From: an uncultured Hyphomicrobiales bacterium
Lineage (GTDB): Bacteria; Pseudomonadota; Alphaproteobacteria; Rhizobiales; Beijerinckiaceae
Length of the DNA: 43,591 bases
Assembly (NCBI GenBank): GCA_903884435.1
Contig: CAISEY010000402.1
Location: 1 to 43,591 of the forward strand
Direction: 5' to 3'
Below the pieces are notes generated by a model that was not told the DNA's origin, made no database searches, and saw only the letters and a list, made by a program, of their open reading frames with translations. Numbering within the stretch: the stretch's first letter is position 1; each line of letters opens with the position of its first letter. This document shows positions 1-43,591 of the stretch, piece by piece. The position numbers and the translations under genes are program-made.

Positions 1-2280
1 CGCCCGCAACTCGTTGAGCAGGCGCAAGCGGTTAAGACGATGGCTCGCGTCGTCGGCGTTGACGGTGACCTTCTCGAAGAAAGCGTCAACGGGAACCCGC
101 AATTTCGCCAGGGCGTGCATGGCGCCTTCGAAATCTTCGTCCCCGATGTGTTTTTTCGCGCCGGCGGCGGCGCGGTCGATGGCGGCGGAGAGGTGGTCCT
201 CCTCGGGCTCGACGCGCAAATTGGGCGCGTGCTTTTCGAGGAAGGCGGCGCCGCCGTCCTTCTCCTTCTTTTCCTCGGCGCGCAGGATGTTCGCGGCGCG
301 CTTGTAGCCGGCGAGAAGATTCCTGCCGTCGTCCGTGTCGAGAAATTTCGCGAGCGCATCGACGCGGCGCACGATCATCAGCAGGTCGTCGCTGGTCCCC
401 GCCTCGCCGATCGCCGCGTCGATGAGATCGTGCCGCGCGCCCTTGTCGCGCAGATAGACTTTCAGACGGTCGATGAAGAAGGAGAGGAGGTCGTTGGCTT
501 CATGAATTGAATTCGTAAAATTAACAGCCCATTGCGCACTTACGCGACGAGAATCAACCAACTCCGCAAAAGCAGGTGTAATATCGTCTTTAATTACCCT
601 TTCGGAAGGAAGTGATTTCAATAGATTATAAATATTCGAAATCTCTATTTGAGTTTTCGCATTCCGAATGACGATGCCAGAATCACGCAATATATTGAAT
701 AAGCGCATCCGCAGCCCGTTCTCCAGCACCAGCCGGATCACCCCCAGCGCCGCGCGACGCAGAGCGAACGGATCCTTGCTCCCGGTCGGCTTCTCGTCGA
801 TGGCCCAGAAGCCCACGAGCGTGTCGATCTTGTCGGCGAGCGCCACGGCGACGCTCACCGGGTTCGAGGGGACATAATCGCCCGGCCCCTGCGGCTTGTA
901 ATGTTCCTCGATGGCCGCGCAGACGGCTTCGGTCTCGCCTTGCAGGGCGGCGTAACGGCGGCCCATGAGGCCCTGCACCTCGGGAAATTCGCCGACGACT
1001 TCGGTGGTGAGATCGGCCTTCGCGAGGACCGCGGCGCGCTCCGCCAGAGCCCGATCGGCGCCGACCAGCGGGGCGATCTCCCAAGCCAGCGCGCGGATGC
1101 GCGCCACGCGCTCGCCCTGGGTGCCGAGCTTTTCGTGGAAGACCACGTTGAGATGGGCGAGCTTGCCCATGCGCTGGTCGAGCGGCTTCGCCAGATCGAG
1201 GCCGAGGTTTTTCGCCGCGTCCGCGTACAGGGCGGCGTCCGGCAGCGGTTTGCGATCGGTCTGCCAGAAATACAGCGCGTCCGACAGGCGCGCGCGCACG
1301 ACGCGGCCATTGCCCGCCGCGATGGCCTTGCCGCCGTCGCTCGCCTCGATGTTGGAGACGAGCAGGAACTTGCTGGCGAGGGCGCCGCCGCCCTGTTCGC
1401 GCAACACGAAACATTTCTGGTTGGCGCGGATGGTCGCGCGAATGACCTCGGCGGGAATGTCGAGAAAGGCCGGCTCGAATTCGCCCATCAGCACGACGGG
1501 CCATTCGACGAGGCCGGCCACCTCCGCCAGCAGCGCGTCGTCCTCGACGAGTTCGAGCCCCTGCGCCATGGCGAGGTCTTTCGCGTCGTGCAGGATGATG
1601 TCGCGGCGGCGCGCCGGGTCGAGCACCACTTTAGCCGCCTCGAGGGCGGGAACGTAATCGTCGAAGCGGCGAACTTTTATCGGACCGGGCGCGAGAAAAC
1701 GGTGCCCGTACGTGACGTTGCCGACCGGGACGCCCTCGACGTCGAAGCGCACGATCTCCGGCTCCTCGGTTTCGGGACCGAAAGTGGCGAGGATGGAATG
1801 CAGCGGGCGCACCCAGCGCAGGGAATCGGAGCGGGTCGAGGCCGCGCCCCAGCGCATGGATTTCGGCCAGGGAAAGCCGCGCACGACGGCGGGCAGAATC
1901 TCCGCGAGAACGTCGAGCGTCGAGCCGCCCTTGCGCTCGATGACGGCGACGTAAAACTCGCCCTTGCCCTTCGGATCCTTTTCGATTTTCGCCTGGTCGA
2001 GCGAGGCGAGGCCGGCGCTTTTCAGAAAGCCCTGCACGGCCTGGTCGGGCGCGCCGACGCGCGGGCCCTTCTTTTCCTCGCGCGTGTCGGGCTGGCGGGC
2101 GGGGAGCCCGGCGACATGCAGCGCGAGCCGTCGCGGCGTCGCGAAGGCCGCCGCGCCCTCGTAGGGCAGGCCGCGCGCCACGAGCGCGTCGGTGACGAGC
2201 TTTTTCAGGTCCGCCGAGGCCTGGGCCTGCATGCGGGCGGGAATTTCTTCGCTGAAGAGTTCAAGGAGAAGGTCGGGCAT
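1..2280 (-). CDS. glyS: Glycyl-tRNA synthetase beta subunit (3' end beyond window)
   Basis: Reverse-strand translation from ATG at 2280: [58 protein letters not shown]..., continuing in one frame to position 1. Absent from the ORF track, presumably because no stop lies inside the window. Confidence 0.95.
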
Positions 2281-2353
2281 GGGAAACCGGCGATTGAGGT
2301 CGCTGCTAGTTAGTCGACCCCCGCGTCCCTGTCACCCCATGCCGGCCCCGGGC

Positions 2354-2376
2354 GGCCCTTCCGGTCCGGAAGGGCC
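2354..2376 (-). terminator. Inverted repeat/hairpin downstream of the CDGSH gene
   Basis: ggcccttccg-gtc-cggaagggcc, perfect 10-bp stem just after the stop of the minus-strand CDGSH gene; no U-tract, so terminator function is uncertain. Confidence 0.4.
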
Positions 2377-2384
2377 TCGAGGCG

Positions 2385-2624
2385 TCAGATCTTGCCGTGG
2401 GTGCCGTCGCAGAGCGGCTTGTTCACGGAGTGCTTGCAGCCGCAGAAATAGACCTTGCCCGACTTGGTCGCTGTGTAGCGGGTGGGGGTCATGTCGGTCG
2501 TCTTGTGCGAACCGTCGCAGAGCGGCTGCTTCTTCGACAGGCCGCAGGCGCACCAGGAATAGGTCTTGCCGGCTTCGACATCCATGGGATAGGGGGCTTT
2601 TTGCGCGACGGTGGGATGCGACAT
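2385..2624 (-). CDS. Dual CDGSH iron-sulfur domain protein
   Basis: MSHPTVAQKAPYPMDVEAGKTYSWCACGLSKKQPLCDGSHKTTDM...YFCGCKHSVNKPLCDGTHGKI; two CxC...CDG(S/T)H motifs. Confidence 0.9.
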   Translation of the reverse strand: MSHPTVAQKAPYPMDVEAGKTYSWCACGLSKKQPLCDGSHKTTDMTPTRYTATKSGKVYFCGCKHSVNKPLCDGTHGKI

Positions 2625-2753
2625 GTCGTTTTCCTCTCTCGGGTTGAACCGGCTTTCGGCCGAGTTTTCAGATTCGTCGGAACCTTCCGGCCCACTTTCG
2701 CCTATTCCGGGGCCAAAGGGCAAGCGGGGGCGGGCGGCGCTTTGTCGCGGGGC

Positions 2754-3362
2754 TCAGGCGGGCGGACGGGTGGCGGCCACCCACTCGCGGGCGCGCGCCT
2801 CCGGGTTCCTGTTGAGCAGCACGTCGGTGACGACCGAGACGCTGTCGGCGCCGGCCGCCAGCACCAGCGGCGCGCGTTCGACGGTCATCCCGCCGATGCC
2901 GACGAGGGGCGTCTTTCCGACGAGTTTCTTCCATTGAGTCACGCGCTCCAGCCCCCGGGGCCCGAACCGCATCTGCTTGAGGATCGTCGGATAGACCGGT
3001 CCCAGCGCCACGTAATCGGGCGCGCGGGACAGCGCGCGGTCGAGTTCGGCCTCGTCGTGGGTGGAGAGGCCGAGCTTCACGCCGGCCTTGCGGATGGCGG
3101 CGAAATCCGCCGTGTCCATGTCTTCCTGACCGAGGTGGACATAGTCGCAGCCCGCGTCGATGGCGAGGCGCCAGTAATCGTTGATCACCAGTTGCGCGCC
3201 CGCCGCCTCGCACAGATCGCGGGCGGCGGCGATCTCGCCGCGCAGGGTCGCCTCGTCGCCCTCCTTGATCCGCAATTGCACGAGCTTGACCCCGCAGGGC
3301 AGCAGACGGCGCAGCCAGGCGGCGCTGTCGACGATCAGGTAAAAGCGGTCGAGCATGGGCAC
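2754..3362 (-). CDS. thiE: Thiamine-phosphate synthase
   Basis: MPMLDRFYLIVDSAAWLRRLLPCGVKLVQLRIKEGDE...YVHLGQEDMDTAD...ALGPVYPTILKQM...GIGGMTVERAPLVLAAGADSVSVVTDVL; next to thiG/thiS/thiO. Confidence 0.92.
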   Translation of the reverse strand: MPMLDRFYLIVDSAAWLRRLLPCGVKLVQLRIKEGDEATLRGEIAAARDLCEAAGAQLVINDYWRLAIDAGCDYVHLGQEDMDTADFAAIRKAGVKLGLSTHDEAELDRALSRAPDYVALGPVYPTILKQMRFGPRGLERVTQWKKLVGKTPLVGIGGMTVERAPLVLAAGADSVSVVTDVLLNRNPEARAREWVAATRPPA

Positions 3363-3364
3363 TC

Positions 3365-4144
3365 TCAGGTAAAGGCGCGGCCGAGAACCGGCGTGGAAGG
3401 CTGCGCCATGTCGCGCGGCTCCATCGGGTCGGCGCGGCGGGCCAGCGTTCCCGCCTCGATGGCGAGGGCGAAGGCGCGCGCCATCGCCACGGGATCGCCC
3501 GCCTTCGCGACGGCGGTGTTGAGCAGAATGGCGTCGTAGCCCATCTCCATCGCCAGGGCGGCGTGGGAGGGCACGCCGATGCCGGCGTCGACGACGAGGG
3601 GAACGTCGGGGAAATGGGCGCGCATGGCGCGCAGGCCATAGGGATTGTTGAGGCCGCGGCCCGAACCGATGGGCGCCCCCCAGGGCATCAGCACCTGGCA
3701 GCCGACCTCGAGCAGGCGCTCGGCGACGACGAGATCCTCGGTCGTGTAGGGAAACACCCTGAACCCGTCGCGCGAGAGAATTCCGGCGGCCTCGACGAGG
3801 CCGAACACGTCGGGTTGCAGCGTGTCTTCCTCGCCGATGACCTCGAGCTTGATCCAGTCGGTGTCGAAGACCTCGCGGGCCATTCGCGCCGTGGTCACGG
3901 CTTCCGCGACGGTGTGGCAGCCGGCGGTGTTCGGCAGCACCCGCACGCCGAGGCCCTGGATCAGCGACCAGAAGTCCTGCCCGGCGCGTCCGCCGCCGGA
4001 CTCGCGCCGCAGCGACACGGTGACGATTTGCGCCCCCGAGGCGCGCACGGCGTCGGCGAGAATCGCGGGCGAGGGATATTGCGCCGTGCCCAGCAGCAGG
4101 CGGGAGGAGAGCGTTTCGCCATAGACTTCGAAATTCGTGCCCAT
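3365..4144 (-). CDS. thiG: Thiazole synthase
   Basis: Characteristic ThiG sequence: [35 protein letters not shown]...[33 protein letters not shown]...[20 protein letters not shown]...[39 protein letters not shown]. Confidence 0.96.
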
Positions 4145-4153
4145 GAACTCCCC

Positions 4154-4351
4154 CTATCCTCCCTGACGCGGCACGACAACCTCGACCGCGTCGCCCTCGC
4201 GCAGCGTGGTTTTCGCCCGGTCCGCCGCGCGCACGAAGTCGCGGTTGACCGCGGTCGCGACTTTCCGGTCGCCGTATTCGAGTTCGGCCAGCAGGTCCGC
4301 GAGATTGGTGGACTTCGCCTCGACCGGCTTGCCGTTCACTTCAAGTCTCAT
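4154..4351 (-). CDS. thiS: Sulfur carrier protein ThiS
   Basis: 65-aa MRLEVNGKPVEAKSTNLADLLAELEYGDRKVATAVNRDFV...LREGDAVEVVVPRQGG; ThiS-like fold sequence ending in GG, between thiO and thiG. Confidence 0.93.
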   Translation of the reverse strand: MRLEVNGKPVEAKSTNLADLLAELEYGDRKVATAVNRDFVRAADRAKTTLREGDAVEVVVPRQGG

Positions 4352-5324
4352 CCATGACCTCCGGGAAGACGGCGCCGTTCAGCGCCGCGTCCGCCGCCCG
4401 GCGCGCCATCGCCGGCGCGGCGAGGATGCCGTGCCGGAAGAAGCCGTTGACGTAAAGCGTCCGGCCCCGGCGGCGCAAGCGGGGGAGATTGTCGGGAAAG
4501 GCGGGCCGCAGGCCGCCGCCCGTCTCGATGATTTCCGCCTCGCCGAATCCCGGATGCAGCGTATAGACCGCGCTGAGCAGCTCCAGCACGGACCGCACGG
4601 TGACGCGGCCCTGTTCGGCGTTTTCGATCATTGTCGCGCCGATCATGTAAACGCCATCGCCGCGCGGCACGATGTAGACGGGCATCCGCGGATGCAGCAT
4701 CCGCAGGGGCCGCGAAAACTTCAGGTCGGGCGAGCGCACGACGAGCATTTCGCCCTTCACGGGGCGCAGATCCTTCAACTCGTCGCGCGCGTCGAGCCCG
4801 CGGCAATCGACGGTCCAGTCGGCGCCGGCCGGCGCCTCGCGCGTCAGGCCGACGCCAAATTCGCTTTTCAGGCGGCCGGCGAGTTCGGCGATGGCCGCGC
4901 GCGGGTCAAGATGCGCCTCGCCAGGAAAAAACAGCGCGGGACTGTTGTGGATGCCGGCGAGTTGCGGCTCGATCTCGCCGATCCTCGACGGCTCGATCCA
5001 TTCGTGATCGCTGGTGCGCCGTGCGAAACGTTGCAATTCCGGCAGATCGCGGCGCGGCGCGACGACGAGCGTGCCCTTCGAAACCGTGCCGGAGAAGTGC
5101 TCCCGCCAGAAGACGAGAGACTCGCGGCCGAGTTCGCCGATCAGGGGTTCCGCCGTCTCGCATTCGCACCAGGGCGCGATCATGCCGCCGGCGTACCAGG
5201 AACAGCCAAGCCCCGCCGCCTCGCGCCTCTCGACGAGCGTGACGGCGCAGCCGCGCCGCGCGAATTCATAGGCGCAGGCGATCCCGGCGATCCCGGCTCC
5301 GATGATGTTGACGCGCGCGCTCAC
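4341..5324 (-). CDS. thiO: Glycine oxidase ThiO (FAD-dependent)
   Basis: N-terminal GAGIAGIACAYEFARRGCAVTLVERR dinucleotide-binding motif, GGMIAPWCECE, C-terminal GGGLRPAFPDNLP...YVNGFFRHGILAAPAMA; first gene after the TPP riboswitch. Confidence 0.9.
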   Translation of the reverse strand: MSARVNIIGAGIAGIACAYEFARRGCAVTLVERREAAGLGCSWYAGGMIAPWCECETAEPLIGELGRESLVFWREHFSGTVSKGTLVVAPRRDLPELQRFARRTSDHEWIEPSRIGEIEPQLAGIHNSPALFFPGEAHLDPRAAIAELAGRLKSEFGVGLTREAPAGADWTVDCRGLDARDELKDLRPVKGEMLVVRSPDLKFSRPLRMLHPRMPVYIVPRGDGVYMIGATMIENAEQGRVTVRSVLELLSAVYTLHPGFGEAEIIETGGGLRPAFPDNLPRLRRRGRTLYVNGFFRHGILAAPAMARRAADAALNGAVFPEVMDET

Positions 5325-5370
5325 GTTTCGCTCCCCGGAGTCGTCTGGCGAAGGGGGAAGCGAACTTCAC

Positions 5371-5470
5371 CATCCCTCCGCCAGCATGAACTGGATCAGG
5401 TCATAAGAGTCGTCGCGCGCGCCGGATATCCCGCGCCAGCGACCTCTCAGCCCCTTGCCGGGGCTCCCCT
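5371..5470 (-). promoter_or_regulatory. TPP (THI element) riboswitch
   Basis: Minus strand reads aggggagccccggcaaggggctgagaggtc...gacctgatccagttcatgctggcggaggga; matches THI-box conserved blocks GGGGAGCC, CTGAGA, ACCTGATC, TGCTGGCGGAGGGA, directly upstream of thiO. Confidence 0.93.
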
Positions 5471-5481
5471 TGGTCCCGGCG

Positions 5482-5511
5482 AATGTGCGGCGCGCGGGGG
5501 CGGAGTGTCAA
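5482..5511 (-). promoter_or_regulatory. Putative sigma-70-type promoter of the thi operon
   Basis: Minus strand TTGACA (5511-5506), 18 nt, CACATT (5487-5482); predicted start would fall just before the riboswitch. Confidence 0.45.
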
Positions 5512-5618
5512 GGGAGAGGCGGCAGGGCTCTTCGCCGCCCCGGTTTGGGGTGGCGCCAAGCCCCGGCTTCATTTACCTCCACGGAGCGCCACGACGGCGA
5601 GCGAGGAGACGAGGGAAG

Positions 5619-6941
5619 ATGACCAGACCACAAATGAAGCTCGGATTGTTCATCCGGCCCTGCGGTCATCACATCGCCGCCTGGCGCCATCCGCTCACGC
5701 AGGCCGACGCGGGGGTGAATTTTCCGCATTTCGTGCGGATGGCGCAAACCGCCGAGCGCGGCCTTTTCGACATGCTGTTTTCGGCGGACTCGGCCACCGT
5801 GTGGACGGCGGCCGAGTCCGCCATCGACCGCGTGCATTACGTCGCGTGGATGGAGCCCTACACGCTGCTGTCGGCCCTGTCCGGATTCACGAAGCAGATC
5901 GGCCTCGTCTGCACGGCCAGCACGAGCTTCGAACAGCCCTATTCGCTCGCGCGGAAATTCGCGACCCTCGACATCATCAGCGGCGGGCGCGCCGGCTGGA
6001 ACGTCGTGACCTCCGGCAACGAAACGGAGGCGCTGAACTTCAGCGACATTCCGCATCTGCCCAAGACCGACCGCTACCGGCGGGCGCGGGAATTCACCGA
6101 CGTCGTGCGCGCGCTCTGGGATTCCTGGGACGAGGACGCGTTTCCGCGCGACAAGGCGACCGGGATTTTCTCCGACCGTTCGAAAATGCACGTGCTCGAC
6201 CATCACGGCGAGTTCTATCACGTGCGCGGGCCGCTCAACGTCGCGCGCTCTCCGCAGGGCCAGCCGGTCATCGTGCAGGCCGGCGCCTCGGAGGATGGAC
6301 GCCAGATCGCGGCGGAGACCGCCGAGGTCGTGTTCACCGCCCACGACAGCATCGGCAGCGCGCGCGCCTTCTACGCGGACGTGAAGGGACGCATGGACAC
6401 GTGCGGCCGGCCCCGGGATCACCTCAAGATCCTGCCGGGACTTTCGGTGATCGTCGCGCCGACGCAGGCCGAGGCGGACGCGAAGTTCCAGTCATTGCAG
6501 GAATTGCTGCATCCCGAACTTGGCGTCGCCTTGCTCTCGCGCCGCGTCGGCTTCGATCTCACGGGCTACCCGCTCGACGAGCCTTTGCCGCCGCTGCCGG
6601 AAAACGTCGTGGTCAGCAGCCGTTCGGAAATGATTACCTCCTGGGCGCAGAACGCAGCGCCGACGTTGCGGGAAATCTACACGCGTTTCGCCAGTTCGCG
6701 CGGGCATTTTTCCATCGTCGGCACGCCGGAGAGCGCGGCGGACACGATGGAGGAATGGTTCACCACCGGCGCCTGCGACGGCTTCAACGTCCTGCCGCCC
6801 TATTACCCCGTCGCGCTCGAGGATTTCGTCGATCTGCTGGTGCCGGAATTGCAGCGACGCGGCATTTTCCGCACGGCCTACGAAGGCAAGACCCTGCGCG
6901 AAAACCTTGGCCTGCCGATCCCGGTCAGCCGTTACGCGTGA
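5619..6941 (+). CDS. FMN-dependent luciferase-like monooxygenase, NtaA/SnaA/DszA type
   Basis: MTRPQMKLGLFIRPCGHHIAAWRHP...FPHFVRMAQTAERGLFDMLFSADS...CTASTSFEQPYSLARKFATLDIISGGRAGWNVVTSGNETEALNFS...VIVQAGASEDGRQIAAETAEVVFTAH. Confidence 0.9.
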   Translation: MTRPQMKLGLFIRPCGHHIAAWRHPLTQADAGVNFPHFVRMAQTAERGLFDMLFSADSATVWTAAESAIDRVHYVAWMEPYTLLSALSGFTKQIGLVCTASTSFEQPYSLARKFATLDIISGGRAGWNVVTSGNETEALNFSDIPHLPKTDRYRRAREFTDVVRALWDSWDEDAFPRDKATGIFSDRSKMHVLDHHGEFYHVRGPLNVARSPQGQPVIVQAGASEDGRQIAAETAEVVFTAHDSIGSARAFYADVKGRMDTCGRPRDHLKILPGLSVIVAPTQAEADAKFQSLQELLHPELGVALLSRRVGFDLTGYPLDEPLPPLPENVVVSSRSEMITSWAQNAAPTLREIYTRFASSRGHFSIVGTPESAADTMEEWFTTGACDGFNVLPPYYPVALEDFVDLLVPELQRRGIFRTAYEGKTLRENLGLPIPVSRYA

Positions 6942-6960
6942 AGCGACGGGAGCCGGAACC

Positions 6961-7848
6961 TCAATCCTGGTCGAACAGTTTCACCGGAGTGTCGACGAGG
7001 ATTTTATGGCGCAGCGCCTCGTCCGGCGCGTAGTCGAGCAGCATGTCGAGCAAATCGCCGTCGTTCGGCATCTTGCCGGGCTCGTAGATCGAGGTGTGCG
7101 GCCAGTCGGTGCCCCAGATGATCTGGTCCGGCGCCGCCGCGATGTAGGTCCGCGCCATTTTCACGATGTCGGCGAAGGGAATGCCCCAGTCGAGAAAGCG
7201 GTTGGCGCCGTGCAGCTTCACCCAGACCTTGCCGGTCTCGAGCAGTTTCACCATCGCCCTGAACGCCGGCTGATCGACGCCGCCGCGGCGATAATCGATG
7301 TAACCGAACGTGTCGACGATGACGGGCACGGGCGCGCCCGCGATGAGCGGCGTCAGGGGAATGATCGCGTCGCCGTCGATCTGCAAGTCGAGAGGCCAGT
7401 TGTGCGGCGCCATCAACCCGGCCATCTTGTGAAACATTGTCGGTTCGAACACGTGTCCGTCGCCGCTCCGCAGCGCCATGCGCAAGCCGCGCACGCCGCC
7501 CGCGTGCAGCCGTTTCATTTCCGCCGGCGTCAGCCCCGGGTCGGAGCGGATCATGCCGCGGAAGCGCCCGCCTGATTTTTGAATCGCGTCGAGCGTCACG
7601 CGCGTGTCCGTGCCATGCGCGTTGGGCTGCACCATCACGCCGCGCTCGAGGCCGAGCACGCGGGCGACCTGGATGTAGTGCTCCACCGGCGCCGCGGGCG
7701 GCGTGTGATTTCGCTTTTCGGCGTAGGGAAAGAGTTGCGGCGGGCCCCAGACGTGAAAATGCGTGTCCCAGCTTCCCGGCGGCGCCTTCAGCTTCGGCGT
7801 TTTCGGATTGGGATCGGGCGGAAAATTCACCGGCGGCATGGTGGACAT
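6961..7848 (-). CDS. Amidohydrolase-superfamily protein, 2-pyrone-4,6-dicarboxylate hydrolase-like
   Basis: MSTMPPVNFPPDP...APPGSWDTHFHVWGPPQLFPYAEKRNHTPPAAPVEHYIQVARVLGLERGVMVQPNAHGTD...IIWGTDWPHTSIYEPGKMPNDGDLLDMLLDYAPDEALRHKILVDTPVKLF. Confidence 0.85.
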   Translation of the reverse strand: MSTMPPVNFPPDPNPKTPKLKAPPGSWDTHFHVWGPPQLFPYAEKRNHTPPAAPVEHYIQVARVLGLERGVMVQPNAHGTDTRVTLDAIQKSGGRFRGMIRSDPGLTPAEMKRLHAGGVRGLRMALRSGDGHVFEPTMFHKMAGLMAPHNWPLDLQIDGDAIIPLTPLIAGAPVPVIVDTFGYIDYRRGGVDQPAFRAMVKLLETGKVWVKLHGANRFLDWGIPFADIVKMARTYIAAAPDQIIWGTDWPHTSIYEPGKMPNDGDLLDMLLDYAPDEALRHKILVDTPVKLFDQD

Positions 7849-7952
7849 TCTGGCGTTCTCCCTCTCGCCTCGCGGCGGCGGCGCAATGGACAGCGCGCGG
7901 CAAAGTTTTTAGGCTCGCGCCAACGGGACCGCAACCGCCCCGGGAGGAAGCC

Positions 7953-8984
7953 ATGACCGAGAAAGGCCGCGTCGCGACGATCGCCATGTGCCTCGCCGCG
8001 CTCGTCGGCGCGCGCGAGGCGGCGGCGCAGCAAGCGCCGTCCGGCGGACCGCGTCTCACGATCACGGTCGGCACGCCGCCCGGCGGCGGCTACGATTCCT
8101 ACGGCCGTCTCGTCGCGCGGCATCTTGGCGCGCATTTGCCTGGCAATCCCGCGATCGTGGTGCAGAACATGCCAGGGGCGGGCTCGCTGATCGCCGCCAA
8201 CTGGCTGGCGAATTCCGCGCCGAAGGACGGAACCGCCATCGCCACCCTGCCCAACGGCACGATTTTCGAGGCGCTGCTTGGCAACAGGAGCGCGCATTTC
8301 GACGCGCGCAAGATCAACATCATCGGCAGTCTGAATTATTACGGCTCCATCGGCGCGGTCTGGCACACGACGCCGTTTCTCACGACGCGGGACTTCGTGA
8401 CGAGCGAGGTGCTGGTTGGCGCGAGCGCCGCCAATTCCAACAATTCCGTCGCGCCGAACCTGCTCAACTCGCTGATGGGAACAAGGTTCAGGATCGTCAA
8501 TGGCTACCCCGGCAGTTCCGGCATCGATCTCGCCATGGAGCGCGGCGAGGTGCAGGGGCAGGTTGGCCCGGACTACGATTTCATGAAGGCGACGCATCCG
8601 GCCTGGGTACGCGACAAGAAAGTGCGGTTGCTGTTGCAGGTTTCGCTGAAGCGACACCCGGACTTGCCGGACGTGCCCACGGCGATGGAACTGGTGGGCG
8701 AGAAAAACCGCGACGTGCTCGCCCTGCTCATTGGCCGTCAAACCTATGGCGGCATGTTCATGGCGCCGCCCGGCGTTCCCGCGCCGGCGATCGAAGCCCT
8801 GCGCCAGGCGTTCGACAGGATGGTCAACGACGCGGACTTCCGCCGCGACGCGGAAAAGGGCAATCTCGCCCTCAACACCGCCAGCGCGGCGGAGGTCGAG
8901 GCGACCATCAACCGCCTGCTTTCGAGCGCGCCGGAGGTCATCGAACGGGCGACGACGGAACTGCGCCGCATCGATCCCCAATAG
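7953..8984 (+). CDS. Bug/TctC-family periplasmic tricarboxylate-type binding protein
   Basis: Signal peptide then LTITVGTPPGGGYDSYGRLVARHLGAHLPGNPAIVVQNMPGAGSLIAANWLANSAPKDGTAIATL... Confidence 0.88.
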   Translation: MTEKGRVATIAMCLAALVGAREAAAQQAPSGGPRLTITVGTPPGGGYDSYGRLVARHLGAHLPGNPAIVVQNMPGAGSLIAANWLANSAPKDGTAIATLPNGTIFEALLGNRSAHFDARKINIIGSLNYYGSIGAVWHTTPFLTTRDFVTSEVLVGASAANSNNSVAPNLLNSLMGTRFRIVNGYPGSSGIDLAMERGEVQGQVGPDYDFMKATHPAWVRDKKVRLLLQVSLKRHPDLPDVPTAMELVGEKNRDVLALLIGRQTYGGMFMAPPGVPAPAIEALRQAFDRMVNDADFRRDAEKGNLALNTASAAEVEATINRLLSSAPEVIERATTELRRIDPQ

Positions 8985-8994
8985 GAGCCGCCCC

Positions 8995-9930
8995 GTGCGA
9001 GTCGATATTCACAGCCACATCGTCCCGCCCCGTTATCTCGACGTGACGCGGGAAAGCATCGCGCGCACCACGCCGCGCCCGGATCTCGTCATGCAATGGA
9101 CGCCGCTGAAGTCGCTGGAGATCATGGACGCGCACGACATCGGGGTCGGCTTTACCTCTGTGTCCGTGCCCGGCCTCTGGTTCGGCGATCCCGCCCAGAC
9201 GCGCGATCTCGCGACCATCTGCAACGACTACGCCGCCCGAATGGTCGCCGACCATCCGAAGCGCTTCCGCATGTTCGCCATGCTGCCGCTGCCCGACATC
9301 GACGGAACCCTGCGCGAGATCGAGCGGGCCTGCGACGTCCTGAAGGCCGATGGCGTCTGCATGTTCACCAATTACGCCGACACATGGCCAAACGATCCGC
9401 GCTTCGCGCCGGTTCTGGAGGAACTCGACCGGCGCAAGGCCGTCGTCTTCGTGCATCCGATCGCGCCGAAGGCCTGCGCCTGGATGGCGGGGCTGCGCCC
9501 TTCCGCCGTCGAATATCTCTTCGACACGGTGCGCTGCATGACCGGCCTGATCTATTCGGGCGCGGCGAAACGACATCCCGACATCCGCTGGATTTTCTGC
9601 CACGCGGGCGGCGCGCTGGCGCCGATGATCGACCGAATCGTGCGCCAGGGCGCGGTGACGCCCGAAGTGCGCGAGCAAATCCCGGAGGGGCCGTTGCCCT
9701 ATTTCCGCAAGTTCTATTACGACATCGCGACCTCGGCCTCGCCGGACAATCTCGGCGTGCTGCTGCGCCACGTGCCCGTCTCGCAAATTCTGTTCGGTCT
9801 CGACCTGCCCTTCGTCTCCGCCGAATCGACGCTGAAAGGCTACGCCGAGAGCCGTTTTTCGGAAGAAGAAGCGAAAGCCATCGAACATGGCAACGCGTTC
9901 CGCCTGTTCCCGCGACTGGCGAACCTCTAG
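8995..9930 (+). CDS. Amidohydrolase (ACMSD-like metal-dependent hydrolase/decarboxylase family)
   Basis: GTG start; VRVDIHSHIVPPRYLDVTRES...SVPGLWFGDPAQTRDLATICNDYAARMVADHPKRFRMFAMLPLPDIDGTLREIERACDVLKADGVCMFTNYAD...FCHAGGALAPMIDRI; HxH motif near the N-terminus. Confidence 0.85.
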   Translation: MRVDIHSHIVPPRYLDVTRESIARTTPRPDLVMQWTPLKSLEIMDAHDIGVGFTSVSVPGLWFGDPAQTRDLATICNDYAARMVADHPKRFRMFAMLPLPDIDGTLREIERACDVLKADGVCMFTNYADTWPNDPRFAPVLEELDRRKAVVFVHPIAPKACAWMAGLRPSAVEYLFDTVRCMTGLIYSGAAKRHPDIRWIFCHAGGALAPMIDRIVRQGAVTPEVREQIPEGPLPYFRKFYYDIATSASPDNLGVLLRHVPVSQILFGLDLPFVSAESTLKGYAESRFSEEEAKAIEHGNAFRLFPRLANL

Positions 9931-10020
9931 ACGGCGCGCGGCCACTGGAGGCCGGCGAATTTTCGAATCCATCGTCGCGGACGCCGCGTCGGGCGGGACC
10001 GCCTTCACCAGGAGGAGCCC

Positions 10021-11721
10021 ATGGTCAACGCAGGACAAGCCATTCGCGGTCTCGCCACGCTGGCGACGCTGGCGGCGGCGCCAGCCTTCGCCGCGGAAGT
10101 CACGCGCGAACGGCTCGAAAATCCCGAGCCGCGCAACTGGCTGCACAATCACCGCACCTATGACGGGCAGCGCTATTCGCCGCTCGCCGGCGTCACGCGC
10201 GACAATGTCAAATCGCTCAAATTCGCCTACGCGGTGGCGATCGGCGGCGCGTCCGCCAACGAAAACCTCGAGGCGACGCCGCTGGTCGAGGATGGTTACA
10301 TCTATGTCGTGGACGTGTGGGGCGTGCTCTACAAGATCGACGCCCGCGACGGACGAACGGCGCGCATCGTCTGGCGCATGGACCCCGGGCAGGAAAGGCT
10401 GGCGCAATCCAATCGCGGCGCCGCGCTGTGGGGAAATCTCGTGATTTCCGTCGCGAGCTTTCCCGCGCGGGCCATCGCGACGAACAAGGACACCGGCAAG
10501 GTCGTCTGGGAAACGAACCTGAACGACCAGCCCGAAGTTATGCTCACCGCCGCGCCGCTCGCCATCAAGGACAAGATCGTCGTCGGCGCCTCCGGCGGCG
10601 ACAAGGGCGTGCGCGACTGGATCGCTGCGCTCGACGGCGCGACGGGCAGGCTCGTCTGGAAGAAATTCAACATTCCCGCGCCAGGCGAGCCTGGCAGCGA
10701 GACATGGAAGGACAAGAACAACGCCTGGCAAACCGGGGGCGGCGCCATGTATGTCACGGGGACCTACGACGTCGCGTCGAACCGGATGATCTGGGGCGCG
10801 GGAAATCCGGTGCCCATGTTCGATCCGACCTACCGGCCGGGCGACAATCTCTACACCAACAGCGCGCTGGCGATGAATCCGGACGACGGCGCTCTGGCCT
10901 GGCATCATCAATACACGCCCGGCGACATGTGGGACTACGACGAGATCGGAACCCATGTCATGTTCGACGTCGAGGTCGGCGGCCAGAAGCGCACGCTCGT
11001 CACCCACAGCGCGCGCAACGGGTTTCTCTACACGTTCGAGCGCGGCAGCGGCCAGACCGTGGTCGCGAAAGCCTATATCGACGGCGTCAACTGGACGGCG
11101 GGCATCGACCAGAAAACGGGCAAGCCCGTCGACTACGATCCCGCGAGGGACGTTCAGGTTTATTCTGGCAAGGCCAACGCGAACCCGGCGGAGCCCACGA
11201 AAATCATGTGCCCCTCGCCCTCCGGCGGCAACAATTTCTGGCCCTCGAGCTACAGCCAGCGCACGAAAATGCTCTACATTCCCGCGCTGACAAATTGCGT
11301 CGACGTGACCTGGACCGGAATGAACAAGGCGACGGGCTGGCGCGGCGGCACGTTCGGGCGCGGAACGGCGCCGTACACGACGCAATTGTCCATCGCCGAT
11401 CCGCTCACCGGCGAGACGAGGAAAAAAATCACGCTGCCCTACGCCGATTATTCCGGCGCGCTGACCACCGCCGGCGGTCTCGTCTTCACCGCCATCAACG
11501 ACGGCTCGTTCATGGCCTTCGACGACACGACGCTCGACCAGTCGTGGAGGATCAACCTTGGCTCCGGCTTCACGGCGCCGCCGATGACCTTCGAGGTCAA
11601 TGGCAAGCAATATATCGGGATCCTCTCCGGCGGAAGCTCCACCGCCATCAACAAGAACATCACCTCGCCGGAGTTGAAGGAGCAACGCAACCAGACGTTG
11701 CTCTGGGTGTTCTCGCTCTAG
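10021..11721 (+). CDS. PQQ-dependent alcohol/methanol-type dehydrogenase with lanthanide-type WDYD motif
   Basis: Signal peptide, NWLHNHRTYDGQRYSPL, repeated W-motif beta-propeller segments, WGAGNPVPMFDPTYRPGDNLYTNSALAMNPDDGALAWHHQYTPGDMWDYDEIG, C-terminal QTLLWVFSL. Confidence 0.9.
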   Translation: MVNAGQAIRGLATLATLAAAPAFAAEVTRERLENPEPRNWLHNHRTYDGQRYSPLAGVTRDNVKSLKFAYAVAIGGASANENLEATPLVEDGYIYVVDVWGVLYKIDARDGRTARIVWRMDPGQERLAQSNRGAALWGNLVISVASFPARAIATNKDTGKVVWETNLNDQPEVMLTAAPLAIKDKIVVGASGGDKGVRDWIAALDGATGRLVWKKFNIPAPGEPGSETWKDKNNAWQTGGGAMYVTGTYDVASNRMIWGAGNPVPMFDPTYRPGDNLYTNSALAMNPDDGALAWHHQYTPGDMWDYDEIGTHVMFDVEVGGQKRTLVTHSARNGFLYTFERGSGQTVVAKAYIDGVNWTAGIDQKTGKPVDYDPARDVQVYSGKANANPAEPTKIMCPSPSGGNNFWPSSYSQRTKMLYIPALTNCVDVTWTGMNKATGWRGGTFGRGTAPYTTQLSIADPLTGETRKKITLPYADYSGALTTAGGLVFTAINDGSFMAFDDTTLDQSWRINLGSGFTAPPMTFEVNGKQYIGILSGGSSTAINKNITSPELKEQRNQTLLWVFSL

Positions 11722-11734
11722 GCGCCGCCCGGCG

Positions 11735-12706
11735 TCATTGCCCTTTCGCTCCGGGCTGAATCTGGATGAGTTCGGCGATCTGCGCCTCGCCGAGCGGCGC
11801 GGCGATGAACTTGAACTGGATGGCGTCCTCCATGTTCTCCTTCAGTCCCTTCACCTCGGCGGTTTGCAACGTCTCCTTCGGAATGAAGTCCTTCATCATG
11901 CGGCGCGTGGCGCTCTCGGAAATGCCGGAAAACTCCTTGTAGCGGGTGATCGCGGCGGGATCGGAATAGAGCCAGTCCAGCGTCTCGCGGAAGCCGCGCA
12001 GGTAACGGTTGATGACGTCGCGTTTCTCCCCGAGATTTTTCGCGTTGGCGATGACGACGCGACTGGTCTCGCCGCGCACGCGCGGAACTTCGAAGGCGCT
12101 GCCGACCAGTCGCACCTCGCCGCGCTCCATCGCGTCGAGCTGAAAGGGGGCCGTTGACCAGCCGATGTCCACCTGGCCCGACATGACCTGCGTGAAGGTC
12201 GCGTTGGCGTCGCCCGTCGCGACGGGTTTGGCGTCGACGCCGTAGAGCTTGATCATCGACAGCGCCGCGATCTGCGTCGACGAGCCATTGGTGGCGTAGG
12301 CCACGGTCTTGCCGCCCGCGTCCCTGAACGTTTTCACCGGCGAATCCGCGCGCACGTAGAAGAACGATTCCTGCAATCCCGTCGAAACGGCCGAGACGAC
12401 GCGCACCGGCGCGCCGCGCGCGTAGGCGCCGAACACGCCGAGAATTCCGACGCTCAATCCGAGGTCTCCGGCGCCGGAGACGATGAGCTGCATCGTCTCG
12501 CCCGTGCCCTGGGTGTAGAGAATGTCGAGATCGACATCGTGCTTCTTGAAGATGCCGGCGTTCTGGCCCAGTTCGGGAATCGCCGTTTCCCAGTTGCCGC
12601 GCTGCGCCGCGATGATTTTCAGCTTGTCGGCGGCGAGCGATTGCGCCGCGGTCGCGAGGACCAGCACGCCCGCGAGAAGGGCCTTGTTCAGTTGCTTGTA
12701 ACGCAT
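11735..12706 (-). CDS. NitT/TauT-type ABC transporter substrate-binding protein
   Basis: MRYKQLNKALLAGVLVLATAAQSLAADKLKIIAAQRGNWETAIPELGQNAGIFKKHDVDLDILYTQGTGETMQLIVSGAGDLGLSVGILG...; signal peptide and NMT1/THI5-like fold sequence. Confidence 0.85.
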   Translation of the reverse strand: MRYKQLNKALLAGVLVLATAAQSLAADKLKIIAAQRGNWETAIPELGQNAGIFKKHDVDLDILYTQGTGETMQLIVSGAGDLGLSVGILGVFGAYARGAPVRVVSAVSTGLQESFFYVRADSPVKTFRDAGGKTVAYATNGSSTQIAALSMIKLYGVDAKPVATGDANATFTQVMSGQVDIGWSTAPFQLDAMERGEVRLVGSAFEVPRVRGETSRVVIANAKNLGEKRDVINRYLRGFRETLDWLYSDPAAITRYKEFSGISESATRRMMKDFIPKETLQTAEVKGLKENMEDAIQFKFIAAPLGEAQIAELIQIQPGAKGQ

Positions 12707-12732
12707 GGTTCTCTCCCCGCGCCCGCCGGCGC

Positions 12733-13254
12733 TCACTTGCCGGACTTCGCGAATTCCGGCGCGACTTCCGTCTGCGAAATCTCGCCGGCGAGATAATCGT
12801 AGATCGGCATGTAAACGAAGGCGATCCACTGACAGGGTCTCGAGGGATCGAGATTGAAATGCTGGTGCTCGACGCCTTCCGGCTTGATCGGCAGCAGCAA
12901 CAGGTCGCCCTCCTTCCAGTCGACGCGCTCTTCGTCGACGATGGAATAGCCCTTGCCGTCGATCACGTAGATCACCAGACCGCCCTGATGGCGGTGCTTG
13001 CCGGACTGCGTCTTCAAATCGTGAATGAAGACGAGCCAGTCCTGCAAGGGCGTGTCGGGAAAGGTCAGCTTGTCGAGGAAATAGATGATGCGTCCCTGCC
13101 GCGTCAGGTGCATCTCCCGGTCCGCCGCCTTGATGACGACCGGCCCGCCGCGCTGGCGATCGACGAACGCCTGGCGGCTGCGCATGAAGCGTTCGTAATA
13201 GTTTTCCGCGAGGGGCTCCCGCTCCCGGGTGCGCGTGCGTTCAATCTCGGCCAT
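12733..13254 (-). CDS. Cupin-domain protein (metal ligands present)
   Basis: ...SGKHRHQGGLVIYVIDGKGYSIVDEERVDWKEGDLLLLPIKPEGVEHQHFNLDPSRPCQWIAFVY; HxH cupin motif 1 and HQH in motif 2. Confidence 0.8.
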   Translation of the reverse strand: MAEIERTRTREREPLAENYYERFMRSRQAFVDRQRGGPVVIKAADREMHLTRQGRIIYFLDKLTFPDTPLQDWLVFIHDLKTQSGKHRHQGGLVIYVIDGKGYSIVDEERVDWKEGDLLLLPIKPEGVEHQHFNLDPSRPCQWIAFVYMPIYDYLAGEISQTEVAPEFAKSGK

Positions 13255-13263
13255 GACGCTTCC

Positions 13264-13791
13264 TCACGCGCGCGGCGGCGCGGGGCGCCGGTAATCGGGG
13301 GACGCCTCGATCTGCTCGAACCCGCTGCCGCGGTCGACGCCGAGACACTCGAACCAGTTGGGTTCGCAAGCGAGGAAAACCGCGGTCTCGGTTTCGTCGG
13401 AATTGAAATGCTGGACCACGATGCCTTCGCGCTTCAGCGGCAAATTGACGACGTCGCCGGCCTCCCAGGCGTGTTTGACGCCATCGACCAGCGTGTGACC
13501 GCGGCCGCGCGCGATATACATGACCTGGCCGCCCTGAAACTTCAGCCGCCCCGAACGGCTGCCCGGCGGGATTTCCTGACGAAAGAACATCAGCGCCGAC
13601 AGCGCCGTGTCCTTGATGGCGGGATGCATGTACCAGCGCATCAGGCCCTGGACATTGTTTTCCAGAGGCAGTTCGTCGCCGCGCACGACCTGAATCGCGG
13701 AGCGGCGCTGTTCCCGCTGAGCGTCGCGCAGGCGCAGCAATTCCTGCCAGTGATCGGTTTGCGCCAGCCGTTCGGTGCGTTCCGTGTCCAC
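13264..13791 (-). CDS. Cupin-domain protein (motif 1 His ligands absent)
   Basis: Likely GTG start (VDTERTERLAQTDHWQELLRLRDAQREQRRSAIQVVRGDELPLENN...); ...PPGSRSGRLKFQGGQVMYIARGRGHTLVDGVKHAWEAGDVVNLPLKREGIVVQHFNSDETETAVFLACEPNWFECLG; paralogous to 12733-13254. Confidence 0.75.
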   Translation of the reverse strand: MDTERTERLAQTDHWQELLRLRDAQREQRRSAIQVVRGDELPLENNVQGLMRWYMHPAIKDTALSALMFFRQEIPPGSRSGRLKFQGGQVMYIARGRGHTLVDGVKHAWEAGDVVNLPLKREGIVVQHFNSDETETAVFLACEPNWFECLGVDRGSGFEQIEASPDYRRPAPPRA

Positions 13792-13853
13792 GATGTTGCT
13801 CCGCGCTTCAGCCTCGTTCGCGCGCGAACTTGTAGGAAGCGCGCCCGCGGACG

Positions 13854-14645
13854 TCAACGTCCGTCGGCGCGCCAGAACGAGGCCCGGCGTTCCGCCCCGC
13901 GGACGATCTCGTTCATCCCGATCGCCATGGCCGCGAGGATCGACACCAGCGCCAGAAGCGCGGACGGATTGAACGTTTCCGCGAACAGTTTGGTGTACTG
14001 TCCGACGCCGCCGGACGAAACATAAAGCTCGGCCAGCAACACGCCGAGCAGGCAGCCGGACATGCCGAGCCGCATGCCCGCGAAGAGACCAGGCGTGACA
14101 TGCGGCAACACCACGCGATGGAACATCTGGAAACGGCTGGCGCCCATCGACCGCGCGGCGCGCAGGTGCGCCTCCTCGACGGTTTGCACGCCGGCGATCA
14201 CGTTGAGAATGATCGGAAACACGCCATGGGTGACGCCAAAGGCGATTTTCGCGGCGGGGCCGATGCCGAAATAGAGAATGAACAGCGGCAGGATCGTCAC
14301 CTGGGGAATCGACCAGGCGAGAAGAATCAGGGGAAGCGCGCCGCGCAGCGCGAATTTGTTCAATCCGACGGGGAGCCCGATCAGCACCCCCGCGACGAGC
14401 GCGATGACGAAGGACGCCGCGAGTTCGAAAAAGGACGCGAGCAGCGCCATCACGATGGCGGGCTCGCCAAAAATTTCCGGGAACGCCATCAGGACTTTCG
14501 AGGGCGGACTGACGAAGTCCGGATCGAGAATCCCGCGGCCCGCGACTTCCCACGCGAGGAAGAGAAGGGCGATCACGCCAAACCGGCACAGGCCCGGACG
14601 CGCCAGTGCGATCTCCCTCAAGCCCCGTCGCGAGCGCGCGCTCAT
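13854..14645 (-). CDS. ABC transporter permease (NitT/TauT type)
   Basis: MSARSRRGLREIALARPGLCRFGVIALLFLAWEVAGRGILDPDFVSPPSKVLMAFPE...ILPLFILYFGIGPAAKIAFGVTHGVFPIILNVIAGVQTV... Confidence 0.88.
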   Translation of the reverse strand: MSARSRRGLREIALARPGLCRFGVIALLFLAWEVAGRGILDPDFVSPPSKVLMAFPEIFGEPAIVMALLASFFELAASFVIALVAGVLIGLPVGLNKFALRGALPLILLAWSIPQVTILPLFILYFGIGPAAKIAFGVTHGVFPIILNVIAGVQTVEEAHLRAARSMGASRFQMFHRVVLPHVTPGLFAGMRLGMSGCLLGVLLAELYVSSGGVGQYTKLFAETFNPSALLALVSILAAMAIGMNEIVRGAERRASFWRADGR

Positions 14646-15412
14646 GCCGCCTCCGGAACGCGCTGGAAGCGTCTTTCGAGACTGGTCAGGCCAAGATTGA
14701 GACTCATGGCGATCAGCACGACGAAGACGATCCAGGCGAACATCTCCGCCGTGTTCATGCCCTCGCCAAGCGTCGCGATGCGATTGCCGAGGCCCATCAG
14801 CCCGGCGATCATTTCCGAAGCGATGATCGAGAGAAAGCAGATGACGCAGCCGACGCGCAGGCCCGTCACGATCAGCGGCAGGGCGGCCGGCAACAGAACC
14901 CGCCGGAACATCTGGCTCCCCGTCGCGCCCATGGAGCGCGCCACGGAGATGTAACGGCTCTCCACGTCGCGCACGCCGGCGAGCGTGTTCAGGGCGATGG
15001 GGAAGAACGCGCTCGCGGCGCCAAAGGCGACTTTCGAGGCGGGGCCGATGCCGAAGTAGAGAATAAACATCGGCAGGAACACGACGAGAGGTATGGCGAA
15101 CAGACCCGCCAGCAGGGGCTCGAACACGAGGGACGCCGCGCGCGAACGCCCGATGAAATATCCGGTCAGGAGACCGCCCAGGGACGCGATCGAAAATCCC
15201 GCCAGCAATTCCAGAAACGTCACCGTGAAATGTCCCCATATCGCGCCGGTCTCGATGACGCGAACGAGACGCGGGAAGACGCTCCGCAAAGCCGGCAGCA
15301 AAACCGGACTGACGATCTTGTGTTCGCCGACATAGTCCCACGCGGCGAGCAACGCGAGAATCGCGCCCGCCTGAATCGCCGCCACGCTCCATTTCGAGGG
15401 GGCGCCATTCAT
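14642..15412 (-). CDS. ABC transporter permease (NitT/TauT type)
   Basis: MNGAPSKWSVAAIQAGAILALLAAWDYVGEHKIVSPVLLPAL...FLPMFILYFGIGPASKVAFGAASAFFPIALNTLAGVRDV...; 4-nt overlaps with both neighbours. Confidence 0.88.
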   Translation of the reverse strand: MNGAPSKWSVAAIQAGAILALLAAWDYVGEHKIVSPVLLPALRSVFPRLVRVIETGAIWGHFTVTFLELLAGFSIASLGGLLTGYFIGRSRAASLVFEPLLAGLFAIPLVVFLPMFILYFGIGPASKVAFGAASAFFPIALNTLAGVRDVESRYISVARSMGATGSQMFRRVLLPAALPLIVTGLRVGCVICFLSIIASEMIAGLMGLGNRIATLGEGMNTAEMFAWIVFVVLIAMSLNLGLTSLERRFQRVPEAA

Positions 15413-16251
15413 GGCTTCGCGAACCCCGGCTTGCTCCGCTCGCGCCGCGCGGCCGCGCCAACCATGCCGCCGATGGTCTTCTCGACCTCGACGCGCAGCA
15501 GCGCGTAAAGTTCATTGCGCGTTTCCCCGTAACGCGCGGAGGCCATGAAGGCGGGATCGCGCGGATGCGGCTCGCCCACCTCGATGAAACTCTTGATCGC
15601 CGCGGGCCGCGCGGTCATCACGACAATCCGGTCAGAGAGAAAGACCGCCTCGGAAAGCGAATGAGTGACAAGAACGATGGTCTTTTTCGTCTCCTCGAGC
15701 AAGGCCGACAATTCCTCGCCGAGGTACATGCGCGTCTGCTCGTCGAGCGCAGCGAAAGGCTCGTCCATGAGCAGCACGTCGGTCCCGAGGCTGAGGGCGC
15801 GAGCCAGCGAGGCGCGTTGCTTCATGCCGCCGGACAATTGATGCGGGTAACGTCCGGCGAAATCGGAGAGGCCCACGGTCGCGAGCGCTTCCCTGGCGCG
15901 GTCCCCGCGTTCGGCCTTCGGCACGCCCTGAAACTCAAGTCCAACGAGAATGTTGTCGAGCACGGTGTTCCACGGAAACAGCGTGTTTTCCTGAAACACA
16001 TAGGCGATGCGGCCCGGCGAGGGACCGTCGATCCGCGCGCCATCGACCTCGACAAAGCCGGTCGTGGGCTCGACGAGGCCGCCGATGATGTTGAGCAACG
16101 TGCTCTTGCCGCAGCCGCTGGGGCCGATCAGGCACAGCAATTCACCGCGCCGCACGTCGAGCGACACGCGCTCGAGCGTGTCGATCCGCCCCGAGCCGCT
16201 CGCGTAGGCGTGCGAAACGTCGCTGATTCTGATGGCAGGAACGTCGCTCAC
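15409..16251 (-). CDS. ABC transporter ATP-binding protein (NitT/TauT type)
   Basis: Walker A GPSGCGKST, signature LSGGMKQRASLARAL, Walker B VLLMDEPFAALD, H-loop VTHSLSEAVFLSDRIVVM. Confidence 0.95.
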   Translation of the reverse strand: MSDVPAIRISDVSHAYASGSGRIDTLERVSLDVRRGELLCLIGPSGCGKSTLLNIIGGLVEPTTGFVEVDGARIDGPSPGRIAYVFQENTLFPWNTVLDNILVGLEFQGVPKAERGDRAREALATVGLSDFAGRYPHQLSGGMKQRASLARALSLGTDVLLMDEPFAALDEQTRMYLGEELSALLEETKKTIVLVTHSLSEAVFLSDRIVVMTARPAAIKSFIEVGEPHPRDPAFMASARYGETRNELYALLRVEVEKTIGGMVGAAARRERSKPGFAKP

Positions 16252-16282
16252 CCGGCCCCCCGCTGGCGCGCGCGATTCATGC

Positions 16283-17248
16283 TCAGGGCTTCACCGGCAG
16301 AAACTTCGTCATCAGGACGTCTTCGTCCTTCGGCGGGGTTTCGACGATCCCCATATCCACGAGCGAGGAACGAAGCACCGCCATCGCCGCCGGATCGAAG
16401 GAACCATCGTCGTTGAACATGTCGATCTGGCCTTCCCAGGTGCGCTCCATGTCCTTGACGGGAAGCTTGAGGCTCCGGGCGGTGACCTCGACGGTCTTCG
16501 CCTTGTTTTTCTTGATGAAGGCGATGGATTCGAAGAACGCCTGCAGGAATCGCCGCACGAGTTCCGGCTTTCCCGCGATCAGGTCGTCGCGCGCGAACAG
16601 AAGGTGCGTGTGAAACTTCGGCGCGTATTTGTCCATGGTCTCGAGAATGCGCGCTTCCTTCTTGTCCTCGAGCGGGAAGGTCACCTCGGTCGCCAGCATC
16701 AGCGCGTCGACCTGTTTCGTTTTCAGGCCGGCGATAAAGGTCTCGAGGCCGCCGAGCGGCACGATCACGACATCGTCCGGCTTCCAGCCCTGCGCCACCG
16801 CCGCGCGGCGAATGAGCCAGTCGGTGAGGGAACCCGCCGTCGTCACGGCGAATTTCCTGCCCTTCATTTCCGAGAGCGACTTGTAGGGCGAGTCATAGGG
16901 CAGAACGACGGCGATGCTTTTTGGCTGATTTGCGAAGGCGGCGATGGCCTTCGCGGGAACGCCCTTCGCCATGAAGCCGATGCCCGGGCCTCCGCCGAGG
17001 CCGATTTCAATGGAGCCCGCGGTCAGCGCCTGCTGCATGCGCGCGTCGCCCGCGAAGGAACTCACCTCGAGTTCGATATCGTGTTTCGCGAAAATGCCCG
17101 CGTCGGTCCCGACGTCGATCACCTGGAACATCCAGGCGAAGGGGACCGACTTGCCCACTTTCAGCTTGTCGGCGGCGCAGGCCGCTCCCGCGAGCAGGCC
17201 CCACGCGGCCATGGCGACCGCGATCCCCAATTGTCCGACGCCGCGCAT
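16283..17248 (-). CDS. NitT/TauT-type ABC transporter substrate-binding protein
   Basis: [96 protein letters not shown]... Confidence 0.87.
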
Positions 17249-17382
17249 TCCGTCCTCCCCCGTCTATTCTTCCCGCGCATAGTAAGCGGCGGGATCGACG
17301 CCTGTCCAATCCTCCGCGACGGCTTGCGCCGCGACGCGTCAGTCAACTACAAGCGAGCCACGCCGGCGCCGGGAACCTGACC

Positions 17383-18120
17383 ATGAAAATCGACGACGTG
17401 AAACGGCGCGCCTACGCGATGCCGCTGACCAATCCATCCTTTCCGCGCGGGCCCTACCGGTTCACGGACCGGGAATACGTGATCATCACCTACCGCACCG
17501 ATCCGGCCGCCATCGCCGCCGTCGTGCCCGAGCCGCTCGTGGCGCCCGACCCGATCGTGAAATACGAATTCATCAGGATGCCGAGTTCCACGGGCTTTGG
17601 CGACTACACTTAATCCGGGCAGGTCATTCCCGTGACGTTCAATGGCGAGGAAGGCTCCTACGTTCACGCGATGTACCTCGACGACGACGCGCCCATCGCG
17701 GGCGGCAGGGAGCTCTGGGGCTTTCCGAAGAAGCTCGCCACGCCGAAGCTCCAGCACGAAGGCGAGGTCATTGTCGGGACGCTGCACTACGGCAGCGTGC
17801 TTTGCGCCACCGCAACGATGGGGTTCAAACACGTGGCGCTGAACCGCGACGATGTCGCGAAATCGCTCCTGAAGCCCAACTTCCTGATAAAGATCATTCC
17901 GCACGTCGACGCCACGCCGCGCATTTGCGAACTCGTGCGCTATTATCTCGCCGACGTGACCGTGAAAGAGGCCTGGACCGCGCCGGCGGACCTGCAATTG
18001 TTCCGGCACGTGAGCGCCGACGTGGCGCGCCTGCCCGTGCTCGAGGTTCTCTCGGCGGTCCATTTCGTCGCCGACCTGACGCTGGGGCTCGGCGAGGTCG
18101 CGCACGACTATCTCGCGTAG
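17383..18120 (+). pseudogene. Acetoacetate decarboxylase-family gene interrupted by in-frame TAA at 17611-17613
   Basis: [40 protein letters not shown]...[64 protein letters not shown]...; same frame resumes after one TAA and retains the Schiff-base PKK motif. Confidence 0.88.
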
Positions 18121-18136
18121 GCTCCGGCCCGGCTGT

Positions 18137-19108
18137 TCAAAGCCGCTCGATGTTCGCGTCGGCCACGACCTTCGTCCATTTTTCAATGTCGGAGACCACC
18201 CGGTCGCGGAAGGCCTGTCCGCTGGTCGGGCTCGCGAGGCTGCCGAGGGCGCGCAATTTCTCGATCACTGTCGGATCGGCGAGAATCGTCGCCACGCCGG
18301 CGTTGAGCCTCGCCGCGATATCCGGCGGCAGTCCGGCCGGTCCGGCGAGACCGAGCCACGAACTCGTCTCGTAACCGGGAAGTCCGGCCTCCGAGATGGT
18401 CGGCGTGTCGGGCAGGGCGTAGAAGCGCCTCGCGCCCGTCACGGCGAGCGCGCGCAGTTTTCCATCGCGGATTTGTTCGAGCAGCACGGTTGGCGTGTCC
18501 ATGATCAGGTCGATGCGCCCGGCGAGCAGGTCGAGCGTCGATTGCGAACCGCCGCGATATGGCACGTGACGCATGGAAAGCCTTCCCATGGAGGCCAGCA
18601 ATTCCCCGGAGAGGTGCTGGCCCGTGCCGTTGCCGGCGCTGGCCCACAACAGGGGCTCCGGCGCTTCGCGGCCCGCGACGAGCAGATCGGCGAAGCTCCT
18701 GATCCTGTGTTCGCTGTTTGTCGCCAGGACGAAGGGGAAGTCGGTCACCATGCTGATCATGGTGAAATCCTCGACCGACCTGTAGGCGAGCTGCCTGTAC
18801 ATCGCCGCCGCGACCGCGTGACCGCCGGGCAGGATCGCCAGAGTGTAGCCGTCCGGCGCCGCGCGGGCGACCTGCGTCGCCGCGATGGTCCCGCCTGCGC
18901 CAGACCTGATCTCGACGATGAAGGAAAATCCCGTCGCGCGTTGCAGGGCGTCCGCGACGATGCGCGCGACGACGTCGGCGTTGCCGCCGGCGGCGAACCC
19001 GTGAACAATGGTGATGGCCCGCTCCGGCCAGGCCGCGCGCGCGGGCGAAGCGAAAGCCATCGCCGCGAGGCCGCCCACGATGGAACGGCGATCTGGCCGA
19101 GGCGCCAT
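18137..19108 (-). CDS. Bug/TctC-family periplasmic binding protein
   Basis: MAPRPDRRSIVGGLAAMAFASPARAAWPERAITIVHGFAAGGNADVVARIVADALQRATGFSFIVEIRSGAGGTIAATQVARAAPDGYTLAILPGGHAV... Confidence 0.92.
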   Translation of the reverse strand: MAPRPDRRSIVGGLAAMAFASPARAAWPERAITIVHGFAAGGNADVVARIVADALQRATGFSFIVEIRSGAGGTIAATQVARAAPDGYTLAILPGGHAVAAAMYRQLAYRSVEDFTMISMVTDFPFVLATNSEHRIRSFADLLVAGREAPEPLLWASAGNGTGQHLSGELLASMGRLSMRHVPYRGGSQSTLDLLAGRIDLIMDTPTVLLEQIRDGKLRALAVTGARRFYALPDTPTISEAGLPGYETSSWLGLAGPAGLPPDIAARLNAGVATILADPTVIEKLRALGSLASPTSGQAFRDRVVSDIEKWTKVVADANIERL

Positions 19109-19199
19109 GCTTGTCCCTCCCGATTTTCGCGCGCCCGTTTTGCGCGGCGTCCGCGTGCTTCAACGTGTCGCAAACGCCGGGACCGGTCAACACGCGCGG

Positions 19200-19228
19200 T
19201 TGACTTGCCCCGGACGCGCCGCACTATT
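19200..19228 (+). promoter_or_regulatory. Possible promoter upstream of the bicupin operon
   Basis: TTGACT (19200-19205), 17 nt, ACTATT (19223-19228) in the divergent intergenic region; weak -10. Confidence 0.25.
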
Positions 19229-19287
19229 GCCCCGCCGTCGCGCCCGACGCGGCGCGATTTCCTTTCCGCACCGGAGTCGTCCAGCGC

Positions 19288-20388
19288 ATGTCAGAGACCG
19301 CCCCGCCCCCCGGCAAATTCATGGTCGACACCTATCTGGAATGGTCGAAGCGCGAGGGCGTGCCGGTTCACGAGGATTTCGGTTTCGATCTCAAGACGCT
19401 CGACGTGCGCCCCTGGGCGCGGTTCGGCGTCCCCGGCGCCATCGCCCACGTGAAGGGCCGCGGCGATTTCATGACGATCTTCGTGCTGGAAATCCCGCCG
19501 GGCGGAAAAACCGACCTCATGCGACACGTTTACGAGGAAGCCGTCATCGTGCTCGAGGGCCATGGCAGTTCGCTCGTCGTCGGCTCGAACGGCGAACGCC
19601 ACGCCTTCGAATGGGGCCCCAACGCGGTCTTCGCGCCGCCGTGCAATTGCGCGCATCAATATTTCAACTCGTCGGGACGGGAACCCGCGCGCCTCGCCAT
19701 CGCCAGCAACATGCCCGCGGTGCTGAATCTCTTCCGCAGCGAGAAATTCGTCTTCGACAATCCCTTCGCCTTTCCCGAGCGCGAGGGCCAGCCCTCGCAC
19801 TTCCGCGGCGATGGCGATTTCATCCACGTGCGCCCCGGCAAACACATGTGGGAAACGAATTTCGTTCCCGACGCCAACCATCTCGAACTGAAGGAGTGGG
19901 CGGCGCGCGGCGGAAAATCCTCGCACGTGCAGTTGATCCTCGCCGACAGCATCCTGCACGCGCATATTTCCGAAATGCCGGTCGGCACCTACAAGAAGGC
20001 GCACCGGCATGGACCGGACCTGCACGTGTTCTGCCTCTCCGGCGAGGGCTATTCGCTGTTCTGGTACGAGGGGGACCGGGATTTCACCCGCGTCGACTGG
20101 AAACAGGGCTGGGTCTTCGCGCCGCCGGAGATGATGTATCATCAGCATTTCAACACGAGCGGCGGACGCACGCGCTACATCGCGATCGGCCACGGCAGCG
20201 TGCGCTATCCGTTCACGCAATACATGTTCCGGGTCTACAAGGGCATCGACCAGGACGTGAAAAACGGCGGCAACCAGATCGAATATTCGAACCAGGATCC
20301 GCGCGTCCACGCGATCTACCGGGACGAACTCGCGCGGCGGAATATCGCGCTCGACATGGACGATTTTTTCCCGCCGGGGGCGGCATGA
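19288..20388 (+). CDS. Bicupin protein
   Basis: Two cupin-like halves: PPGGKTDLMRHVYEEAVIVLEGHGSS...FAPPCNCAHQYFNSSG and PVGTYKKAHRHGPDLHVFCLSGEGYSLFWYEGD...FAPPEMMYHQHFNTSG. Confidence 0.82.
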   Translation: MSETAPPPGKFMVDTYLEWSKREGVPVHEDFGFDLKTLDVRPWARFGVPGAIAHVKGRGDFMTIFVLEIPPGGKTDLMRHVYEEAVIVLEGHGSSLVVGSNGERHAFEWGPNAVFAPPCNCAHQYFNSSGREPARLAIASNMPAVLNLFRSEKFVFDNPFAFPEREGQPSHFRGDGDFIHVRPGKHMWETNFVPDANHLELKEWAARGGKSSHVQLILADSILHAHISEMPVGTYKKAHRHGPDLHVFCLSGEGYSLFWYEGDRDFTRVDWKQGWVFAPPEMMYHQHFNTSGGRTRYIAIGHGSVRYPFTQYMFRVYKGIDQDVKNGGNQIEYSNQDPRVHAIYRDELARRNIALDMDDFFPPGAA

Positions 20389-21416
20389 TCCCGCGGCGAT
20401 TCCGGGCGGCGACGCTCGCCGCCGCGCTTCTGGCGGGCGGCGCGGCGCGCGCGCAGAGCGTCGCGGATGTCTACAAGGGCCGCGCGATGGAAATCATCGT
20501 CGGCGCGGGCGCGGGCGGCGGCTACGACGTGAACGCGCGTCTCGTGGCGCGCCATCTCGGCGCCTTCACGCCGGGCGCTCCCTCCGTCGTCGTCGCCAAC
20601 ATGCCCGGCGGCGGCGGCATCGCCGCGACGAATTTTCTCTACAACGTCGCCCCGAAAAACGGCCTCGTTCTCGGCACGTTCAGCAACGCCATGCTGACGC
20701 AACCGCTGTTTGGCGCGGATTCCGTCAAGTTCGAAACCGGCGGGTTCGGCTGGCTTGGCAGCACGAGCCGCGAGGACGGCGTGTGCATCGCCTCGCGCGC
20801 GTCGGGCGCGCGCTCCCTCGACGACCTGCGCCGGCGCCGCCTCGTCGTCGGCACGACCGCGCCCGGCACGACGACGCACCTTTTTCCGACGCTGCTCAAC
20901 CGCGTGTTCGGCTTCGACTTCAAGTTCGTCACCGGCTACGCCGATGGCGGCCAGGTCGTGCTGGCGCTGGAGCGCGGCGAGATCGAGGCCCTGTGCCAGA
21001 CCTGGTCGAGCCTCAAGATCGCTCATCCAGAATGGGTTCCGCAAGGTCGCGTGCAACCCCTCGTCTCCATCGGGCTCGGCGCGAATCCGGAACTCGCCGG
21101 CCTGCCCTCCATCATGGATCTGGCGCGCGACGACGAGCAGCGCGCCATGCTGGAAATCGTTCTCGCGCCGACGCTGGCGGGCCGGCCCTTCGCGCTCCCG
21201 CCCGGGGTTCCCGCCGAACGGCTCGACGCGCTGCGCAAGGCGTTCGTCACGATGACGCAAAGCGCCGCCTTCATCGAGGACGCCCGGCGCGCGCGGGTCG
21301 AACTGTCGCCGGCGGACGGTCTGGAGATCGACGGGCTCCTGCGAAGGATTTCCGCCGCCCCGCCGGCCCTCGTGGCGAAGGTGCGGGCCATCGTCGAGGC
21401 GGCCCCGCCGCGCTAG
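20385..21416 (+). CDS. Bug/TctC-family periplasmic binding protein
   Basis: ATGA overlap with bicupin stop; signal peptide then MEIIVGAGAGGGYDVNARLVARHLGAFTPGAPSVVVANMPGGGGIAATNFLYNVAPKNGLVLGTF; similar to 7953-8984. Confidence 0.87.
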   Translation: MIPRRFRAATLAAALLAGGAARAQSVADVYKGRAMEIIVGAGAGGGYDVNARLVARHLGAFTPGAPSVVVANMPGGGGIAATNFLYNVAPKNGLVLGTFSNAMLTQPLFGADSVKFETGGFGWLGSTSREDGVCIASRASGARSLDDLRRRRLVVGTTAPGTTTHLFPTLLNRVFGFDFKFVTGYADGGQVVLALERGEIEALCQTWSSLKIAHPEWVPQGRVQPLVSIGLGANPELAGLPSIMDLARDDEQRAMLEIVLAPTLAGRPFALPPGVPAERLDALRKAFVTMTQSAAFIEDARRARVELSPADGLEIDGLLRRISAAPPALVAKVRAIVEAAPPR

Positions 21417-21494
21417 GCTGGACAAGCGACGGCCGTCCGGCGAAAAGACGACGCTGCTCGCGGCGGCGCCGGCGCGTCTCTCACGGAAGTTTGA

Positions 21495-23549
21495 ATGTCA
21501 CTCGTCATCGCGCTCGATATTGGCGGCACTTTCACCGATCTCGTGGCGTTCGATTTCGCCACCGGCGCCATCCACCAGGCGAAGAGTTCCACGACGCCCC
21601 GCGATCTTTCGATCGGCATCCGCGAGACCCTGCGCAAGAGCGGCCTCGACATCGGCGCGACGGCGCTCTTCATTCACGGATCCACCGTCGCCATCAACAC
21701 GGCCATCGAGCGGACCGGCGCTCGAACCGCGCTGATCGTGACGGAAGGCACGCGCGATGTTTACGCCATCGGCCGCGGCAACCGGCCCGAGGCCTATAAT
21801 TTTCATTTCCGGCGGCCAGAACCCTACGTGAAGCGCCGCCATACATATGAAATCATCGAGCGTCTGAACGCCGCCGGCGAGATTGTCGCGCCGCTCGACG
21901 AAGCGAGCGTCGATCGCGCGATCGAACGCCTCCTCGCGGAGAAAATCGAGGCGGTCGCGATCTGCTTCCTGCATTCCTGGGCGAATCCCGCGCACGAACA
22001 GCGCGCCGGCGCCGCGATCCGGTCCCGCGCGCCCGACGTCTATTGCACGCCAAGCCACGAAATCCTGCGCGAATATCGCGAATACGAGCGCATGTCGACG
22101 AGCGTGCTCAACGCCTATGTCGGTCCGCGCGTCAGCAAGTATCTCGGAGATCTCGAAAGCCTGCTGCGCGGCCAGGGCTTCGCCGGGCCACTGCTGATCA
22201 TGCAATCGAACGGCGGCGGCATGTCGCTGGAGACGGCGCGCGCCGTGCCCGTCGCGACAATGGAGTCGGGCCCCGTCGGCGGCATCATCGCGGCGGCCGA
22301 AACGGCGCGCGGACTCGGCCTCGCCGACGTGATCGCCTTCGACATGGGCGGCACGACGGCGAAGGTCAGCCTCGTGCGCGACAACCAGCCGGACATCGCG
22401 CAGGGCTATTTCATAGGGGGCGCCGCGAGCGGCCATCCCGTCATGTATCCGGTCGTCGATATCGTCGAGGTCGGCGCGGGCGGCGGCAGCATCGCATGGA
22501 TCGACGAGGTTGGCGGGCTCAAGGTCGGCCCGCGCAGCGCCGGCGGCCAACCCGGCCCGGTCTGTTACGGACAGGGCGGAACGGAGCCGACCGTCACAGA
22601 CGCCAACGCGGTGCTCGGACGCCTTGGCGCCGACCGCTTTCTTGGCGGCGAAATGCCGCTCGACGTCGCGGCGGCGCGTGACGCCATCGAAACGAAGATC
22701 GCCCGGCCGCTCGGGCTCACCGTCAACGAGGCGGCGCTGGGAATCATCCGCATCGCCGTCGCGGAAATGTCGGTCGCGGTGCGTTCGGTCTCGGTCGGGC
22801 GCGGCTACGATCCGCGCGATTTCGCCATGGTGTCGTTTGGCGGCGCCGGTCCGCTGCACGCCATCGCCATCGCCCGCGAACTGCACATCCCCCGGGTCAT
22901 CATCCCGCGGCTGCCGGGCCATTATTCCGCGCTCGGCATGTTGCTCGCGGACAACCGGCACGATTACGTCCGCACGTTCTACAAGCCGCTGGCCGAGGCG
23001 CGGATGGAGGACATGCGCGCGATCTTCGCGGACATGACGGCGGAGGCGCGCGCGCTTCTCGTCTCGGAAGGCGCGCGGGACGAGGACATGTCCTTCCAGC
23101 TCTATCTCGACATGCGCTACGCAGGTCAGGAATTCCCCATCCAGACGCCGGTCGCGTCGGGCGATCTCGGGGGCGGCGACCGGGAGGTCTTGCGCCGCGC
23201 CTTCGACCGCGCGCACGCGCGCCGTTTCGGCCATCAGGCGCCCGATGAAGCGGTCGACGTGGTCAACCTGCGCCTCACCGCCCGGGCGCGCCGGCAACGT
23301 TCGAACTTCCCCGCGATCGAACGCGGCGACGGCGAGGCGAAGCCTCGCGGCTTTCGCGAGATCGTTCTCGACGATCCCGCCGCTCCGGTTCGCTGCCCGA
23401 CCTACGAACGGGACGATTTGCGCGCCGGCGCGCGTCTCGAGGGGCCCGCCGCCATCGCGGAATACGCCTCGACCCTCGTGTTGTTCGCCGGCGACAGGCT
23501 CCAGGTCGCACCGTCGGGCGAACTCGTCATTGAAACCGGCGCGCCATGA
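21495..23549 (+). CDS. hyuA: Hydantoinase/oxoprolinase family protein, HyuA type
   Basis: MSLVIALDIGGTFTDLVAFDFATGAIHQAKSSTTPRDLSIGIRETL...IHGSTVAINTAIERTGARTALIVTEGTRDVYAIGRGNRPEAYN...VIAFDMGGTTAKVSLVRD...; typical HyuA. Confidence 0.94.
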   Translation: MSLVIALDIGGTFTDLVAFDFATGAIHQAKSSTTPRDLSIGIRETLRKSGLDIGATALFIHGSTVAINTAIERTGARTALIVTEGTRDVYAIGRGNRPEAYNFHFRRPEPYVKRRHTYEIIERLNAAGEIVAPLDEASVDRAIERLLAEKIEAVAICFLHSWANPAHEQRAGAAIRSRAPDVYCTPSHEILREYREYERMSTSVLNAYVGPRVSKYLGDLESLLRGQGFAGPLLIMQSNGGGMSLETARAVPVATMESGPVGGIIAAAETARGLGLADVIAFDMGGTTAKVSLVRDNQPDIAQGYFIGGAASGHPVMYPVVDIVEVGAGGGSIAWIDEVGGLKVGPRSAGGQPGPVCYGQGGTEPTVTDANAVLGRLGADRFLGGEMPLDVAAARDAIETKIARPLGLTVNEAALGIIRIAVAEMSVAVRSVSVGRGYDPRDFAMVSFGGAGPLHAIAIARELHIPRVIIPRLPGHYSALGMLLADNRHDYVRTFYKPLAEARMEDMRAIFADMTAEARALLVSEGARDEDMSFQLYLDMRYAGQEFPIQTPVASGDLGGGDREVLRRAFDRAHARRFGHQAPDEAVDVVNLRLTARARRQRSNFPAIERGDGEAKPRGFREIVLDDPAAPVRCPTYERDDLRAGARLEGPAAIAEYASTLVLFAGDRLQVAPSGELVIETGAP

Positions 23550-25294
23550 CCATGCAACGCAAGCTCGATCCCGTGACTCTCGAGGTGCTGCGCAACGCGC
23601 TGCCCGCCATCGCCGCCGACATGGCGATCGACTTGCAACGCACCTCCTACAACATGATGATTTACGAGGTGCAGGACTTCTGCTGCGCGCTCGTCGACGT
23701 CGAGGGACGGCTGATCTGCCAGAACGTCGGCGGCGTCTCGCATTTCGTCGCCGACCTCGGCGTCATCATCAAGGACGCGGTGGCGCGATATGGCCGGGAC
23801 GGTTTCGCGCCCGGCGACGCGCTCGTCACCAATCACCAGCGCGTCGCGGGCCAGCACCTCAACAATGTCTGCGTCTTCACGCCGCTGTTCCACGAGGGCG
23901 CGCTGCGCGCCTTCGCCATCGTGCGCGCGCACTGGGTCGACGTCGGCGGCATGAGCACCGGCTTCAGCGCCCCGGGTCTCGTGACGGACCCGTGGATCGA
24001 GGGGCTGCAACTCGACCAGATCAAGATTCACGAAGCCGGCGTTCCCGACGAAAAGGTCTTGCGGATCATCCGCGACAACATCCGTTTTCCGGAAAACGCC
24101 ATGGGCGACCTGCGCTCGCAACTCGCCGCCTGCGCGCTGGCGGAGCGGCGTCTGTCCGAGCTGTTCACGCGCTATGGCCGCGGTCTCGTGTTCGACGCCA
24201 TCGAGCGCATGTTCGACGAGGTGGAGACGCGCTGCCGGCGCGTCGTTCGCGACATGCCGGACGGCGTATACGCGGCGGAGTCCTTCATGGATTCCGACGG
24301 GCCCGACAAGTCCGACACGATCCCGATCAAAGCCGTCGTCACGATCGCCGGCGACGACATGACCATCGACCTCACGGGATGTTCCCCGCAACGCAAGAGC
24401 GGCCTCAACGGCCGCACGCTCGCCGGCGCCTATATCGCCTACAAGGGCCTCACCGGCCCGCTCGACATGGTCAACGAAGGCTCGTTTCGCGCGCTGAAGG
24501 TCGTCATCCAGGAAGGCAACTTCATGATGGCGCGTTATCCCGCGCCAATGGCGGGCTGGAGCCGCGCCTTGCCGACGGTCGTCGACACGATCCTGAAGGC
24601 GCTCGCGCCGGCCCTGCCCGCGAAGGTTCCCGCCGCCCATCTCGGCAACCTCGGGGGCACGATGACCTTCTTCGGCCGCGACCCCGCGAAACAGCGCGAT
24701 TTCATTTTGCAAACCATCGAGGGCGGCGGCTGGGGCGGGCGGCCCGACGAGGATGGCGTCTCCACGTGCGTCTCCGTCTGCCAGGGCGACGTGCGCAACG
24801 CGCCCATCGAAACCATCGAGCTGAAATCCCCGGTGATCGTCAACCGGCGCGCGTTGCGGGAAAATTCCGGCGGCGCGGGAAAATTCCGCGGCGGTCTCGG
24901 TATCGAAACGAAAATGACGAATTATCTCGAGGGGCGCTGGAGCCTCAACAACACGGGTCGCCGTCTGTGCCCGCCGTGGGGCGTCGCCGGCGGCGCGGCG
25001 GGCGCGGCCTCGCTCAACACCATGAGCAAGCCCGGCGAAACCGACATGAAACCCTTCGATCCCGTGCGCCTCGTCTGCGCGCCGGGCACGAGCGTGATGG
25101 TGGCGACGGCGGGCGGCGGCGGCTGGGGCGATCCGCTGGATCGCGATCCCGCCAGCGTGCTCGAGGACGTGCTGGAAGAACTGGTGACGCGCGACGGCGC
25201 GCGCGATCTTTATGGCGTCGTCGTCGACATGGACAGGCGCGCGGTCGACGCGGCGGCGACCGCCGCCTTGCGCGCGGCGAAGCGGGGAGCGTGA
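23546..25294 (+). CDS. hyuB: Hydantoinase B/oxoprolinase family protein, HyuB type
   Basis: MTMQRKLDPVTLEVLRNALPAIAADMAIDLQRTSYNMMIYEVQDFCCALVDVEGRLICQNVGG...; ATGA overlap with hyuA. Confidence 0.94.
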   Translation: MTMQRKLDPVTLEVLRNALPAIAADMAIDLQRTSYNMMIYEVQDFCCALVDVEGRLICQNVGGVSHFVADLGVIIKDAVARYGRDGFAPGDALVTNHQRVAGQHLNNVCVFTPLFHEGALRAFAIVRAHWVDVGGMSTGFSAPGLVTDPWIEGLQLDQIKIHEAGVPDEKVLRIIRDNIRFPENAMGDLRSQLAACALAERRLSELFTRYGRGLVFDAIERMFDEVETRCRRVVRDMPDGVYAAESFMDSDGPDKSDTIPIKAVVTIAGDDMTIDLTGCSPQRKSGLNGRTLAGAYIAYKGLTGPLDMVNEGSFRALKVVIQEGNFMMARYPAPMAGWSRALPTVVDTILKALAPALPAKVPAAHLGNLGGTMTFFGRDPAKQRDFILQTIEGGGWGGRPDEDGVSTCVSVCQGDVRNAPIETIELKSPVIVNRRALRENSGGAGKFRGGLGIETKMTNYLEGRWSLNNTGRRLCPPWGVAGGAAGAASLNTMSKPGETDMKPFDPVRLVCAPGTSVMVATAGGGGWGDPLDRDPASVLEDVLEELVTRDGARDLYGVVVDMDRRAVDAAATAALRAAKRGA

Positions 25295-26421
25295 TGGATA
25301 TTGCAACCGACATTCGCGAGCGCCAGGCGCGCGTGCGCGCCGCGATGCGCGACCGCGGGCTGCGAAGCCTCGTCGTCTGGTTCAGCGGCCAGCATTTCAT
25401 GCTGCGCATGAACCAGCTCATGTATCTCACGGACTTCAAGGCGCTGGGACCGGCGGCGCTGCTGTTCAGCCTCGACGAACCGGCGGCGCTGATCGTTTCG
25501 CCGGAATGGGACTTGCCGCGGGCGCGCGAGGCCGTCGGCGTCGGCGACACGCTCGCCTGCGATCGGGAATCGCTCGCCGCGACCGTCGGCTCCATGGCCC
25601 GCGAATTGCCCGGTCCCGTCGGCCTCTCCGGACGCGATGGCATGACAATCGTCAACGCGCGACAATTCATGGCCGCCATCGGCGACCCGCCCGCGGCGGC
25701 GGACGATCTGATCGTTTCGCTCGCCGGCGCGCGCACGCCAGTCGAACTCGAACGCGTTGAAAAGGCGGCGACCATCGCCGACGCCGGATTCGCCGCGCTT
25801 TGCGAGGCGGCGCGCGTCGGACTGCGCGAATACGAACTCGCGGCGGAGATCGAGGCGGCGATGCAGGCGCTCGGCTCCGACGACAATTACGGCCTCGTCG
25901 GCGCCGGCCCGCACAATCAGGCGATCCGCGCGCCGTCCGACCGGCGCCTCGAGGCGGGCGACGTGATCATTGGCGAAATCACGCCGTGTTACCGGGGCTA
26001 TTTCGCGCAATTGTGCCGCACGCTGGTGCTTGGCGACGCGACCGCCGCGCAAAACGAGAAATACGCGCTGTTGATGGACGCGCAGCGGGCCGGCCTCGCC
26101 GCCGCGACGCCGGGCCGGTCGAGCAGCGACATCGCGCACGCGGTCAATGGCGTGATCGGCGCGGCGGGCTATGGCGAATATTGCCGCCAGCCCTACATGC
26201 GCACGCGCGGCCACGGGCTTGGCTTCGGCGGCGTCGTTCCGAACGACGTGACGGAAGACTCGAGCCCGGTGCTGGAAGTCGGGATGACCATGATCATCCA
26301 TCCAAATCAATACATTCCCGAAACCGGCTACATGATGCTGGGCGACACCGTCGTCATCGAGGCGAACGGGCCGCGGCGCCTCACGCAAACGCCGCGCCGT
26401 CTTTTCACGAAGGGGATCTGA
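25294..26421 (+). CDS. M24-family (creatinase/Xaa-Pro peptidase fold) protein, creatinase-like
   Basis: MDIATDIRERQARVRAAMRDRGLRSLVVWFSGQHFMLRMNQLMYLTDFK...YGLVGAGPHNQAIRAPSDRRLEAGDVIIGEITPCYRGYFAQLCRTLVLGD...RTRGHGLGFGG...; TGATG overlap with hyuB. Confidence 0.85.
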   Translation: MDIATDIRERQARVRAAMRDRGLRSLVVWFSGQHFMLRMNQLMYLTDFKALGPAALLFSLDEPAALIVSPEWDLPRAREAVGVGDTLACDRESLAATVGSMARELPGPVGLSGRDGMTIVNARQFMAAIGDPPAAADDLIVSLAGARTPVELERVEKAATIADAGFAALCEAARVGLREYELAAEIEAAMQALGSDDNYGLVGAGPHNQAIRAPSDRRLEAGDVIIGEITPCYRGYFAQLCRTLVLGDATAAQNEKYALLMDAQRAGLAAATPGRSSSDIAHAVNGVIGAAGYGEYCRQPYMRTRGHGLGFGGVVPNDVTEDSSPVLEVGMTMIIHPNQYIPETGYMMLGDTVVIEANGPRRLTQTPRRLFTKGI

Positions 26422-26422
26422 C

Positions 26423-27589
26423 ATGCACACGATGCATCCGGTTCTCAAGCGCGGCGGCCTGTTCTGGGACCGCGATTTGCTGCCGCCGCGCGCCTACGAG
26501 GAGCGCTTCGCGAGGATTCAGGCCGCCATCGCGGCCCGCGGCGACGACGCCTGGCTGATCTTCGGCGACGTCGAGCGTTATGGCGCGCTCGCCTGGTTCA
26601 GCAATTTCCTGCCGCGCACGCGCTCGGCCATCGCGCTCGTGCCGGCGCGCGGGGCGCCCTCCCTGCTCATCAGCGTCGGGCTTCGCGACGTGCCCGCGGC
26701 GAAGACGCTGACCTGGATCGACGACGTGCGCCCGTTCACGCGACTGCCGCGCACGCTCACGGGACTGATCGAGGAAAAGGGGCTCGCGTCGGCGCGCGTC
26801 GGACTCGCCTGCGTCGAGGAACTTCTCTCCATCAAGGACTGGAGCGAGATCGAGGCGGCTCTGCCATCGGCGCGTTTCGTCACGCGCACCGCCGAGGTCG
26901 CGGCCTTGCGGGCCAGCAAGGACGACTGCGAATTCGCGGCCCTGCGCCAGGCGGCGGAGGTCGTGTCCGGCGGCCTCGATCTGTGCGCCGGACTGCTGAA
27001 GCCTGGCGTCAACCTGCGCGTGGCGCTGTCGCGCGTGGAGCGGCATGTTCGCGCCCACGCGGCGGAAGACGCGCGGATCATGCAGGCCGCCGGTCGTCAC
27101 GCGAGCATCGCGCTGCGCCCGCTGGAAGACCATGAATTGCGCGAGGGCGAGGTCGTGATGGTTTATCTCGCGGCGGAAGTGCAGCGCTACTGGGCCGAGG
27201 AAGCGCGCACCTTCGTGCTGGGGGCCGCCTCCGCGAACATGCGCCGCCTCGCCGACCGGGCGACGGCGGCGCTCGACGCGATGACGGACCTCTCGGCGGC
27301 GGGCGTCGCCGTGGACCAGATCGCCCGCGCCGCGGACGCGGCGCTCGAAACCGACCATTTGCGCCTCTCGGCGCGCGGCTATGGCTATGGCTCCGGGATC
27401 GGCCTCGACGCCGGGGAGGCGCCATCCATTACTGGCGAGTCCGGCGACGTTCTGCCGGCGCGCGCCGCGCTCGCGTTGCGCGTCGTCGCCCATGAAACAG
27501 GCGCGGGAATCGCGCTGGCGCGCACGCTGCATTTGCGCGACGACGGCAAGCACGTGTTTGGCCGGCCGTCGTTGCTGGAGCTTCCCTGA
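26423..27589 (+). CDS. M24-family (pita-bread fold) protein, divergent
   Basis: MHTMHPVLKRGGLFWDRDLLPPRAYEERFARIQAAIAARGDDAWLIFGDVERYGALAWFSNFLPRTRSAIALVPARG...REGEVVMVYLAAEVQRYWAEEARTFVLGA. Confidence 0.78.
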   Translation: MHTMHPVLKRGGLFWDRDLLPPRAYEERFARIQAAIAARGDDAWLIFGDVERYGALAWFSNFLPRTRSAIALVPARGAPSLLISVGLRDVPAAKTLTWIDDVRPFTRLPRTLTGLIEEKGLASARVGLACVEELLSIKDWSEIEAALPSARFVTRTAEVAALRASKDDCEFAALRQAAEVVSGGLDLCAGLLKPGVNLRVALSRVERHVRAHAAEDARIMQAAGRHASIALRPLEDHELREGEVVMVYLAAEVQRYWAEEARTFVLGAASANMRRLADRATAALDAMTDLSAAGVAVDQIARAADAALETDHLRLSARGYGYGSGIGLDAGEAPSITGESGDVLPARAALALRVVAHETGAGIALARTLHLRDDGKHVFGRPSLLELP

Positions 27590-27599
27590 TCGCGCTGCG

Positions 27600-28403
27600 T
27601 CAGGAGCGCCAGTGGGCGACCCTGGCCTCGAGGCGGGCGAGCAGCGACATCAGCAGGATCGAGGCGCCCGCGAGCACGAAGACGCCCGTGAACAGGGTCG
27701 GCATGTCGTAGGATTCCGCCGAGAACCAGATCATGTTGCCAATGCCGGCCTCGGAGCCAAAAATCTCCGAGATCAGCACGCCCGCGAGCCCGCGCGCGAC
27801 GGCGATGCGCATCCCCGCGATGACGAAGGGGCAGGCGTTCGGCAACAAAACCGACGTAATGAGCTGGCGCCGGCTGGCGCCGAAGGCGATCGCGGCTTCC
27901 GTCAGGTCCTTGCTGGTGGAGCGCACGCCGAGACTCGTGTTCACCGCGACCGGGAAAAACGCCTCGATGAAGATGATGACGATCTTCGAGTAAATGCCGA
28001 TGCCCATCAGCACCACGAAAATGGGCGCCAGCGCGATCATCGGCGTCGCGTAAAGCGCGCCGACCCAGGGCTCGACGTAGCGAGCGAAGGCGCAGTTCAG
28101 CGCCAGCGCGACGCCCAGCGCGACGCCGAACACGACCGCGGCGACGTAGCCGAGCGCGAACTCGGTTCCACTCACCTGGAAATTGTTCCACAGCGCGCCA
28201 TTCTGCGCCAGTTTCCAGGCCCTCGCGGCGATGGAGGTCAGCGGGGCGAAGACGAGATCGCTCTTGATGACGTAGATCGCGAGCACCTGCCACAGAATGG
28301 CGACGCCCGCGATCGACACGACGGTGCGCAAGCGGTCCGGCGCGCAGAGGCGGGCGACAAGGCCGCGAGACCCTTCGCCGTCGTCCTCAGTCCCGGAAGC
28401 CAT
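27600..28403 (-). CDS. ABC transporter permease (NitT/TauT type)
   Basis: ...VVSIAGVAILWQVLAIYVIKSDLVFAPLTSIAARAWKLAQNGALWNNFQVSGTEFALGYVAAVVFGVALGVALALN...PIFVVLMGIGIYSKIVIIFIEAFFPVAVNTSLGVRST... Confidence 0.87.
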   Translation of the reverse strand: MASGTEDDGEGSRGLVARLCAPDRLRTVVSIAGVAILWQVLAIYVIKSDLVFAPLTSIAARAWKLAQNGALWNNFQVSGTEFALGYVAAVVFGVALGVALALNCAFARYVEPWVGALYATPMIALAPIFVVLMGIGIYSKIVIIFIEAFFPVAVNTSLGVRSTSKDLTEAAIAFGASRRQLITSVLLPNACPFVIAGMRIAVARGLAGVLISEIFGSEAGIGNMIWFSAESYDMPTLFTGVFVLAGASILLMSLLARLEARVAHWRS

Positions 28404-29280
28404 AAAGCCTCGCGGGATTGTCGACGAGAATCTTCCGGATCAGCGTCGCGTCGTAATCGACGTAGCGATACAGAAGCTCGACCGGCTCGGCGTCGTTCAT
28501 CATGCGTTTCGGCCATTGCGGATGCGGCCAGTCGGTGCCCCACACCGTGCGATCGGGCGCCGCTGCGATCAGCGCCGCGCCGAAGGGCACGGCGTCGTCC
28601 CAGCCCTTCTCCATCGGCGAATCGCGGTTGCCGTTCGAGGCCAGCAGCCACCAGTTCTGGTTCTTCAGCATTTCCAGCATGAACTTGACCGCCGGTTGAT
28701 CCAGCCCGCGGTCGAAATGAACATGCCCCATGTGCTCGATCATCATCGGCACGTCCTTCACGCGCCGCAGCATCGCCTCGTGTTCGATCAGATCGTCGGC
28801 GACGACGTGCAGACGCGCGTGCCAGCCGATTTCGCGCAAGCGGTCGAAGACGCGCTCCACCGCGTTCTTGCCGGGCGTCATCGTGAGATACTTGACGAAA
28901 TTGATGCGCGCCGCGTTGACGCCCGCCGCCGAGAGACGCGCGACTTCCGCGTCCGAGACCGTGTCGTCGAGATTGGCCGTGCCGCGATAGTTGGCGCGTT
29001 CCGGATGTTTTTCCAGCGTGTCGAGCAACAGGCGGTGATCGGAGCCGTAAATGGCGCTGTGCACGATCACGCCACGCTTGAAGCCGAGCGCCTCGTGAAC
29101 GCCGAGCGCGTGATCGAAGGTCGCGTCGATCGGAGGATAGGGCGGCGAGGGACGCGTGGGATAAAGCGCCGCGGGCGCGTAAATGTGAAACTGGCAATCG
29201 CAGCTTCCCGCGGGAGGCGCGGGCGATGGCATGCGCGGATCGCGATCCCACTCGAAAAAAGGTCCGGAACGCGCGGCCAT
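28387..29280 (-). CDS. Amidohydrolase-superfamily protein, 2-pyrone-4,6-dicarboxylate hydrolase-like
   Basis: MAARSGPFFEWDRDPRMPSPAPPAGSCDCQFHIYAPAALYPTRPSPPYPPIDATFDHALGVHEALGFKRGVIVHSAIYGSDHRLLLDTLEKHP...VWGTDWPHPQWPKRMMNDAEPVELLYRYVDYDATLIRKILVDNPARLYGF. Confidence 0.83.
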   Translation of the reverse strand: MAARSGPFFEWDRDPRMPSPAPPAGSCDCQFHIYAPAALYPTRPSPPYPPIDATFDHALGVHEALGFKRGVIVHSAIYGSDHRLLLDTLEKHPERANYRGTANLDDTVSDAEVARLSAAGVNAARINFVKYLTMTPGKNAVERVFDRLREIGWHARLHVVADDLIEHEAMLRRVKDVPMMIEHMGHVHFDRGLDQPAVKFMLEMLKNQNWWLLASNGNRDSPMEKGWDDAVPFGAALIAAAPDRTVWGTDWPHPQWPKRMMNDAEPVELLYRYVDYDATLIRKILVDNPARLYGFRD

Positions 29281-29316
29281 GTTTCCTCCCGACCGGCGGT
29301 CAGGCGCCGGAAATCC

Positions 29317-29358
29317 GCGAAAACTTGACCCGCGCTCCCGCTCAAGTCAAGTTTCCGC
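29317..29358. promoter_or_regulatory. Inverted repeat in divergent intergenic region (candidate operator)
   Basis: gcgaaaacttga - 18 nt - tcaagtttccgc; 11 of 12 positions complementary, between divergent amidohydrolase and ABC ATPase genes. Confidence 0.45.
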
Positions 29359-29393
29359 CCACGATAAAACAGGGCGGAGCGCGCGGTAACCGG

Positions 29394-30212
29394 ATGGTCG
29401 CGAAACTGACGATAGAAAATGTTTCGCACGCGTTCGGTTCGCCTGGCGGGCGTCGCGCCCTGCGCGTTCTCGACGACGTTTCGCTGTCGGTCGAGGCCGG
29501 CGAATTCATTTCCGTCATCGGCGCGAGCGGCTCCGGCAAGACGACGCTGCTGCGCGTCATCGCCGGGCTCGAATCGCCTTCCGCGGGCGCGGTGCTCGTC
29601 GATGGCGAGAAACGGTCCGGCCCCGGCGGCAAGATGGGCGTCGTGTTCCAGCGCGACTCGCTCTGGCCATGGCGTTCGGTGCTGGAAAACGCGACCTTCG
29701 GCCTCGAAATGCGCGGAGTGAACAAGGCGGAAGCCGGCGCGAAGGCGATGCGCTACATCGAGATGGTGGGCCTTGGCGGATTCGAGACCTGGTATCCACA
29801 CCAGCTTTCCGGCGGAATGCGCCAGCGCGTCAATCTCGCGCGCGCCCTGACGATCGAGCCGGACATTCTGCTGATGGACGAGCCCTTCGCCGCCCTCGAC
29901 GCGCAGACGCGCGAGATCATGCAGCTCGAACTGACGCGCGTCTGGCGCGACACGGGCAAGACGATTCTCTTCGTCACGCACCAGATCGACGAAGCGGTGT
30001 TCTTGTCGGACCGGGTCGTCACGCTCTCGGCGCGGCCTGGCGCGGTGCGCGCGACAACCGTTATCGACATTCCGAGGCCACGCGACCTGCGCACCAAGCG
30101 CACGCCCGAATTCCAGGCCTATGTCGGCGACCTCTGGGAGTTGATCGAGGCGGAAGTCATGAAGAGTTTCAACGCGCGCGCCCCGGCGGCGCCCGCGTCG
30201 ACAGGGAGCTGA
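29394..30212 (+). CDS. ABC transporter ATP-binding protein (NitT/TauT type)
   Basis: Walker A GASGSGKTT, LSGGMRQRVNLARAL, ILLMDEPFAALDAQTRE, VTHQIDEAVFLSDRVVTL. Confidence 0.95.
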   Translation: MVAKLTIENVSHAFGSPGGRRALRVLDDVSLSVEAGEFISVIGASGSGKTTLLRVIAGLESPSAGAVLVDGEKRSGPGGKMGVVFQRDSLWPWRSVLENATFGLEMRGVNKAEAGAKAMRYIEMVGLGGFETWYPHQLSGGMRQRVNLARALTIEPDILLMDEPFAALDAQTREIMQLELTRVWRDTGKTILFVTHQIDEAVFLSDRVVTLSARPGAVRATTVIDIPRPRDLRTKRTPEFQAYVGDLWELIEAEVMKSFNARAPAAPASTGS

Positions 30213-30214
30213 AC

Positions 30215-31267
30215 ATGCGTTTGTCCAAACACGCGGCCCGCGCGGGCGTCGTGCTCGCGTCCCTCCTGTCGCCTGCCGCCGCGTGCCGCGCGCAGGGCGA
30301 AATCCGCATGGGTTTTCTCTCGCAGGAAATCGCGCCGTTTTGCGTCAACACCGGCGCGGTGCATGAAGCTGAAATGTCGCCGTTCAGCCCCGAAAGCGGC
30401 GGCGTGAAACTCAAGAAAATCCTCGTCACCGTGTCGCAGGCGCCCGTGATGGTCAGCAACGGCGATCTCGACGTGGCCGAATGCGCCGGCCCCTCGGGCC
30501 TCGCGCAGGCCTGGAGCAAGGGCGGCAAGAACGCGGTCGTCGTTTTCGTCGGCTCCGCGAAACCGGCCTATGTGCTGATCGGCGGCAAGGGGATCAAGTC
30601 GCTCGCCGATCTCAGGGGCAAGGTCGTGGGCTCGCCGGGACCGCAATCCACCGCGACCGAGGCCAGTTCGCTCATTCTCCGTCATGGCGCGGGTCTGACG
30701 CAGGATCGTGACTACAAGCTTGTTTCCGCGGGCACGGGCGGCGCGCGCGCGGCGGCGATGGCGGCGGGCAAGATCGACGCGGTTCCGGTCTATCCGCCGT
30801 TCAGCTACCGAATGATCGACGATGGATTCAATCTCGTCGGCGACCAGGCCGATCACGTTCCGAAATACGCGTCCGGCACGATCGTCGCCAATCGCGCCTG
30901 GGCGACGAAAAACCCCGATCTTCTCGTCGCGCTGCTGAAAACCTTCCTGCGCACCGGCGAATGGTTGCGCGATCCCGGCAAGAAGGAGGAGGTCATCGCG
31001 CGGCTGGCGAAAACCGTCACCGAAGGGCCCGAGCCCATGGGCGCCGATCACGCGCGGCGTTTCTACAAGGACGTGATCGAGGCGGGCCGCGTCGCCTTCG
31101 ATGGATACGCCGACGAGGCCACGTTCCAGTCGAATCTCGACATCATGGTGGAGCGCGGCGTCATCGCGAAAGAGGACGCGCCGCCCGTGCGGGAGATCGT
31201 CGATTACACCTGGCTCAATCGCGCCCGGCGGGAGCTTGGCCTGCCGGAGATGCCGCCGATCAAATAA
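30215..31267 (+). CDS. ABC transporter substrate-binding protein
   Basis: MRLSKHAARAGVVLASLLSPAAACRAQGEIRMGFLSQEIAPFCVNTGAVHEAEMSPFSPESGGVKLKKILVTVSQAPVMVSNGDLDVAECAGPSGLAQAW...; directly downstream of the ATPase. Confidence 0.82.
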   Translation: MRLSKHAARAGVVLASLLSPAAACRAQGEIRMGFLSQEIAPFCVNTGAVHEAEMSPFSPESGGVKLKKILVTVSQAPVMVSNGDLDVAECAGPSGLAQAWSKGGKNAVVVFVGSAKPAYVLIGGKGIKSLADLRGKVVGSPGPQSTATEASSLILRHGAGLTQDRDYKLVSAGTGGARAAAMAAGKIDAVPVYPPFSYRMIDDGFNLVGDQADHVPKYASGTIVANRAWATKNPDLLVALLKTFLRTGEWLRDPGKKEEVIARLAKTVTEGPEPMGADHARRFYKDVIEAGRVAFDGYADEATFQSNLDIMVERGVIAKEDAPPVREIVDYTWLNRARRELGLPEMPPIK

Positions 31268-31363
31268 GCGAACGACACTTGCGCGAAGGCCCGAACTTTC
31301 CCATTTGTTTCCCGCGCGGCGCGCGCCGTCATTTCAGCGCCGGCGCCTGATCGGGAGACCTTC

Positions 31364-31774
31364 ATGACGGGGACCGCGAAGAACGGCGGCCAGAGCCTCA
31401 CCGGCGTCTGGCGGGGGCTCTATTCCTATCCGGGTCAGGGCGAGCCCGTTTCATTCGTCGCGACGCTGATCCAGTCGGGGAGCGCCATAAGCGGCGCGAC
31501 ACACGAGACCTGCGCCGTCTCGAACAGGCGGCGCGAAACCCTCGGCGCGTTCCTGTCCGGCGTCCGCGCCGGCGCCTCCGTGAACTTCGTCAAGAGTTAC
31601 GACGGTTCGGCCGGCTGGACCCATTCCGTCGCCTACGAAGGCGGGCTCAACGCCGACGCGACGGAAATCGACGGTCGCTGGAACATCGACGGGCGGCTCG
31701 CGGGCAAGTTCATGATGATCCGCGAGGCCGGCAAGGACATCGAGGTCCGGCGCGAGGTTCTGGAGAAAGCCTGA
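31364..31774 (+). CDS. Hypothetical protein (136 aa)
   Basis: Uninterrupted ORF MTGTAKNGGQSLTGVWRGLYSYPGQGEPVSFVATLIQSGSAISGATHETC...; family not recognised. Confidence 0.7.
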   Translation: MTGTAKNGGQSLTGVWRGLYSYPGQGEPVSFVATLIQSGSAISGATHETCAVSNRRRETLGAFLSGVRAGASVNFVKSYDGSAGWTHSVAYEGGLNADATEIDGRWNIDGRLAGKFMMIREAGKDIEVRREVLEKA

Positions 31775-31792
31775 CCGCCGGGCGCGCCGGCG

Positions 31793-31824
31793 CCCTTGAC
31801 ACTCCGCCCCGCGCCGCCGCATCC
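31793..31824 (+). promoter_or_regulatory. Putative promoter upstream of the OsmC-family gene
   Basis: CCCTTGACACTCCGCCCC (31793-31810) identical over 18 nt to the minus-strand thi promoter region; weak -10 candidate around 31819-31824. Confidence 0.4.
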
Positions 31825-31847
31825 ACTCGGGGGATACATTCCGGGAG

Positions 31848-32363
31848 ATGGAAATGGATGCCGCCGCACTTCGCGCCATGCAGGCGCCCTACAAGGATAA
31901 ATACAAGGACGCCCCCGACAGCGCCGTCATCACGCTGAAGGCGAGGGGCTCCATCGACGAATCGAAAATCGCCTGCAAGGTCGAGACCGGGCGCGCGCTC
32001 GCCGTCGCGGGCCTGCATCCGGCCACCGGCGGGTCGGGCGCGGAACTCTGCTCGGGCGACATGCTGCTCGAGGCGCTCGTCGCCTGCGCCGGCGTGACGC
32101 TGAAGGCGGTCGCCACCGCGCTGGACATTCCGCTGAAGGCGGGCGTCGTGAAGGCCGAGGGCGATCTGGATTTCCGCGGCACGCTCGGCGTCGCGAAGGA
32201 CGCGCCGGTCGGCTTCCGGGAAATCCGCCTTTCGTTCGACCTCGACACCGACGCGCCCCAGGAGAAGATCGACTCGCTGATCAAGCTCACCGAGCGCTAT
32301 TGCGTGATCTTCCAGACGCTCAACAAGCCGCCGAAACTGGCGCTGAACGTCACCCGCGTCTGA
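31848..32363 (+). CDS. OsmC-family protein
   Basis: ...GLHPATGGSGAELCSGDMLLEALVACAGVTLKAVATALDIPLKAGVVKAEGDLDFRGTLGVAKDAPVGFREIRLSFDLDTDAPQEKIDSLIKLTERYCVIFQTL; OsmC-type Cys pattern. Confidence 0.88.
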   Translation: MEMDAAALRAMQAPYKDKYKDAPDSAVITLKARGSIDESKIACKVETGRALAVAGLHPATGGSGAELCSGDMLLEALVACAGVTLKAVATALDIPLKAGVVKAEGDLDFRGTLGVAKDAPVGFREIRLSFDLDTDAPQEKIDSLIKLTERYCVIFQTLNKPPKLALNVTRV

Positions 32364-32376
32364 GCGGACCACCCGC

Positions 32377-32403
32377 GCCGGGGATCCGCCAACGGACCCC
32401 GGC
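32377..32403 (+). terminator. Hairpin downstream of the OsmC-family gene
   Basis: gccgggg-a-tccg-ccaa-cgga-ccccggc: 11 paired positions with one bulged A, 13 nt after the stop; no U-tract. Confidence 0.4.
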
Positions 32404-32445
32404 GAAGGATGCCATGGCCTTCGGGCCCGGAGCGCCCGACGCCCG

Positions 32446-33693
32446 ATGTCCCTTTTCTCATCCTCGCAGCCGGCCATCCGGGTCTGGCGTCACCGCAATT
32501 TCACGCTCTATGAAATTGGCATGACGCTCTATTCCGTCACGGGCTGGATGCAGCGCGTGGGAATCGGCTGGCTTGTCTGGGAACTCACCCATTCCACCGG
32601 CTGGCTTGGAATCGTCGCCGCCGCCGATCTCGGTCCGATGATCCTGATCGCTCCGCTGGCTGGCGCCGTCGCCGACCGGATGGATTCGTGGCGGCTAACC
32701 CGCCTGTCGCAATTCCTGCTGATGATGCAGGCGATCCTGCTGGCGGTGCTGATCTTCACCAACACGATGGGAATTTTCGCGCTCCTCGCGATTTCGATCT
32801 ATGGCGGCCTGCTCTATCCATTCGCCGGCGCGGCGCGCCAGACTCTGCTGCCTCGCACCGTGCCTTACGAGGAATTCGCGCCGGCGATCGCGCTCGATTC
32901 CGCGATGTTTCAGGTGGCGCGCTTCGTCGGCCCCGCGCTCGCCGCGCTGATGATCCCGGTTTTCGGCGTCGCCGGCGCCTTCGTGATCCACGCCTGCGGC
33001 TCGGTGTTTTTCCAGAGCGTCATCGCCATGCTGAGGCTTCCCGAACAGCAACGGCGCGCGCGCGGCCGCGGCAATCTCTTTCGCGACATCGGCGCGAGCT
33101 TCGCCTATGTCCGCGCCCATCCCGGCATTGGCCCGGTGTTCCTGCTGATGACGACGGCGTCGGTCTTCATCCGGCCGGTGCAGGACATGCTGCCCGGATT
33201 CGTCGGCGCGATTTATCACGGCGGGCCGCGCGATCTCGCCTGGCTCACCTCGGGCATCGGCGTCGGCGCGATGGCGAGCGCCACGAGCATCGCGGTGCGC
33301 GGCGGCGTCTCCGGCCTGACCATGCGGATATTCGGCGGCTTCGTCGGCCTCGCCCTCTCGACGCTGGCTCTGGTCGCGACGGAGAGTTTCCTCGCGGGCG
33401 TGATCAGCGCGGGCCTGCTCGGCTACACACTCAACACCATGTCGACGAGCACCCAGGCGCTGACGCAATCGGCGGTCGACAACGACATGCGCGGCCGGGT
33501 GATGAGCCTGTACCTGCTGATTTTCCGGGGCATGCCCGCCATCGGCTCGGTGCTCGCCGGCCACGCGGCGGAATTATATGGCCTGCGAGCCACCTTCGCC
33601 GCGGGCGCCGCCGTCTGCCTCGCCATCTGGCTCTACGCCATGCCGAAACGCCACGCGATCGCCCTGGCGATGGAGGGCCGGTTGACGCGCTGA
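32446..33693 (+). CDS. MFS transporter
   Basis: Multiple hydrophobic segments; WVWELTHSTGWLGIVAAADLGPMILIAPLAGAVADR-type region (WLVWELTHSTGWLGIV...AGAVADRMDSWRLTRLSQ). Confidence 0.85.
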   Translation: MSLFSSSQPAIRVWRHRNFTLYEIGMTLYSVTGWMQRVGIGWLVWELTHSTGWLGIVAAADLGPMILIAPLAGAVADRMDSWRLTRLSQFLLMMQAILLAVLIFTNTMGIFALLAISIYGGLLYPFAGAARQTLLPRTVPYEEFAPAIALDSAMFQVARFVGPALAALMIPVFGVAGAFVIHACGSVFFQSVIAMLRLPEQQRRARGRGNLFRDIGASFAYVRAHPGIGPVFLLMTTASVFIRPVQDMLPGFVGAIYHGGPRDLAWLTSGIGVGAMASATSIAVRGGVSGLTMRIFGGFVGLALSTLALVATESFLAGVISAGLLGYTLNTMSTSTQALTQSAVDNDMRGRVMSLYLLIFRGMPAIGSVLAGHAAELYGLRATFAAGAAVCLAIWLYAMPKRHAIALAMEGRLTR

Positions 33694-33703
33694 AAGGCTC
33701 GGC

Positions 33704-35347
33704 TCACCCCGCGAGCAGCGCCCGCCGCGCCGCGACGAGGCCGGCGGTGGCGGGATCGAGGCCGGCGAGCGGCCTCGTTCCATCCTCGACCGCCGGCGCG
33801 AGGCGAGTACACAATTCCTTGCCGAGTTCGACGCCCCATTGATCAAAGGCGTTGATGTCCCAGATAACCGATTGCGCGAAGACCTTGTGCTCGTAGAGCG
33901 CGATCAGCCGCCCCAGCGCGCGCGGCGTCAACGCCTTGTAGAGCAGCGTGGACGACGGACGGTTGCCCGGAAAAACCTTGTGCGGCGCGAGCGCCTCGAT
34001 GGCGGGCTTCGAAAGGCCTTGCGCCGCGAGGATTTTCTCGACCTCCGCGCGCGACCGGCCCAGCATCAGAGCCTCGCTTTGCGCGAAACAATTGGCGACG
34101 AGCAAGGCGTGATGGCGCGCGTCGGCCTCGACCGGTTCCCCCGCGACGAGGAAATCAACGGGAATCACGTCGGTTCCCTGGTGCAGCATCTGGAAAAACG
34201 CGTGCTGCCCGTTGGTGCCCGGCTCGCCCCAGATCACCGGCGCCGTGGCTATTCGCAACGGCGCGCCGGAGCGCGACACCGACTTGCCGTTCGATTCCAT
34301 GTCGAGTTGCTGCAAATAGGCGGGAAACCGCGCGAGGCGCTGATCGTAGGGGATCACCGCGTGGGCGGCGAAGCCCCAGACGTTGCGATACCAGACACCG
34401 AGGAGCGCCATCAGCACGGGAATGTTGTCCTGCAGCGGAGCCTCGCGGAAATGCGTGTCCACGTCCTGTCCGCCGCGCAGAAAATCATCGAAGCCCTCCG
34501 GCCCGATGGCGATCGCGAGCGCGGTTCCGATGGGCCCCCACATGGAATAGCGTCCGCCCACCCAGTCCCGGAAGCCGAACACGCGATCCGGACGGATGCC
34601 GAATTTCGCGACGAGATCGAGCTTCGTCGACACCGCCGCGAAATGATCGCCAACCGCCTTTTCGCCAAGGGCTTCGGCGACGCGCGCGCGCGCCGAAGCG
34701 GCGTTAGCCATGGTTTCCTGCGTGGTGAAGGTTTTGGAGGAGACGATGAACAGAGTCCGCGCGAGATCGAGACCCGCGAGCGTGTCGGCGATGTCCGCGC
34801 CGTCGACGTTGCTGATGAAATGCGCGCGCAGGCCTTTCCGTACGAAAGGCGAGAGCGCGCGGGCCGCCATGGCGGGACCGAGGTCGGAGCCGCCGATCCC
34901 GATATTGACGATGTCGCTGAAGGGCGCGCCCGTCGCGCCGCGGATCGCGCCTTCGCGCACCGCGCGGGCAAAGGCCTGGACCTTCGCCCGCTCGGCCTCG
35001 ACGTCCGGCATGACATCCACGCCATCTACCCGCAGGGGCCTTCCCGCGAGATTGCGAAGCGCCATGTGCATGGCGGCGCGATCCTCGGTGTTGTTGACGT
35101 GCTCGCCGGCGAACAGCGCGTCCCGGCGCTCCTCCAGTTTCGCGGCGCGGGCGAGCGCCAGAAGATGGGCCAGCGTCGCCTCCGTGACCCGGTGTTTCGA
35201 ATAGTCGAACGTCAGATCGTCGAGCCTCGCGCTGAATTTGCCGAACCGCGCGGGATCCTCGCGGAAGAGGTCGGCTATATCCCGGTGTCCGACATCGAGA
35301 CGATGCGCCTCAAGCGCGGCGAGGGCGGTGGCGACGGTGTGCGTCAT
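33704..35347 (-). CDS. pgi: Glucose-6-phosphate isomerase
   Basis: VNIGIGGSDLGPAMAARAL, FIVSSKTFTTQETMANA, GGRYSMWGPIGTALAIAIG, QLDMESNGKSV, WGEPGTNGQHAFFQMLHQGTDVIPVDF, WDINAFDQWGVELGKEL. Confidence 0.97.
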   Translation of the reverse strand: MTHTVATALAALEAHRLDVGHRDIADLFREDPARFGKFSARLDDLTFDYSKHRVTEATLAHLLALARAAKLEERRDALFAGEHVNNTEDRAAMHMALRNLAGRPLRVDGVDVMPDVEAERAKVQAFARAVREGAIRGATGAPFSDIVNIGIGGSDLGPAMAARALSPFVRKGLRAHFISNVDGADIADTLAGLDLARTLFIVSSKTFTTQETMANAASARARVAEALGEKAVGDHFAAVSTKLDLVAKFGIRPDRVFGFRDWVGGRYSMWGPIGTALAIAIGPEGFDDFLRGGQDVDTHFREAPLQDNIPVLMALLGVWYRNVWGFAAHAVIPYDQRLARFPAYLQQLDMESNGKSVSRSGAPLRIATAPVIWGEPGTNGQHAFFQMLHQGTDVIPVDFLVAGEPVEADARHHALLVANCFAQSEALMLGRSRAEVEKILAAQGLSKPAIEALAPHKVFPGNRPSSTLLYKALTPRALGRLIALYEHKVFAQSVIWDINAFDQWGVELGKELCTRLAPAVEDGTRPLAGLDPATAGLVAARRALLAG

Positions 35348-35517
35348 GACGAAGTCCCGGGCGAATCGACGTGGAAGCAGTCGGTCTTTCCTTCATAGGA
35401 CGCGGACGTTTCGGCTCGATTAAGGGCCTCGGGGGTCAATCACGACAACGCGATGTCGCAAATTCCCGAAAATCGTGTATCCTTGAGAGAGTTCTGCCTT
35501 CCAGACGGGCGCAATCC

Positions 35518-36936
35518 ATGATTTTCCGTACGACCACAGCAAGCGCGGCCCTGATCCTGTCGCTCGGCTGCGCCACCGCCCAAACCCCGGACCTTTTGTC
35601 GCCGAAACCGTTCAGCGGCGGCGCGCGGGCGCCAGCGCAACCGCCGGTCCTGGCTCCCGTCCCTTCAGCGGCGCCGCCAGCCGCGGCGCAGACGATGCCC
35701 GAACCCTTTTATCCGGTTCCCGGAGCGGCCGCGCCTGTTCCCGGAGCCGCCGCCGCCCAGCCCGCCGCGCCGAAGCCGAAAAAGCCCGCGCCTGTCGTCG
35801 TCCGGGAAACCGCCATCACCAATGACCCCACGCCAACCTTCGAGCCGCTAACTTTCTACACGACCGCCAAGGCCGCCGAGCGCTACGCCGCCATCGCAGA
35901 CAGTGGCGGCTGGCCGGTCGTGCCCGCCGGCGTCGGGCCCGGCTCCGCGGGCAAGGCCGTCGCCGCCCTGCGCCGCCGCCTCCAGGCGGAAGGCGATTTG
36001 CCCGCCGGATCGGACGGCGAGGCCTGGGGACCAGACCTCCCGGCCGCGATCAAGCGCTTTCAGGCCCGCATGGGCTTGCGCCAGACGGGCGCCATGACGC
36101 CGGGCACCCTGCGCGCCATGAACATTCCGGCGGCGACCCGCGTGCGGCAATTGCTGTCGAGCGCGCAACGCGTCGCCGGGACGAATTTTCCGTTCGGCGA
36201 GCGCTGGGTCGTCGTCAACATACCTTCGGCCGCGGCGGAGGCGATCGAAGGCGGCCAGGTGGTGCGCCGCTACACGGCCGTCGTGGGCGACATCACGCAT
36301 CGTTCGCCGGAGGTCATGACGCGCATCCAGGCGGTCAATCTCAACCCGACCTGGACGGTGCCGCAATCCATCATCAAGAGCGAAATCATCCCGAAAATGC
36401 GGAAGGATCCCGGCTATCTCAGCCGCGCGAAGATTCGCATTCTCGACGGGCGCGGCGAAGAGGTGAATCCTCGCGCCGTCGACTGGAACACCGACCGCGC
36501 CGTGAATTACACGCTGCGGCAGGATTCCGGCGCCGCCAACGCGCTCGGCAACATCCGCCTCAACATGCCCAACCAGCACGCGGTCTACATGCACGACACG
36601 CCCTCGAAAAAGGGCTTTTCCGGCGACTACCGCTTTCTTTCCCATGGCTGCGTGCGCGTCGAGGGCGTGTTCGACCTCGCGGCCTGGACGCTGGAGGGCA
36701 CGGCCGGAGCGCCCGCGGGCCGCTGGGATTCGCGCGCTCTTCAGGCGAAAGTCGCCACCAACGAGCGTATTGAACTCAAGCTCGCGAAACCTGTTCCCGT
36801 CATCTGGGTCTACATGACCGGCTGGGCCTCGAGCGATGGCACGGTGCATTTCCGCGACGATGTCTACGATGTCGACAAGATCGGGCTCAGCATGCGCGAG
36901 ACGGCGCCCGACCGCGCCGCCGGGACACAGTCCTGA
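35518..36936 (+). CDS. L,D-transpeptidase (YcbB-like) with peptidoglycan-binding domain
   Basis: Signal peptide, Pro/Ala-rich linker, PG-binding region AIKRFQARMGLRQTGAMTPGTLRAMN, YkuD motif HDTPSKKGFSGDYRFLSHGCVRVEGVFDLA. Confidence 0.92.
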   Translation: MIFRTTTASAALILSLGCATAQTPDLLSPKPFSGGARAPAQPPVLAPVPSAAPPAAAQTMPEPFYPVPGAAAPVPGAAAAQPAAPKPKKPAPVVVRETAITNDPTPTFEPLTFYTTAKAAERYAAIADSGGWPVVPAGVGPGSAGKAVAALRRRLQAEGDLPAGSDGEAWGPDLPAAIKRFQARMGLRQTGAMTPGTLRAMNIPAATRVRQLLSSAQRVAGTNFPFGERWVVVNIPSAAAEAIEGGQVVRRYTAVVGDITHRSPEVMTRIQAVNLNPTWTVPQSIIKSEIIPKMRKDPGYLSRAKIRILDGRGEEVNPRAVDWNTDRAVNYTLRQDSGAANALGNIRLNMPNQHAVYMHDTPSKKGFSGDYRFLSHGCVRVEGVFDLAAWTLEGTAGAPAGRWDSRALQAKVATNERIELKLAKPVPVIWVYMTGWASSDGTVHFRDDVYDVDKIGLSMRETAPDRAAGTQS

Positions 36937-36987
36937 CGGCGCCCTGCCCCCCGATTCCCGCCCGTCGAGCGGGCGAAGGCAAATCCG

Positions 36988-37890
36988 ATGATTGATAATA
37001 CAAGGAACGCCGGACCGGGCGCGAAGGTTCTCGCCCTGCTGTTGCCTGGCGTCTTCGTGGTGCTGTGGTCGACGGGCTTCGTATTCGCCAAGCTGGGCCT
37101 GCCCTTCGTCGGACCCTTCACCTTCCTCGAAATCCGCTATCTCGTCGTCATTGTCCTGATGAGCCTGCTGGCGATCGCGACCTCGGCGCCATGGCCCGCG
37201 CGGGATAAAATTGTCCCCATCGCCATCGGGGGCCTGCTTGTTCACGCCGGTTATCTCGGCGGCGTGTTCGGCGCGATTTCGGTCGGCGTCGAGGCCGGCG
37301 TCGCGGCGCTCGTCGCCGGGCTTCAGCCGGTGCTGACGGCGGCGCTGGCCGGACCGCTCCTGGGGGAAACCGTCACGCGCCGACAATGGTTCGGCCTCGC
37401 GCTCGGGTTCTCGGGCGTGATTCTCGTGGTGCGCGCCAAGCTGGGGCTGGGACTTGGCACGCCGTTCGGCATGGGCCTGTCCGCGCTGGCGATGTTGTCG
37501 ATCACGGCGGGCACGCTCTGGCAGAAGCGCTATTGCGGCGGCATGGACCTGCGCACGGGCTCCGTCGTGCAATTCGCGGCGTCCGCTGTCGTGACGGCGC
37601 CGCTCGCCTGGGGCCTCGAGGGTTTGCGGGTGGAATGGGCGCCGAACCTCGTGATCGCGCTTGCGTGGCTGTGCCTCGTGCTATCGATCGGCGCGATCAC
37701 CGCGATGTTCGTGCTGATCCGGCGCGGCAAGGCGTCCGAAGTCTCGAGCCTGTTCTTCCTCGTGCCGCCCACGACCGCGCTGATCGCCTGGGCGATGTTC
37801 CACGAAACCCTCGACGCCTTTTCCATGGCCGGCATGGGCCTCGTGGTCGCCGCGGTGGCGATGGTGACGTGGAAGCCGGCGCGAGGCTGA
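36988..37890 (+). CDS. EamA/DMT-superfamily transporter
   Basis: LLPGVFVVLWSTGFVFAKLGLPFVGPFTFLEIRYLVVIVLMSLLAIA... and second EamA repeat with PTTALIAWAMFHETLDAFSMAGMGLVVAAVAM. Confidence 0.9.
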   Translation: MIDNTRNAGPGAKVLALLLPGVFVVLWSTGFVFAKLGLPFVGPFTFLEIRYLVVIVLMSLLAIATSAPWPARDKIVPIAIGGLLVHAGYLGGVFGAISVGVEAGVAALVAGLQPVLTAALAGPLLGETVTRRQWFGLALGFSGVILVVRAKLGLGLGTPFGMGLSALAMLSITAGTLWQKRYCGGMDLRTGSVVQFAASAVVTAPLAWGLEGLRVEWAPNLVIALAWLCLVLSIGAITAMFVLIRRGKASEVSSLFFLVPPTTALIAWAMFHETLDAFSMAGMGLVVAAVAMVTWKPARG

Positions 37891-39030
37891 TCAGAAAAGC
37901 GCCTTCGTCGCCAGCGCCGCCCCTTCGGCGAGGGCCCGCAATTTCGCCCAGGCGATTTGCGGGTGCGCGCGCCCGCCAAAGCCGCAATCGCAACCCCCGA
38001 TGACGTTCTCGCGGCCGACCACGCTCGCGTAGCGCTGGATGCGCTGCGAGACGAGTTCCGGATGTTCGATCGTGTCGGTGGAATGGGTCACGACGCCGGG
38101 GATCAGTATTTTTCCCTCGGGAAGCCGGACGTTTTCCCAGACTTTCCATTCGTGCTCGTGGCGCGCGTTGGCGCCCTCGATGAGGTATCCGCTCGCCTTC
38201 ACCTGGAGCATGATGTCGACGATCCTGTCGAGTTCGAGATCGTGAGCGTGCGGGCCGTGCCAGCTTCCCCAGCACAGGTGATAGCGCACGCGGTCCTCCG
38301 GGATGCCCTTCAGCGCGTGATTCAGCGCCTCGACGCGGATCTGGCAGCGGCGGCGAAAATTTTCGAGGCCCATCTGCATTCCGATCCGGTCCCAAAGGGC
38401 CGGCAGCCAGGCGTCGTCCACCTGCAGGATCACGCCGGACTCGACAATCGCCCGATATTCGACGGCCAGCGCGTCGGCGAGCGCGTAGAGATAGTCCATC
38501 TCGGTCTTGTAATATTCATTGCGACGATAGACCTCGAGGCTCGCGGGCGCCGTCGACGTCAGGAACAGTTCGCCCGCGCCGGCGACGTTTTTGAGCGTGT
38601 CGATCTCGCGCCGGAGCGCGACCTCCCCGGTATAGGCGATCGGAGCCGTGCAGACCCAGACAGGCCGGTTGCCGTGCTTGATCTGGTCGCCGGGGGCGTA
38701 GAACAGGCGACCGGTTTCCGTCGCGTATTGATAAAACGCGGAGAAATCCTCCCGATCCTTGCCCTGAAGGATCAACGGTCTTTCGCCGGCCGGGCGCGGC
38801 CGCGCCTCGAAACCGCCGAATCGCCTGTCGATGAACGACAGCCAGTCGCCGCCCTTGGTGAATTCCCCCTCGTTCACGATGTCGATCCCGGCCTCGCGCT
38901 GCATGCGCACGATCGTTTCGACCTGCGCGGGCAATTTCGCCTCGTAGTCGGGCGCGGACTCGTCGAGCGATTCGAGCGACGGCAGGGAGCCGACGTGTGT
39001 CGTGAGAATCCTCTTGTCGCTGCGTTGCAT
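37891..39030 (-). CDS. Cobalamin-independent methionine synthase (MetE C-terminal-like) family protein
   Basis: MQRSDKRILTTHVGSLPSLESLDE...EAGIDIVNEGEFTKGGDWLSFIDRRFGGFE...YHLCWGSWHGPHAHDLELDRIVDIML...IPGVVTHSTDTIEHPELVSQRI...VIGGCDCGFGG. Confidence 0.85.
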   Translation of the reverse strand: MQRSDKRILTTHVGSLPSLESLDESAPDYEAKLPAQVETIVRMQREAGIDIVNEGEFTKGGDWLSFIDRRFGGFEARPRPAGERPLILQGKDREDFSAFYQYATETGRLFYAPGDQIKHGNRPVWVCTAPIAYTGEVALRREIDTLKNVAGAGELFLTSTAPASLEVYRRNEYYKTEMDYLYALADALAVEYRAIVESGVILQVDDAWLPALWDRIGMQMGLENFRRRCQIRVEALNHALKGIPEDRVRYHLCWGSWHGPHAHDLELDRIVDIMLQVKASGYLIEGANARHEHEWKVWENVRLPEGKILIPGVVTHSTDTIEHPELVSQRIQRYASVVGRENVIGGCDCGFGGRAHPQIAWAKLRALAEGAALATKALF

Positions 39031-39089
39031 TGTCCATCTCCCTTGCTCGGGACAAACTATCGCGAACGCGGCGGAAAGAAAATCGCGCG

Positions 39090-39839
39090 TCAGCGACCGC
39101 GCCGGAAAACGAAAGCCGCGAAGACGCCCGCGAGCGTCGCGGCGAGCCCAAACCAGGTCACGGCGTAGGACAGGTGATTGTTGGGAATGTCGATCACCGT
39201 CGCGGCGCCCGCGGGCTGACCCGCCGCCGCGACGCGCGCGTCCTCGTCGATGGAGAAGGGCGCCGCGCGTTCGAGTTTCAGCGCCGCGGCGATCGCGAGC
39301 GGATCGCGCGTGAACCATTCACCCTTCGAGGGATTGTCGGGCGGGGTAAAATAGCTCCGTTGCTCGCCGGCGCGGACGAGCCCCGTGATTTCGACGTTCG
39401 CGTCGGCCGCTCCGCCGGCGCGCGTCGAAGGATCCTTGCGGTCGAGGGGGATGAAACCGCGATTGACCAGCACCCGCGCGCCATCCGCGAGCCGGAGGGG
39501 GACCATCACCCAGTAACCCGGCTGCGACAGCCCGCCCGTCACCGCGCCGGAACCGCGATAGATCAGAGCCTCGCGGTCGGATTCAAAAGTTCCCCTGACC
39601 GACACCCGTTCATATTCGTGATCGCCCGCCGCGTATTCGGGCCAGACGATCGATGGCGGAAGGGGGCGCGGCGGCGCTTTCGAGCGGACGTCGATCCGTT
39701 CGATCAACGCGGTTTTCCAGGATAGTCGTTCGACCTGCCAGGCGCCGAGACCGAGAAGCGCCGCCTCCGCAGCGAGGGCGAAAAGGGACGCGGCGAGTAT
39801 CGACCGTCTGCGTTCGGGCGGCTTTTGCGTGTCACTCAT
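39090..39839 (-). CDS. SURF1-family cytochrome oxidase biogenesis protein
   Basis: LFALAAEAALLGLGAWQVERLSWKTALIERIDVRSKAPPRPLPP...YERVSVRGTFESDREALIYRG...GYWVMVPLRLADGARVLVNRGFIP...IPNNHLSYAVTWFGLAATLAGVFAAF. Confidence 0.92.
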   Translation of the reverse strand: MSDTQKPPERRRSILAASLFALAAEAALLGLGAWQVERLSWKTALIERIDVRSKAPPRPLPPSIVWPEYAAGDHEYERVSVRGTFESDREALIYRGSGAVTGGLSQPGYWVMVPLRLADGARVLVNRGFIPLDRKDPSTRAGGAADANVEITGLVRAGEQRSYFTPPDNPSKGEWFTRDPLAIAAALKLERAAPFSIDEDARVAAAGQPAGAATVIDIPNNHLSYAVTWFGLAATLAGVFAAFVFRRGR

Positions 39840-39840
39840 G

Positions 39841-40215
39841 TCAGCGGTCCGGCCGGCCCTGTTCCGCCTTGTTCCTGTATTGCAGCGCGATGAGGACGCC
39901 CTTGAGCGGCCGCAACATGCCTATGCAGACGATCAGGGTGAGCGGGAGAAAAATCATCGCGTGGACCCACATCGGCGGCTCGTATTTCACCTCGACGAAA
40001 AGCGCCAGTCCCACGATGAAAAAGCCGGCGAACAGCATGACGAAAATCGCGGGACCGTCGCCGGAATCGGCGAATTTGAGATCGAGCCCGCAATGTTCGC
40101 AGGACGGGGCGACATCGACGAAGTTCGTGAACAACCGCCCCTCGCCGCAGCGGGGACAGCGGCCCGAAAGGCCGGCGGAGATCGGGGAAACCGGCGCGTA
40201 TTCCTGATCGTTCAT
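39841..40215 (-). CDS. DUF983-family protein
   Basis: MNDQEYAPVSPISAGLSGRCPRCGEGRLFTNFVDVAPSCEHCGLDLKFADSGDGPAIFVMLFAGFFIVGLALFVEVKYEPPMWVHA; zinc-ribbon plus TM segments, in the cta cluster. Confidence 0.9.
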   Translation of the reverse strand: MNDQEYAPVSPISAGLSGRCPRCGEGRLFTNFVDVAPSCEHCGLDLKFADSGDGPAIFVMLFAGFFIVGLALFVEVKYEPPMWVHAMIFLPLTLIVCIGMLRPLKGVLIALQYRNKAEQGRPDR

Positions 40216-40244
40216 GGCGAATGTCCGATGTGACGCGTGATCCC

Positions 40245-40276
40245 GAAAAGCAAAAGGGCGGCCCGATGGCCGCCCT
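40245..40276 (-). terminator. Rho-independent terminator downstream of ctaE
   Basis: agggcggcc-cgat-ggccgccct, 9-bp perfect stem; minus strand continues TTTTGCTTTT. Confidence 0.75.
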
Positions 40277-40296
40277 CGCACCGGTGCTCCGGAGGC

Positions 40297-41166
40297 TCAG
40301 TGTTGCGCGATCGTCGCGCCCCACGAACCCCAGACGTAGATGCAGGCAAACAGAAAGAGCCAGACCACGTCGACGAAGTGCCAGTACCAGGCGGCGAACT
40401 CGAAGCCGAGGTGCTGCTGTGGCGTGAAATGCCCGGCCATGGCGCGGAACAGGCACACGGCGAGAAAGATCGTTCCGACGAGAACGTGGAAACCGTGGAA
40501 ACCGGTCGCCATGAAGAACGTCGCGCCATAGATCGACTGTTTGAAGGCGAAGGGCGCGTGCGCGTATTCATAACCCTGGATGCAGGTGAAGATGGCGCCG
40601 AGTATGATCGTCAGGATCAGGCCGTTTTTCAGCGCCTTCCGGTCGCCGTGAAGCAGACCGTGATGCGCCCAGGTGACGGTGGTGCCCGACGTCAGCAGGA
40701 TCAGCGTGTTGAGCAGGGGCAGATGAAACGGCGAGAGAACTTCCGTTCCCTTCGGCGGCCAGTGTCCCCCGGTGAACTCGACGCGCGCGGTCTGGATCGC
40801 TTCGCCCGAAAACAGGCTCGCGTCGAAAAAGGCCCAGAACCAGGCCACGAAAAACATCACTTCCGAAGCGATGAACAGGATCATGCCGTAACGATGGCTG
40901 ATCTGCACCACGCGTGTGTGATATCCGCCGTGTTCGGCCTCCTTGATGACGTCCGCCCACCAGACAAACATGATGTAGAGGATGCCGAGGAAGCCGGCGA
41001 CGAACAGATAGCCGCCCATGCCCTTGACGCCGAAGAGCGCCATGTTCTTCATCCAGACAATCGCGCCGACGGCCGTTATGAAGGCGAAGCACGACCCGAG
41101 CAGAGGCCACGGGCTCGGATCGACGAGGTGGTAATCGTGGTTCGGCTTGGCGTGACCGTCCGACAT
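40297..41166 (-). CDS. ctaE: Cytochrome c oxidase subunit III
   Basis: MSDGHAKPNHDYHLVDPSPWPLLGSCFAFITAVGAIVWM...RYGMILFIASEVMFFVAWFWAFFDASLF...NTLILLTSGTTVTWAHHGLL...GFHGFHVLVGTIFLAVCLFRA...WYWHFVDVVWLFLFACIYVWG. Confidence 0.97.
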   Translation of the reverse strand: MSDGHAKPNHDYHLVDPSPWPLLGSCFAFITAVGAIVWMKNMALFGVKGMGGYLFVAGFLGILYIMFVWWADVIKEAEHGGYHTRVVQISHRYGMILFIASEVMFFVAWFWAFFDASLFSGEAIQTARVEFTGGHWPPKGTEVLSPFHLPLLNTLILLTSGTTVTWAHHGLLHGDRKALKNGLILTIILGAIFTCIQGYEYAHAPFAFKQSIYGATFFMATGFHGFHVLVGTIFLAVCLFRAMAGHFTPQQHLGFEFAAWYWHFVDVVWLFLFACIYVWGSWGATIAQH

Positions 41167-41243
41167 GGTCTGTCCCTTTTCCGTCTGGCCTTCAGGGGCC
41201 GTTGTCATCATTTCGAAACCGCCGGTCAAGGCGGCGTTTTCAC

Positions 41244-41840
41244 TCACAAACCCTGTCTGGCCGCGGCCGCCGAGGCGACGGCGGGCTGCGTCTTCGACGC
41301 AAAGAACGTGTAGGAAAGCGTCACGCTGTCGACCTTGTTCATGGTCGCGTCCCGCTCCAGCGCGGGATCGAGATAGAACACAACCGGCCACTCCGCCGAT
41401 TCGCCCGCCGCGAGCCGCTGCTCCTCGAAACAGAAGCAGGAAATCTTCGTGAACCAGGCGCCAGCCTGATCCGGGCTGACATTGTATGCCGCCGTCGCGG
41501 CGAAGGGTCGATCGGAATTGTTGCGGACGCGGAAGAAGACCGTCGCCGTTTCGCCGTTTCGCAACGTGAGCGAGGCGACTTCCGGAGAGAAAGACCAGGG
41601 CAGGCCCGGGGCGACATTGGTGTCAAAACTCACGACGAGGCTGCGCTCTCCACGCATCGAGGGAGCGTCGCGCGAGACTTGCGGAGTGCCCGCGTATCCG
41701 GTCGCGCGGCAGAACATCTGGTAGAGCGGCACGGCGGCGAAGGACAGCGCGCCCATGCCCACGACGACGCCAAGCACGGACACCGCGACGAGGCGGTTGC
41801 TCCGAAGGCTTTTCGCGGGGGGATGCGATTTTGCGATCAT
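41244..41840 (-). CDS. ctaG: Cytochrome c oxidase assembly protein CtaG/Cox11
   Basis: AAVPLYQMFCRATGYAGTPQV...YNVSPDQAGAWFTKISCFCFEEQRLAAGESAEWPVVFYLDPALERD...VTLSYTFF; CFCF copper motif. Confidence 0.96.
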   Translation of the reverse strand: MIAKSHPPAKSLRSNRLVAVSVLGVVVGMGALSFAAVPLYQMFCRATGYAGTPQVSRDAPSMRGERSLVVSFDTNVAPGLPWSFSPEVASLTLRNGETATVFFRVRNNSDRPFAATAAYNVSPDQAGAWFTKISCFCFEEQRLAAGESAEWPVVFYLDPALERDATMNKVDSVTLSYTFFASKTQPAVASAAAARQGL

Positions 41841-41844
41841 GGCG

Positions 41845-42015
41845 TCACAACGGCCCCGAGAGAACGCCAGGCCCGAGCTTGACGATCGTCACGGCGTAAA
41901 AAAGCGCCACCAGAAACCCGATGGAAAGGCCAATCGCGATATTTCTCGCGCGACGGCTGCGGAGTTGCGCTTCGGTAAGTCGAACGCCCGGCGGGCGCGG
42001 CGTGGAGTCTGTCAT
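41845..42015 (-). CDS. Small single-TM CoxF-like protein
   Basis: (MTGLA)MTDSTPRPPGVRLTEAQLRSRRARNIAIGLSIGFLVALFYAVTIVKLGPGVLSGPL between ctaB and ctaG. Confidence 0.75.
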   Translation of the reverse strand: MTDSTPRPPGVRLTEAQLRSRRARNIAIGLSIGFLVALFYAVTIVKLGPGVLSGPL

Positions 42016-42026
42016 CGCAAGTCCAG

Positions 42027-42968
42027 TCATCGCAGGGCCGCGATCCCGTTTTCCGCGACGATGACCGCGAAAAGCAGGAAGAGGTAGAGGATCGAAACGC
42101 CAAAAAGCTGCATGGCGACGCGATCACCCGCGGCGCCTTCACGCCGCGCGTAGACGCGGATGGCGCAAACAAGCATGACGAGCCCGCCCGCGATCGAAAC
42201 CGCGCCATAAATCCCGGAGGCGAAGCCCATCAACCACGGCGCGACGCCGAGCGGAGCGAGAATGATCGTGTAGAGCAGAATTTCGAGACGCGTGCGGGCC
42301 TGACCCTTGACGTTCGGCATCATCGGCACGCCGGCGCGTCCGTATTCGCCGCATTTCACCAGCGCGAGCGCCCAGAAGTGGGGCGGCGTCCAGACGAAGA
42401 TGATGGCGAACAAGACCAGAGATTCGAGACTCACGGACCCCGTCGCGGCGGCGAAGGCCACGACCGGAGGCAGGGCTCCCGCCGCCCCGCCAATGACGAT
42501 GTTCTGGGGCGTCGAACGCTTCAGCCACATCGTGTAGACAACGGCGTAGAAGAAAATCGTGAAGGCCAGCAATCCCGCGGCGATCCAGTTGGTCACGACG
42601 CCAAGCGTGAACACCGAAAGGACCGACAGAACGAGGCCGAAACCGAGCGCTTCGTCGGGCGCGATCCGGCCGGAGGGCACGGGGCGGGTGCTCGTGCGCG
42701 TCATCAGCGCGTCGATGTCGGCGTCGTACCACATGTTCAGGGCGCCCGAGGCGCCGGCGCCGACCGCGATTGCCATCAACGCCGCGAAAGCCAGAACCGG
42801 ATGCATGTGTCCGGGCGCTATCAGCAATCCCGCGAGCGCCGTGAAAACGACAAGCGACATCACGCGCGGCTTCAGCAGCGCGAGATAGTCCCCCGGCGTC
42901 GCGAGAGACAATCGGCCCGGGGCCGACAAGCCGGCGTCGTGTTCGACGAAACTCATCTTTGTTACCAT
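42027..42968 (-). CDS. ctaB: Protoheme IX farnesyltransferase (heme O synthase)
   Basis: [28 protein letters not shown]...[28 protein letters not shown]...[33 protein letters not shown]...[30 protein letters not shown]. Confidence 0.97.
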
Positions 42969-42980
42969 TGGTCGATCGTG

Positions 42981-43006
42981 GTCCGGCGGCGTTTCCGCCG
43001 CCGGAC
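42981..43006 (-). terminator. Strong hairpin between ctaD and ctaB
   Basis: gtccggcggcg-tttc-cgccgccggac, perfect 11-bp stem; no following U-tract. Confidence 0.5.
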
Positions 43007-43013
43007 GTCAACG

Positions 43014-43591
43014 TCAGTGATCGGAACCCGTGATGCGGGGCAGATTTTCGTAGGAATGGAAAGCCGGCGGAGACGGCAGGGTCCATTCAAGCGTCGTCGC
43101 GCCCTCGCCCCAGGGATTCGCGGGCGCCGGCACCTTCTTCGTGAAGGCGTCGAACAGCATGTAAAGGAACACGAGAAGGCTCGCGGCGGTGATCTCCGCG
43201 CCGATCGTGGAAACGTAGTTCCAGGTCGCGTAGGCGTCGGGATAATCGATGTAGCGGCGCGGCATGCCCGCGAGACCGAGGAAATGCTGCGGGAAGAACA
43301 CGATGTTGACGCCCGCGAACAACAGCCAGAAGTGCAGCCGCCCCAAAGTCTCGTTGTACATGTAGCCCGACATTTTCGGGAACCAGTAGTAGAAGCCCGC
43401 GAAGATCGCGAACACCGCTCCGAGCGACATCGTGTAGTGGAAGTGAGCCACGACGTAGTAGGTCTCGTGCAGCGCGCGGTCGATGCCGGCGTTGGCGAGA
43501 ACGACGCCGGTGACGCCGCCGACCGTGAACAGGAAGATGAACCCGACCGCCCAGATCATCGGCAGGCGGAACGAAATTGATCCGCCCCACA
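43014..43591 (-). CDS. ctaD: Cytochrome c oxidase subunit I (C-terminal portion; 5' end beyond window)
   Basis: [119 protein letters not shown]. Confidence 0.97.

Follow-up and report, generated by a model that had tools for sequence, protein, structure and literature searches.

An acetoacetate decarboxylase frame interrupted at codon 77

The window analyzed here, a stretch of 43,591 nucleotides, carries a gene of the acetoacetate decarboxylase (ADC) family that lies between genes for 2 substrate-binding proteins (Table 1). Translation of positions 17383–18120 on the forward strand gives 245 residues with a terminal TAG and a single internal stop, the TAA at codon 77. With this stop masked as X, the translation matches the Pfam ADC family (PF06314) over the full profile (E = 1.5e-87; 293.5 bits versus a cut-off of 29.8) and the NCBIfam acetoacetate decarboxylase model PRK02265 (406.1 bits versus a cut-off of 150), so that the gene belongs to both families by whole-profile matches above the curated cut-offs. 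Among solved structures, 3bgt, 3c8w, and 3bh2 are the nearest. The last of these is named acetoacetate decarboxylase, and a gapless alignment to it pairs codon 77 with residue 76 of 3bh2, which is the Glu in GCYTESGQAIPVSFNG. We take Glu76 to be catalytic from general knowledge of the Clostridium enzyme, and the invariance of the residue in the aligned relatives points the same way; a search of the available literature on the role of Glu76 returned no paper. The full-length match, the lysine pair, which lies 3' of the stop, and the conserved Arg and Glu62 positions are shared with the ADC family (PF06314; PRK02265; 3bh2, 3bgt), but unlike the other copies, the window copy alone has TAA in place of the Glu76 equivalent. 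Judged from its sequence, this gene is, as it stands, a disrupted member of the family rather than a working one.

Table 1. Features of the ADC locus (positions in the window).
Feature	Position	Strand	Evidence
NMT1/SsuA-type substrate-binding protein, divergent upstream neighbor	16283..17248	-	domain/family profile matches
N-terminal 76 codons of the ADC gene, the only part expected to be translated from the original start	17383..17610	+	translation, alignment, Pfam
Premature TAA, codon 77, at the Glu76 position of Clostridium ADC; GAA/GAG in all relatives	17611..17613	+	
Remaining ADC frame, open as far as the terminal TAG, constrained as in relatives; Lys-Lys pair 116-117 kept	17614..18120	+	
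Possible GTG re-initiation ORF, 162 aa, without the active-site Arg and both Glu; unlikely to be functional	17632..18120	+	
TctC-family substrate-binding protein, convergent downstream neighbor	18137..19108	-	domain/family profile matches

A promoter and terminator scan returned nothing for the ADC gene, and no ketone-body gene was recognized among its neighbors. In genome G009, a homolog (74.6% nucleotide identity) of the TctC-family gene also adjoins ADC, on the other side, and the ADC neighbors in G015 and G067 are common to each other and different from those in the window and G009. Gene order was considered as a sign of decay and set aside, since different surroundings are expected of an accessory gene and decide nothing. 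TctC-family matches number at least 151 in the 5.3-Mb window genome, 2 of them in the window, representing a strikingly expanded solute-binding repertoire. Elsewhere in the window, positions 21495–25294 hold a hydantoinase A/B gene pair which is most like the caprolactamase CapA/CapB, well below the family cut-offs.

Distribution and conservation of the gene

The ADC gene is accessory and dispensable within the group: it is present in 9 of the 51 genomes of the genus, the window genome counted, and a match (threshold E ≤ 1e-50) was found in 54 of 298 genomes of the order. Given this accessory status and the several contexts in which ADC is found, its loss would be ordinary. In the window genome, the family is represented by a single copy, and a functional backup was rejected because no second copy was found in the assembly. 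Tandem ADC pairs recur in the group (G024:C3, 392–396 kb; G065:C113, 3.2–4.8 kb; G069:C141, 32–34 kb), and 2 genomes of the order, G257 and G345, have 2 adjoining ADC genes each; the tandem genes of these 5 genomes are about 55%–67% identical to the window copy. Plasmid homologs are present in rhizobia, but at only 60%–80% nucleotide identity, and a search for a phage or viral origin of the window ADC gave no match.

Codon 77 encodes Glu in all 91 aligned relatives, in which Glu62 and Lys116-Lys117 are likewise invariant. The 4 nearest copies in the genus (89%, 85%, 84%, and 72% identical) all have GAA at this codon, so that one G>T change is enough to produce the TAA. No internal stop was found in any other ADC copy among the 50 congeners or in any other ADC match across the 298 genomes of the order. 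These results agree with the sequence-only reading, which had described a full ADC frame with one TAA, at the place of Glu76 and one G>T substitution from GAA, running unbroken to 18120 with its lysine pair.

The remainder of the gene displays no sign of relaxed constraint. The dN/dS ratio between the window ADC and its closest relative is 0.087 for the whole gene, with 0.054 for the part before the stop and 0.102 for the part after; the corresponding values between 2 intact relatives are 0.100 overall, 0.064 before codon 77 and 0.113 after. A three-way comparison assigns 11 private amino-acid changes, the stop included, to the window copy, versus 12 and 24 to the 2 intact copies. Apart from codon 77, only one position departs from columns that are at least 95% conserved, namely I44, which is common to one relative. 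The earlier remark that no other decay is visible thus holds for substitution rates, private changes, and conserved columns alike. On the best explanation, which we regard as probable, normal purifying selection acted on the gene until a very recent time. With no other decay, the disabling change is either very young or not real.

Stop-codon usage, readthrough, and re-initiation

TAA is a normal terminator in the window genome. Across 434 kb, it ends 34 of 381 predicted genes (approximately 9%), and Pfam domains were present in 9 of 10 TAA-ended ORFs checked, several of which have domains ending before the TAA; ordinary complete enzymes, including an acyl-CoA dehydrogenase, a short-chain dehydrogenase, and an inositol monophosphatase, are among them. 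The coding-score scan of these 434 kb mostly listed back-to-back genes in the same frame, its thresholds missed the ADC stop, and it was used solely for stop-codon usage. In-frame TAA was not found elsewhere among the matches listed for 4 large families of the window genome: none of the 401 domain matches listed (115 ABC_tran, at least 151 TctC, 50 adh_short, and 85 BPD_transp_1; an estimated 70,000 codons, roughly) contains an internal stop. The assembly yielded 39 tRNA matches, 38 of which were called by ARAGORN, 37 with ordinary anticodons and one as a selenocysteine tRNA (UCA); the uncalled match is cut by a contig end. The assembly is estimated to be 93% complete. No tRNA with a UUA anticodon is among the 38, a set that is incomplete, so that this absence is not proof. 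A change of genetic code was nevertheless rejected, given that TAA terminates ordinary genes, no UUA tRNA was called, and the 401 matches listed are free of internal stops. The selenocysteine tRNA (G000:C388:39039-39129, L146) has a gene for a formate dehydrogenase iron-sulfur subunit on the same contig, about 32 kb along C388 (L168:12229-13125), an arrangement that fits a selenium-dependent formate dehydrogenase.

It could be argued that readthrough or recoding occurs at the TAA with some efficiency, such that full-length enzyme is still made and the stop could act as a regulatory switch; the frame past the stop is unbroken and under constraint, and at codon 77 the identity of the inserted amino acid would matter. 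However, the only stop-reading tRNA in the incomplete set called is the ordinary UCA selenocysteine tRNA, TAA is in regular use as a terminator, and the stop occurs at codon 77 in no relative, hence there is no conserved recoding signal. The marks of recoding, that is, a UAA-reading tRNA among those called, a stop conserved in relatives, and disuse of TAA as terminator, were all missing. Near-cognate readthrough of UAA would be expected to insert mostly Gln, Tyr, or Lys rather than Glu. We therefore consider this explanation very improbable, in keeping with the sequence-only reading, which had called readthrough unlikely. The narrower version, a real TAA tolerated by readthrough, with trace amounts of full-length ADC in which the amino acid inserted at the stop determines the catalytic residue, appears more improbable still; if true, translation would be controlled at the very active site.

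Restart of translation is the other way in which a product might be obtained. The in-frame GTG that had been pointed out at 17632 does exist, 6 codons past the stop, opens a 162-codon ORF, and is preceded by a weak AGG, raising the idea of a functional C-terminal fragment of 162 residues. Yet such a fragment would be devoid of the conserved Arg30, Glu62, and Glu77 and about one third of the protein, and the bases around the GTG are coding sequence common to the relatives rather than a new start signal. A functional fragment is accordingly highly unlikely, and functional readthrough or re-initiation jointly have only a slight chance, of a few percent.

Nonsense allele or consensus error

Our favored interpretation, to which we assign a probability of roughly 60%, is that the window ADC is a genuine, recent, non-functional nonsense allele of an accessory gene. 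One recent G>T change would have turned GAA (Glu77, the equivalent of Glu76 in Clostridium ADC) into TAA. Translation would then end after 76 residues, the Schiff-base lysine would never be made, and the organism would lose its only ADC and hence the acetoacetate-to-acetone step. The locus has what is expected of a recent nonsense pseudogene, a single disabling change in a gene constrained up to the present. Two observations count against this interpretation: the same TAA is found in no second genome of the species, and the assembly is a draft of 461 contigs with about 6.9% contamination.

The latter points bear on the main competing explanation, according to which the TAA represents a base error, or else a minor strain variant that became fixed in the consensus, while the living population has Glu at this codon and an ADC that works. 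The fragmented genome (461 contigs, 6.88% contamination) speaks for it, as does the fact that the 2 closest-matching named records are metagenome-assembled; the assembly at issue is itself probably metagenome-derived. According to the available text of Cooley and Wright 2024 (PMC11017572), artifacts of sequencing or assembly account for many of the internal-stop pseudogenes in assemblies, which also speaks for this explanation. The fully constrained, undecayed state of the remaining gene adds to it: a gene that had been dead for any time should show more changes, and since none are seen, a base error fits equally well. Against it, no other internal stop occurs in the 401 domain matches listed, indicating that base errors are not common in this genome, a point in favor of the nonsense allele. 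Overall, a consensus error or strain variant is a possibility of real weight, although its odds fall clearly short of even.

The coincidence of the stop with a catalytic residue contributes little to the choice. Sixty one-step nonsense changes are possible in the gene, 4 of which strike the codons of the 2 catalytic Glu or the 2 Lys residues; for changes to TAA, the figure is 2 of 25 (the nonsense totals and the TAA list were computed, and the catalytic strikes were tallied by us). The probability that a nonsense change strikes a catalytic residue is thus approximately 7%–8%, or about 1 in 13. The position of the stop is therefore weak evidence of anything and needs no special explanation. Compared with recent nonsense pseudogenes of bacteria and internal stops created by assembly (PMC11017572), the window gene is alike in that one internal stop interrupts an accessory gene which is otherwise intact and comes from a draft genome, and differs in that its stop falls on a catalytic residue, with the above chance of approximately 7%–8%.

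Taken together, every testable part of the sequence-only reading, which had proposed a very recent inactivation or a sequencing error, stood up to the analysis. With the nonsense allele as the preferred reading, the base would be real and no product would be made. Gene loss of this kind is well known and frequent, and a draft genome with a lone nonsense codon is nothing unusual. The case serves mainly as a caution that an internal stop in such an assembly should be backed by reads before a gene is declared functional or lost. Provided that the base is real, the window ADC would represent an accessory metabolic gene caught at the very start of its loss, with one disabling change so far.
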